NCBI GenBank assembly: GCA_018606725.1
Contig: JAGYID010000007.1
Span: forward strand, 1-51,847
Direction: 5' to 3'
Origin: Acidobacteriota bacterium
Lineage (GTDB): Bacteria > Acidobacteriota > Polarisedimenticolia > Gp22-AA2
Length of the DNA: 51,847 bases
The notes under the pieces were generated by a model. The model was not told the DNA's origin and did no database searches. It saw nothing but the letters and a program-made list of their open reading frames with translations. Positions 1-51,847 of the stretch are shown one piece after another. The position numbers and the translations under genes are program-made. Every line of letters starts with the position of its first letter. The stretch's first letter is position 1.

Positions 1-9
1 AGGACCCGA

Positions 10-28
10 AACGTATTCGACATACGTT
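10..28. repeat. Short inverted repeat AACGTAT-TCGAC-ATACGTT
   Basis: Perfect 7-bp arms with a 5-nt spacer read directly from the sequence; function unknown. Confidence 0.4.
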
Positions 29-277
29 GACGGGTGCGAGCCGCGAGGACGCCCGTCAGGGCGGCCAGATCCGCGGTCGCAGCAGAAGACCGGTGAGAAG
101 TCCGGGCTAGTTCCTGCGCTCACGCAATTTCTTACAGATTTTAGGCAACTGAAATGGCATCGCCGGCGTGGGTGAACGCGGTCGCACCGCCTTCGAGCAG
201 CGAATGTCGGCGCGCCGACAACTGGTTGGAATGGGCCGTACGTCGGCCATCGAGCCACCGCATTCCATCGTCACAGG

Positions 278-296
278 TTGACATAAGACTTCTTAT
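278..296 (+). promoter_or_regulatory. Candidate promoter/operator upstream of lptFG: TTGACA (278-283) overlapping dyad ATAAGA-CT-TCTTAT (283-296)
   Basis: -35-like hexamer and palindrome in the only AT-richer stretch before the first CDS; no convincing -10 at 16-18 nt. Confidence 0.25.
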
Positions 297-365
297 CGGA
301 CGTTGAGAATGACGGTCGATGGCGACGGTTGACGCCGCTGCGAAACCCTCCTAACATCGCCCTCG

Positions 366-3098
366 ATGAAAATGCCCCGACTGAACCTGCCGTTTCCTTT
401 CCGCGTCACGACGCTGTCGCGCTACGTCTTCATGGAAATTCTGTCGCCGTCGCTCCTTGGACTGGGTGTCTATATTCTTGTGCTGGTGACCAACGCCCTG
501 TTCGAGCTCGCGGAGATGGCGATAAAAAGAGATGTGCCGGTGGGCTCGGTGGTGCGGATCCTCTTTTATCTCATGCCGCAGGTTCTGGCGATGTCCATCC
601 CGATGGCGATCCTCCTGGGCGTGCTGATCGGAGTTGGACGCCTCTCCGCCGACAGCGAGGTGATCGCCATGCGGGCCAGCGGGGTCAGCTACTGGAAGAT
701 CCTCCTCCCCGCCTTGACCATCGGTCTCGCCGGCTGCGTGATCTCAGGGTTTCTGAAGATCGAAAGCGAGCCGAGGGCGGACTACAGCCGGCGGCAGATC
801 TTCAACCGCCTGCTGTACTCGGCCGACCTGCGGCGCGAGATCAAGCCACGGGTCTTCTTCGAGGAAATTCCCGGGATGCTTCTCTACGCCGACGAGGTCA
901 AGGATGGCGGAGCGTTCCTCGATCGTGTGTTCATCTATCAGAGCCAGCCGGACGGTAAGGAAGTGGTCACTCTCGCGAGCCGCGCCCAGATCGAATATGA
1001 CCGACAGACCGGAGTGGCGAGGTTCTTCCTCGAGGACGGCACGACGCACAGCACCAGCCCGACCAATCCGGAGGCTTACCAGGTCAGCAATTTCGAGCGC
1101 CAGATGATCGTCCGCGCCCCCGACGAGGCGTTTCGGATCCGCAGCAGCATGCTGGCGCATCCTGGCCCAAAGGGGCTGCGCCAGCAAAGTCTTTCGGAGC
1201 TAGCGGAACACGCGAGGGAATTCGCCAGGCTGGATTCGCCCGAGGTCCGGCGGAGGATTCTCGGACAGATCGATGCGATCCGGCACGAGCGCTTCGCCAT
1301 CCCGGTAGCCTGCCTGGTGTTCGCCATCGTGGGAGTGCCTCTCGGGATCATGAACCGGCGCGGGGGGCGCGCCTCGGGATTCACCCTGAGCATCGGCATC
1401 GGAATCATCTACTGGGTGATTTTGACGGCCGGCCAAAACCTCGTCAGCCAGGGATCGATTCCCGCGCCGATCGGGCTCTGGTTCGGGAACGCGCTTCTGG
1501 GGGTCCTCGGGATCGTGCTGTTCTTCCTGCGTGAACGAAACGAGACGCTGCAATTCTCCTTCCTGGTGCCGCACCGGCTGCAATGGGCGCTCAAGGCGCT
1601 GCGGCGCCGGGAGGAGATGGAGCGGCAACAGCAGCGGTCTGGCGATGCCGAACTGGCCGGCGGAACGCCGGCACCGACAGAAGCGATTCGAGTGCGTCGT
1701 GGCGGTCCGTTCGGTCGCCGGCGCCGTCTGTCGATCCCGGCCGGCAGTCAGTCGGCCCTGCGTGGTGTTTCGGGTGGGGCACTCTCCCCCCCCGCCCCGG
1801 TACCCGGCTCCGAGCTGGAGGATGCATCCGCGGTCGAGATGGCCTTCGATGATTTCGAGGAGCGGCAGCGCTTCGTGTCCCGCCGCATACGCACCTGGAT
1901 CGGCTTCGGGGGAGCCGTTCTCGCGGTGGTCCTGGCCCTCTCCTACAGCCCGTTCTTCCTGGTCGGGCTGATCTTCCTGGCGATCCTGTTCATGTTCAGC
2001 ACGACGCTCGACCGTTACATCATCGGGCGTTTCGGGACGACGCTGGCTCTCAGCATCTTCAGCTTCTTCACCCTGTTCGCCGTGTATGAATTCATCAAGC
2101 TGATCGACGATCTGGTCGAGCGCGACCTGCCTGCTTCGCTGGCGTTCGGCTACCTGGGGTACCGCTCCCCGTGGATTCTGTCGCAGGTGCTGCCGATGTC
2201 CTGCCTGGTCGCAACCTTCCTGGCGATCGGCTTCATGTCGCGCTTCAACGAAATCACCGCCCTGAAAGCCTCCGGAACGAGCATCTATCGGGTCGCCGCC
2301 CCGGTGCTGTTCATCACCGTGGCCGTGGCCGCCGTCGGCTATGTGAACCAGGACTACCTCGTGCCGTACACCAACCAGAAGGCAGCCCGTCTTCAGGACG
2401 TCATCCGCGGCAGGAGCGCGCGCAGCTATCAGAGTGGCGAGAACCGCTGGGTATTCGGCGATGGGGGGCGCCTGTACAACTTCAAGAGCTACCTGGCCGC
2501 TCCGCTCGCGGTCCTGCCTGGAACCGCAGGCTCGTTTCAGGGATTCTCCATGTATCGCCTCGATGCCCGGACGGCCACCGTCCGGGAACGGGTCTACGCC
2601 CGGCTGGCGACGTACGCCGGCGGGCACTGGACTCTCAAGGACGGATGGGTGCGCGACTTCGGGGATGGCGAAGAATCGTTCGAGACCTTCGCGGAAAAGA
2701 GGTTCGATTTCCCCGAGGCCCCCGGCTACTTCATCAAGGAATGGAAGAGTCCCCAGCAGATGACCTACGCCGAGCTGCGGGGCTTTGTGCGCGATCTTCG
2801 AAAGCGTGGCTACGACGTGCAGGAGCTGACGGTTGACCTGCACGACAAGACGGCCCTACCGCTGGTGTCCTTGACGATGGTCGTGCTCGGCCTCCCCTTC
2901 TGCTTCCGGATCGGCAGCCGGGGATCGCTGTATGGCGTCGGCGTCGCCGTCCTTCTCGCAGGGGTCTATCTCGTGGTCTTCTCGACGACCAATGCGCTGG
3001 GGGCTGTCGGGGTGTTGCCGCCGTTCCTGGCCGCCTGGGCACCCAACATCTTATTCGCCGGGTCCGGTTTCTATCTGCTGTTGAAGACCGGAACCTGA
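366..3098 (+). CDS. Fused LptF-LptG (YjgP/YjgQ) LPS export permease, 910 aa
   Basis: Two consecutive YjgP/YjgQ-like halves: N-half 'LSRYVFMEILSPSLLGLGVYILVLVTNALFELAEM...SEVIAMRASGVSYWKILLPA', C-half 'LDRYIIGRFGTTLALSIFSFFTLFAVYEFIKLIDDLV...NEITALKASGTSIYRVAAPVLF', joined by a charged linker in one frame. Confidence 0.9.
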   Translation: MKMPRLNLPFPFRVTTLSRYVFMEILSPSLLGLGVYILVLVTNALFELAEMAIKRDVPVGSVVRILFYLMPQVLAMSIPMAILLGVLIGVGRLSADSEVIAMRASGVSYWKILLPALTIGLAGCVISGFLKIESEPRADYSRRQIFNRLLYSADLRREIKPRVFFEEIPGMLLYADEVKDGGAFLDRVFIYQSQPDGKEVVTLASRAQIEYDRQTGVARFFLEDGTTHSTSPTNPEAYQVSNFERQMIVRAPDEAFRIRSSMLAHPGPKGLRQQSLSELAEHAREFARLDSPEVRRRILGQIDAIRHERFAIPVACLVFAIVGVPLGIMNRRGGRASGFTLSIGIGIIYWVILTAGQNLVSQGSIPAPIGLWFGNALLGVLGIVLFFLRERNETLQFSFLVPHRLQWALKALRRREEMERQQQRSGDAELAGGTPAPTEAIRVRRGGPFGRRRRLSIPAGSQSALRGVSGGALSPPAPVPGSELEDASAVEMAFDDFEERQRFVSRRIRTWIGFGGAVLAVVLALSYSPFFLVGLIFLAILFMFSTTLDRYIIGRFGTTLALSIFSFFTLFAVYEFIKLIDDLVERDLPASLAFGYLGYRSPWILSQVLPMSCLVATFLAIGFMSRFNEITALKASGTSIYRVAAPVLFITVAVAAVGYVNQDYLVPYTNQKAARLQDVIRGRSARSYQSGENRWVFGDGGRLYNFKSYLAAPLAVLPGTAGSFQGFSMYRLDARTATVRERVYARLATYAGGHWTLKDGWVRDFGDGEESFETFAEKRFDFPEAPGYFIKEWKSPQQMTYAELRGFVRDLRKRGYDVQELTVDLHDKTALPLVSLTMVVLGLPFCFRIGSRGSLYGVGVAVLLAGVYLVVFSTTNALGAVGVLPPFLAAWAPNILFAGSGFYLLLKTGT

Positions 3099-4019
3099 TC
3101 AGCGCGACATCAGAAGCGCCCGCTGGGCGACGTAGCGGACCGCCTGCGCCGGATCGAGACGGGCGATCGATTCGAGGTCGCCGCGCACTTCGGGGCGCTG
3201 CGGCCAGGCGACGATCGCCACCACCGCCGCCTCCCGGACGTCCTCGTCGCCGTCGCCGCGGGCCCTTTCGAGCACGGCGTTGAGGGCATCGCGCGATTGC
3301 TCGACTGCCAGCTCGTCGGTCTCCTGCGCCGGCGAAGTGGCGAACACCCTGCCGATCAATCGCAGCGACAGAATGCGGATCGACGTCGAACGGGTGTTCA
3401 GAAGCGCGGTCAGCCGCCCGAACAGCTTCGGCGACACTGCCCGCAGCCGATCGATCTCGTCCATCGCCGCTTCGAGCAGGGATGGGTTGTCGGACTCGAG
3501 ACAACTCCACAGGGCATCCACCTGAGCGGTCGGATCGAGCCTGCCGATCGGCACGAGCCGCCGGACCGCATCGGTGAAGATCGCGGACCCTTCCGCCGGG
3601 AGCGCAAACCGCCCCGATGGCCCGCCGTACAGCTCAAACAGATCGCGATTCTTCTCGGAGCGTTTGACTTCAGTGTAGGGCACGAGCAGCAGCACGTCTT
3701 CTTCGCCGTCCTGAAAGACGATAGGATCGGCGCCCGGCGGGCGGAAGAAGTTGTAGTCGCGGAAAGCGACCCGGAGCGATGCCGCCGGCGCCTCGCCCTT
3801 GAGACTCTCCTCCACATCGACGATGGCGTAGCGGACATTGCCGTCTCGGATGCGAACCTTGACGACCAGTTCGGCTCTGGCGAGGCGCTGGAACAGATTG
3901 AGGGAGGCCACGGTGCTCTCGGGCCGCACCGGAGCGGCCACCGGCACGCCGGCGATCGACAGCAGTCCGATCGCGGTGATGGCCCGCAGCCCGTTGACGA
4001 TCGATCGTTGGCGGTTCAA
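3099..4019 (-). CDS. Exported HEAT-repeat-like protein
   Basis: Hydrophobic N-terminus 'GLRAITAIGLLSIAGVPVAAP'; C-terminal helical repeats 'DPTAQVDALWSCLESDNPSLLEAAMDEIDRL...DEDVREAAVVAIVAWPQ'. Proposed TTG start overlaps the upstream TGA (TTGA at 4019-4016); the longer ORF start at 4163 would run through the neighbour. Confidence 0.65.
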   Translation of the reverse strand: MNRQRSIVNGLRAITAIGLLSIAGVPVAAPVRPESTVASLNLFQRLARAELVVKVRIRDGNVRYAIVDVEESLKGEAPAASLRVAFRDYNFFRPPGADPIVFQDGEEDVLLLVPYTEVKRSEKNRDLFELYGGPSGRFALPAEGSAIFTDAVRRLVPIGRLDPTAQVDALWSCLESDNPSLLEAAMDEIDRLRAVSPKLFGRLTALLNTRSTSIRILSLRLIGRVFATSPAQETDELAVEQSRDALNAVLERARGDGDEDVREAAVVAIVAWPQRPEVRGDLESIARLDPAQAVRYVAQRALLMSR

Positions 4020-7000
4020 CGGGGCGCTCCAGATGGGGGCCCGGTTCCGGGACCTGCCCTGGCGGATTCGATCAGGCGCCGAACTTCGGGTTGATCGGGC
4101 TTCAAGCGTAACGAAGACTCCAACGCGGCGATCCCCTTGTCGCGCTGTCCTGATCGAAGCCACGCCTCGCCGAGCAGCGACTGGATGGCTGAATCCTTGG
4201 TTAGCCGGCTGGCGCCGTTTTGCAGGACCTCAAGTGATTCATTAAGCTTATTCTTTGACATAAGAAATCTTCCAAGATTGATATACGCTGATGAATATTT
4301 TGGATCGACCGCCAACGCACGACGAAGCTCGCGTTCTCCCTCCCCTTCCTGTCCGCTCTTCAGGAGGGCGAGGCCGAGGTTGTGATGCACATCGGCGTAT
4401 CCAGGATCGATCGCCACAGCCTTCCTGTAGGCCCCGATCTCGTCCACCGATCGGCCCAGCTTCCCATACGTCGCGCCCAGATTGTTGTACGCCGACGCAT
4501 ACCCGGGGTCGATCTCGATCGAGCGCTCCAGCTCGCGCCGCGCCTCCTCGTACCGACCCTGCGTGTAGAGGAGCCCGCCATAGTTGGTGCGCACCGCAAC
4601 ATTGTCGGGATCGCGTTGCAGCGCCTTGCGGAATTGGTCCTCGGCGCCGGCGTAGTCGCCGCTCCGTTCCAGGATCAGCGCCAGATTACTGTACGACCCC
4701 GCGAAGGCGGAATCGGCGGCGATCGCCTTGCGAAAGGCCTCGATCGCCTCGCCCGCTCTCCCCTGCTTCTCGCGGATGACACCGATGTTGTTGTAGGCCT
4801 CGGCGTACTCCGGATCGACGGTCAGCACGCTGCCGAACTGCGCGATCGCCTCCTCCTCGCGCCCCAGCCGGTCGTAGAGAATGCCGAGACTGTTGAGCGC
4901 GTCGGTGAACTTCGGCTCGTACTCGAGGGCCTTGCGGAAGTGCGCCTCGGCCTCGCCCAGCCGGCCCTCGTCCATGTCGATGTTACCCAGCAGATTCTCG
5001 GCGTCCTTCGAGCGCGGCTGCTCGACCAGGAACTGGTCGAGGGCGCGGCGCGCCGCCGCGAAATCCCGCTTGCGGTAGCAGGCCCGCGCCAGGTTGATCC
5101 GCGCGAGACCGAGGTTCTCGGAGGCGTTGATCGCCTGCTGGAACTCGGCGATCGCCTCGTCGTACTTGTTCTGCGCCAGCAGCAACATGCCCCGGTTGTT
5201 GTGCGAGTTGGCCGTGTCCTGGCTGAGGTATCCGAGCGAGCGGAGCTTTTCCTTCAGGTCCCGATCTCCGGCGGCGTCGGCAGGCGCCGGCGCCGTCCCG
5301 GCGGCGACGGAGCCGACCGGAGCGGTCTCGTAGCTGCGGATGTAGCGGACCGGGTGGCTCTCCAGCCAGGCCGGTTCGAAGGCGTCGAGGATCGGCCGGC
5401 CGTCCATGTCCTCCGCCACCGGCAGGCCGAACAGGGCGAGCAGAGTGGGGGTGATGTCGAGCACCGACGCCTCCTCGATCTCGTGGTGACGGCGGAACGG
5501 CGTCCCCGACAGCATCACCACGCCGTACTTGCGGTGCCAGTCGGCCGCCTGGCCGTAGCCGATTCGCGAGTCGGTCAGCGGCCGGTTCTCGCCGGTCCGG
5601 AACCCGTGGTCGGAGCAGATGATGACCGCGGTCCCCGGTCCCGCCGCCTCGATCATCCTGCCCACCAGCTGGTCGGCGTGCCGGTAGTATTCCGCCACCA
5701 CCCGGGAGAACCGCCGCGATTCCTCCTGGGTGACCCCCGGCATCGGCGGCGCCTGGTAACGCATGAACAGGTGCGCCACCGTGTCGGTCCCCTCGAGATA
5801 GAGGGCCTGAAAATCGGGGCGGAACTTCGCCGCTAGGGCCTCGCTGATCCGGGCATACGTGTCGCCCGCCGCCAGCAGGGTGCGGAAGTCGTCGATCAGC
5901 TTGTTCTGCTCCGCCGGCAGAGATTCCGGGTCATCGCTGAGCCGGACGTAGCGCCCCACCTCACCCACGCCGATGCTCTCCGGCGCGACGGTCAGGGTCT
6001 GCACCAGCGGGTCGAGATCGGGGGGATACACCTTCCCCTCGCGGACCTGGTCGCGCGCCGGGTGCACGCCGAACAGCTGGTACGCAATGCGATCCGAGAC
6101 GATGAAGCCGTCGACCTTCTCGGCCGGGTAGGTCGCCCACCAGCCGGTCACGCCGACCCGCACGCCCGCGTCGCTCAGGATGTTCCAGACCGCCCGGGTC
6201 CGTCGCAGACCGGAGGTCACCGGCACCTTGTCGCCGTTGGGCATGGAGGCGAGGAAATCGATGATGCCGTGCCGGCCCGGCAGGACCCCGGTGGCGATGC
6301 TGGTCCAGATGACCGGCGACAGCATCGGTGCGATGGTCCGCAGGCGTCCGCGGGCGCCGCTCCCGGCGATCTGGCCGATGTGCGGCAGGCTGCCGGCCTC
6401 GATCAGCGGATCGAGCACGTTCCAATCGGCCCCGTCGAGGCCGATCAGCAGGACCTTGATCCCGGTCGGGCGCTGCGCCCCGGCGATCCCCTGCCCTTCG
6501 GGCGTCAGGATATGGACGCCGCTGATCTCGCACGACAGGAGCACCAGGCCGACGGCGCGGAAACGGTCGGCGAGCGAGCGGCCGAGCGATTCGCGCAGGT
6601 CGTCGGCGCGCGCCCCGGAGATATCGCCGTACGACGCCGCGCCGACGGCGCCGCGCAGATCCTCCTCGACCCAGCGGCGCAGCGCCCGGCGCTCGTAACG
6701 CGGACCGAGCAACCGGTGGACCTCCAGCACCCGCTCCGGGTCGACCCGATAGCGCAGCGTCCCGGTGGCGACGACTTCGATCCCCTCGCGTGACACCAGC
6801 CGCGCCGACAGCGCCGTCGAGTCGAAATTGAAGGCGACGGGTGCGATCGGGTAGACCGCGATCCTGAGCAGACCGGGCGGCGCGAGATGCCAGCCCGGGG
6901 TGATGACGCGGGCGGCGCGCAGGTGGAGCGGCGAATCGAGGACGGCGATGCCGGAGGTCTCGTCGACGCGGCGGATGCCCGTGCCCAGCCACAGTGCGGC

Positions 7001-7057
7001 GATCAGGATGCCGATGGCCATCGGCACCCGGCGGCGGGCCAGGTCTTCGATGGTCAT
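4016..7057 (-). CDS. TM + SPFH/prohibitin-like domain + type I phosphodiesterase (alkaline phosphatase superfamily) + C-terminal TPR array, 1013 aa
   Basis: N-term TM then SPFH-like '[27 protein letters not shown]...[24 protein letters not shown]...[32 protein letters not shown]'; phosphodiesterase motifs '[11 protein letters not shown]', '[20 protein letters not shown]', '[11 protein letters not shown]', 'IICSDHGF'; about 10 TPR units such as '[32 protein letters not shown]'. Confidence 0.85.
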
Positions 7058-7112
7058 GACCGGCGGTCCGCCCGGCGGCGCGCGGCAGCCACCGGCGGCG
7101 CCGCGCCACGCA

Positions 7113-9543
<2,431 letters not shown>

Positions 9544-9590
9544 AGCTCTCCTCGGGAAGCCTTGAGATTAAGGGAGGTTGCCGGGGCCTG
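9544..9590 (-). promoter_or_regulatory. Short metK leader with possible SD-sequestering hairpin
   Basis: Sense strand ...GGCAACCTCCCTTAATCTCAAGGCTTCCCGAGGAGAGCTGTGATG: CCTT/AAGG inner stem, and CCTC upstream can pair with GAGG of the SD-like GAGGAG. Confidence 0.25.
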
Positions 9591-12500
9591 TCAACGAAAT
9601 TTGACGGACCCCCTGCCCAGCACCCCCTCCAGCGCCAGCGCCAGCTCGCGGCTGGGCGAGACTCGCAGGGCGCTGCCGGCCCGCACGGTGGCACGGAACG
9701 AGTCGGGGCGGGTGACCTCGATGTAGACCGGGCAGGGCCCCGGGCGCTCACGCAGGAGGGTCCGCACCTTGTCGACGGCCGAGGCCTCCACCGCCGGGAC
9801 GTTCAGGACGATGACGACCTCCTTCGCCTTCTTCTCCTCGGCCTGCTCGAGGGGAAGGATGGCGTCGGCGATGATCCGCCGCTGCTCCCCCTCGACCTCG
9901 ACCGTGCCGCTCACCAGGAGGGCGGCGTCCTCCTCGATGAGGCTGCGATGGCGGCCGTAGGTCTCCGGAAACACCACCACCTCGACGCTGCCGTGCAGGT
10001 CCTCCAGGGCGAAGACCGCCATCGCATCGCCCTTCTTGGTCTTGCGACGCTTGAGAGCCGAGACGATGCCGGCGACGGTCGCCGGCCGCGGCAGCTGGAC
10101 CTCCCGCAGGGACGCGGTCGTGTGGGTCACCAGGCCGCGGATGCGGGCCGCGTGGTCGGCGAGCGGGTGCCCCTTGACGTAGAAGCCGAGGGTTTCCTTC
10201 TCGTAGGCCAAGAGCTCGTGATCGGGCCACTCGGCGATTTCCCGCACCTCGGGCTCGGCGGCGTCGCCGCCGCCGGGCAGCCCGAACAGCCCGTGCTGGC
10301 CGGTTTCCCGGTCGCGCACCGCCTTCTGGGCCGACTCGAGCGCCCCGTCGACGGCGGCGCACAGCGAGGCGCGGTTCGGCCCGAGCCGGTCGAGGGCGCC
10401 GGCCTTGACCAGTGACTCGAGGACCCGTTTGTTGACCAGACGCAGGTCGACCTCGCGGCACAGGGCGCGCAGCGAGCCGATGCGTCCGAGCCGGTCGCGC
10501 GCCGCCAGCATCCCCTGCACCGCCGCCTCGCCGACGTTCTTGACGGCGCCGAGCCCGAAGCGGATGCCCTCCGGCTCGACGGTGAAATCGAGACCCGAGG
10601 TGTTGAGGTCGGGGGGCAGGACCGGGATCCCCATGTCGCGCGATTCGCCGATGTACTTGACGATGTTGTCGGTGTTCTCCTTCTCCGAGGTCAGGAGCGC
10701 CGCCATGAAGTGTCGCGGATGGTGCGTCTTCAGCCAGGCGGTGCGATAGGCCACCAGGGCATAGGCGGTGCTGTGCGCCTTGTTGAAGCCGTAGCCGGCG
10801 AAGTACTCCATCAGATCGAAGATCTTGCCGGCATCCTTGTCGGCGATGCCGTTCGCCCGGCAGCCGCCCACGAACTTGTCCCGCTGCGCCGCCATGACGT
10901 CCTTCTTCTTCTTGCCCATGGCGCGCCGCAGCAGGTCCGCCTCGCCCAGGGTGAACCCCGCCAGCCGCGAGGCGATCTGCATGACCTGCTCCTGGTACAC
11001 GATGACGCCGTAGGTCACCCCGAGGACCTCCTCGAGCTGCGGGATGATGTAGGCGATCGCCTTCCGCCCGTGGCGGCGCTCGATGTAGTCGTCGATCATC
11101 CCCGAGCCGATCGGACCGGGACGGAACAGCGCGTTCAGGGCCACCAGGTCGTCGAAACGGTCCGGCTTCAGCTTTCGGAGAATGTCCTTCATGCCCGACG
11201 ACTCGAACTGGAAGACGCCGTCGGTGCGCGCCGCCGCGAACAGGCCATAGGTCGCCGGGTCGTCCAGCGGCAGGTCCTCGATGTCGGGAGCGGCGCCCTC
11301 CTCCGACCGGATGCGCTCGACGCAGTCGTGAATCAGCGTCAGCGTCTTGAGCCCGAGGAAATCCATCTTCAGCAGGCCGATAGCGCCGATCTCGTCCATG
11401 GCGTACTGGGTGACGATCTCGTTGTCCTTGGTGCGCCCGAGCGGCGAGTACTCGACGATCGGGCGCGGCGAGATCACCACGCCGGCGGCATGGACCGAGG
11501 CGTGCCGCGTCAGCCCCTCGATGCGCCGGGACACATCGAGGAGCTGGCGGATGCGCTCGTCCTTGTCGTACAGCTGCTTGAGCGGCGGCACGCTCGACAG
11601 GGCCTTGTCGATCGTCATGTCGAGCTCGGCGGGGATCATCTTGGCGATCCGATCGCAATCGCCGTACGGGACATCGAGCCCGCGCCCCGCGTCGCGCACC
11701 GCCGCCTTGGCGCCCAGGGTGGCGAAGGTGATGATCTGCGCGACGTTGTCCCGCCCGTACTTGTCGCGGACGTAGTCGATCACCTGGCCGCGCCCCCGGA
11801 TGCAGAAGTCGATGTCGATATCCGGCATGGTGATGCGCTCCGGGTTGAGGAAGCGCTCGAACAGCAGCGAGTAGCGCAGCGGGTCGACGTCGGTGATCCG
11901 CAGGCACCAGGCCACCAGCGAGCCGGCCGCCGAGCCGCGCCCTGGGCCGACCGGGATGCCGTTGTCGCGGGCGTACTTGATGAAATCCCAGACGATCAGG
12001 AAATACCCGGCGAAGCCCATGCGGACGATCATGTCGAGCTCGCTCTCGAGGCGCCGCAGATACTCAGGCTCGGCGATCCGGTCCACCCCCCCGCGGGCGC
12101 GCAACCCCGCCATCCGCTCCTCGAAGCCGCGCGCCGTCACTTCGCGGAAGTATTCCTCGGTGGTGCGCCCTTCGGGCAGCGGGAAATCCGGCAGCAGGTT
12201 CTCCCCCTTGTCGAGCGTCAGGTTGCAGCGCTCCGCCACCAGCAGGGTGTTCTCGACCGCCTCCGGGAGATCCTTGAACAGGGTCCACATCTCCTCCGCA
12301 GACTTGAAATAGTGCTCCTGCGTGAAGCGCATCCGGTCGGCGTCCTTGACCGTCTTGCCGGTGCCGATGCAGATCAGGACGTCGTGCGCGAAGTGGTCAT
12401 CGCGCCGGAGGAAGTGGCAGTCGTTGGTCGCCAGCAGCGGCACCTTGAGGCGCCGGGCCATCGGGATCAGGACCTCGTTGAGGGTCTTCTCCTCCGGGAT

Positions 12501-13064
12501 CCCCTGGTCCTGGATTTCGAAGAAGAAGTTCTCGGCGCCGAAGATGTCGCGGAATTCCCCGGCAACCCGCTCGGCATCGGCCGGCCGGCCGGCCAGGATG
12601 AGCTGCGGGATCTCGCCCCCCAGGCAGGTCGAGGTGCCGATGAGGCCGCCCGCGTGCTGCGCCAGGATCTCCTTGTCGATGCGCGGCCGGTAGTAGTAAC
12701 CCTCGAGGTAGCCGGCGGTCGACAGCCGCATGAGGTTGCGATAGCCCTCCCGGTCACGCGCCAGAAGCAGCAGGTGGTGGTACGGCTTCTTGCCCCCCCC
12801 GGCGGACGCCCGCTCGGTGCGGCGCCCCGGCGCAACGTATGTCTCGCAGCCGAGGATCGGCTTGACGCCGGTGCCGGCGGCGGCTTCGAAGAACGGGATG
12901 GCGCCGAACAGGTTGCCGTGATCGGTGATCGCGACCGCCGGCATCTCCAGTGCGCCCGCCTGCTCGACCAGCTCCTCCAGCTTCGAGGCGCCGTCGAGGA
13001 GGGAGTACTGGGAATGATTGTGCAGGTGCACGAAGCCCCGCCGTTTCGCCACGCTCACTCCCAC
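9591..13064 (-). CDS. dnaE: DNA polymerase III alpha subunit
   Basis: PHP domain '[23 protein letters not shown]', polymerase core '[46 protein letters not shown]'. GTG start overlaps the guaA stop by 10 nt. Confidence 0.97.
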
Positions 13065-14593
13065 TCGATGGTGGAGGGCGGTTTGCTGCTGATGTCGTAG
13101 ACGACCCGATTCACGCCGCGCACCTCGTTGACGATGCGGGCGCTCACCTTCGCGAGAAAGTCCGCCGGCAGGCGGGCCCAGTCGGCGGTCATGAAATCAT
13201 CGGTCGTCACCGCCCGCAGCGCCACGACGTTCTCGTAGGTCCGGTAGTCGCCCATGACTCCGACGGTCTTGATCGGCAGCAGCACCGCGAACGCCTGGGC
13301 CACCTCTCCGTACAACCCGGCGGCGCGCAGCTCCGAGATGAAGATGTCGTCGGCCCGGCGGAGCAGGTCGCAGCGCTCGCGGGTGACCTCTCCCAGGATG
13401 CGGACCGCCAGGCCGGGGCCGGGGAACGGGTGGCGCATCAGGAGCGATTCGTCGAGCCCCAGCTCGCGCCCCAGCCGCCGGACCTCGTCCTTGAACAGCT
13501 CCCGGAGCGGTTCGACCAGCTTCAGGGTCATCCCGGCCGGCAGCCCGCCGACATTGTGATGCGTCTTGATCACCGCCGAGGGGCCCTTGAAGGCGGTCGA
13601 CTCGATCAAGTCGGGGTAGAGGGTCCCCTGCGCCAGGAAGCCGGCGCCCTCGAGCCGGGACGCCTCCGCTTCGAACACCTCGACGAAGACCCGTCCGATG
13701 ATCCGTCGCTTGTCCTCCGGATCGGTGACGTCACGGAGCGCATCCATGAACCGCGCGGTGGCGTCGATGGGCCGCACCGGCAGGTGAAATTTGCGGTCGA
13801 ACGCCTCGACGACTTCGTCCGCCTCACGCTGGCGCAGCAGGCCGCTGTCGATGAACAGGCAGGTCAGCCGGTCGCCGATGGCGCGGCCGACGAGCACCGC
13901 CATGACCGATGAGTCGACGCCGCCCGACAGGCCGGCGATCACCCGCCCCTCCCCCACCCGGGCGCGGATGGCGGCGACCGACTCGTCGATGAACGACGAC
14001 ATCTTCCAGCTGCCGCTGCAGCCGCACACGCCGATGAGGAAGTTGCGCAGCAGGTCGCGGCCATGGGTCGTGTGGACCACCTCGGGGTGGAACTGGATCC
14101 CGTAGAGTCGGCGCGCCTCGTCGGCGAAGGCGGCGCACTCCGAGTTGGTGCTGCGGGCGAGGACGCGGAACCCGCCCGGGGCCTCGAGGATCGCGTCGCC
14201 ATGGCTCATCCAGACGCGCTGGCGCTCGGGCAGCCCCGCGAACAGCTTCGAGGCCCCCCGCACCTCGAGATTGGACGGGCCGTATTCGCGCCGCGCCGAG
14301 CGTTCGACGCGACCGCGCAGCTGGTGCGCCATGAGCTGCATGCCGTAGCAGATTCCCAGCACCGGCAGTCCGAGGCCGTAGATCTCCGGATCGAGGCGGG
14401 GGGCCCCGTCGTCGTAGACCGAGTCCGGGCCGCCCGACAGGATGATGCCGCGCGGCCGGGCGGCGCGGATCTGCGCCGCTCCCACCGTGCACGGCAGGAG
14501 CTCGCTGTGGACTTGCAGCTCGCGCACCCGGCGGGCGATCAACTGGCTGTACTGCGAGCCGAAATCGACGACCAGGATGGTTTCGCGGCTCAC
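13055..14593 (-). CDS. guaA: GMP synthase (glutamine-hydrolysing)
   Basis: '[27 protein letters not shown]', '[15 protein letters not shown]', '[18 protein letters not shown]', C-term '[17 protein letters not shown]'. Confidence 0.97.
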
Positions 14594-15627
14594 GAGCGCC
14601 CCCCGTCTGCCGCGACGCCGCGGCCGGCCCGGTGGATCAGGCGCTCGAGGGCGTGCGCCGGATCTTTCGCGCCCATCCCCTTCAGCTCGCGGTCGGCCTG
14701 CAGGCAGAGCCCCAAGGCGCGGCGCAACGAGGCCGCCGTCGCCGCGCCGATGTCGCGCCGAAACCGATCGACGCGCCCCGGATCGAGCCCGTACAGGGCG
14801 GTCACCTCGCGGGGCGGCAGGCGGCGCGCCTGGGCGAGGCGGGCGCGCAGCGCGTTGCGAAAATACCAGGAGAGGGCGCCCAGCAGCTGCAGCGGCTCCT
14901 CACCGGCCCGCAGCAGGTCGCGCGCCGCCGGCAGCGCCTCGCCCCGGGAGCCGCGCGCCACCGCGGCGGCCATCCGAAAGGCGTCCTCGAGTCGCGGCGC
15001 GTCGGCCAGGATCGACAGGTCCGCGGCCCGGACCGGGCGCGGTGCCCCGATGGCGCTCCGCAGCTTGGCGAGCTCCGCATCGACGCGCGCCAGCCCGGCC
15101 GCCGACAGGGCGGTGGCGATCGCCTCGGCCAGGGCGCTCTCCAGCCCGTAGCCGTCTTCCGCCAGGCGCTCCCGCACCCAGGCCGCCAGGCGCGGCTCGT
15201 CGAGCGGGTCGCACAGGATCACCGCGGCGTTCTCCTGCAGGACGCGAAACAGCGACCGCCGGCGGTCGAACTGCGGGTCGCTGAACACCAGACAGGTGCG
15301 CGGATTGGGAGCGGCCAGGTAGGCGGCCAGCGGCTTCGGGTCGTCGAGCCTCAGGGCATCCGCGCCGCGCACGATGATCAGCCGGGTGGCGCCTCCCATC
15401 GGGTAGGTCGACGCGAGGTCGAGGATGGCGGCGACGTCGGTCTCGTCGCCGCGCAACCGATCGCGATTCATGCCCCCGTCATCCGGCCCGAGGCAGGCGG
15501 CCTGCAGCAGCCGCATCGCCTCCTCGTGGAAGAACTCCTCCTCCCCCGCCAGGAGGTAGACCGGCTCGATGCCACCGCGCTTCAACCCCTGGCGGAACTG
15601 CGACCAGGTCAGGGGCTGGCGTCGCAT
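14590..15627 (-). CDS. holA: DNA polymerase III delta subunit
   Basis: '[23 protein letters not shown]...[23 protein letters not shown]'; classic leuS-lptE-holA neighbourhood; ATGA overlap with guaA. Confidence 0.9.
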
Positions 15628-15646
15628 CAGGACCGCTCCGAGGGCA

Positions 15647-16195
15647 TCAGAAACCCTCCAGGATCGAAGTCACCACGCTGGCGGCGAAATCTCCGGCCAC
15701 CCCCTCGATGGCGAAGATTTCCGGGTCGGAGGTTTCCTGGGTGGTCTCCGGCAGGTCGTACTGGCGTTTGAAGACGAAGTGGTCGTCCTCCCAGAGAACC
15801 TTCTCGGTGGCCGTCTCAAGCAGGGTCACGTGCGCGGTGATCATGATTTCGTAGCGCGCGGCCCGGCCCTTCTCGCTGATGACCACCGGGTTCTGGGTGT
15901 AGCTCAGGATGACTCCCTTGAGGAGCGCCTGGGCCCCGTCCTCCCCCGGCAGGATGCGCACCCGTCCCCGGGTCGAAAACTCGTCGATGACCCGCTCGGT
16001 GACGCGCTGCCCCATCTCCGGCTGGTTGGTGTGATTGACGAACAGCGGGATGCCGATGCTGGTGATGCCGGCCGGCAGGGCGCTCGCGTGGCCGGCGAGG
16101 TGGTAGCCGCACCCGGCGAGCAGGATCCCGAGGAGCGCCGCCGGCAGGGCCCGGATCAAATCGCGCGCGGTCATGGCGGATGATACATCGATCAT
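15647..16195 (-). CDS. lptE: LPS-assembly lipoprotein LptE-like
   Basis: Lipobox 'LLGILLAGCGYHLAG', 'GITSIGIPLFVNHTNQPEMGQRVTERVIDEFSTRGRVRI'; start ATG 16195 overlaps leuS stop (ATGA). Confidence 0.88.
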   Translation of the reverse strand: MIDVSSAMTARDLIRALPAALLGILLAGCGYHLAGHASALPAGITSIGIPLFVNHTNQPEMGQRVTERVIDEFSTRGRVRILPGEDGAQALLKGVILSYTQNPVVISEKGRAARYEIMITAHVTLLETATEKVLWEDDHFVFKRQYDLPETTQETSDPEIFAIEGVAGDFAASVVTSILEGF

Positions 16196-18711
16196 TGAAC
16201 CACGATGTTGAGCAGCTTCCCCGGCACGTAGATCGTCTTCCGCACGATCCGGCCCTCGAGGTGCGCCGCGACGCGGCCGTCGTCGCGGGCCCGCCGCACG
16301 ATCTCCTCCTCGCCGATGGAAGGCGGCACCCGCAGGCGGCCCCGGAGCCTGCCGTTGACCTGCACCGGGATCTCGACCTCGTCCTCGCGCACCCACGCCG
16401 GGTCGGCCGCGGGCCAGGCGGCGAGGGCGGCGCAGCCTTCGCTCCCCAGGCTCTCCCAGATCTCCTCCGAGACGTGCGGCGCGAACGGCTGCAGCAGGAG
16501 CGCCATGGTCAGCCCCGCCTCCTTGAGATACGGGTCATCCCCCGGGGCGGCGTCCTTGGCGAACTCCTGGGTCGCGTTGAGCAGCTCCATCAGCGCCGCC
16601 ACCGGCGTGTTGAGATGCAGCCGCCGGCCGATGTCGGTGGTGATCCTGTCGATGGTCTGGTGCACCTTGCGGCGCAGCGCGGCGCGGCGGGCGTCGCCGC
16701 TGCCATCGCGCGCCTCCGGTAACGCCGCGGCCGCCAGCGCGCCGGCGCGCGGCATGAGCAGCCGCCAGACGCGCTCCAGGAATCGGAAGCAGCCCTCCAC
16801 CCCCTGCTCGTTCCACTCCAGGTCCTTCTCGGGCGGGGCGGCGAACAGGGTGAACAGCCGCGTCGTGTCGGCGCCGTACTTGCGGATCATGTCGTCCGGG
16901 TCGACGATGTTCCCCTTGGACTTGGACATCGCCGTGCCGCCCTTCAGGACCATCCCCTGGCAGAGCAGGTTGGCGACCGGCTCGCCGTTTCCGACCAGGC
17001 CGAGGTCGCGCAGCACCTTGGCGAAGAACCGGCAGTAGATCAGGTGCATGGTGGCGTGGGTGATGCCGCCGACGTACAGGTCGATCGGAAACCACGCCGC
17101 CGCCACCGCGGGATCGAACGGCGCGGCCCCGTTGCGCGGATCGCAGTAGCGGTAGAAGTACCACGACGAATCGAAGAAGGTATCCATCGTGTCGGTCTCG
17201 CGGCGGCCGGGGCCCTGGCAGCGGGGGCAGCGGACCTCGACGAACGAGGCGACCTGCGCCAGCGGTGAACCGCCCTCGCCGGTCAGCGACACCGACTCCG
17301 GCAGCAGCACCGGCAGATCGGCGTCGGGCACCGGCACGGCGCCGCACTGATCGCAGTAGATGATCGGGATGGGCGTGCCCCAATAGCGCTGCCGGGAGAT
17401 CCCCCAGTCGAGCAGGCGGTAGTTCACCACGCCGCGCGCCTCGCCCCGCGGCTCGGCGTCGGCGAGCATCGCCCGGCGCGCCTCGCCCGAGGCCAGGCCG
17501 CTGTAGGGCCCGGAGGCGGTGAGAATGCCGTCCTCGATCATGGCCGCGCCGGCGATCGGCGTTCCGCCTGCGGCCGGCAGGATGACCGTCCGGATCGGCA
17601 GGCCGTACTTGCGGGCGAACTCGAAATCGCGCTCATCGTGCGCCGGCACCGCCATGATCGCCCCGGTGCCGTATTCCATCAGGACGAAATTGGCGGTCCA
17701 CACCGGGATCGTCTCGCCGTTGTAGGGGTTCCTGACCCGCACGCCGGTGTCGACCCCGTCCTTCTCCTCCGCCTCAACGCCGGCCCGGGACACGTCACGC
17801 CCGCCGATGCGGCGCAGAAAGTCTCCGAGCGCTCCGGCCGAGGCGCCGGCCGATCCGGTCGCCGGGGCGCGCGCGCCTTCCAGCAGCGGATGCTCCGGCG
17901 CGACCACGCAGAAGGTGGCGCCGCAGATGGTGTCGAGGCGCGTGGTGAAGATCTCCAGGGTCCCGCCAGCGGCGGCGCCCGGCCCCGCCCCGTCCACGAT
18001 CGGGAACCGGACCAGCGCCCCTTCGCTCCTGCCGATCCAGTTGCGCTGCATCAGCCGCACCCGCTCCGGCCAGCCGGCCAGCCGATCGAGCTCGGCGTCG
18101 AGCTCGCCGGCGTAGGCGGTGATCTTCAGGAACCATTGCTCGAGCTCCTTGCGGCCGACGACCGACTCGCACCGCCAGCAGCGCCCCTGCTCCACCTGCT
18201 CGTTGGCGAGCACCGTCCGGCAGGAGCCGCACCAGTTGACCGCCCGCCGGCTGCGGTACGCCAGGCCGCGCTCGAGCATCTTCAAGAAGAACCACTGGTT
18301 CCAGCGGTAGTACTCGGGCCGGTGCGCGGCGATCTCCCGCGCCCAGTCGTAGGAGAAGCCGAGACGGCGGAGCTGTTCCCCCATGGTGGCGATGTTCTTC
18401 TCGGTCCAGACAGTGGGCGGCGTGCCGTGTTTGATGGCGGCATTCTCGGCCGGCAGGCCGAACGAGTCCCAGCCCATCGGGTGAAGGACGCGCGCACCGC
18501 GCATGCGCTGGAAGCGCGCCACCGCGTCGCCGATGGCGTAGTTGCGGACGTGCCCCATGTGCAGCCGGCCGGACGGGTACGGCAGCATCTCCAGACAGTA
18601 GAACTCCCTCCCGCCCGGCAGACGCGGCGCTTTCGCCACCCGGTCGCGCTCCCAGCGCGCCTGCCACTTCCTCTCGAGGAGGTCGAACGAATCCCGGTAA
18701 TCGGCGCTCAT
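16192..18711 (-). CDS. leuS: Leucyl-tRNA synthetase
   Basis: 'EMLPYPSGRLHMGHVRNYAIGDAVARFQRMRG' (HMGH), 'AMSKSKGNIVDPDDMIRKYGADTTRLFTLFAAPPEKDLEWNEQGVEGC' (KMSKS-like). Confidence 0.98.
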   Translation of the reverse strand: MSADYRDSFDLLERKWQARWERDRVAKAPRLPGGREFYCLEMLPYPSGRLHMGHVRNYAIGDAVARFQRMRGARVLHPMGWDSFGLPAENAAIKHGTPPTVWTEKNIATMGEQLRRLGFSYDWAREIAAHRPEYYRWNQWFFLKMLERGLAYRSRRAVNWCGSCRTVLANEQVEQGRCWRCESVVGRKELEQWFLKITAYAGELDAELDRLAGWPERVRLMQRNWIGRSEGALVRFPIVDGAGPGAAAGGTLEIFTTRLDTICGATFCVVAPEHPLLEGARAPATGSAGASAGALGDFLRRIGGRDVSRAGVEAEEKDGVDTGVRVRNPYNGETIPVWTANFVLMEYGTGAIMAVPAHDERDFEFARKYGLPIRTVILPAAGGTPIAGAAMIEDGILTASGPYSGLASGEARRAMLADAEPRGEARGVVNYRLLDWGISRQRYWGTPIPIIYCDQCGAVPVPDADLPVLLPESVSLTGEGGSPLAQVASFVEVRCPRCQGPGRRETDTMDTFFDSSWYFYRYCDPRNGAAPFDPAVAAAWFPIDLYVGGITHATMHLIYCRFFAKVLRDLGLVGNGEPVANLLCQGMVLKGGTAMSKSKGNIVDPDDMIRKYGADTTRLFTLFAAPPEKDLEWNEQGVEGCFRFLERVWRLLMPRAGALAAAALPEARDGSGDARRAALRRKVHQTIDRITTDIGRRLHLNTPVAALMELLNATQEFAKDAAPGDDPYLKEAGLTMALLLQPFAPHVSEEIWESLGSEGCAALAAWPAADPAWVREDEVEIPVQVNGRLRGRLRVPPSIGEEEIVRRARDDGRVAAHLEGRIVRKTIYVPGKLLNIVVQ

Positions 18712-18727
18712 GGGCGTCCATTCTAGC

Positions 18728-18743
18728 AGCGGATCGGTCCGCT
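18728..18743. repeat. Hairpin AGCGGA-TCGG-TCCGCT in leuS / NTP_transf_5 divergent intergenic region
   Basis: Perfect 6-bp arms, 4-nt loop, immediately upstream of leuS. Confidence 0.4.
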
Positions 18744-18787
18744 TCGATTTCGGATTCGTAACGGCGAAGTCCTTTTGGCTCGGTCAC

Positions 18788-18815
18788 TTGCAGGACTGTC
18801 ACCGGCACCTATATT
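18788..18815 (+). promoter_or_regulatory. Candidate sigma70-like promoter for the plus-strand operon (TTGCAG-16 nt-TATATT)
   Basis: TATATT at 18810-18815, weak -35 at 18788-18793, about 40 nt before the first ATG at 18856. Confidence 0.3.
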
Positions 18816-18855
18816 CCACCCGGCCCGGTGCTCTGCACCGCGGCGGAGCGGATCA

Positions 18856-19986
18856 ATGACTGAATCGCAGGCCGAACGGCCGTGGCTGGCGGCGGGGACG
18901 GGTTCGACCCTCCTGCCGTACCTGCTCGCCTCCCCGGGTCCCTGCCCTGCCCGGCTGGCCGGCGCGCTCGCGGCGCTCGCCGCCGAAGCGGTGCCCGCCC
19001 TGTTGCGGACGATCGAGTACCACCGCATCGACGGGCTGGCCCACCTGGCGCTCGGCGGGCTCGCCGCCGACGGCACCGACGGCTGGCTGCGATCGACGCT
19101 GCGCCGCCGCTACCAGAAGATCGCCGCGGCCACGCTGGCCCAGGGCCTCAGCCTGGCGGAGATCCTGGAGGCCTTCGATCGCTGCGGCATCCCGGTCCTG
19201 GTCATGCGCGGCCTGCACAGCGTCGAGACGATCTACGGCGACCCCGGAGCGCGCCCGTTCGAGGACCACGACCTGCTGGTGCGTCCCGGCGACGCGCGGG
19301 CCGCCGCGGCGGCGCTCGGCCGCCTCGGTTACGAAGCGCCCGGGCCGGCCCTGTTCCGCCGCGGCGGCGTGCTCGTCGATCTGCATGTCGAGCCGCTGGG
19401 CGCCCGCCGGCGACCGAGCCGCGGCGCCTTTTTCCCGATCGACATCGATGCCCTGTTCGCGCGCGCCCGTCAGGGAATGATCGCCGGCGCTCCGGCCCTG
19501 CTCCCGAGCCGCGAGGACACCCTGCTGCTGCTGGCGATCCACCTCGTCAAGCACTCTTTCGACCGACTGATCCGCACCGCCGACCTGGCGCACTTCCTGG
19601 CGCGCGAGACGGCGATCGCCTGGCCGATCGTGAGGGAACGCGCCCGCGCCTGGGGCGCGGAGCGGATCCTGCGCTGGGCCCTCGACGCGGCCGCGGCGCT
19701 CGGCGCCGGCGCGCCGCTCGATCCCGGCCCGGCGCAGGGCAGGCTGGAGAGGGTCCTCATGCGCCGGGCGCTGATGCTGGCGCCGCTGCCGTGGACCGGC
19801 GACATCCTGGTGGCCCTGGCGGCCCCGAGCCGGCTGGCGGCGCTCCGCTTTCTCGCCGAGGCCCTGCTGCCGGCCGGCGAACACCGGGTCGCCGGCTGGA
19901 GGCGGACGCTCGAGGCGCCGCGTCGCATCGCCGACGTGACGCGCGCGGCGGTGCGGCAGCAGATCGACAGGAGGGCGGCGCGATGA
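18856..19986 (+). CDS. Nucleotidyltransferase family protein (NTP_transf_5-like)
   Basis: 'DRCGIPVLVMRGLHSVETIYGDPGARPFEDHDLLVRPGDARAAAAALGRLGYE...GGVLVDLHVEPLG', with the acidic nucleotidyltransferase triad and the 'LLAIHLVKHSFDRLIRTADLAHFL' block. Confidence 0.8.
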   Translation: MTESQAERPWLAAGTGSTLLPYLLASPGPCPARLAGALAALAAEAVPALLRTIEYHRIDGLAHLALGGLAADGTDGWLRSTLRRRYQKIAAATLAQGLSLAEILEAFDRCGIPVLVMRGLHSVETIYGDPGARPFEDHDLLVRPGDARAAAAALGRLGYEAPGPALFRRGGVLVDLHVEPLGARRRPSRGAFFPIDIDALFARARQGMIAGAPALLPSREDTLLLLAIHLVKHSFDRLIRTADLAHFLARETAIAWPIVRERARAWGAERILRWALDAAAALGAGAPLDPGPAQGRLERVLMRRALMLAPLPWTGDILVALAAPSRLAALRFLAEALLPAGEHRVAGWRRTLEAPRRIADVTRAAVRQQIDRRAAR

Positions 19987-20297
19987 GCACGGACCTGGAC
20001 GATGACGCACGGCTCGTCGCCTCGCCCGATGTCGTGGCGCGGCGGATCGCCGGCGAGTACCTGCTCGTGCCGGTGCGCAACGGCGCGGCGCAGATGGACT
20101 ACATCTTCACGGCCAACGAGGTCGGCAGCGTGGTGTTCCGTCTCCTCGACGGGCGCCGCGATCTCCGGGAGATCGCCCGGCTGGTGAGCCTCGAATTCGA
20201 CGTGGACGAGCCGCAGGCGCGCGCCGACGTGCAGTCGTTCCTGGGCGCACTGCGCGAGGCCGGGCTGGTGCGGCCGGCCGGCGGGGAGGGATCGTGA
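19983..20297 (+). CDS. PqqD-family (RiPP recognition element-like) protein, 104 aa
   Basis: 'DARLVASPDVVARRIAGEYLLVPVRNGAAQMDYIFTANEVGSVVFRLLDGRRDLREIARLVSLEFDVDEPQARADVQSFLGALREAGLV'; AGGAGG SD; ATGA overlap with upstream gene. Confidence 0.85.
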   Translation: MSTDLDDDARLVASPDVVARRIAGEYLLVPVRNGAAQMDYIFTANEVGSVVFRLLDGRRDLREIARLVSLEFDVDEPQARADVQSFLGALREAGLVRPAGGEGS

Positions 20298-21595
20298 GCG
20301 GCTGCTCGGATCAGGCCTATGGCGATTTCGGCGGCGGCCTGGTGCGGGCCTGCGGCGGCGCGCGCATCCCCCTGAACGGATCGTTCGAGATCACCTTCCG
20401 CTGCAACCTGCGCTGCGTGCATTGCTACATCGACGACTTCTCCGGGCGCGGCGAGCTGTCGACCGCCGATGTGAAGCGGATCCTGAGCGAGACGGCGGAC
20501 GAGGGGTGCCTGTGGATGCTCCTGACCGGGGGCGAGGTCCTCACCCGCCGCGATTTCCCGGAGATCTACCTGCATGCCAAGCGGCTCGGCTTCCTGCTGA
20601 CGGTGTTCAGCAACGGGACGCTGTGGGATGAGCGGATCGCCGACCTGATGGCGGAGTACCCGCCGTTCGGCATCGAGTTCACCCTGTACGGCCTGTCGGA
20701 CGAAACGTATCTGAAGACCACCGGCTTCCCGGGCCGTTTCACCCGGGTGCGCCGCGCCATCGACCTGGTCCTCGAGCGCCGGCTGCCGCTGTCGCTGAAA
20801 GCGGTCGCCATGGAGCCGCTGGCCGCCGAGATCGCGCCGATGCAGGCGCTGGCCGCCTCGCTCGGGGTCCGCTTCCGTTACGACGCCATGATCCAGGCGC
20901 GGCTGGACGGGTCGATGATCCCGACCGCGGTGCGCAACGATCCGGAGCGCGCGGTCGGCTACGATGCCGGGGACCCGGCCCGCTTCGCCGACTGGGCCCA
21001 GTTCTACCGCACCTACGGCCGCACGGCGCGCCCCAGCCCGTTCGTCATGTCGTGCGGCGCCGGGATCAACACGTTTCACGTCGATCCGAAGGGGACGCTG
21101 CTCGCCTGCCAGTCCCTGCCGCTCAACGGCTACGACCTGCGCCGCGGCTCCTTCCGCGACGGCTGGTACGGCATCGTCGGCGACCTGCTTCGCCGCGAGG
21201 CTTCGCCCGCCAACGTCTGCACCGGATGCGAGCTGAAGGGAATGTGCGATCGGTGTCCCGCCACGGCGACCCTGGAGACCGGCAGCCCTGACGGCTGGAT
21301 CCCGTACTACTGCGAGGTGACCCATCGCCGGGCGGCGCTTCTCGAGGAGAGCTCCGGGAATGCCGACGCCGCGGCCCGCTACCGCGCCCATGCCGAGCGG
21401 GTGGCCGGCGGCTGGACGCCCCCGGGTGCCATCCTGCCGCGGGCCGTCCCCTCCGGTGCCGCCGCGGCCTGCGGATCCGGGGGATGCGCGACCGGCTGCG
21501 GGGCGCCGAAGACGCAGGAGGCCTCCGCTTCGAACTTGCTGCAGATCGAAATTCCACAGCGCGGTTCCGACGTTCACCCCGAGGTGCAACGATGA
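20294..21595 (+). CDS. Radical SAM/SPASM peptide maturase-like protein, 433 aa
   Basis: CxxxCxxC 'CNLRCVHC' at N-term, 'LLTGGEVLTRRDF', SPASM-type cysteines 'CGAGINTFHVDPKGTLLACQ...CTGCELKGMCDRCPA...YYCEVTHRR'; GTG start with GGAGGG SD, GTGA overlap. Confidence 0.93.
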   Translation: MSGCSDQAYGDFGGGLVRACGGARIPLNGSFEITFRCNLRCVHCYIDDFSGRGELSTADVKRILSETADEGCLWMLLTGGEVLTRRDFPEIYLHAKRLGFLLTVFSNGTLWDERIADLMAEYPPFGIEFTLYGLSDETYLKTTGFPGRFTRVRRAIDLVLERRLPLSLKAVAMEPLAAEIAPMQALAASLGVRFRYDAMIQARLDGSMIPTAVRNDPERAVGYDAGDPARFADWAQFYRTYGRTARPSPFVMSCGAGINTFHVDPKGTLLACQSLPLNGYDLRRGSFRDGWYGIVGDLLRREASPANVCTGCELKGMCDRCPATATLETGSPDGWIPYYCEVTHRRAALLEESSGNADAAARYRAHAERVAGGWTPPGAILPRAVPSGAAAACGSGGCATGCGAPKTQEASASNLLQIEIPQRGSDVHPEVQR

Positions 21596-21783
21596 CTGAC
21601 AGTCCCCGATCGCCGCTGGCGGCGGAGCGGCGGCGCTACGAGAGACCGGCGCTGAAGCGGGTCCGCCTGGTGCCCGACGAGGCCGTGCTCGCCTCCTGCA
21701 AGACCAATCAGATTCCGGGCCCGGCCGGCCCGATCGGCAAGTGCGCCACCAATCCGGCGATCTGCTCCCACAATGGCTCGTAA
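21592..21783 (+). CDS. RiPP precursor-like 63-aa peptide
   Basis: MTDSPRSPLAAERRRYERPALKRVRLVPDEAVLASCKTNQIPGPAGPIGKCATNPAICSHNGS: charged leader-like N-half, Cys/Gly/Pro C-half with 3 Cys; own GAGGTG RBS; ATGA overlap with the radical SAM gene. Confidence 0.8.
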   Translation: MTDSPRSPLAAERRRYERPALKRVRLVPDEAVLASCKTNQIPGPAGPIGKCATNPAICSHNGS

Positions 21784-22708
21784 CCCGGTTCCGCCGCTGA
21801 TCCTCGAGGTGGCCCGGATCGGCCTCGAGGTGCGGAGCGAGGATCCGGACGTCACCCTGGTCGCCGAGCCGGCGCACCTGCCGTTCCTGTCGGAGACGGG
21901 GGTCGACGACTGCGCGACGGTGGTGTTCGCGCCGGCGGGCGGGCGCAAGGCGCGCCGCCGTCCCGGCAAGACGCTGTTCGAGACCGGCTCGGTCTGGCGG
22001 CTGGAGGAGATCGGCGAGAACCACCTCCTGACCTTCCGCTCGCCGATCTTCGGCCTGGAGCCGTACCTGTCGGTCGAGTTCGACCGCGACTACTCCCGCG
22101 GCCGCGGCGAGACCCTCGCCGGCGGGCCGATCCTGATCGGCGGCGGCGAGATGCACCCGTTCGTCTATCCGTTCGATGAGGTCGTGTTCCTGGCCCGGCT
22201 GGCGCGCTCGCGCGGCGTGCTGGTGCACGCCTGCGGTCTGTCGTTCGGAGGGCGGGGCGTGCTGTTCCTCGGCACCTCCGGCGCCGGCAAGAGCACCACG
22301 GCCAAGCTGTGGCAGGAGCGCGGCGGAGTGACCGTCCTCAGCGACGATCGGATCGCCATCCGTCCCGAGGACGGCGGCTACCGGATCTACGGCACGCCGT
22401 GGCACGGAGAGGCGGGCCTGGAAGCGCCGGCCTCCGCCCGCCTCGAAGCGGTGTTCATCCTCGAGCAGGCGCCCCGCAACCGCATCGTCGACATCGCGCC
22501 GTCGGCGGCGGTGGCCCAGATGATGGTGCGCGCCTTCCCCGCCATGTGGGACCAGGAGGGGCTCGAGTTCGCGGTCCGCTTCCTGGCCGAACTCGCCGAC
22601 CGGCTGCCGGTGCGGCGCCTGCAGTTCATCCCGGATCGGACGGCCGTCGAATGCGTCCTGGCGATCCTCGACGAAGGCGGCGCCGATGGGGAGGGAGCGG
22701 CTCGATGA
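21773..22708 (+). CDS. HPr kinase-like (HprK/PEPCK-fold) P-loop kinase
   Basis: Walker A 'FLGTSGAGKSTTAKLWQERGGVTVLSDDRIAIRPEDGGYRIYGTPWHGE' typical of HprK-related kinases found beside PqqD-like genes. Confidence 0.82.
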   Translation: MARNPVPPLILEVARIGLEVRSEDPDVTLVAEPAHLPFLSETGVDDCATVVFAPAGGRKARRRPGKTLFETGSVWRLEEIGENHLLTFRSPIFGLEPYLSVEFDRDYSRGRGETLAGGPILIGGGEMHPFVYPFDEVVFLARLARSRGVLVHACGLSFGGRGVLFLGTSGAGKSTTAKLWQERGGVTVLSDDRIAIRPEDGGYRIYGTPWHGEAGLEAPASARLEAVFILEQAPRNRIVDIAPSAAVAQMMVRAFPAMWDQEGLEFAVRFLAELADRLPVRRLQFIPDRTAVECVLAILDEGGADGEGAAR

Positions 22709-25065
22709 GGAGCAGGCTCCACGCCCTGGAGACGCCGACGCCCCGGAGCGCAGCCGCGCCGCCGGCCACGCCGATCCTGCTGGCCGACCGGGACGGCGTC
22801 GCCTTCGTGGTGGCGGCGGATGAGACGGCCGATGACGCGACCGTCCCGCGCCGCGCCGGTGCCCACGGGACCGCGGTCGTGACCATCCCGGTCAGCGCCG
22901 AGGAGCTGCGCGGCACCGAGCTGCAGAGCGCCACCGATGGGGCGATCCGGCCGCGGGTCGCGCCCCGGCCCGATCTCCTCTCCCCCGCGCTGGTGCGGCT
23001 GATCTCGCGCGAACACCGCGAGCTCAGCCTGCAGCCCGGTCGCGACGGCCTCCGGGCGGCGCTGGTGAGCGCCCAGAACGACGAGCAGCCGTATCCGGTG
23101 GCACCCAAGGACGCCGCCGGTCTCCTGGCGGCGGTGTTTCTGAACGCCCCGCGTGGCGTGGTGCAGGTCGGCTCGGGTCGCGCGTCGCGCGTCCTGGTCT
23201 CCGTCCGCCCGGGGCCGCGCCGGCACGAGTACCGGCTGCGGCTGGCGGGGACGGTCACAGCACCGCCGCCGGCCGCTCTCGGAGAGGCCGGTCTGTCCCC
23301 CGCGGCGCTCGAGATCCTGCACGAAGTGATCGACCAGCGGGCGGGTCTCCTGCTGGTCGCGGGCGGCCCGTCGTCCGGCCGGAGCCTCAGCCTCGACCTG
23401 ATCGCCACGGCGCTCCTGGCGCGCGGCCGGAGCGGCGCCCGGATCGGATCGCGCGGGACGGCGACGCACAGCGATCTGCCATCGCTCGCCGGGACCCTGC
23501 TCGACTGGCCATTCCCGGAGAGCCTGCTCGCCACCCGTCCTGACTTCATCCAGATCGACCGCCTCGAAGGCCCGGGCGGGCTCCTGCTCGCCGCCCGGCT
23601 CGCCGCCAGCGGCACCCTGGTCATCGCCGGCACGCCTGCCGGAGAGCCGGAAGCACTGCTGCGCGCTGCGCTCCGCCGCCTCGACGCCGGAGCCGCCCCG
23701 GCCGTGCCCCTGGCGGTGCTGGGGCAGACTCTCTTGAGGACCGTCTGCCGCCGCTGCGCCGGACGCGAACCGCTGTCGGCGGCGGCGCTCCGCCGCTACG
23801 GCTTCCACCGCCGCGACCTCGAGGAGATCGACCGGCGCGGCGGCATGACGATCCAGCGCGGCGCGGGGTGCCCCGACTGCGCCGGCACCGGCGCCGCCGG
23901 GTTGACCGGCGCCTTCGATCTGGCGGGCGCGGAGGAGGTGGCGGCCTCCCTGCCGCGGCTGCGCGAGGAAGGCTGGCGCAAGGTCCTGCAGGGCCAGGTC
24001 TGCTTCGAGGATGTGGCGCTGCTCCCGGGAGCGCACCGCGAGATGCGCACCTTCCGCGAGATCCTGGTGCTGGCGGGGTGCGGCGCCGCCCCCCTCGACG
24101 AAGCGGCGGCCTCACCCGACGGGGCGGCGGGCCGCCCGGCGCGGGAGGCGGCGTCGTCCGGCGTCGCGGGCCCCGCGGACGGTCCCCTTCTGGAACATGC
24201 GGTCACCATGACGCGGCTGTTCGCCGCGGCGCGCGCCAGCGCGGTGGGAGACCTCGGCGCGCCGCTGCGCGAAGAGTTCCGCCGGCTGGCGCGCGCCGTG
24301 GCGGAACATGGCGCCGGCGGCGACCCCCTCGCACCGCGTCTGGTGCCATCGGAGGGATTCGACCTCGCGGCGCATGCGGTCAACACGGCGCTGATCGCCA
24401 CCCGCATCGGCACGCGCCTCGGCGGCGACTCCGACCCGGTCGAGCTCGCCGCCCTGGCGCTCCTGCACGATGTCGGGCTGCTGCGCATCGTCGTCCCTGG
24501 AGCCGCCAGCCCAGCCGTGCTGTTCGAAGAAGAGCTCGACACCGACGGCGAGCGGCTGCGCCCGGGCGGCGCCCTCGAGCGGTTCGGACCCGATGCGGCG
24601 GCCCTGGCCGATCTGGTCACCGCCAGCCACGACCTGCTGACCTTCCGCACTCCCGCGCCCGACGAGCGCGCCCGCGCCGACGCCCGCGCCCAACTTGTGG
24701 CGGTGGCGAGCCTCATGGATCTGCGGCTGCACGGGCCGCAGCCGCAGCGCGCCGCCGACCTGAACGAGGCGACCTCGATCATCATGGAGCAGCATGGCCG
24801 GCGCTTCAGCCGGGCGGTGCTGCGGGCCCTCCTCAAGGCGATCCCGGTGTTCCCGATCGGCGCCCTGGTCGAGCTCAGCAGCGGCGATCGGGCCCGGGTG
24901 GTGGCGCTCAACGAAGACAACCACTTCCGCCCGCGCGTCGAGATCACCTCGGCGGCCGGCGGCGAGATCCTGAGCGAGCGCCGGGTGGTCGACCTGGCGC
25001 GCGCACCGTTCCTGCACATCCGCCAGCGGCTGCCGCAGACCGCCGGCGGCAGGTCACGCCCGTGA
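22705..25065 (+). CDS. Degenerate GspE/PilB-type secretion ATPase domain fused to HD-GYP-like domain, 786 aa
   Basis: PilB-like order 'LSPAALEILHEVIDQRAGLLLVAGGPSSGRSLS...RPDFIQIDRLEGPGGLLLAARLAASGTLVIAGTPAGEPEALLRAALRRLD...GQTLLRTVCRRC...GMTIQRGAGCPDCAGTGAAGLTGAFDL'; then 'HAVNTALIATRIGTRLGGDSDPVELAALALLHDVGLL...RALLKAIPVFPIGALVELSSGDRARVVALNEDNHFRPRVEI', matching the tail of HD-GYP proteins. Confidence 0.78.
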   Translation: MRSRLHALETPTPRSAAAPPATPILLADRDGVAFVVAADETADDATVPRRAGAHGTAVVTIPVSAEELRGTELQSATDGAIRPRVAPRPDLLSPALVRLISREHRELSLQPGRDGLRAALVSAQNDEQPYPVAPKDAAGLLAAVFLNAPRGVVQVGSGRASRVLVSVRPGPRRHEYRLRLAGTVTAPPPAALGEAGLSPAALEILHEVIDQRAGLLLVAGGPSSGRSLSLDLIATALLARGRSGARIGSRGTATHSDLPSLAGTLLDWPFPESLLATRPDFIQIDRLEGPGGLLLAARLAASGTLVIAGTPAGEPEALLRAALRRLDAGAAPAVPLAVLGQTLLRTVCRRCAGREPLSAAALRRYGFHRRDLEEIDRRGGMTIQRGAGCPDCAGTGAAGLTGAFDLAGAEEVAASLPRLREEGWRKVLQGQVCFEDVALLPGAHREMRTFREILVLAGCGAAPLDEAAASPDGAAGRPAREAASSGVAGPADGPLLEHAVTMTRLFAAARASAVGDLGAPLREEFRRLARAVAEHGAGGDPLAPRLVPSEGFDLAAHAVNTALIATRIGTRLGGDSDPVELAALALLHDVGLLRIVVPGAASPAVLFEEELDTDGERLRPGGALERFGPDAAALADLVTASHDLLTFRTPAPDERARADARAQLVAVASLMDLRLHGPQPQRAADLNEATSIIMEQHGRRFSRAVLRALLKAIPVFPIGALVELSSGDRARVVALNEDNHFRPRVEITSAAGGEILSERRVVDLARAPFLHIRQRLPQTAGGRSRP

Positions 25066-25136
25066 GCCGGGCTCCTGATTCGGCGCTTGACACGGATCCC
25101 GCCGCGCGCGACGCGGCCCCTGTCCTGGAGGCCCTC

Positions 25137-26465
25137 ATGAACATCGGTCAGCACACCCTGGTCCCCGTCACCGGGTCGAGCATGCGCCCGACGCTCCTGC
25201 CCGGCGATGCCGTCGAGGTCGGCCCGTTCCACGGCCTGCCGCGGCCCGGGCAGATCGTGCTGGCCCGCGCGGCCTCTGGCCTGGTGGTGCATCGCCTGGT
25301 GCGCGTCGATCTGGTGGACGGCCGGCGCTCGTACCGGCTGCGGGGCGACGCCGAGCGCGCCATGGACGCGGGGCTGCCGCGCCAGTGCCTGCTCGGGCGG
25401 GTGCGCGCTCTCGTCCGCCAGGGCCGGCGGCTGGAGATCGACGACCGCCCCCTGGCGCTCCGTCGCCAGCTCCTGGGCCTCGCCCTGCTCCGGCGCCGCG
25501 GCCGGCTGCTGCGCGCCGCCGGGGTGCTGCTGGTGAGCGCCTTGTGCGTCCTCGGCTGGACCGCCGCCCAGGAGGGGATCGCCCCGGCCCCCGACTACCG
25601 CTTCGGGCCCGGCGACACGTTGTCGCTGCGACTCTGGGACGGCCAGAAGATTGGCGAGCACAAGCTGACGGTGCAGAGCGACGGCGAGGCGTTCCTGCCG
25701 ATCACCGGCATCGGCTCGATGACCGTCTCCGGCCTGACGGTCTCCGATCTCAAGAAGACCCTCGAGGACCGCCTCCGCATGATCTTCAAGGACGTCCGCA
25801 TTGAGCTGCTGGTGATCAAGTACGCCAGCCACCCGGTCCATTTGATGGGCGAGGTCCGCAGCACCACCCGCGTCGACAGCGGCCCGGGCCAGTGGCCGCT
25901 GCGCGGCGCCTCGCGGGTCGTCGAGTTCCTCGCCGAGCACGGCGGCGCGTCGGAGGACGCCGATCTGATGCACATCCTGATCGCCAAGCCGTCGGGGGCG
26001 CGCCGCGAGGTCAACCTGTACCGCGCCGTGTTCCACGGCGCGATGGATGACAACCCGGTGCTCGAGTCCGGTGACTTCGTGTTCGTGCCGACGATGGGGA
26101 TGCGCAACAGCCGCGTCTTCGTCCTCGGCGAGGTGCGGCAGCCGGGCGCCATCCCGATCATGGACCGGCTCGGCCTGGTCGAGGCGATCTCGCGCGCCGC
26201 CGGCTTCACGCAATGGGGCTACATGAAGGGCGTCGTGGTGCTGCGCCGCGGCGCCAACGGCCAGACCGAGATGCAGATCGCCGACTTCAAGAAGATGCAC
26301 AAGGAAGGCGATTTGTCGGCCGACATCCCATTGCAGCCGGGCGACGTGATCTACGTCCCGCGGCGCGCCATCCTGACCGTCCAGGAGGTGTTCTCGATCA
26401 TCAACCCGTCGCTGCAGGCCCTCGAATCGATCTACATCCTGGACAGCTTCCAGAACAACAACTGA
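25137..26465 (+). CDS. S24/S26 signal-peptidase-like domain fused to Wza/KpsD-type polysaccharide export (PES/SLBB) protein
   Basis: 'VPVTGSSMRPTLLPGDAVEVGP...GQIVLARAASGLVVHRLVRVDLVDGRRSYRLRGDAE' then signal-peptide-like 'RRRGRLLRAAGVLLVSALCVLGWTAAQ' and PES/SLBB 'YRFGPGDTLSLRLWDGQKIGEHKLTVQSDGEAFLPITGIG...RVFVLGEVRQPGAIPI...PLQPGDVIYVPRRA'. ATG 25137 has GGAGG at 25127-25131; alternative coupled GTG start at 25062. Confidence 0.82.
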   Translation: MNIGQHTLVPVTGSSMRPTLLPGDAVEVGPFHGLPRPGQIVLARAASGLVVHRLVRVDLVDGRRSYRLRGDAERAMDAGLPRQCLLGRVRALVRQGRRLEIDDRPLALRRQLLGLALLRRRGRLLRAAGVLLVSALCVLGWTAAQEGIAPAPDYRFGPGDTLSLRLWDGQKIGEHKLTVQSDGEAFLPITGIGSMTVSGLTVSDLKKTLEDRLRMIFKDVRIELLVIKYASHPVHLMGEVRSTTRVDSGPGQWPLRGASRVVEFLAEHGGASEDADLMHILIAKPSGARREVNLYRAVFHGAMDDNPVLESGDFVFVPTMGMRNSRVFVLGEVRQPGAIPIMDRLGLVEAISRAAGFTQWGYMKGVVVLRRGANGQTEMQIADFKKMHKEGDLSADIPLQPGDVIYVPRRAILTVQEVFSIINPSLQALESIYILDSFQNNN

Positions 26466-26466
26466 C

Positions 26467-28653
26467 ATGGGCGCGCAGTACGACCTCAATCTTCAGGACT
26501 ACGTCCGCATCCTCCGGCGGCGATGGAAGATCGTCGCCGGATGCTGCGTGGGGCTGGGGCTCCTGACCTTCATCCTCACGCCCCGGCCGGCGCAGGTCTT
26601 CGAGGCGAGCGCCCGCGTCAAGTGGAGCCGCAGCGACAGCGTCACGGGGCTGTTCGTCGAGGCGTTCACCTGGAGCCCGGGCGACGACCTGGCGACGCAG
26701 GCGCAGATCATCACCAGCAAGCCGGTCGCCTTCAGGGCGGCGCAGCGTCTCGGACGGCTGCCTCAGGAGGCCAGCCTCGACGGCGTGCTTCAAGACAAGA
26801 CCCAGTCGACGGTCCTGGACGCGCTGCTGCAGACCTACACGGCCCGCCCGGTCGAGAACACCTCGCTCATCGAGATCAAGAGCGCCTGTCCCGACCCGGA
26901 CGTCGCCGTCCAGGTCGCCAACGCCGTCATGCTGGAGTACATCACCCGGCACACCTTCGAGCGCAACCGCCAGGCGATCGAGGCGCGCGAATTCGTGGCG
27001 CGCCAGGTCGCCGAGGTCGGCGCCCGCCTGCGCGCCGCCGAGGAGCGCCTGACCCGCTTCAAGGAGGCCAACATCGGCGCCAGCATGCCCGACGCAAAGG
27101 AGATCCAGTTCTTCCAGGATGAGGCGGGCCAGACCGAGGCGCGCATCGTCTCGCTGCAGGGTCTCGTGTCGCTGCTGTCGCAGCCGGGCGATCCGGGTTC
27201 CTCTCCCGAGCTCCTGCTGGTGGATCTCAAGGAGGAGGGGCTGGCGATCCTGCGCCAGCAGCTCGCCGATCTGGAGGGACGCAAGCGGCAGCTGCAGATC
27301 TTCCAGCGCGACGACGCCCCGGAGGTGGCCCAGGTCCAGCAGCAGATCGCCGGCCTGACCGGGCGGATGCGGCGCGAAGCGACCACCGCGCTCAACCTGG
27401 TGCTGGAGCGCAAGAAGACCATCGACCAGAAGCTGGAGCGCTTCCCGCGGGCCGAGCAGACGCTGCTGCAGCTGCAGCGCGACGTGGCGGTGAACTCCGA
27501 GGCCTACGAGATGCTCATGCGCAAGCACCAGGAGGCGCTGATCAAGGAGGCCGACAAGGTCCAGGAGCTGTCGGTCGTCGAGATGGCGGCCCACGCCGCG
27601 CCGCGGCAGCTTCCCGGACGACCGCTGCGCTCGTTCGTCGCGGTGGTCGTGGGGCTGCTGCTCGGGCTGGTCGGCGCCTTCCTGGCGGAGACCCTCGACA
27701 CCTCCATCGGCAGCATCGAGGATGTCGAGGATTACCTCGGCCTGTCGGTCATCGGCGTCGTGCCGCACATCGACACGGAGACCACGCGGCGCCAGATCAT
27801 GAAGGCCAACCCGTCGATCGCCTCCGACCCGACCCTCGAGGGCCTGGCCACGCTGGTGACCCAGTTCGCGCCGCAGTCGCCGGTGGCGGAGGCGTTCCGC
27901 TCGCTGCGCACCAACATCGAGTTCTCCCGCATCGGCAAGGCAGGCCGCACCTTCCTGTTCACCTCGGCGTCGCCGTGCGAGGGCAAGTCGACCACGGTCG
28001 CCAACCTCGGCGTGGCGATGGCGCAGATGGGCAAGAAGACGCTGGTGTGGGACTGCGATCTGCGCAGCCCGGCCCTGTCGCGCATCTTCGGTGTGCCGCG
28101 GCAGCCGGGCTTCACGCACGTCGCCCTCGGCATGGCCCGCCTGGACGACGTGCTGCATCGCTTCTCGGAGGTGTTCATCGGCCGCACCGACATGCGGTCC
28201 ATGCTGACCTCCGCCGGGCTCGAGAACCTGCACATCCTGACCGCCGGCGCCCTGCCGCCCAACCCGTCCGAGCTGCTCGCCTCGGCGCTGTTCAGCGACT
28301 TCGTCGTCGAGGTCGCGTCGCGGTTCGATGTCATCCTGATCGACGCGCCGCCGATCCTGCCGGTCACCGATGCAGTCGTCCTGTCGACCCGGGTCGATGG
28401 CGTGGTCCTGGTCTACCAGCTGGGCCGGGTCGGCCGGGCGGCCCTCAAGCGGGCCAAGTCGCACCTCGACAACGTGCACGCCGCCGTCCGGGGCATCGTG
28501 CTGAACGACGTCAAGGCCGAGGTCAGCAACTACACCCCGGACATGCAGTACATCTATCAGCAATACCAGGGCGGACCGCGCGATCAGGCGAGCGAAACGC
28601 CGCGTGATTCCGACTCGGAACGCCCCCCTCGCGCCGCCACCGGCGAGCGCTGA
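26467..28653 (+). CDS. Wzc/ExoP-type chain-length determinant with BY-kinase domain
   Basis: Wzz-like N-term, 'LFTSASPCEGKSTTVANLGVAMAQMGKKTLVWDCDLRSPALSRIFGVPRQPG' (Walker A/A'), 'VILIDAPPILPVTDA', Tyr-rich C-term 'NYTPDMQYIYQQYQGG'. Confidence 0.93.
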   Translation: MGAQYDLNLQDYVRILRRRWKIVAGCCVGLGLLTFILTPRPAQVFEASARVKWSRSDSVTGLFVEAFTWSPGDDLATQAQIITSKPVAFRAAQRLGRLPQEASLDGVLQDKTQSTVLDALLQTYTARPVENTSLIEIKSACPDPDVAVQVANAVMLEYITRHTFERNRQAIEAREFVARQVAEVGARLRAAEERLTRFKEANIGASMPDAKEIQFFQDEAGQTEARIVSLQGLVSLLSQPGDPGSSPELLLVDLKEEGLAILRQQLADLEGRKRQLQIFQRDDAPEVAQVQQQIAGLTGRMRREATTALNLVLERKKTIDQKLERFPRAEQTLLQLQRDVAVNSEAYEMLMRKHQEALIKEADKVQELSVVEMAAHAAPRQLPGRPLRSFVAVVVGLLLGLVGAFLAETLDTSIGSIEDVEDYLGLSVIGVVPHIDTETTRRQIMKANPSIASDPTLEGLATLVTQFAPQSPVAEAFRSLRTNIEFSRIGKAGRTFLFTSASPCEGKSTTVANLGVAMAQMGKKTLVWDCDLRSPALSRIFGVPRQPGFTHVALGMARLDDVLHRFSEVFIGRTDMRSMLTSAGLENLHILTAGALPPNPSELLASALFSDFVVEVASRFDVILIDAPPILPVTDAVVLSTRVDGVVLVYQLGRVGRAALKRAKSHLDNVHAAVRGIVLNDVKAEVSNYTPDMQYIYQQYQGGPRDQASETPRDSDSERPPRAATGER

Positions 28654-28666
28654 CGGAGGGCGTGGC

Positions 28667-30031
28667 GTGCACGCCGAGGCCCTGTCGACCCGCCGGCGCG
28701 GGCTCATGCTGGGAGCCCTGGGGGCCGCCCTCGTCGCCCTGGCCCTCTGGATCGGCTCGGCGCCCCCGGTCCTGCCGCTCGCCGCCGTCGGCGCGGCGGT
28801 GCTGTTCCTGGTCACCCTTCTCAACGTCGACGCCGGCCTGGTGATCATCATCCTGTCGATGCTCCTGTCGCCGGAGATCCCGCTGGGCGGGGTGGGCGGC
28901 TTCGGCATCGAGGGACAGCGCAGCGTGATCCTGCGCACCGAGGACGTGGTGCTGCTGCTGGTCGGTCTCGCCTGGATGGCGCGCATGGCGATTCACAAGG
29001 ATCTCGGGGCCATCCGCCGCAGCCCGCTGAACGGCTGGATCTCCGCCTACGTCGCCGCCTGCCTGCTGTCGACGCTCCTCGGCATCGACGCCGGCCGGGT
29101 CCGCATGATGCAGGGGCTCGCCTTCGTCCTGAAATACGTCGAGTACTTCATCCTGTTCTTCCTGACCCTCAACTACGTGCGCGGCGAGACGCAGCTGCGG
29201 CGCCTGCTGGCGGCGGTGCTGATCACCGCCGCCCTGATCGCCGTCTATGCCGGCTGGCAGATCCCCTCCGGGGCCCGGCCCTCGGCGCCGTTCGAGGGGA
29301 AGGAGGGCGAACCGAACACGCTCGGCGGCTATCTGGTGCTGATCTTCTGCCTGTCGGCCGCCCTGGCGCAGACCTGCGTCGAGCGCCGCTGGCGACGCGG
29401 CGCCCTCCTCCTCGCCGCCGCCACGCTGCCGCCGCTGGTCGCCACGCTGTCGCGCAGCTCCTGGCTGGCGCTCGCCGCCGGCGCCGCCGTCCTGCTGGCG
29501 CTGGCGCCCGAGCGCCGCGCCTTCGGCATCGCCATGCTCCTGGCCGCGGCGCTGCTGCTGCTGATCCATCCGAAGAGCGTCGAGGAGCGGATCGACTACA
29601 CCCTGCATGGCGAGCCTGGCGCCGGGGCGACCCACCGGCTGCAGCTCGATCCGTCGGCCGAGGCGCGGCTCTCCTCCTGGGGACGGGCGATCGACGGCTG
29701 GCTCGAGCACCCGTTGCTGGGACGCGGGGTCACCGGCTTCGGATTCTTCGACGCCCAGTATTTCCGCGCCCTGGTCGAGCTCGGAGCGCTCGGTTTCGCC
29801 GCCTTCGCCGGCCTGCTGTATGCCTGCGGGACGCTGTTCTGGCGGGCCCACCGGATCCTCCGGGAGCCGCTGCACCGCGGCCTGGCGCTCGGCATGGTCG
29901 CCGGCTTCGCCGCCCTGCTGACGCATGCGATCGGCACCAACACCTTCATCCTCATCCGGATCATGGAGCCGTTCTGGCTGCTCACCGGCCTGGTGGTGGC
30001 GGCGCTGACCCTGGAGGAGGCGCGCGCATGA
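28667..30031 (+). CDS. O-antigen ligase/polymerase (Wzy/WaaL-like)
   Basis: Multi-TM protein with 'LSRSSWLALAAGAAVLLALAPERRAFG' and 'SSWGRAIDGWLEHPLLGRGVTGFGFFDAQYFRALVELGALGFAAF'; GTG start with GGAGGG SD. Confidence 0.85.
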   Translation: MHAEALSTRRRGLMLGALGAALVALALWIGSAPPVLPLAAVGAAVLFLVTLLNVDAGLVIIILSMLLSPEIPLGGVGGFGIEGQRSVILRTEDVVLLLVGLAWMARMAIHKDLGAIRRSPLNGWISAYVAACLLSTLLGIDAGRVRMMQGLAFVLKYVEYFILFFLTLNYVRGETQLRRLLAAVLITAALIAVYAGWQIPSGARPSAPFEGKEGEPNTLGGYLVLIFCLSAALAQTCVERRWRRGALLLAAATLPPLVATLSRSSWLALAAGAAVLLALAPERRAFGIAMLLAAALLLLIHPKSVEERIDYTLHGEPGAGATHRLQLDPSAEARLSSWGRAIDGWLEHPLLGRGVTGFGFFDAQYFRALVELGALGFAAFAGLLYACGTLFWRAHRILREPLHRGLALGMVAGFAALLTHAIGTNTFILIRIMEPFWLLTGLVVAALTLEEARA

Positions 30032-31587
30032 GCGTCGAGCGCCGGCAGGCGGCGCGATCGGTGGGTTGGGGGGCGATCGAGTCGGCCTGCGGAGCGCTGG
30101 TCGGGTTGTGCCTGACGCCGCTGGTCATCCGGGCCGTCGGTCTGGAGGGGCTCGGGTTGTGGGCCGCCTGCTGGTCGCTGGCGCACACGGCGAACGTCGC
30201 CGACTGCGGCGTGGGCGCCTCCTACAGCCGCTTCACCGCGCGCGCCATCGCCGCCGCCGATGACGTCGCGCTCAATGCCGCCGTCGGGGCCGGCATCGGG
30301 TTTCATCTGGCACTGTCCGTCGTCGTCGGCCTGTCGGCCTGGGCCCTGGGGCCCCGCCTGCTGGCGACGCTGGCGCCACCCGGCGCGCTCGCCGGCGAGG
30401 CACCGGTGGCCTTCGCCTGCGTGCTCGCCGCTGTCTGCCTGCGCCTGACCACCTCGGGATTCCGCGCGGTGGTGGCGGGCGCCCAGCGTCTCGATCTGCT
30501 CGGCCGCATCGGCAGCGCCGCCTCCCTTCTCGAGGGGTGCGTGGCGGCGGCGATCCTGTGGCGCGGCGGATCGTTGTCCGGGCTGGCGATCAACGCCCTG
30601 AGCATGGCGGCCCTGACCAGCACCGCCGAAGGGATCGCGGCGGCCCGCCTCTGTCCGGGGTTGAGGATCCGTCCCTTCGCGGCGCGACGATCCGACTGGC
30701 GGGAGATCCTGTCGTTCGGCGCCCGCCTGCAGGCGGCGCGGGCCGGCGAAATCCTGGCGGCGCACGCGCCGCGGCTCGCCCTGGCGTGGGGCCCCGGACT
30801 CATGGCGGCCGGCGCCTACGACCTCGCGGCGCGCGCCGCCGGGCTTCTCAACCTGGCCGGATCGCTGCCGCTGCCGGTGGTGCAGCCTCTCGCCAGCCGT
30901 CTCGAGGCGCGGCAGGAGCGCGATCGGTTGCGCGCCCTGGTGCGCGCCGCGACCCGCTACGTGGCCCTGCTCGTCGTTCCGGGGGCGATCCTCCTGATCC
31001 TGCGCTCCGCCGACGTGCTGCAGGCCTGGACCGGTCGCGCCGCTCCGCCGGGTTCGGTCGCCAGCCTGCGCTGGCTGGCCGCCGCCCTGGCTGTGGCGCT
31101 GATCCTGTCGCCGCTGCGTCTGGCGCTGCGCGGCGCCGGGCTGCCCGGCATCGAGGCCTCGGCTGCTCTCGGCGGCGCCGCCCTGAACCTGGTTCTCGCC
31201 ATGGCTCTCGCGCCCCGGCTCGGGGCGGCGGGCGCGGCGCTCGCGGCGTTCGCCGCCGCCATCGCCGCGGCGATCGTCCTGTTGGCCGGCGCCCTGCGTC
31301 GGGCGCCCGATCTCGTGAGCGGCTGTCTGCCGCCCGCCCTGCGGCCGTTGCTGCCCGCGGGCGGGGCCGGGATCCTGGCGGTGGCGGCGTCGGGCGCGCT
31401 CCTGCCGGTCGCCGGGCCCGATCTGTCGGGGCGCTTCCAGGCGATCGCCCGGCTGGCGCCGGCGGCGGCCACCCTCGTTGCCGTCATGCTCGCCCTGCTG
31501 GTCCTGCAACGTGCGGTGGGGCGGGACGACCTGGCGCTGCTGCGCGACGCCCTGCTGCTGCCGGGACGGGCGGGGGGCGGGGCATGA
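30028..31587 (+). CDS. Wzx-type polysaccharide flippase (MVF/MATE-like)
   Basis: Multi-TM; 'AARSVGWGAIESACGALVGLCLTPLVIRAVGLEGLGLWAACWSLAHTANVADCGVGASYSRFTA'; ATGA overlap. Confidence 0.85.
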   Translation: MSVERRQAARSVGWGAIESACGALVGLCLTPLVIRAVGLEGLGLWAACWSLAHTANVADCGVGASYSRFTARAIAAADDVALNAAVGAGIGFHLALSVVVGLSAWALGPRLLATLAPPGALAGEAPVAFACVLAAVCLRLTTSGFRAVVAGAQRLDLLGRIGSAASLLEGCVAAAILWRGGSLSGLAINALSMAALTSTAEGIAAARLCPGLRIRPFAARRSDWREILSFGARLQAARAGEILAAHAPRLALAWGPGLMAAGAYDLAARAAGLLNLAGSLPLPVVQPLASRLEARQERDRLRALVRAATRYVALLVVPGAILLILRSADVLQAWTGRAAPPGSVASLRWLAAALAVALILSPLRLALRGAGLPGIEASAALGGAALNLVLAMALAPRLGAAGAALAAFAAAIAAAIVLLAGALRRAPDLVSGCLPPALRPLLPAGGAGILAVAASGALLPVAGPDLSGRFQAIARLAPAAATLVAVMLALLVLQRAVGRDDLALLRDALLLPGRAGGGA

Positions 31588-32642
31588 GGATCCTCGTGTC
31601 GGGCGCCCTCAACGCCGCCTTCGAGGCGGTGCCGGAGTACCTGACGGCGGCCTTCGCACGACTCGGGCACCGGGTGGCGCTGTTCGATCATCGCGCCTAT
31701 CGGCTGCCGGGCCGGCTGCGGGCCGCCCTGCCGCGGCTCGAGACGATGGAGCGGCGGTCGCTCAACGCGCGCCTGCTGGCGCTGGCGCGCCGCCTCCGAC
31801 CGGAGGTCGTGGTGGTCGTCCAGGGAATGATCGTCGAGCCCGACACCCTGGCCCGGCTGCGGGACGGTGGGGCGCGGCTGGTCAACTGGTTCGCCGACTA
31901 CCCGGCCGAGTTCGAGGAGGGACTGCGAAACGCTCCCGCCTACGACGCCTTCTTCCTCGGGTCATCGTACGCCGCCGCGCGACACCGCGCCGCGGGTCAC
32001 GCGCACGCGGCGTGGCTGCCGTTTGCCAGCGATCCGGAGCGTCACCGTCCGGGCGATGCGCCGGCGAGCGACCCCGGCAGCGACCAGGTCGTGTTCGTCG
32101 GCTCGCACTATCCCGAGCGCCAGATTCTGCTCCGTTTCCTGCGCGGGCTGCCGGTGGGCATCTGGGGCCCCGGCTGGGAGCGGGCGGCCGGCGACCCGCA
32201 CATCGCGCCGATGTTGCGCGGTGGCGCGCTCCGACCGGCGGCGTGGGCGCGACTGCTGGGCGCGTGCCGGGTGGCGATCAACGTCCACTACGGCGCCTTC
32301 GGGCCCCTGGAAGTCTCGGGCGACCTCGCCAACACGCGCGTCTTCGAGATTCTCTGCTGCGGCGCCCTTCAAGTGGTCAACCGACAGGGCGACGTCCTGC
32401 GCCTGTTCCGCGACGACGTCCACCTCCTGGGCTTCGGCTCCGGCGAGGAGTTGCGGTGGCGCGTCGAGACGGCCCTGGCGGACGACGACCTGCGCCGGCG
32501 GGTGGCGCGCGCCGGTCGCGACGAGGTCCTGGCGCGACATACCTACGCGCACCGCGCCGCCTCGCTGCTGAGCCCGGCGGTGGCCGATTTCGACAGCGTC
32601 GCCGCGCCAACGATGCGGGCGGCGGTCGGAGGATCGCGATGA
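31584..32642 (+). CDS. Glycosyltransferase, CgeB-like
   Basis: 'MRILVSGALNAAFEAVPEYLTAAFARLGHRVALFDHRAY...VVFVGSHYPERQILLRFL...RVAINVHYGAFGPLEVSGDLANTRVFEILCCGALQVV'. Confidence 0.8.
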   Translation: MRILVSGALNAAFEAVPEYLTAAFARLGHRVALFDHRAYRLPGRLRAALPRLETMERRSLNARLLALARRLRPEVVVVVQGMIVEPDTLARLRDGGARLVNWFADYPAEFEEGLRNAPAYDAFFLGSSYAAARHRAAGHAHAAWLPFASDPERHRPGDAPASDPGSDQVVFVGSHYPERQILLRFLRGLPVGIWGPGWERAAGDPHIAPMLRGGALRPAAWARLLGACRVAINVHYGAFGPLEVSGDLANTRVFEILCCGALQVVNRQGDVLRLFRDDVHLLGFGSGEELRWRVETALADDDLRRRVARAGRDEVLARHTYAHRAASLLSPAVADFDSVAAPTMRAAVGGSR

Positions 32643-33748
32643 GGCGGATGCGGGTCGTCCATCTGGTCGAGGGTCTCGCGCTCGGCGGGCTGGAGCGGGT
32701 CGTCGCCGGCCTCATCCGGCACGCCGATCTGCGCCGCGTTGCGGTCGAGGTGATCGCCGCCGTCCGCGGCGGCGAGGTGGCGGCGGAGATTGAAGCGGCC
32801 GGCGCCAGCGTCACGGTGCTCGGTCTCACGGGCTACCGCCCCGCCGATGTGCTGGCGCTGGCGCGCGTCCTGCGCCAGCGCCGCATCGATGTGGTCCATT
32901 CGCACGGCCATTTCGCCGGGGTGCTTGGCCGCGCCGCCGCCTGGTGGTCGGGCGCGCCGGCTGCCGTCCATCACCTGCACACCATGGACCCGACGCTGAA
33001 GACCCGGCACCACCGCGTGGAGCGGGTCCTGGCGCGCGTCACCCGGCGGGTGATCTGCTGCTCCGCGGCGGTGGCGCGCCACGCCATCGAGGTCATGCGC
33101 CTGCCCGCGGACCTGACCGTCGTGGTGCCGAACGGCATCGATCCGCCGCCTGCCTCCGAGCGCGCCGCCGCCCTGCGGGCGATCGGATCGCCGGCGCCGC
33201 CGGTCCTCGGCTGCGTCGGCAGCCTGACGGCGCACAAGGGACAGGACGTCCTGCTGCGCGCCGCCGCGGCGCTCCCCCGCTCCGCGTGCGGCAGCGTCGT
33301 GCTGATCGGCGACGGACCGGAGCGGGGCGCGCTGGAGAGACTCGCCGCGGCGATCGGCCTGTCGGACCGCGTCCGGTTCACCGGCGTCCGCCCGGACGCC
33401 AGGTCGCTGTTGCCGGCCTTCGACGTGGCGGTCGTTCCCTCGACCGAGCGCGAGGGGATGCCGCTGGCGGCGCTCGAGGCGATGGACGCCGGACTGCCGC
33501 TGGTCGCCAGCCGACTCGGCGGTCTGTGCGAAATCGTCGAGCCCGAGCGCACCGGCCTGCTGGTGCCGCCCGGCGATCCGGCGGCGCTGAGCGGCGCCCT
33601 GCGCGCCGTCCTGGAGAACCCGGCGCGCAGCCACGCCCTGGGTGAAGCGGCGCGGCGATCGATTGAGACACATTTCAGGGCGGCGCTGATGACACGGCGA
33701 ATCGAGGCAATCGAAGAGGAGGCCCTGCATGTCCGGGTCGCGGCCTAG
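32639..33748 (+). CDS. Glycosyltransferase family 4
   Basis: 'VHLVEGLALGGLERVVAGLI...VLGCVGSLTAHKGQDVLLRAAAAL...FDVAVVPSTEREGMPLAALEAMDAGLPLVASRLGG'. Confidence 0.9.
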   Translation: MRRMRVVHLVEGLALGGLERVVAGLIRHADLRRVAVEVIAAVRGGEVAAEIEAAGASVTVLGLTGYRPADVLALARVLRQRRIDVVHSHGHFAGVLGRAAAWWSGAPAAVHHLHTMDPTLKTRHHRVERVLARVTRRVICCSAAVARHAIEVMRLPADLTVVVPNGIDPPPASERAAALRAIGSPAPPVLGCVGSLTAHKGQDVLLRAAAALPRSACGSVVLIGDGPERGALERLAAAIGLSDRVRFTGVRPDARSLLPAFDVAVVPSTEREGMPLAALEAMDAGLPLVASRLGGLCEIVEPERTGLLVPPGDPAALSGALRAVLENPARSHALGEAARRSIETHFRAALMTRRIEAIEEEALHVRVAA

Positions 33749-34964
33749 GAGCCTCTCCGGGTCTTGCGCCGGGCCGAGCGGTCCCCGGCTGCGCGTGGCG
33801 TTCGTCAGCGAGCGGGCCGATTTCTTCGGAGGCGGCCAGCGGAGTCTGCTCGATCTGGCGACTGCACTGGCGGCGGCCCGTGGCGGCGGCTTCTGCGAAC
33901 CGGTGGTGATCGTCCCGGAGCGCGGACCCCTGCCCGACGCCCTCGAGGCACGCGGCATCGCCTGCGAGCTGCTGCCGCTGCCGTCGTGGCGCGCCGCGCT
34001 GCTCGCCGGGCCGCGTGCCTGTGCCGGCCTGATGGCCCTGGCGCGACGGCGGCGCATCGACCTGCTGCACAGCGACGCCCCGCGGGCGGCGCTGTACGCC
34101 GGCCTGGCGGCGCGCCTGACGGGACGCCGGCATGTCTTGCACTTGAGGTCCTCGCGGCCTGCCTCGCCGCCGTCCGAACGGCTGCTGCTGGCGCTGTGCG
34201 ATCGGGCCATCGCCGTGTCGCGCGCCACCGCCGGGCGCAGCAACGCCGTGAAGGGCTCGGCCAAGGTGCGGGTGGTGCCGACCGGCCTGCCGCCGATCGT
34301 CCATCTGGATCGCGAGTCGGCGCGCGACCGGCTCGGTCTGCCGCGCGCCGGCTTCCTGGTGGGGGTCATCGGACGTCTCGAGCCCGACAAGGGGGGCGAC
34401 GATGCCATCGCCGCACTGCCATCCATCCGCCGGGTCCATGACGATGCCGGCCTGGTGTTCCTGGGTGCACCCCCGGACGGCGATCAGCACGTCAAGGCGC
34501 TGCGCAGCCTGGCGTCCGCCCTCGGCATCCAGGACGCGGTCCGGTTCGCCGGCGAACGCGCGGAGGTGGCCCCCCTGCTGACCGCCTTCGACCTGGTCCT
34601 GCATCCGTCCAGGCACGAGGCGCTGCCCCGCGTCCTGATCGAATCGCTGTTCGCCGGTGTGCCGGTGGTCGCCAGCGAGGTCGGCGGCGTTCCCGAGCTG
34701 ATCGAGTCCGGCCGCTGTGGACTGCTGGTCCCGCCCCGTGACCCGCAGGCGCTGGGGGCCGCCGCCGCGATGCTGGCCGGCGACCCGGAGCTGCGCCGGC
34801 GGTTCGGCGATCAGGGGCGCGACCGGGCACGGGAGTTGTTCTCCATCGACGCGATGGTGCGCCGCATCCTGGATGTCTACGAAGAGATCCTGCCGACCTC
34901 GGCGGCCGCCGCGGCCGGCTGGCGGAGCGACCTGCCGCTGTCGAGCGGGGAGAAGGGGCGATGA
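33729..34964 (+). CDS. Glycosyltransferase family 4
   Basis: 'RVAFVSERADFFGGGQRSLLDLATAL...VGVIGRLEPDKGGDDAIAAL...HPSRHEALPRVLIESLFAGVPVVASEVGGVPELIESGRCG'. Confidence 0.9.
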   Translation: MSGSRPRSLSGSCAGPSGPRLRVAFVSERADFFGGGQRSLLDLATALAAARGGGFCEPVVIVPERGPLPDALEARGIACELLPLPSWRAALLAGPRACAGLMALARRRRIDLLHSDAPRAALYAGLAARLTGRRHVLHLRSSRPASPPSERLLLALCDRAIAVSRATAGRSNAVKGSAKVRVVPTGLPPIVHLDRESARDRLGLPRAGFLVGVIGRLEPDKGGDDAIAALPSIRRVHDDAGLVFLGAPPDGDQHVKALRSLASALGIQDAVRFAGERAEVAPLLTAFDLVLHPSRHEALPRVLIESLFAGVPVVASEVGGVPELIESGRCGLLVPPRDPQALGAAAAMLAGDPELRRRFGDQGRDRARELFSIDAMVRRILDVYEEILPTSAAAAAGWRSDLPLSSGEKGR

Positions 34965-35833
34965 GCGACAGCGCGCGCACCATCGTCGATGCCGCCGATC
35001 GACCCGGCGCCGGCGTGACCGTACGGCCCTGCCCGATCTGCGGCGCCGGTTCGGGCGCGCGGCGGGCGGTGGCTCCGCGCCCGGTCCGTTGCAGCGGCTG
35101 CGGCGTCGTCTACCTCGATCCGGTGCCGGCGGAGGCGCGGCAACCGGAGACGTATGGCGCCGGCTATTACGAGCCGTGGCAGGAGCGCGAGGAGCGCCTG
35201 CGCCGGCGGCTGTGGCGTCGCCGCCTGCGCCAGGTGGCGGCCCGCTCGGCCACGGGCGCGCTGCTCGATGTCGGCTGCGGCGACGGTCTGTTCCTGCGCG
35301 TGGCGCGGGACGCCGGCTGGCGCGTCGAAGGGATCGAGTTCTCCCCCGAGGGGGCCCGCCGCGCTTCCGAGCGGCTCGACCGGCCGGTCGCGGTCGGCGA
35401 TCTGGCCGCCGACCGGATCCTGCGCGGGCCGTTCCATGTCGTCACGCTGTGGCACGTGCTCGAGCACGTCGAGACGCCCCTGGCGCTGCTGGAGGGGGCG
35501 CGCACGCGCCTCCACCCCGGCGGTCTGCTGGCGGTCGCGGTCCCGAACCTCGACAACCTTCCGATGCGCCTCGCCTATCGCCTGGCGCGCGGCCGCCCCC
35601 TGCCGCTCTACGAGCCGGGCGGGCGCGAGCCGCACGTGACGCACTTCACTCCGGCGAGCCTCACGACAGCGCTCGGCCGGGCCGGTTTCGGGTCGGTCGA
35701 GATCACCGCCGATCGCTGCGCGTTGACCGTCCCGAAGCGATTCATCGACGCCGCCGCCGCGCTGTTGTCGCGCCTCTGCGGCCGGCTGCTCACCGACGCC
35801 ATCGTCGCCTTCGCGAGGGCACCGCTGCCATGA
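34961..35833 (+). CDS. Class I SAM-dependent methyltransferase with N-terminal zinc ribbon
   Basis: 'CPICGAGSGARRAVAPRPVRCSGCGVVYLDPVP' (CxxC...CxxC) and 'GALLDVGCGDGLFLRVARDAGWRVEGIEFSPEG...VVTLWHVLEHVETPLALL'. Confidence 0.9.
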   Translation: MSDSARTIVDAADRPGAGVTVRPCPICGAGSGARRAVAPRPVRCSGCGVVYLDPVPAEARQPETYGAGYYEPWQEREERLRRRLWRRRLRQVAARSATGALLDVGCGDGLFLRVARDAGWRVEGIEFSPEGARRASERLDRPVAVGDLAADRILRGPFHVVTLWHVLEHVETPLALLEGARTRLHPGGLLAVAVPNLDNLPMRLAYRLARGRPLPLYEPGGREPHVTHFTPASLTTALGRAGFGSVEITADRCALTVPKRFIDAAAALLSRLCGRLLTDAIVAFARAPLP

Positions 35834-36996
35834 GCCGCTCCCTGCCGCATGAGCCGATCCGCCTGAGCCTGCCGCCGCCGACCGACCGGATGCTCGGCGA
35901 CCGCCTGCGCGCCGCCGCCCGGGCCATCTGGCTCGGCGCCCGGGCCGCGCTCCTGGCGCCGCGCCTGCTGCGACGCTGGCGCAAGCCGCCGTCCCCCGGC
36001 CGGGTGAGCCGGATCCTGGTGGTGCGCACGGACCGGCTCGGCGACATGGCGCTGACCACCGCGGCGCTCGCCGATCTCAAGTCCCACTTCCGCCGCGCGG
36101 CGATCACCGTCGTCGCGCCGCCGGCGCCGCTGGCGCTGCTGGAAGGGCACCCGGCCGTCGATCGCCTGGTGGCGCTCACCGGCCGCCGGCTGCCGGACGA
36201 TCTGGCCGGCCGCTTCGACCTGGCGATCGACTTCACCCCCGACGCCTCGCTGCGCGGCGCGCGACTGGTCGCGGCCGCCCGCGCGCCGCTGTCGATCGGC
36301 ATGCGCGCCGCCGGCCGGCAGGCCTTCTTCAATCTCCGGGGGCCGCGGGCCGATCCGTCGCGGCACATCGTCGATCTCAACCGGCAGCTGGTCGAGGCGC
36401 TGGGGATCGAGGGAGGCGCCGCCGCGCTGTCGCTGCACGTGTCACCCGACGAGCGCGGCGCGGCCCTGAACCGGCTGGCGGCGCTCGGCGCGGCATCACC
36501 GCGCGTCCTGGTCCATCCCGGCGGCCACTTCGCCAGCCAGCGCTGGGCGGCGGAGCGCTTCGCGGAAGTGATCACCCTGCTCACCGGCCGCCTGGGCGCG
36601 GCCTGCGTGGTGGTCGCCGGCCCGGGCGAGGCCGATCTGGCGCGTCGCGTCTGCGCCGCCACCCCCGACGCGCTCGATGCCGGCCCCCAGACGGTGCGCG
36701 GCCTGATGGCGCTGTGCGCCGCCTGCGATCTGTTCATCGGCAACAACTCCGGACCGCTGCACGTCGCCGGTGCCCTGGGCGTGCCGACCGTGTCGGTCGC
36801 CGGCCCGACCAGCCTGGCGCGCTTCGCGCCGCGCGGCCCGGCCGACCGGGTGGCGCGGCGCGAGCTGCCGTGCTCCCCCTGCAACCGGGGCCGCTGCTGG
36901 CACCACACCTGCCTGCGATCGCTCGAACCCGAGGAGGTCGCTGCCCTGGCGCAGGAGTCGCTCGCCTCCCTGCTGCCGCGCGAGGAGGCCCGGTGA
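35830..36996 (+). CDS. Glycosyltransferase family 9 (heptosyltransferase-like)
   Basis: 'RILVVRTDRLGDMALTTAALADLKSHF...LVHPGGHFASQRWAAERFAEV...CDLFIGNNSGPLHVAGALGVPTVSVAGPT'. Confidence 0.92.
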   Translation: MSRSLPHEPIRLSLPPPTDRMLGDRLRAAARAIWLGARAALLAPRLLRRWRKPPSPGRVSRILVVRTDRLGDMALTTAALADLKSHFRRAAITVVAPPAPLALLEGHPAVDRLVALTGRRLPDDLAGRFDLAIDFTPDASLRGARLVAAARAPLSIGMRAAGRQAFFNLRGPRADPSRHIVDLNRQLVEALGIEGGAAALSLHVSPDERGAALNRLAALGAASPRVLVHPGGHFASQRWAAERFAEVITLLTGRLGAACVVVAGPGEADLARRVCAATPDALDAGPQTVRGLMALCAACDLFIGNNSGPLHVAGALGVPTVSVAGPTSLARFAPRGPADRVARRELPCSPCNRGRCWHHTCLRSLEPEEVAALAQESLASLLPREEAR

Positions 36997-38234
36997 GCGG
37001 CACCGCCGCAGGGCACGCGCTGTCGCCCGATGGCGGCGGGCCCGGGCCCCTCGCCGCCGCTCCGCGCGCGCCGGCCCGAAGGCCGCGACGCCGGTTGTCG
37101 ATCCTGCATCTGATCACCCGACTGGAGCGCGGCGGCTCCTCCGACTGCACCCTGTGGCAGGCGATCGGGGCCGCCCGCCGCGGTCACGCGGTGACCGTCG
37201 CCAGCGGTCCCACCGGGACGCCGACGCCGTTGCTGGAGAGCGCCGCCGGCGTCGAGGGCTTGCGTATGGTCACCCTGCCGTCCCTGGGCCGGCCGCTGCG
37301 ACCGTGGCGCGATCTGCGCGCCCTCGCCGAGATCCGCCGCCTGCTGCGCGGGGCGCGCTACGACATCGTCCATACCCACACATCCAAGGCGGGCGCCCTC
37401 GGTCGCCTGGCGGCCCGCTGGTCGGGGCTGACCGTCATCCACCAGCCGCACGGCCACCTGTTCTACGGCTACTACGGTCCGCTGCGAAGCGCCGGCGTGA
37501 TTGCGGCCGAGCGTCTTCTGGCGCGGCTCTGCCGCCTGCAGATCGTCCTGTCCCGGCGCGGCGCCGAAGAGCACCTCGGGCGCGGCATCGGCGCGCCGGA
37601 CGATTTCCGCGTCGTCCGCTCCGGCATCGATCTGCGGCCGTGGCGCGCCGCCCGCCGGCGCCGGAGCGCCTGCCGCGCGAGTCTCGGGTTCGCGCCCGAC
37701 GACATCGTCGTGGGCGCGCTCTGCCGCCTGGAAGCGATCAAGGGGCCGGATCTCCTGCTCGAAGGGTTCGCGCGGGCCGCCGCCACGCGGCCGCGCCTGC
37801 GCCTGTTCGTCGGCGGCGACGGTCCGCTGCGCGATCTCTTGAAGACGCGCGCCGCCGGCGCGGGGCTGTCCGGGCGGGTGACCTTCGCCGCCGGATGGGT
37901 GCCGGCCGCCGACGTCGTGCCGGCGCTCGATGTCTACGCCCAGACGTCCCGCAACGAGGGGATGGGCCGCGCCCTCGTCGAAGCGATGGCCTGCGGGCTT
38001 CCAGTCTTGGCGACCGATGTCGGCGGGGTCGGCGAGGTGCTGGAGGAGGGGCGCTGCGGACTGCTCGCGCCGCCCGACGACCCGGCGGCGCTGGCCGAGG
38101 CGATCGGCCGACTGGTCGACGACCCGGCGCTGGCGAGCCGCCTGGCCGGCGCCGCCCGGGCCCGCGCCGTCCCATTCGGCGCCGGCCGGATGATCCACCG
38201 CCTGCTGCGGATCTACGAGGAGGTGGCGCCGTGA
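36993..38234 (+). CDS. Glycosyltransferase family 4
   Basis: 'SILHLITRLERGGSSDCTLWQAIGAARRGHAVTVASGP...DIVHTHTSKAGALGRLAARWSG...NEGMGRALVEAMACGLPVLATDVGGVGEVLEEGRCG'. Confidence 0.92.
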   Translation: MSGTAAGHALSPDGGGPGPLAAAPRAPARRPRRRLSILHLITRLERGGSSDCTLWQAIGAARRGHAVTVASGPTGTPTPLLESAAGVEGLRMVTLPSLGRPLRPWRDLRALAEIRRLLRGARYDIVHTHTSKAGALGRLAARWSGLTVIHQPHGHLFYGYYGPLRSAGVIAAERLLARLCRLQIVLSRRGAEEHLGRGIGAPDDFRVVRSGIDLRPWRAARRRRSACRASLGFAPDDIVVGALCRLEAIKGPDLLLEGFARAAATRPRLRLFVGGDGPLRDLLKTRAAGAGLSGRVTFAAGWVPAADVVPALDVYAQTSRNEGMGRALVEAMACGLPVLATDVGGVGEVLEEGRCGLLAPPDDPAALAEAIGRLVDDPALASRLAGAARARAVPFGAGRMIHRLLRIYEEVAP

Positions 38235-38926
38235 GGCTCGCCGCGCACCAGCCGCAGTACCTGCCCTGGCTCGGGTTCTTCGACAAGCTGGACCGGGTCG
38301 ATCGGTTCGTGCTCCTCGACACGGTGCAGTACAAGAAGAACGAGTGGCAGAACCGCAACCGGATCCGCATCGCCACCGGCTGGCAGTGGCTGACGGTGCC
38401 GGTGCATCACCGCTTTCCGATGTCCCTCCGCGACGTGCGGATCGACGACTCGGGCGGCTGGCGTCGCAAGCACCGCGAAGCGTTGCGCGTGCACTATGGC
38501 CGCGCCCCGCACGCCGGGCGCGTCCTGCCCGACCTGTTGGCGCTCCTCGACGAGCCCCACGAGAATCTCGCGGCGCTCAACACGCGGACGGTGGAGCTCC
38601 TGGCGGAGCGTCTCGGCATCCGCACGCCGATCGTCCGTGCCTCCGAGCTCGAGGGTCTGCCCGACGACCCCGACGCGCGGCTGATCGACCTGTGCCGCCG
38701 CTTCGGTTGCGGCACCTACCTCGCCGGCGCCGGCGGGCGGGACTACATGGACTCCGTGGCCTGGCGGGCCGCCTCGATCCGGGTCGAGTTCCAGGAGTTC
38801 CGGCATCCCGTCCATCCGCAGACCTACCCCGGCTTCGAAGGGAACCTGTCGGCGATCGATTTCCTGCTGAACTGCGGCCCGGGCAGCGTCGCCCGCCTCC
38901 GCGAGGCCCGCACGGTGGCGGCATGA
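38231..38926 (+). CDS. WbqC-family protein
   Basis: 'RLAAHQPQYLPWLGFFDKLDRVDRFVLLDTVQYKKNEWQNRNRIRIATGWQWLTVPV', characteristic of WbqC-like proteins. Confidence 0.93.
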   Translation: MRLAAHQPQYLPWLGFFDKLDRVDRFVLLDTVQYKKNEWQNRNRIRIATGWQWLTVPVHHRFPMSLRDVRIDDSGGWRRKHREALRVHYGRAPHAGRVLPDLLALLDEPHENLAALNTRTVELLAERLGIRTPIVRASELEGLPDDPDARLIDLCRRFGCGTYLAGAGGRDYMDSVAWRAASIRVEFQEFRHPVHPQTYPGFEGNLSAIDFLLNCGPGSVARLREARTVAA

Positions 38927-39603
38927 ACATCCTGGCGATCGGGGCGCATCCCGACGATATCGAGTTCGGTTGCGGCGGCACGCTGATCAAGTACGCCGGC
39001 AAGGGGGCGCGCATCGAGCTTCTGGTGATGACCGACGGCGCGCGCGGCGGCAATCGCCGGGTGCGGCGAACCGAGCAGGCGCGGGCGGCCCGCATCCTGG
39101 GGGCGCGGCGCGTGCACTGGGGCCTGTACCGCGACACCATGCTGCCGTCGATCCGGACGCTCATCGATCGAATGGAGCGCACCCTGCGCGCCGTCCGCCC
39201 GGACTTCATCTTCGTCAACTCCCCGGACGACACCCACCAGGATCACCGCCAGGTGGCCCGCGCCGCCGTATCCGCCACGCGCTGGGCGCGCAACGTGCTG
39301 TTCTACGAGGGCCCGACCACGGTCGACTTCACGCCGACGGTGTTCATCGACATCGGCGACGAGATCGGCCGCAAGATTCAGGCGCTGCGCACCCACAAGA
39401 GCCAGGTCATGAAGACCCGTATCGAAGGGACGGCGATCTGCGAAATCGCCGAGGCGTCGGCGCACTTCCGCGGCGTGCAGGGTCGGATCCGCTGGGCGGA
39501 AGGGTTCATGCCGCTGCGCTTGTTCATCAACATCGCCTCGCAACCGCTCATCGAGCCGTCGCCGGCGCGGACCGCCCGGCGCGGCAGGCGGGGCCGTCGA
39601 TGA
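38923..39603 (+). CDS. PIG-L family deacetylase
   Basis: 'ILAIGAHPDDIEFGCGGTLIKYAGKGARIELLVMTDGARGG' and 'SPDDTHQDHRQVARAAVSATR'. Confidence 0.94.
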   Translation: MNILAIGAHPDDIEFGCGGTLIKYAGKGARIELLVMTDGARGGNRRVRRTEQARAARILGARRVHWGLYRDTMLPSIRTLIDRMERTLRAVRPDFIFVNSPDDTHQDHRQVARAAVSATRWARNVLFYEGPTTVDFTPTVFIDIGDEIGRKIQALRTHKSQVMKTRIEGTAICEIAEASAHFRGVQGRIRWAEGFMPLRLFINIASQPLIEPSPARTARRGRRGRR

Positions 39604-40694
39604 CCGCCCTGCCGGCCGCCCGCCCGGGATTCGTGCCGCACGGCCGTCCGTGCCTGGGGGGCGACGAGGAGGCCGCCGCACTGCGGGTGCTGCGCTCCGG
39701 CCGGCTGGCGCCGGGCGCCGAAGCGGCGCGCTGCGAGGCGCTCCTGGCCCGCCTCTCCGGCGGGGCCGCCGCCGTCATGCTGTCGTCGGGAACGACCGCC
39801 CTGACCCTCGCATTACGGGCGCTGCGGCTCGAGAAGCGCGGTCGCGTGGCCATTCCAACGTGGTGCTGCGCCGCCGTCCTGCACGCGGTCCGCGCCGCCA
39901 ACCTCGAGCCGTTGCTCTGCGACATCGACGGCCGGACCCTGGCGCTCGACCCTGGCGATGTGACCCGGCGCGCCGGCGCCCGGCGCGGCTCCAGCCGCGA
40001 CCGGCTGGCGGCCGTGGTGCTGGTCCACCCGTTCGGCCAGCCGGCGCATCCCGAGCCGTTCCGCGCTCTCGGCGTGCCGGTCATCGAGGACTGCTGCCAG
40101 GCGCTGGGCGCCGCCGACCGGGGCCGCCCGGCGGGGGCGCGCGGCGACGCCGCCGTGTTCTCCTTCGCCCCCACCAAGCTGGTCACCTGCGGCGGGCCGG
40201 GCGGCGGCGTCTCGTCCCCCGACGCCCGGCTGGTGGCCGCGATCCGCGACCTCGCCGGGAACGACGAGAAGGACGACGACCGGCCGCGGGTGAACGGCCT
40301 GATGGGGGATCTGCACGCCGCCATCGCGGCGACGCAGCTGGGCCGCCTCGGCGACCTGCTCGCCGCGCGTCGCTCGATTGCGGCGCGCTATGACGAGGCG
40401 TTCGCGGGCATCGGTCTGAACCGTCCGACGGCGCTCCCCGGCTCGACGCCGGTCGTCTGGCGCTACCTGCTGCGCGTCGATGACGCCGGGGCGTTCATCG
40501 ATCGGCTGAGCGGCCGCGGCATCCAGGCGCGGCGGCCGGTCTACGCCCCGCTGCACAAGATGACCGGCGAGACCGGGCAGTTCCCGGCCAGCGACGACGC
40601 CCAGCGGCGGCTGGCCTCGCTGCCGCTCCACCCGGCGATGACCCCGGGCGAGATCGATCGGGTGATCGACGAGGTCCGCCGATGCCTGCGGTAG
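39600..40694 (+). CDS. DegT/DnrJ/EryC1/StrS-family sugar aminotransferase
   Basis: 'AVMLSSGTTALTLALRALRL', 'PVIEDCCQALGAA', PLP-lysine region 'FSFAPTKLVTCGGPGGGV'. Confidence 0.92.
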   Translation: MTALPAARPGFVPHGRPCLGGDEEAAALRVLRSGRLAPGAEAARCEALLARLSGGAAAVMLSSGTTALTLALRALRLEKRGRVAIPTWCCAAVLHAVRAANLEPLLCDIDGRTLALDPGDVTRRAGARRGSSRDRLAAVVLVHPFGQPAHPEPFRALGVPVIEDCCQALGAADRGRPAGARGDAAVFSFAPTKLVTCGGPGGGVSSPDARLVAAIRDLAGNDEKDDDRPRVNGLMGDLHAAIAATQLGRLGDLLAARRSIAARYDEAFAGIGLNRPTALPGSTPVVWRYLLRVDDAGAFIDRLSGRGIQARRPVYAPLHKMTGETGQFPASDDAQRRLASLPLHPAMTPGEIDRVIDEVRRCLR

Positions 40695-41788
40695 CGCTGC
40701 TGGTGGTCGCCGCCTGGTGGCTCGCCCGGCCGCCCGCGCCCCATCTCCTCGAAACCGGGATCCTGGCGGCTCTGGCCGCCTTCGGGCTGACGCCGTTCGT
40801 GCGCCTTCTGGCGGTGCGCGGCGGCGCCCTCGACCATCCGGATGCCCGCAAGCGGCATGGCGCGCCGACGCCGCGCCTGGGCGGCGTGGCGGTGTTCGCC
40901 GCCTTCGTGCTGGCGCTGGGACGCCTCGCGGTGCTCGATCGCGAGATGCTGGCGATCACGCTGATGGCCCTCGTCCTGATGCTGGCCGGGGCGGTGGATG
41001 ACACGCGCGGCCTGTCGGCGACGCTGCGGCTCCTCCTGCAGCTGGCGGGGGCGGTGGCGGTGATCGTCGCCGGCTGCCGGCTCAGCCTGTTCGCGGAGCC
41101 GGCCGGCGCCCCGATCAACATCGCCCTGTCGCTCCTGTGGATCGTCGGCATCACCAACGCCTACAACTTCATCGACGGAATGGACGGACTCGCCGCTTCG
41201 CTCGGCGCCCTGATCGCCACGCTGCTGGCGCTGGTGGCGCGCGGCGGCGGGCAGCCGGGGCTGGCGCTGGCCTGCGCCGCCCTGACCGGGGCCCTCCTCG
41301 GCTTCCTGCCGCACAACTTCCGACTGCGCCGGCCGGCGTCGATCTTCCTCGGCGACTCCGGCAGCGCCAGCATCGGCTTCCTGCTTGCCTGCCTGGCGAT
41401 CAAGGAGGACTGGGCCGAGGGCGACCCGCTGGTCGCCCTCGCCACCCCGGTGCTGATCTACAGCGTCCTGATCTTCGACATGATCCAGACGACGGTGTGG
41501 CGCATCGGCACTGGGCGGGTGCGCACCTTCCGCCAGTGGATCGATTACACCGGGCGCGACCACATCCACCACCGCTTCGCCGATCTCCTCGGCAGCCCGC
41601 GCCGCGCGCTGGCGCTGATCATCAGCCTGTCGCTCGGCCTCGGGCTGTCCGCCCTCGGCCTGCGTCGGGGCGAGGGCCGGCAGGCGCTGTTCTTCCTGGT
41701 GCAGGGGGCGCTCGTGCTCCTGGTCGTCGCCGTGCTGCAGAACGCCGCCGCCGGAGCTCCACGGCGTCGCGGGCGGCCGCGCTCATGA
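40682..41788 (+). CDS. WecA/MraY-type polyprenyl-phosphate sugar-1-phosphate transferase
   Basis: 'DHPDARKRHGAPTPRLGGVAVF', 'GAVDDTRGL', 'GITNAYNFIDGMDGLAASLG', 'FLGDSGSASIGFLLA', 'HIHHRF'. Confidence 0.92.
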   Translation: MPAVALLVVAAWWLARPPAPHLLETGILAALAAFGLTPFVRLLAVRGGALDHPDARKRHGAPTPRLGGVAVFAAFVLALGRLAVLDREMLAITLMALVLMLAGAVDDTRGLSATLRLLLQLAGAVAVIVAGCRLSLFAEPAGAPINIALSLLWIVGITNAYNFIDGMDGLAASLGALIATLLALVARGGGQPGLALACAALTGALLGFLPHNFRLRRPASIFLGDSGSASIGFLLACLAIKEDWAEGDPLVALATPVLIYSVLIFDMIQTTVWRIGTGRVRTFRQWIDYTGRDHIHHRFADLLGSPRRALALIISLSLGLGLSALGLRRGEGRQALFFLVQGALVLLVVAVLQNAAAGAPRRRGRPRS

Positions 41789-42930
41789 GCGACCTGCTGC
41801 TGGCGGTCAATGACTTCCCTCCCCTCCTCGGGGGCGAATCGACCCTCTATTTCGGCATCGCGAGCCATCTCCCCCCGGGGCGGGCGATCGTCCTCGCCCC
41901 CGGTGGCCACGGCGATGCGGCGATCGACGCCCGGCTGCCGGTGCCGGTGGAGCGTCGCTGGCTGCCGGCGCATCGCGGCACGATCAGCCGCATCGCGCGC
42001 GCCGCCCTGACGGCGACCTACCTGGGGAGCCTGCTCCTGAGGCGTCGCGTCCGCTACCTGGTGTGCGGGCAGCTGCTGTCGATCGGCGTGCCGGGACGGC
42101 TCCTGTCCCGGCTGGCGGGCGTCCCCTACGCCGTGTTCGTGCACGGCGCCGATCTGGCCGATTTCCACGACCGCGTCCCGTGGGGCGGTCTGGCCCGCTG
42201 GACGATCGCCGGGGCCGACGCCGTGATCGCCAACAGCCGCTTCACCGCCGGGCTGATCGAGCGCCTGGCGCCGGGGGCGGCACGTCGCATCGTCGTGCTG
42301 CCGATCGGAGTTGAGTCGCAGGCCCCCGCCGAGACGGGCACGGTCGAGGCGCTGCGCGAACGCTACCGCCTCGGCCGCGGACCTGTCTTGTTGTCCGTGT
42401 CGCGCCTGGTGGCGATGAAGGGTCACGACGTCGTGCTGCGCGCCCTGCCGGAGCTCCTGCGCGCCGTGCCCGGTCTTCATTATCTGATCGTCGGCGAGGG
42501 ACCGCACCGTCCGGCGCTCGAGGCGCTGGCGCGGGCGCACGGCGTCGCGGCGCGGGTGGTGTTCGCCGGGCGCGTGCCGGCCGCCGAGCTGCCGGCCCAT
42601 TTCCAGCTCGCGACGCTGTTCGTGCAGCTCAGCCGCCACACCGGGCGCTACGACGGGCTGGAAGGATTCGGCATCTCGTTCCTCGAGGCCGCCAGCCACG
42701 GCCTGCCCTGCATCGCCGGCCGCTCCGGGGGGGTGCCGGAGGCGGTGCTGGACGGCGAAACGGGCCTGCTCGTCGAGCCGGAGGATGGGGCGGCGTTCGG
42801 GGCCGCCGCGGCGCGTCTCCTCGCCGATCCCCGCGAACGACAGCGGATGGGCGAGTCGGCGCGCCGCTGGGCCGCCGCCCACACCTGGGAGCCGGCGGCC
42901 GACTGCCTGCGCTCGCTCGCGGCGGGTTGA
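41785..42930 (+). CDS. Glycosyltransferase family 4
   Basis: 'LLAVNDFPPLLGGESTLYFGIASHLP...LLSVSRLVAMKGHDVVLRALPELL...RYDGLEGFGISFLEAASHGLPCIAGRSGGVPEAVLDGETGLLV'. Confidence 0.92.
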   Translation: MSDLLLAVNDFPPLLGGESTLYFGIASHLPPGRAIVLAPGGHGDAAIDARLPVPVERRWLPAHRGTISRIARAALTATYLGSLLLRRRVRYLVCGQLLSIGVPGRLLSRLAGVPYAVFVHGADLADFHDRVPWGGLARWTIAGADAVIANSRFTAGLIERLAPGAARRIVVLPIGVESQAPAETGTVEALRERYRLGRGPVLLSVSRLVAMKGHDVVLRALPELLRAVPGLHYLIVGEGPHRPALEALARAHGVAARVVFAGRVPAAELPAHFQLATLFVQLSRHTGRYDGLEGFGISFLEAASHGLPCIAGRSGGVPEAVLDGETGLLVEPEDGAAFGAAAARLLADPRERQRMGESARRWAAAHTWEPAADCLRSLAAG

Positions 42931-42932
42931 TC

Positions 42933-44933
42933 ATGTGCGGACTCGCCGGCGCGCTCAGCCTGGACGGACGCCCCGTGGCGTACGGGCCGGTGCGCGCCAT
43001 GACCGACGCCCTGGTGCACCGCGGCCCCGACGAGGGGGCGGTGCACATGCTGGAGTTCCCGCCGGGCGGCGCCGGCCTCCGGGACGGGTCGCCGTTCGTC
43101 GCCGGCTTCGGACATCGACGCCTGAAGGTCCTCGATCTCACCCCGGCCGCCGCCCAGCCGATGACCGACGCCCGCCGGCGCGACTGGCTGGTCTACAACG
43201 GCGAGCTGTACAACAGCGCGGCGCTGCGGGCCGAGCTGGAGGGCCGCGGCACCGCCTTCCGCTCGCGCTCCGACACCGAGGTCGTGCTCGAGGCGCTGCG
43301 CGCCTGGGGTCCGGTGGCCCTCGGCCGGTTCAACGGCATGTTCGCGCTGGCCTTCTGGGACGGCAGCGGCCGCCTGCTGCTGGCGCGCGACCGATTCGGG
43401 GAGAAGCCGCTCTATTACGCGCAGGCCTCCGGTCATCTCGTCTTCGCGTCGGAGATCCAGGCGCTGGCGCACTACCCCGGGGTCGATCTCGGTCTCGACC
43501 CTCAGGCCCTCGAGCTGTATCTGACGCTCGGCTTCGTGCCGGCGCCGTGGACGATCTACCGCGGCGTCAGCAAGCTGCCCCACGCCTCGGTGCTCGAGGC
43601 GGGGCCCGGGCGTCCAGCGCGCATCGATCGCTATTACCGGCTGGAGGCGCGGATCGACCGATCGAGCGGCGGCCTCTCGGAGGAGGCGCTGCGTCAGTTG
43701 CTGGTCGAAGCGGTGGGCTGCCGCCTGGAGGCCGATGTGCCGCTCGGGGCGTTCCTGTCGGGCGGGGTCGACTCGTCGGCGGTCGTCGCCTGCATGGCCC
43801 GCCGCGACGCGGCGCCGCCACGCACCTTCGCGATGGTGGTCCCCGAGCTGCCCTACTTCGACGAGTCCGGCCGCGCCGCCGCCACCGCCGCCTTCCTCGG
43901 CTCGCGGCACCGGGAGATCCGCGTCGACGCAGAGCGCCTGCGCGCCGAGATCCCCGCCGTTCTCGATGGGCTCGGTGAGCCGTTCGCCGACTCGTCGGCG
44001 CTGGCCGGCTCGCTGGTGGCGCGCGAGGCCCGTCGCGACGTGACGGTCGCCCTGTCGGGCGATGGCGGCGACGAGGTATTCGGCGGCTACCGGCTGTTCC
44101 GCGCCCTGGCGGCGCACCGCTCACTGCGCCGGCTGCCGGCCCCCGCCCGCGGCGCCCTGCTGGGGGCCCTGCGCGTCCTGCCGGCGCGGCAGGGGGCCGG
44201 GGCGGCGGGCACCTTCCACGCCGTCCGCAAACTGCTGCGGGGTCTCCAGACCGACCTGGCCGGCGCGCACGCCGCCTGGATGTCGATCGGCGAGCGCGAC
44301 GACCGCCGGGCGATCCGGCCGGGCGTTCCCGACGAGGATCTCGCCGCGAGCCTGGTGCTCGAGCGTTACCGGCGCTTCGGCGGCGGCCTGGAGGCGAGCC
44401 TCGCGGTCGAGGTCGACCTGCCGCTCCCGGACGACATGCTCGCCAAGGTGGACCGCACCAGCATGCTGCACGGCCTCGAGGTGCGCGCTCCGTTTCTCGA
44501 CCCGCGCCTGGTGGAGGCGGCGCTGTCTCTGCCGGCGGCGGCGCATTTCTCCATCCTGTCGGGCAAGCGGCTGCTGCGGCGCGCTCTGCGGCCGCTCCTG
44601 CCGCCGGCCGTCCTGTCGGGGCCGAAGCGCGGCTTCGAGGTGCCGATCGGCGAGTGGATCGCGGGACCGCTCGAGCCGCTGCATCGGGACGTCGTCACGG
44701 CCGGCACTCTGCAGGACGATCTCGGCCTCGATCCGGCAATCGCCGCCGCGTGGCTCGAGACGCACCGGACGCGCCGGGCCGACCGGTCGCGCCTGCTGTG
44801 GGCGCTGTTCGCGCTGTGCTGGTGGAGCCAGGGGCCGCGCCGGGCGCAACGCCGGGCGCAGCTGCTCGGGGCGCGTCAGTTGCGCGACGGGTCGAGCAGC
44901 GAGGTGATGGTCTTGAGGAGATCGGAAGGCTGA
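42933..44933 (+). CDS. asnB: Asparagine synthetase B-like glutamine-dependent amidotransferase
   Basis: 'MCGLAGAL' (class II glutamine amidotransferase nucleophile Cys2), 'LVHRGPDEG', 'YNGELYN', '[15 protein letters not shown]', 'SGDGGDEVFGGYRLF'. Start set to ATG 42933 so that Cys is residue 2. Confidence 0.94.
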   Translation: MCGLAGALSLDGRPVAYGPVRAMTDALVHRGPDEGAVHMLEFPPGGAGLRDGSPFVAGFGHRRLKVLDLTPAAAQPMTDARRRDWLVYNGELYNSAALRAELEGRGTAFRSRSDTEVVLEALRAWGPVALGRFNGMFALAFWDGSGRLLLARDRFGEKPLYYAQASGHLVFASEIQALAHYPGVDLGLDPQALELYLTLGFVPAPWTIYRGVSKLPHASVLEAGPGRPARIDRYYRLEARIDRSSGGLSEEALRQLLVEAVGCRLEADVPLGAFLSGGVDSSAVVACMARRDAAPPRTFAMVVPELPYFDESGRAAATAAFLGSRHREIRVDAERLRAEIPAVLDGLGEPFADSSALAGSLVAREARRDVTVALSGDGGDEVFGGYRLFRALAAHRSLRRLPAPARGALLGALRVLPARQGAGAAGTFHAVRKLLRGLQTDLAGAHAAWMSIGERDDRRAIRPGVPDEDLAASLVLERYRRFGGGLEASLAVEVDLPLPDDMLAKVDRTSMLHGLEVRAPFLDPRLVEAALSLPAAAHFSILSGKRLLRRALRPLLPPAVLSGPKRGFEVPIGEWIAGPLEPLHRDVVTAGTLQDDLGLDPAIAAAWLETHRTRRADRSRLLWALFALCWWSQGPRRAQRRAQLLGARQLRDGSSSEVMVLRRSEG

Positions 44934-45259
44934 ACCGGTTTGGGGATGTAGGCGTTGGCGCCGAGCGCCAGGCCGCGCCGCCGATCCTCCTCGGCCCCCT
45001 CCGTGGTCACGATGATGATCGGCAGGTCCTTGGTGCGCGCGTTGCCGCGGATGTGGGTGACCAGCTTCAGGCCGTCCATCATCGGCATGTTGATGTCGGT
45101 GATCACCAGGTCGATCCGCTCGCTGGCGAGTTTCTTGAGCGCGTCGACCCCGTCGACCGCCTCGACCACCCGGCAGTCGCGCAGCCGCCTCAGGGTGAAG
45201 GCGATCAACTGCCGCACCAGCGGCGAGTCCTCGACGACCAGCAGGGTCAGGGCGCTCAT
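44876..45259 (-). CDS. CheY-like single-domain response regulator
   Basis: 'TLLVVEDSPLVRQLIAFTLRRL...LVITDINMPMMDGLKLVTHIRG...IIIVTTEGAEED...GANAYIPKPVQPSDLL': all canonical receiver residues present. Confidence 0.95.
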   Translation of the reverse strand: MSALTLLVVEDSPLVRQLIAFTLRRLRDCRVVEAVDGVDALKKLASERIDLVITDINMPMMDGLKLVTHIRGNARTKDLPIIIVTTEGAEEDRRRGLALGANAYIPKPVQPSDLLKTITSLLDPSRN

Positions 45260-46116
45260 GAGGATGCGGGCCCGGTGAGCATGTTGATGAAGTCCTGCAG
45301 GTTGGAGAGCTTCTGTTCCGAGCTCTGGTACAGCCGCGAGCTCAAGAGCGCCGTGGCGGCGTGCCCGGCGAGCAGCGTGAACAGCTCGAAATCGAGCGGC
45401 TGGAACCGGTCCTTCTGCTGCAACAGTCGATAGATGGCGATCACCCCGATGACCCGGGTGCCGACCTTGAGCGGGATGCAGGCGATCGGACGATCCGGCT
45501 TGAGCGGCCCGCCCGCCGGCAGCGGGTCGGCGTAGTAGGATCGGCCGTCGACGGCGGCGGCGCGCAGCGGGCCGGCCTCGCAGTGGAGCGTCTCGGGCAC
45601 GCTGCGTCCGAGGGCCTCGGAGGCCTCCAGCTTGAGATTGGCGCCCTTCTCCTCGACCCAGAACAGCGCGAACGCCTCGGCGCCCACCAGGTTGATCAGG
45701 ATTTCCTTGACCGTGCTGACGACCTCGGCGAAGTTCAGCGTCGTGTGCAGCTGGTAGGACGCGTAGTACAGGTTGGCCAGCTGATTGTTCTGCTGCTCGA
45801 TTTCCTCGTAGCGTGTGGCGACGGAGCGATTGATGGCCTCGACCTCGCGGAACCGGCCGAGCAGGTCGTCGCGCTCGCTCTCGAGCCGCCGGATGCGGGC
45901 GTTGAGCTCCGCCACGTCGCCCGCTCCGGGGTGCCCCTCGCCGCGCTCCTCCAGCTCGCGGGTCAGCCCTGCGAGCCGGAAGCGCAGCCGCTCGTTCTCC
46001 CGCAGCAACTCCTCGGTGAACGCGCGGGCGCGGTTGAACATGTTGCGCAGCTCCTCGCTGCGCGCGGAGAGATCCTCCCGCTCTCCGCTCCGGGTCGCGT
46101 CCTGACCCTGAGACAT
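45256..46116 (-). CDS. Coiled-coil + GAF domain protein
   Basis: Long heptad region 'LLRENERLRFRLAGLTRELEERGEG...RIRRLESERDDLLGRFREVEAI' then GAF-like 'LHTTLNFAEVVSTVKEILINLVGAEAFALFWVEE...IACIPLKVGTRVIGVIAIYRLL'. Start ATG 46116. Confidence 0.85.
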   Translation of the reverse strand: MSQGQDATRSGEREDLSARSEELRNMFNRARAFTEELLRENERLRFRLAGLTRELEERGEGHPGAGDVAELNARIRRLESERDDLLGRFREVEAINRSVATRYEEIEQQNNQLANLYYASYQLHTTLNFAEVVSTVKEILINLVGAEAFALFWVEEKGANLKLEASEALGRSVPETLHCEAGPLRAAAVDGRSYYADPLPAGGPLKPDRPIACIPLKVGTRVIGVIAIYRLLQQKDRFQPLDFELFTLLAGHAATALLSSRLYQSSEQKLSNLQDFINMLTGPASS

Positions 46117-46181
46117 CGCCGCCAATATAGGTCCCGGCCCGGGTGGGTGCAATTCTGTCATCGGCGGGCGCGGCCTCGGCT

Positions 46182-46823
46182 TCATCGCCGACCCTCGCGC
46201 CGGCAGGCGCCGGCGAGCGCCGAGGCGATCTCCTGGCGGGGCAGGACCCGATCGGCCAGACCGGCGCGGATGGCGCCGCGCGGCATGCCGAACACCGCCG
46301 CCGTCTCCTCCGATTCGGCGACCGTGCCGCCGCCGGCCTCTTTGATCGACCGCAGTCCGAGAACGCCGTCCGTTCCCATGCCGGACAACAGGACCCCCAG
46401 AACGGCGGCGCCGAAGACGCGCGCGGCCGACGTCATCAGCAGATCGGCCGACGGGGCGTAGCGCTCCCCGGGCTGACGGGCGCGGATGACGAAGCGGATG
46501 CCGTCGGGCGCCGCTGCGAGCAGTGTCTGGCGGCCCCCCGGCGCGATGTAGATCCGGCCGGGGAGCAGGGGCGCGCCGTCGTCCGGCTCCATCACCGTCA
46601 GGGCGCACAGCCTGGCCAGACGGGCGGCGAACAGGGTCGTGAAGCGGGCCGGCATGTGCTGCGCGACCACCACCGTCGTGAGCGCGTCGCCCGGCAGGGC
46701 CGGCAGCAGGGCCTGCAGCGCCGGCGGTCCACCGGCCGAGCACCCGATGGCGATCAGCGTGGCTCCGGTGGTGGCGTCGGCGTCGTTCCCCGCCGCCGGG
46801 GATCGTCGCCGCCGGGAGGTCAC
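46182..46823 (-). CDS. CheB-type methylesterase domain protein without receiver domain
   Basis: 'LIAIGCSAGGPPALQALLPALPGDALTTVVVAQHMPARFTTLFAARL...YIAPGGRQ...VLLSGMGTDGVLGLRSIKEAGGGTVAESEETAAVFGMPRGAI': catalytic S/H/D present. Confidence 0.93.
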   Translation of the reverse strand: MTSRRRRSPAAGNDADATTGATLIAIGCSAGGPPALQALLPALPGDALTTVVVAQHMPARFTTLFAARLARLCALTVMEPDDGAPLLPGRIYIAPGGRQTLLAAAPDGIRFVIRARQPGERYAPSADLLMTSAARVFGAAVLGVLLSGMGTDGVLGLRSIKEAGGGTVAESEETAAVFGMPRGAIRAGLADRVLPRQEIASALAGACRREGRR

Positions 46824-47617
46824 GCGGGGCCCGGAGAGGAGACCGCCGGGCCCCCTGGGCGCTCCGCCAGAAGCCCTTCCTTCAGCGCCGCCGCCAGAAT
46901 CTGCAGGCGGTCCGGCAGGTCGGGGAACCGCCGGGCGATCAGATCCTTGGCCTGCGTCAGCTCCTCCCGGAAGGTCTCGAAGAAGCGCCGCTCGGCGAGG
47001 GCGCGGCGGAACTCCTCCGGATAGTAAATCTTCAGATCGGAGACCATGATGCGCGCCAGGCGCCGGATCTCAGCGTGCGGCTCGATCTGCTCGCCGGTCG
47101 GGGCCTGGCCGCCCAGCAGCGCCTGCAACCGCCGGCGCAGGTCGGCCTCCGGGATGACGTCCTCGAAGTAGTCATCCGCCCCGTACAAGTGGATCGGCCG
47201 GCGCACGAAGCGCTCCGACTTGAACACCGACCCGACCAGCGCCACCTTCGTGTCGCGGAGATCGGGGCTCCCCTTGACCCCTTCGCACACCGCCACGCCC
47301 AGCATCTTCCGCATGTAGACGTTGAGGATCATCAAGACGGGGCGGTGACTGACCGCGAACCGGAACGCCATCTCGCCGTCATCGGTCACCTGCACGCGGC
47401 AGCCGAGCGAGGCGAGCGCCGACTGCACGAGATCGCGGAATTCCCGCTCCTCGTCGCCCAGCACCACGAGCGGCCCGTTCGCCTCGGCCTCGGCGGGTCC
47501 CTGCTCGCCCGGGCCGAAGACCCGCCCGCAGCCCTGGCAGCGCATCCGCCGCCCCGCCTCCAGCTGCGCGGGAGAGATCCGGTAGCGGCGGGTGCAGCCG
47601 GGGCAGACGACGATCAC
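46820..47617 (-). CDS. MJ0042-type zinc-ribbon + degenerate receiver protein
   Basis: 'MIVVCPGCTRRYRISPAQLEAGRRMRCQGCGRVFGPGEQ' then REC-like 'PLVVLGDEEREFRDLVQSALASLGCRVQVTDDGEMAFRFAVSHRPVLMILNVYMRKMLG', with N where the phospho-acceptor D would be. Confidence 0.8.
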   Translation of the reverse strand: MIVVCPGCTRRYRISPAQLEAGRRMRCQGCGRVFGPGEQGPAEAEANGPLVVLGDEEREFRDLVQSALASLGCRVQVTDDGEMAFRFAVSHRPVLMILNVYMRKMLGVAVCEGVKGSPDLRDTKVALVGSVFKSERFVRRPIHLYGADDYFEDVIPEADLRRRLQALLGGQAPTGEQIEPHAEIRRLARIMVSDLKIYYPEEFRRALAERRFFETFREELTQAKDLIARRFPDLPDRLQILAAALKEGLLAERPGGPAVSSPGPA

Positions 47618-48006
47618 ACGAGCCTCCCGAGCAGCATCTCGGGGTCCAGGCGCTCCGGCCCGTCGTCGCAGACCCGCGACACCGCATCGACCCGCAGCCC
47701 GACCAGGTCGCCACCGCGATCGAAGACGATGACCTGCAGCCCGCCGGCGTGGCCTTCCGGCAGCCCCAGGCGGCGGCGCGCCTCGACGACCGTCACCATC
47801 CGGCCGCGCATCGGCAGGATCCCCAGCACCGCCCGATCCAGGCCGGGTATCGGCGTGGCGGGGCGGTACGGCACGATGCCGACGACCGCATCGATCGGCA
47901 CGGCGTATTCGCGCGCGTCAAGGCGGAACGCCAGGAGCCGCTCGGGCGTCCCGGCCGCCGGCGCCGCGGCCGGAGCGGCGACTTCAGGCGGCGCCGGCAC
48001 GAGCAC
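47614..48006 (-). CDS. CheW-like coupling protein
   Basis: 'ERLLAFRLDAREYAVPIDAVVGIVPYRPATPIPGLDRAVLGILPMRGRMVTVVEARRRLGL'; GTG start inside the 3' end of cheA. Confidence 0.88.
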   Translation of the reverse strand: MLVPAPPEVAAPAAAPAAGTPERLLAFRLDAREYAVPIDAVVGIVPYRPATPIPGLDRAVLGILPMRGRMVTVVEARRRLGLPEGHAGGLQVIVFDRGGDLVGLRVDAVSRVCDDGPERLDPEMLLGRLV

Positions 48007-50026
48007 CTCCGGGGGGCAGCGATTCCGGATCGAGGACCAGCACGGCGGTGGCGTCGCCGAGATCGGTCGCTCCGCTGATGCCGGGGAGCTCGCGAGCCCA
48101 GGCGCCGATCGGCTTGACCACGATCTCTTGTTGCCCGGCGAAGCCATCGATCACGATCCCCAGGTCACGCCCGCCGGCGGAGGCGATCACCGCGTAGAGG
48201 CCGGCCGCGGCTGGCGCGCCGTCGGCCGCGCCGAACAGGGTGCGCAGCCGCACCAGGGGCAGCGATCCGCCCGGCCTGTCGTAAGACTCGGCTTTCCCCG
48301 CCGACCCGCGCAGGCGCGCCGGGTCGAGCCGGAGGTTCTCCCGGATGTCCCCGAGCGGGATGGCGAATCGCCGGCCGCCGGCCACCACGATGAGCGCGCG
48401 CACCAGCGACAGGCTCAACGGCACGCTGAGCGTGAAGGTGGTGCCCTGGCCGGCGATCGTCCGCGGTTCGATGGTGCCCTTCAGGCGCCGCAGCGCCGCA
48501 CCCACCGCGTCCAGGCCGACGCCGCGACCCGAGCCCTCGCTGACGGTCGAGGCGGTGCTGAACCCGGGCCGGAAGATCAGTTCGACGACCTCGGCGGACG
48601 TCAACGGCGCTCCGGGGGGCAGGAGCCCGCGCCGTTCCGCCGCGGCGCGCACCGCCGCCGGGTCGATGCCGCGCCCGTCGTCGCTGACCTCGAGTAGGAC
48701 GCGGCCGCCGCGACGGAAGGCGCACAACACCAGGCGGCCGCGCCGCGGTTTGCGGGCGGCGAGGCGCTCGGCGGGCGGCTCGAGACCGTGATCGAGCCCG
48801 TTGCGCAGCAGGTGCAGGAGCGGAGCCGCCAGCTCGTCGCTCACTGCCTTGTCGATCTCGGTGTCGCCGCCCATGGTGTGCAGGTCGACCTCCTTGCCGG
48901 CGCTGCGGGCGGCGCGGGCCACCATGCGGGTGAGGCGCGCGAACAGCTGCTCGAAGGGCACCAGCCGCGCCTCGAGCGTGGCTCGCTGCAGGGCGGCCAG
49001 CCGCGGCAGCAGGCGGCCGGCCTGGCGATCCAGGTCCGCCGCCAGGCGGTCGCCCGGGTGGGCTTCGCGCAGCCGCCGGGCGGCGGCGGCGACGGCGCCG
49101 CAGGCAATCCCCAGGTCGCCGGTCTGCGATAGCAGCTGATCAAGACGCGCCACCGGAACCCGCAGGGTGTCGGACAATCCCCGCAGCTCGTCGTCGCCGT
49201 TGACGGCTTCGCTCCCGGCCGACGGACCCGGCCCGTCATCCAGAAGGGCGCAGATGCGCACGCTCGCCTCCAGCCCCGCCAGCGGTGCGGCCGAGGGTTC
49301 GATCGGCTCCGCGCCGGCCGTCAGGATGGCGAAACGAGCCTCCTCGCCGGTGACGCTCTCCGGGATCGTGCTGAGGATCTCGGCGCGCTCGCCCAGCCAG
49401 GCGACGACGCTCCGCAGCGGCTCGTCGAACCCCTCGGGGGGCAGGCGGAGACGGACGAGCCGCACCGGCCTGCCGGCGCGCAGGTGCGCCTCGAGCCGCC
49501 CCTCCTCGTGTTCCGACAGGGCGGCGCGCAGCCCCGCGTCGAGATCGAGCCGGCGCAGCAGCGCGCCGGCGGAGGCCGCTCCGGGCGCCGGGGTTCCCTC
49601 GGCTCCGGCGCCGCCGACGGACCGCAGCCGCTCGACCAGCGCGGCGATCGGCCGCCCTCCCCTGCCGCCGGCGCGCCGGTCGCGCACCAGGCGGGAGAGC
49701 TGATCGACGCCGTCGTGCAGGGCATCGAGCGTCGCGGCATCGAGGCGCTCGGGCGCCAGCCGCAGCCGATCCATGACCGTCTCGACGGCATGCGCCAGGG
49801 CGCTCACGTCGTCGATGCCGAGCGACCCCGACAACCCCTTCAGGGAATGCACCCCGCGGAACATGCGATTGACCACCGCGGGCGACGCCCCGTCGCGCCC
49901 AAGCCCGGCTTCCAGGGCGGTCAGATCGGCCGTCAGCCCGTCGAAGATCTGCTCCGCTTCGGCGAAGAAGTCACGCTCCAGCTTCTGCCGCTCGGCGCGA
50001 TCGAAGAACTCGTCACGCTCGGACAT
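47984..50026 (-). CDS. cheA: CheA-type histidine kinase
   Basis: HPt 'MFRGVHSLKGLSGSLGIDDVSALAHAVE'; kinase 'LLHLLRNGLDHGLEPPAERLAARKPRRGRL', 'EVSDDGRGIDPAAV', 'GSGRGVGLDAVGAALRRLKG', C-term CheW-like domain. Start ATG 50026. Confidence 0.94.
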   Translation of the reverse strand: MSERDEFFDRAERQKLERDFFAEAEQIFDGLTADLTALEAGLGRDGASPAVVNRMFRGVHSLKGLSGSLGIDDVSALAHAVETVMDRLRLAPERLDAATLDALHDGVDQLSRLVRDRRAGGRGGRPIAALVERLRSVGGAGAEGTPAPGAASAGALLRRLDLDAGLRAALSEHEEGRLEAHLRAGRPVRLVRLRLPPEGFDEPLRSVVAWLGERAEILSTIPESVTGEEARFAILTAGAEPIEPSAAPLAGLEASVRICALLDDGPGPSAGSEAVNGDDELRGLSDTLRVPVARLDQLLSQTGDLGIACGAVAAAARRLREAHPGDRLAADLDRQAGRLLPRLAALQRATLEARLVPFEQLFARLTRMVARAARSAGKEVDLHTMGGDTEIDKAVSDELAAPLLHLLRNGLDHGLEPPAERLAARKPRRGRLVLCAFRRGGRVLLEVSDDGRGIDPAAVRAAAERRGLLPPGAPLTSAEVVELIFRPGFSTASTVSEGSGRGVGLDAVGAALRRLKGTIEPRTIAGQGTTFTLSVPLSLSLVRALIVVAGGRRFAIPLGDIRENLRLDPARLRGSAGKAESYDRPGGSLPLVRLRTLFGAADGAPAAAGLYAVIASAGGRDLGIVIDGFAGQQEIVVKPIGAWARELPGISGATDLGDATAVLVLDPESLPPGGARAGAA

Positions 50027-51587
50027 CGAAGCCGTCCGTTCCGCCCCGCGACCCGAGGGCGTCCACGCGCCGTTGCAGCAGCGCGCTGTGCAGCGCCGTT
50101 CCCGCCTGGACGACAAAGATCTCAAGGCCGCGCAGGTCGCCAATCGGCCGGCGGCCGAGACCATTGTCGCCGTATAGAAGTCCCAGGACCTGCCGCCCGG
50201 AGACCAGCGGCAGCACCGCCACCTCATCGGGCGGGGCCGTGCCCAGCCGCTCCAGCAGGGCGCCGTTCAGGCGGGAGCGCGGGATCGGTCCGACGTAGGG
50301 CAGCCGGCTGTGCGCGACCCGGTGCAGGAGCGAGCCGCGTACCAGCGGCAGCACCACTCCCCGCATGCGGTCCTCGAGGCTGGCGCCGGCGGTCTCGCTC
50401 CCGAATGCGCCGCTGCCGTGGGCCTCGACGCCGCGCACCGCGAACAGCACCCCGCGCTCGAAGTACTCCGCCCCGAGGCGCAGGACCAGCAGGGGGATCT
50501 CGACCGCCTCCTCGGAGTGCAGCTCCCCGACCAGCCCGCGCAACAGGGACAGCTGGTCGACGACCCGCACCGTCGGCTCCGGCCCGGGCCGATCGCCGGT
50601 CGCCAGTCGATCCGGGTTGCCCACGGCGGCGCGCACCTCCGCTGCGAAGCGGGCCAGGTGATCGCCGACCTGCGCCAGCGCGGCGCCCCCCAGGTCGGGG
50701 AATGGCAGATACCCCAGGGCGCCGGCGGCGCGCGCCTCGGCGCCGGCGGCGGGGTCGCGCACGTCCCCCAGCATGATCGCCGGCAGGCCCGGGGACAGCC
50801 GCTTGATCTGACGCATCAGCTCGAGGCCGCCCTGCCACCCCTTGCCGGCGGGGTCGGGCAGAACCAGGTCGCACACCAGCGTGAAGGCGATGCCGCGGCG
50901 CATCAGCGAGCGGGCCAGCTCGAGGCCCGAGGCCGGCGTGGCACAGGCCTCGACCTGATAGTGACGGCGCAGCAGCTCGTCCTTCAGCGCGTAGCGCAGC
51001 ACCGCCCGGTCGATGACCAGCAGGACGTGGCGCGGCACCGCCGGCCGCGCCGCGCGACGATCGGCAGTCGGTCGCGGCTCGCGTCGTCGATCGGCGGTCT
51101 GGCGGGCGGTGCGGCGAACCTCCTCCGGCGGCAGGATGGTCTCCGGCGACAATCCCTCGCTGACCCGGAGGCTGCCGCCGGGCGCCGGCGCGTCGTCCTC
51201 CGGGAGGAAGCGGAATTCCCCGTCCTGGAGCAGCACGAGGGCCCGCAGGATGGTGCGCAGCTCGTCGCGCACCACCCGCTCCAGGACGTCCTGCCCGACG
51301 GCGCCGAGCTCCACCAGCGCCGCGGACAGCGGCTGCCCGATTTCCGCCTGCCGCCGGCGTGCCTCCGGCAACCTGGCGCGATCGAGGTGGCCGCGCTCCA
51401 CCAGCAGGTCCTCGAGCTCGGTCTCGCCGTCGCCGAGGGTGGCGCCGCACACCAGCCCGTTGTGAAAGCGGACGCGTCGCTCGGCGTCGGGCGAGGTCAG
51501 GACGAGGGTGCCCGATTGGCGGCTGGCGTGAATCATCTGGAGGATGTCCGGGAACGACAGATCTTCCAGGCTGCCGACGACACTCAC
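50013..51587 (-). CDS. DUF4388 (PATAN-like) + receiver-like + GAF-like protein
   Basis: 'SLEDLSFPDILQMIHASRQSGTLVLTSPDAERRVRFHNGLVCGATLG' (DUF4388), then 'HVLLVIDRAVLRYALKDELLRRHYQVEAC...LVCDLVLPDPAG', and GAF-like 'EVAVLPLVSGRQVLGLLYGDNGL'. Confidence 0.8.
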   Translation of the reverse strand: MSVVGSLEDLSFPDILQMIHASRQSGTLVLTSPDAERRVRFHNGLVCGATLGDGETELEDLLVERGHLDRARLPEARRRQAEIGQPLSAALVELGAVGQDVLERVVRDELRTILRALVLLQDGEFRFLPEDDAPAPGGSLRVSEGLSPETILPPEEVRRTARQTADRRREPRPTADRRAARPAVPRHVLLVIDRAVLRYALKDELLRRHYQVEACATPASGLELARSLMRRGIAFTLVCDLVLPDPAGKGWQGGLELMRQIKRLSPGLPAIMLGDVRDPAAGAEARAAGALGYLPFPDLGGAALAQVGDHLARFAAEVRAAVGNPDRLATGDRPGPEPTVRVVDQLSLLRGLVGELHSEEAVEIPLLVLRLGAEYFERGVLFAVRGVEAHGSGAFGSETAGASLEDRMRGVVLPLVRGSLLHRVAHSRLPYVGPIPRSRLNGALLERLGTAPPDEVAVLPLVSGRQVLGLLYGDNGLGRRPIGDLRGLEIFVVQAGTALHSALLQRRVDALGSRGGTDGFDVRA

Positions 51588-51618
51588 GCTGCTCCCCCGA
51601 CGGACGGAGTCCGGGCGC

Positions 51619-51645
51619 GTCGGGTCCGCGGCGGTGCGGACCGAC
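51619..51645. repeat. Stem-loop in 5' leader of chemosensory operon
   Basis: GTC-(G bulge)-GGTCCGC / loop GGCGGT / GCGGACC-GAC: 10 bp with a single bulge, between the operon start and an AT-rich patch. Confidence 0.5.
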
Positions 51646-51727
51646 CCGATTGAAATCTAGTTCTTTAATTGGTTTGGGCCAGCCGGGCGGGAAATTACCG
51701 ATTGGTGATCGGCGGAGCGGGACCCCG

Positions 51728-51771
51728 CCGAATACCCGCGCAGGCTCCTAGGAGCCGGTCCGAGTATTCGG
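51728..51771. repeat. 44-bp concentric dyad: CCGAATAC-N7-GGCTCCTAGGAGCC-N7-GTATTCGG
   Basis: Perfect 14-bp palindrome (51743-51756) flanked symmetrically by perfect 8-bp arms, all sharing one centre at 51749.5. Confidence 0.7.
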
Positions 51772-51847
51772 CCGGGCCGCGCGCATGGGGCTTGCGGGTC
51801 GCAGACAAGGAGCGAGGAGGACAGTGACCTTGGTCGGTCATCGACGA

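Follow-up and report, generated by a model that had tools for sequence, protein, structure and literature searches.

What might be made by a locus that sets a radical SAM enzyme and a PqqD-like protein beside a 63-residue peptide and a relative of HPr kinase? We addressed this question for one window, the whole 51,847-nucleotide stretch of DNA analysed here, whose host is a soil acidobacterium. Between positions 18856 and 22708 lie five overlapping ORFs, whose products are in order an NTP_transf_5 protein, a PqqD-like protein, a radical SAM/SPASM enzyme, the peptide of 63 aa and an HprK-like kinase. The locus has the following features.

18856..19986, + strand: NTP_transf_5 protein (PF14907), 376 aa, accessory nucleotidyltransferase-fold enzyme; Pfam 137.9 bits (cut-off 31.2)
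19983..20297, + strand: PqqD-like RiPP recognition element, 104 aa; Pfam PqqD 59.5 bits (cut-off 23.4), alignment A5
20294..21595, + strand: radical SAM/SPASM enzyme, predicted to modify the peptide, 433 aa, GTG start; Pfam Radical_SAM 71.3 bits (cut-off 29.5)
21592..21783, + strand: precursor peptide, 63 aa; leader with Y16xxP19xL21 and PDEAVLA, core SCK...C...C...GS; conserved in the family and far beyond
21637..21654, + strand: YxxPxL motif, here YERPAL at residues 16-21; predicted from its conservation to be bound by PqqD
21694..21780, + strand: predicted core peptide SCKTNQIPGPAGPIGKCATNPAICSHNGS, residues 35-63, assuming cleavage at a putative site after AVLA
21778..21780, + strand: C-terminal Ser63, predicted phosphorylation site
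21773..22708, + strand: HprK-like putative peptide kinase, 311 aa; motif H152-G167-G170-G172-K173-S174-D191-D192
22705..25065, + strand: protein of 786 aa with GspE/PilB-like and HD domains and a degenerate Walker A motif (GGPSSGRS); kept in the family
25062..26465, + strand: S24/S26 Ser/His peptidase domain (Ser40, His77) fused with a polysaccharide export protein of the Wza type, 467 aa in all; Poly_export 49.0 bits, SLBB
26467..28653, + strand: Wzc-like chain-length/tyrosine-kinase-type protein; GNVR and AAA_31 above cut-off, Wzz below
28604..30031, + strand: Wzy/O-antigen ligase-like protein; Wzy_C 46.9 bits
30028..31587, + strand: Wzx-like flippase; Polysacc_synt_3 27.9 bits

The first three junctions of the cassette are 4-nt overlaps (ATGA, GTGA, ATGA) and the fourth is an overlap of 11 nt, and genes and junctions alike agree with a preliminary description of this DNA. 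HMM searches of the cassette proteins, proposed there as a check, placed the NTP_transf_5, PqqD-like and radical SAM proteins above their Pfam cut-offs. On the other hand, position 22708, where that description had let the cassette end, does not close the operon: 4-nt overlaps continue into 22705-25065 and 25062-26465, and in our ORF and Pfam scan the kinase was followed by the GspE/HD protein, the S24/S26-Wza fusion and then Wzc, Wzy and Wzx. Since the S24/S26 peptidase is fused to a Wza-type protein, the cassette passes without a break into exopolysaccharide genes; both this continuous operon and the peptidase were missing from the original list of five genes. That the cassette shares its operon directly with exopolysaccharide export genes suggests that the predicted RiPP has a role at the cell surface.

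A short ORF in GC-rich DNA might be a chance reading frame without precursor function. However, its GC3 is 0.86, the peptide is 52-76% identical in six other genomes of the host's family, where it adjoins the same genes, and dozens of further families have a related peptide next to a homologous cassette; a chance origin is therefore refuted, its probability being practically nil given a sequence, position and C-terminus conserved across many phyla. Conservation of the peptide beside homologous radical SAM genes had been set beforehand as the test on which the RiPP reading could fall, and the peptide proved to be conserved there. Within the leader, Y, P and L26/E30 are invariant (alignment A3). 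Among 87 non-redundant precursors, which were chosen by an aromatic-xxP start, the motif begins with Y in 80 and W in 6 and has L, V or I at +5 in 76. Three core Cys are present in 76 of these 87 and a Cys-Lys (CK) pair in 82, and Trp is rare. The VL[GA] preceding the predicted cleavage site would fit the -3/-1 rule of signal peptidases. Weak peptide matches at loci L080-L083 were set aside as chance, there being no cassette near them.

The enzymes next to the peptide match what had been claimed for them, namely a PqqD-like element and a CxxxCxxC radical SAM protein with SPASM cysteines: beyond the Pfam matches, C37-C41-C44 and the SPASM cysteines C254, C272, C309, C312, C318, C321 and C340 are invariant in 24 homologues. 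Besides, the precursor beside the enzyme combines a conserved leader with a variable core, by which radical SAM/SPASM RiPPs are recognised. With a radical SAM/SPASM core, a recognition element and a conserved small precursor all present, the radical-SAM RiPP logic proposed earlier is supported. The nearest solved relative of the enzyme is SkfB, a thioether-forming sactisynthase, followed by PqqE, and its chemistry on the peptide probably consists of Cys-based crosslinks. Radical SAM/SPASM enzyme, recognition element and Cys-containing core are shared with sactipeptides and ranthipeptides (SkfB, AlbA, StsB, PapB type), yet the window's enzyme lies far below all NCBIfam maturase cut-offs (StsB 54.8 of 625 bits, AlbA 43 of 850, PapB 41.8 of 340, SkfB 34 of 300), and the sactipeptide pathways described so far include, to our knowledge, neither a kinase nor a nucleotidyltransferase. 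The equivalog models of PQQ biosynthesis likewise stayed below cut-off (PqqD 28.6 of 46 bits, PqqE 56.4 of 381), as did the best NCBIfam match of the PqqD-like protein, a lasso PqqD model.

For the last gene, the label of a P-loop HprK-like kinase holds for the fold but not for the Pfam assignment: an AlphaFold2 model of mean pLDDT 90.8 has its structural matches among PEPCK/HPr kinases, whereas Hpr_kinase_C reached 21.9 bits against a cut-off of 33.3. H152, K173 and D191 are invariant in 23 homologues and D192 is kept in at least 90% of them, and the motif pattern is present in 91 of 98. In motif spacing the window's kinase is almost identical to a lasso kinase: it has offsets of 15, 18, 20, 21, 22, 39 and 40 from the His and BsfK has 15, 18, 20, 21, 22, 38 and 39 (BsfK motif from PMC10368454). 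The suggested HPr-rel-A placement did not hold up. While the HPr-rel-A/HprK_rel_B systems (TIGR04352, TIGR04353, TIGR04355) also combine an HprK-related kinase with a PqqD-like protein, the window's proteins fall below all model cut-offs, by far for the kinase (HprK_rel_A 17.1 of 200 bits; HprK-related kinase B model TIGR04355, 32.3 of 200; PqqD_rel_X, 19.3 of 35). When plasmids were searched for homologous kinases, the hits were confined to distant relatives from Butyrivibrio and Bacteroidales, none of them a lasso kinase that has been tested, and a second HprK/PqqD locus of the host's own genome (L085) has no recognisable precursor.

Which residue might such a kinase modify? Membership of the kinase family is not enough to tell, since the precursor of BsfK, a tested lasso kinase, is modified at Ser3 and has Asp as its last residue (PMC10368454), and a distant Butyrivibrio kinase adjoins a peptide ending in Trp. 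PadeK, ThcoK, SyanK and PsmK were found experimentally to phosphorylate a C-terminal Ser (PMC9266682). In the present family, the last residue is Ser in 85 of the 87 non-redundant precursors, which are related sequences rather than independent samples, and Thr and Leu in one each, next to variable neighbouring residues. A peptide-led search, mildly biased by a profile built from precursors all ending in Ser, yielded 19 complete precursors, 17 with Ser and 2 with Thr as the last residue. Ser or Thr at every complete end is the pattern to be expected if a hydroxyl were required, and we infer that the window's kinase phosphorylates Ser63.

The earlier guess that the peptide is phosphorylated or nucleotidylated fared differently in its two halves. 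The near-invariant Ser/Thr at the C-terminus and the intact kinase motif lend weight to phosphorylation, but NTP_transf_5 was rejected as a core component: it lies near just 30 of 100 cassettes, so a nucleotidyl or sugar-phosphate step would be optional. In the window's own family the gene is constant (the L051 copy is cut by a contig end). G119, R133, D137, D139, H177 and D243 are invariant, D137 and D139 forming the DxD motif, and the predicted structure resembles ANT(2'')-Ia and, weakly, FKRP.

Much of this recalls phosphorylated lasso peptides (paeninodin with PadeK, pseudomycoidin with PsmK/PsmN, Bradymonas bsf), with which the cassette has in common the YxxPxL motif that lasso leaders carry (PMC10368454), a separate PqqD-like protein, the HprK-like kinase motif, an optional nucleotidyltransferase and, as in most kinase-bearing lasso precursors, a C-terminal Ser. 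In contrast to them, the operon has a radical SAM/SPASM enzyme and an S24/S26 peptidase in place of B2 peptidase and C cyclase, and its precursors have three conserved core Cys. A lasso peptide proper was rejected, as Pfam detected neither a B2 leader peptidase nor an Asn-synthetase-like C cyclase in 18856-31587. We consider it rather likely that the cassette produces a radical-SAM RiPP whose leader is recognised, and whose C-terminus is tailored, in the manner of phosphorylated lasso peptides.

Several parts of this reading have competitors. The kinase might target an internal Ser or Thr, or phosphorylate towards dehydration, with the C-terminal Ser being kept for recognition by a peptidase or exporter or the like. 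Cores are indeed rich in Ser (12%) and Thr (8%), and the Ser3 phosphorylated by BsfK is such an internal site (PMC10368454), yet no internal Ser/Thr column comes near the last residue in conservation, the exchange of Ser for Thr at the C-terminus points to a hydroxyl requirement there, and no lyase gene occurs among the operon genes scanned by Pfam, which makes an internal target distinctly improbable. As to the bond, it is possible, if doubtful, that the radical SAM enzyme forms something other than Cys thioethers (C-C, C-O, epimerisation or a Lys-based link at CK). Lys37 (80 of 87) and Cys36 (78 of 87) are equally conserved at their columns, and PqqE, the second solved relative, forms a C-C bond; against this stand the three core Cys of most precursors and the absence of conserved aromatic residues of the kind that usually take part in C-C crosslinks.

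The role of the cassette could also be of another kind altogether, namely that of a regulatory or signalling device of the exopolysaccharide operon, in which the kinase, like HPr kinase, would sense the state of metabolism, with the peptide as carrier or regulator rather than a secreted product. The continuity with Wza, Wzc, Wzy and Wzx is in line with such a device, as are the S24/S26-Wza fusion, found also in other members of the host's family, and an NTP_transf_5-Wza fusion at locus L142. However, Wza-type genes occur at just 18 loci (duplicates included) and many others carry Peptidase_C25 proteins, leaving this explanation unlikely.

Returning to the phosphorylated radical-SAM RiPP, we start from gene identity, conservation, co-occurrence, motifs and the near-invariant terminal Ser/Thr, all directly observed, and infer from them which reactions take place and in what order, where the leader is cut and what the product does. 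The PqqD-like protein would bind the YxxPxL leader and present the precursor to the radical SAM/SPASM enzyme, which would make carbon-sulfur crosslinks from C36, C51 and C58 of the core before the kinase phosphorylates the hydroxyl of Ser63. For the predicted core of residues 35-63 we calculate a monoisotopic mass of 2822.33, which three thioethers would lower to 2816.28; a phosphate would bring this to 2896.25 and a hexose in addition to 3058.30. Where present, as here, NTP_transf_5 might then add a nucleotidyl or sugar-phosphate group to the Ser63 phosphate; PsmN, needed for the hexose on a C-terminal Ser (PMC9266682), presumably acts likewise on pseudomycoidin. The S24/S26 Ser/His peptidase would remove the leader, probably after AVLA34. 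Its Peptidase_S24 match (PF00717) in the window, 22.3 bits, falls just under the gathering score of 23.3, but the Ser of the SMxP motif is kept in 69 of 70 sequences and the His in 69 of 69; the peptidase is present in 82 of 100 loci and in 65 its gene comes immediately after that of the kinase. In the host's family, the product may finally act in, or exit through, the exopolysaccharide system of the same operon. That a sugar-phosphate or nucleotidyl on the C-terminal phospho-Ser makes the peptide a primer or anchor for this exopolysaccharide, as a RiPP-polysaccharide conjugate, seems highly improbable.

The SynChlorMet cassette (ScmA-F), which includes a small peptide, likewise has an HprK-like protein, a PqqD-like protein and radical SAM/SPASM, but the window has one radical SAM gene and scores below its models (ScmC 26 of 125 bits, ScmD 19.8 of 100, ScmE 53.2 of 400). 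Loci L074, L077, L078 and L084, with several radical SAM genes, look nearer to SynChlorMet; those tested were also below the cut-offs. Neither the peptide nor the kinase is covered by an NCBIfam model, and no description of the cassette was found in a literature search whose reach excluded preprints outside PMC and most subscription papers. One published survey noted ~300 lasso-model matches beside radical SAM enzymes, which may include the present family; its main text does not contain the words kinase or HPr. The cassette is widespread but apparently undescribed, and suggests that the leader-kinase-nucleotidyltransferase module, which lasso peptides alone have provided so far, can work with radical SAM/SPASM enzymes too. 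The rule that an HprK-like kinase means a C-terminal phospho-Ser becomes testable outside lasso peptides, for which the cassette offers a compact heterologous system, and YxxPxL...EEAVLGxCK...C...C...Ser-end provides a signature for genome mining.

Among 100 non-redundant loci, the radical SAM gene is present in 89, PqqD in 82 and the peptide in 92. PqqD, radical SAM, peptide and kinase occur together in 76, the rest often being cut by contig ends. Against the RiPP reading, about ten kinase loci have no radical SAM gene nearby. The peptide lies beside homologous genes in many Acidobacteriota families and in MAGs of at least seven other phyla; the pairing of the module with radical SAM would extend over many phyla, mostly of uncultured bacteria. 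Titles of MAGs with the cassette name Acidobacteriota, Nitrospirota, Omnitrophota, Myxococcales, Planctomycetes, Chloroflexota, Armatimonadetes, Actinobacteria and Deltaproteobacteria. Some of the peptides stand alone (L169).

The five overlapping genes that the preliminary description had read as a RiPP-like maturation cassette (18856-22708, forward strand; NTP_transf_5, PqqD-like protein, radical SAM/SPASM enzyme, 63-aa precursor peptide and HprK-like kinase) were recovered at the same positions and with the same overlaps. Pfam assigns four of the five ORFs, with a weak match for the kinase, while an NCBIfam search of the five proteins returned nothing above a curated cut-off, the peptide having no match at all. 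The operon continues past the kinase, with junctions that are either 4-nt overlaps or a 1-nt gap, through the following genes:

22705-25065, forward strand, GspE/HD protein, 4-nt overlap
25062-26465, forward strand, S24-Wza fusion protein, 4-nt overlap
from 26467, forward strand, Wzc, 1-nt gap after the S24-Wza gene

Wzc is followed in the same operon by Wzy, Wzx and glycosyltransferases. Throughout the window's family, the gene for the GspE/PilB-like protein separates the kinase gene from the S24-Wza gene; the protein also carries an HD domain, and its Walker A motif (GGPSSGRS) is degenerate.

Of 297 genomes from the phylum, 37 encode relatives of the window's radical SAM protein at E<1e-50, and most of these relatives are surrounded by PqqD, the peptide and the kinase together. 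Scanning GTDB genomes with a kinase profile yielded 80 loci; identity is highest, at 73-78%, in Acidobacteria 'gp22' MAGs, and the other loci are spread across many phyla. Among 100 non-redundant loci, collected via either the kinase or the radical SAM protein, the peptide was found in 92, radical SAM in 89, PqqD and S24/S26 in 82 each, and NTP_transf_5 in 30. Since these loci had been gathered through the enzymes, we searched separately with the peptide profile alone, which matched 41 of 396 genomes; a kinase lay nearby in 13 of 19 loci drawn from this search. At one locus (L169:8049-8213), a precursor-like peptide with a terminal Ser is an orphan: neither a kinase nor PqqD nor a radical SAM gene was recognised within the 16-kb stretch. 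Besides, the cassette is present in a MAG record titled Bordetella parapertussis (L098), a label that is probably a misassignment.

The precursors share the consensus [K/R]xYxxPxLxxVxLRPEEAVLGxCK, after which comes a Gly/Ser/Thr/Ala-rich core with two further Cys and a GS or AS end. Of 87 non-redundant precursors, 85 terminate in Ser and the other two in Thr (L154) and Leu (L142), and the peptide-led set has 17 that terminate in Ser and two in Thr; these 87 sequences are related, and a binomial value, which ignores kinship, is not taken as a probability. Apart from the Gly/Ala just before it, the positions adjoining the terminal Ser are variable. Three core Cys are present in 76 of the 87, whose Pro count holds by construction because selection demanded an aromatic-xxP motif. 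At the locus with the sole Leu-terminated peptide, NTP_transf_5 is fused to a Wza-type exporter (L142:9733-11952).

The modelled kinase (pLDDT 90.8) falls within the PEPCK/HPr-kinase fold group. Its motif, H152-G167-G170-G172-K173-S174-D191-D192, has the same offsets as that of BsfK (H148-G163-G166-G168-K169-S170-D186-D187; PMC10368454), save one additional residue ahead of the Asp-Asp pair. PadeK, ThcoK, SyanK and PsmK phosphorylate a C-terminal Ser, and the annotated nucleotidyltransferase PsmN is required for hexose addition to this residue (PMC9266682). Lasso leaders also carry a YxxPxL motif, and phosphorylation is accelerated by a PqqD-like B1 protein (PMC10368454); a W/Y/LxxP/L/I recognition sequence has been reported for PqqD and for the StsC protein of a sactipeptide (PMC12710340). 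However, the lasso parallel calls for caution, as BsfK targets Ser3 (PMC10368454) and a distant Butyrivibrio kinase (L166, plasmid pNP243) adjoins a peptide ending in Trp. This peptide is Cys-rich and 57 aa long, with glycosyltransferases close by, and its locus, like L167 and L168, lacks radical SAM but carries an S24/S26 peptidase along with the kinase and PqqD.

Four residues of NTP_transf_5 that resemble an active site, G119, R133, D137 and D139, do not vary across 11 homologues. The closest structure to its model (pLDDT 82.6) is the nucleotidyltransferase ANT(2'')-Ia (E 2.5e-3), with a weaker likeness to FKRP, a CDP-ribitol phosphotransferase; either nucleotidyl or sugar-phosphate transfer is therefore possible.

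Overlooked in the preliminary description was the S24/S26-type domain downstream of the kinase, which it follows directly in 65 loci and in which the Ser (69/70) and His (69/69) are conserved. It is fused to Wza in the window's family and elsewhere stands alone or forms the N-terminus of large Peptidase_C25 proteins. Because the conserved VL[G/A] ahead of xCK appears, from sequence, to fit the signal-peptidase -3/-1 rule, this domain is the best candidate for the leader peptidase, an assignment we regard as evenly balanced. A gene cluster group that includes Peptidase_C25 proteins occurs at 49 loci, and of its members L061 and four others were checked full-length with Pfam. Giant proteins directly downstream of the kinase at three loci (L108:9743-18814, L105:9671-16096, L098:9822-15068) have an S24-like domain at the N-terminus and a Peptidase_C25 domain of the gingipain type at the C-terminus.

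We propose that PqqD would present the leader, the radical SAM enzyme would crosslink the Cys-rich core, the kinase would phosphorylate the C-terminal Ser63, NTP_transf_5 would cap the phosphate and S24/S26 would remove the leader. The confidence attached to each step is a matter of judgement: the radical SAM enzyme very probably modifies the precursor and the C-terminal Ser is likely the kinase site, while the chances are about even that the crosslinks are thioethers and fall slightly short of even for NTP_transf_5 acting on the phosphate. A functional link to exopolysaccharide is rather doubtful.

The individual parts are already known; our literature search found no description of their combination as a single conserved family, of the terminal Ser rule or of the S24/S26 partner. 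RRE-Finder recorded about 300 lasso-type RREs next to radical SAM genes. The window's own genome holds a second HprK/radical SAM system (L085, G000:C39:1-14000), in which no precursor was recognised; alongside an HprK, PqqD and radical SAM it includes a 722-aa HprK-matching ORF and a Peptidase_C25 protein. Four other acidobacterial loci (L074, L077, L078, L084) encode an HprK-radical SAM fusion, more radical SAM genes and PqqD, and those tested among them reached none of the SynChlorMet cut-offs. The peptides recognised at L074, L077 and L084 end in Ser and have leaders of the WxxP type.
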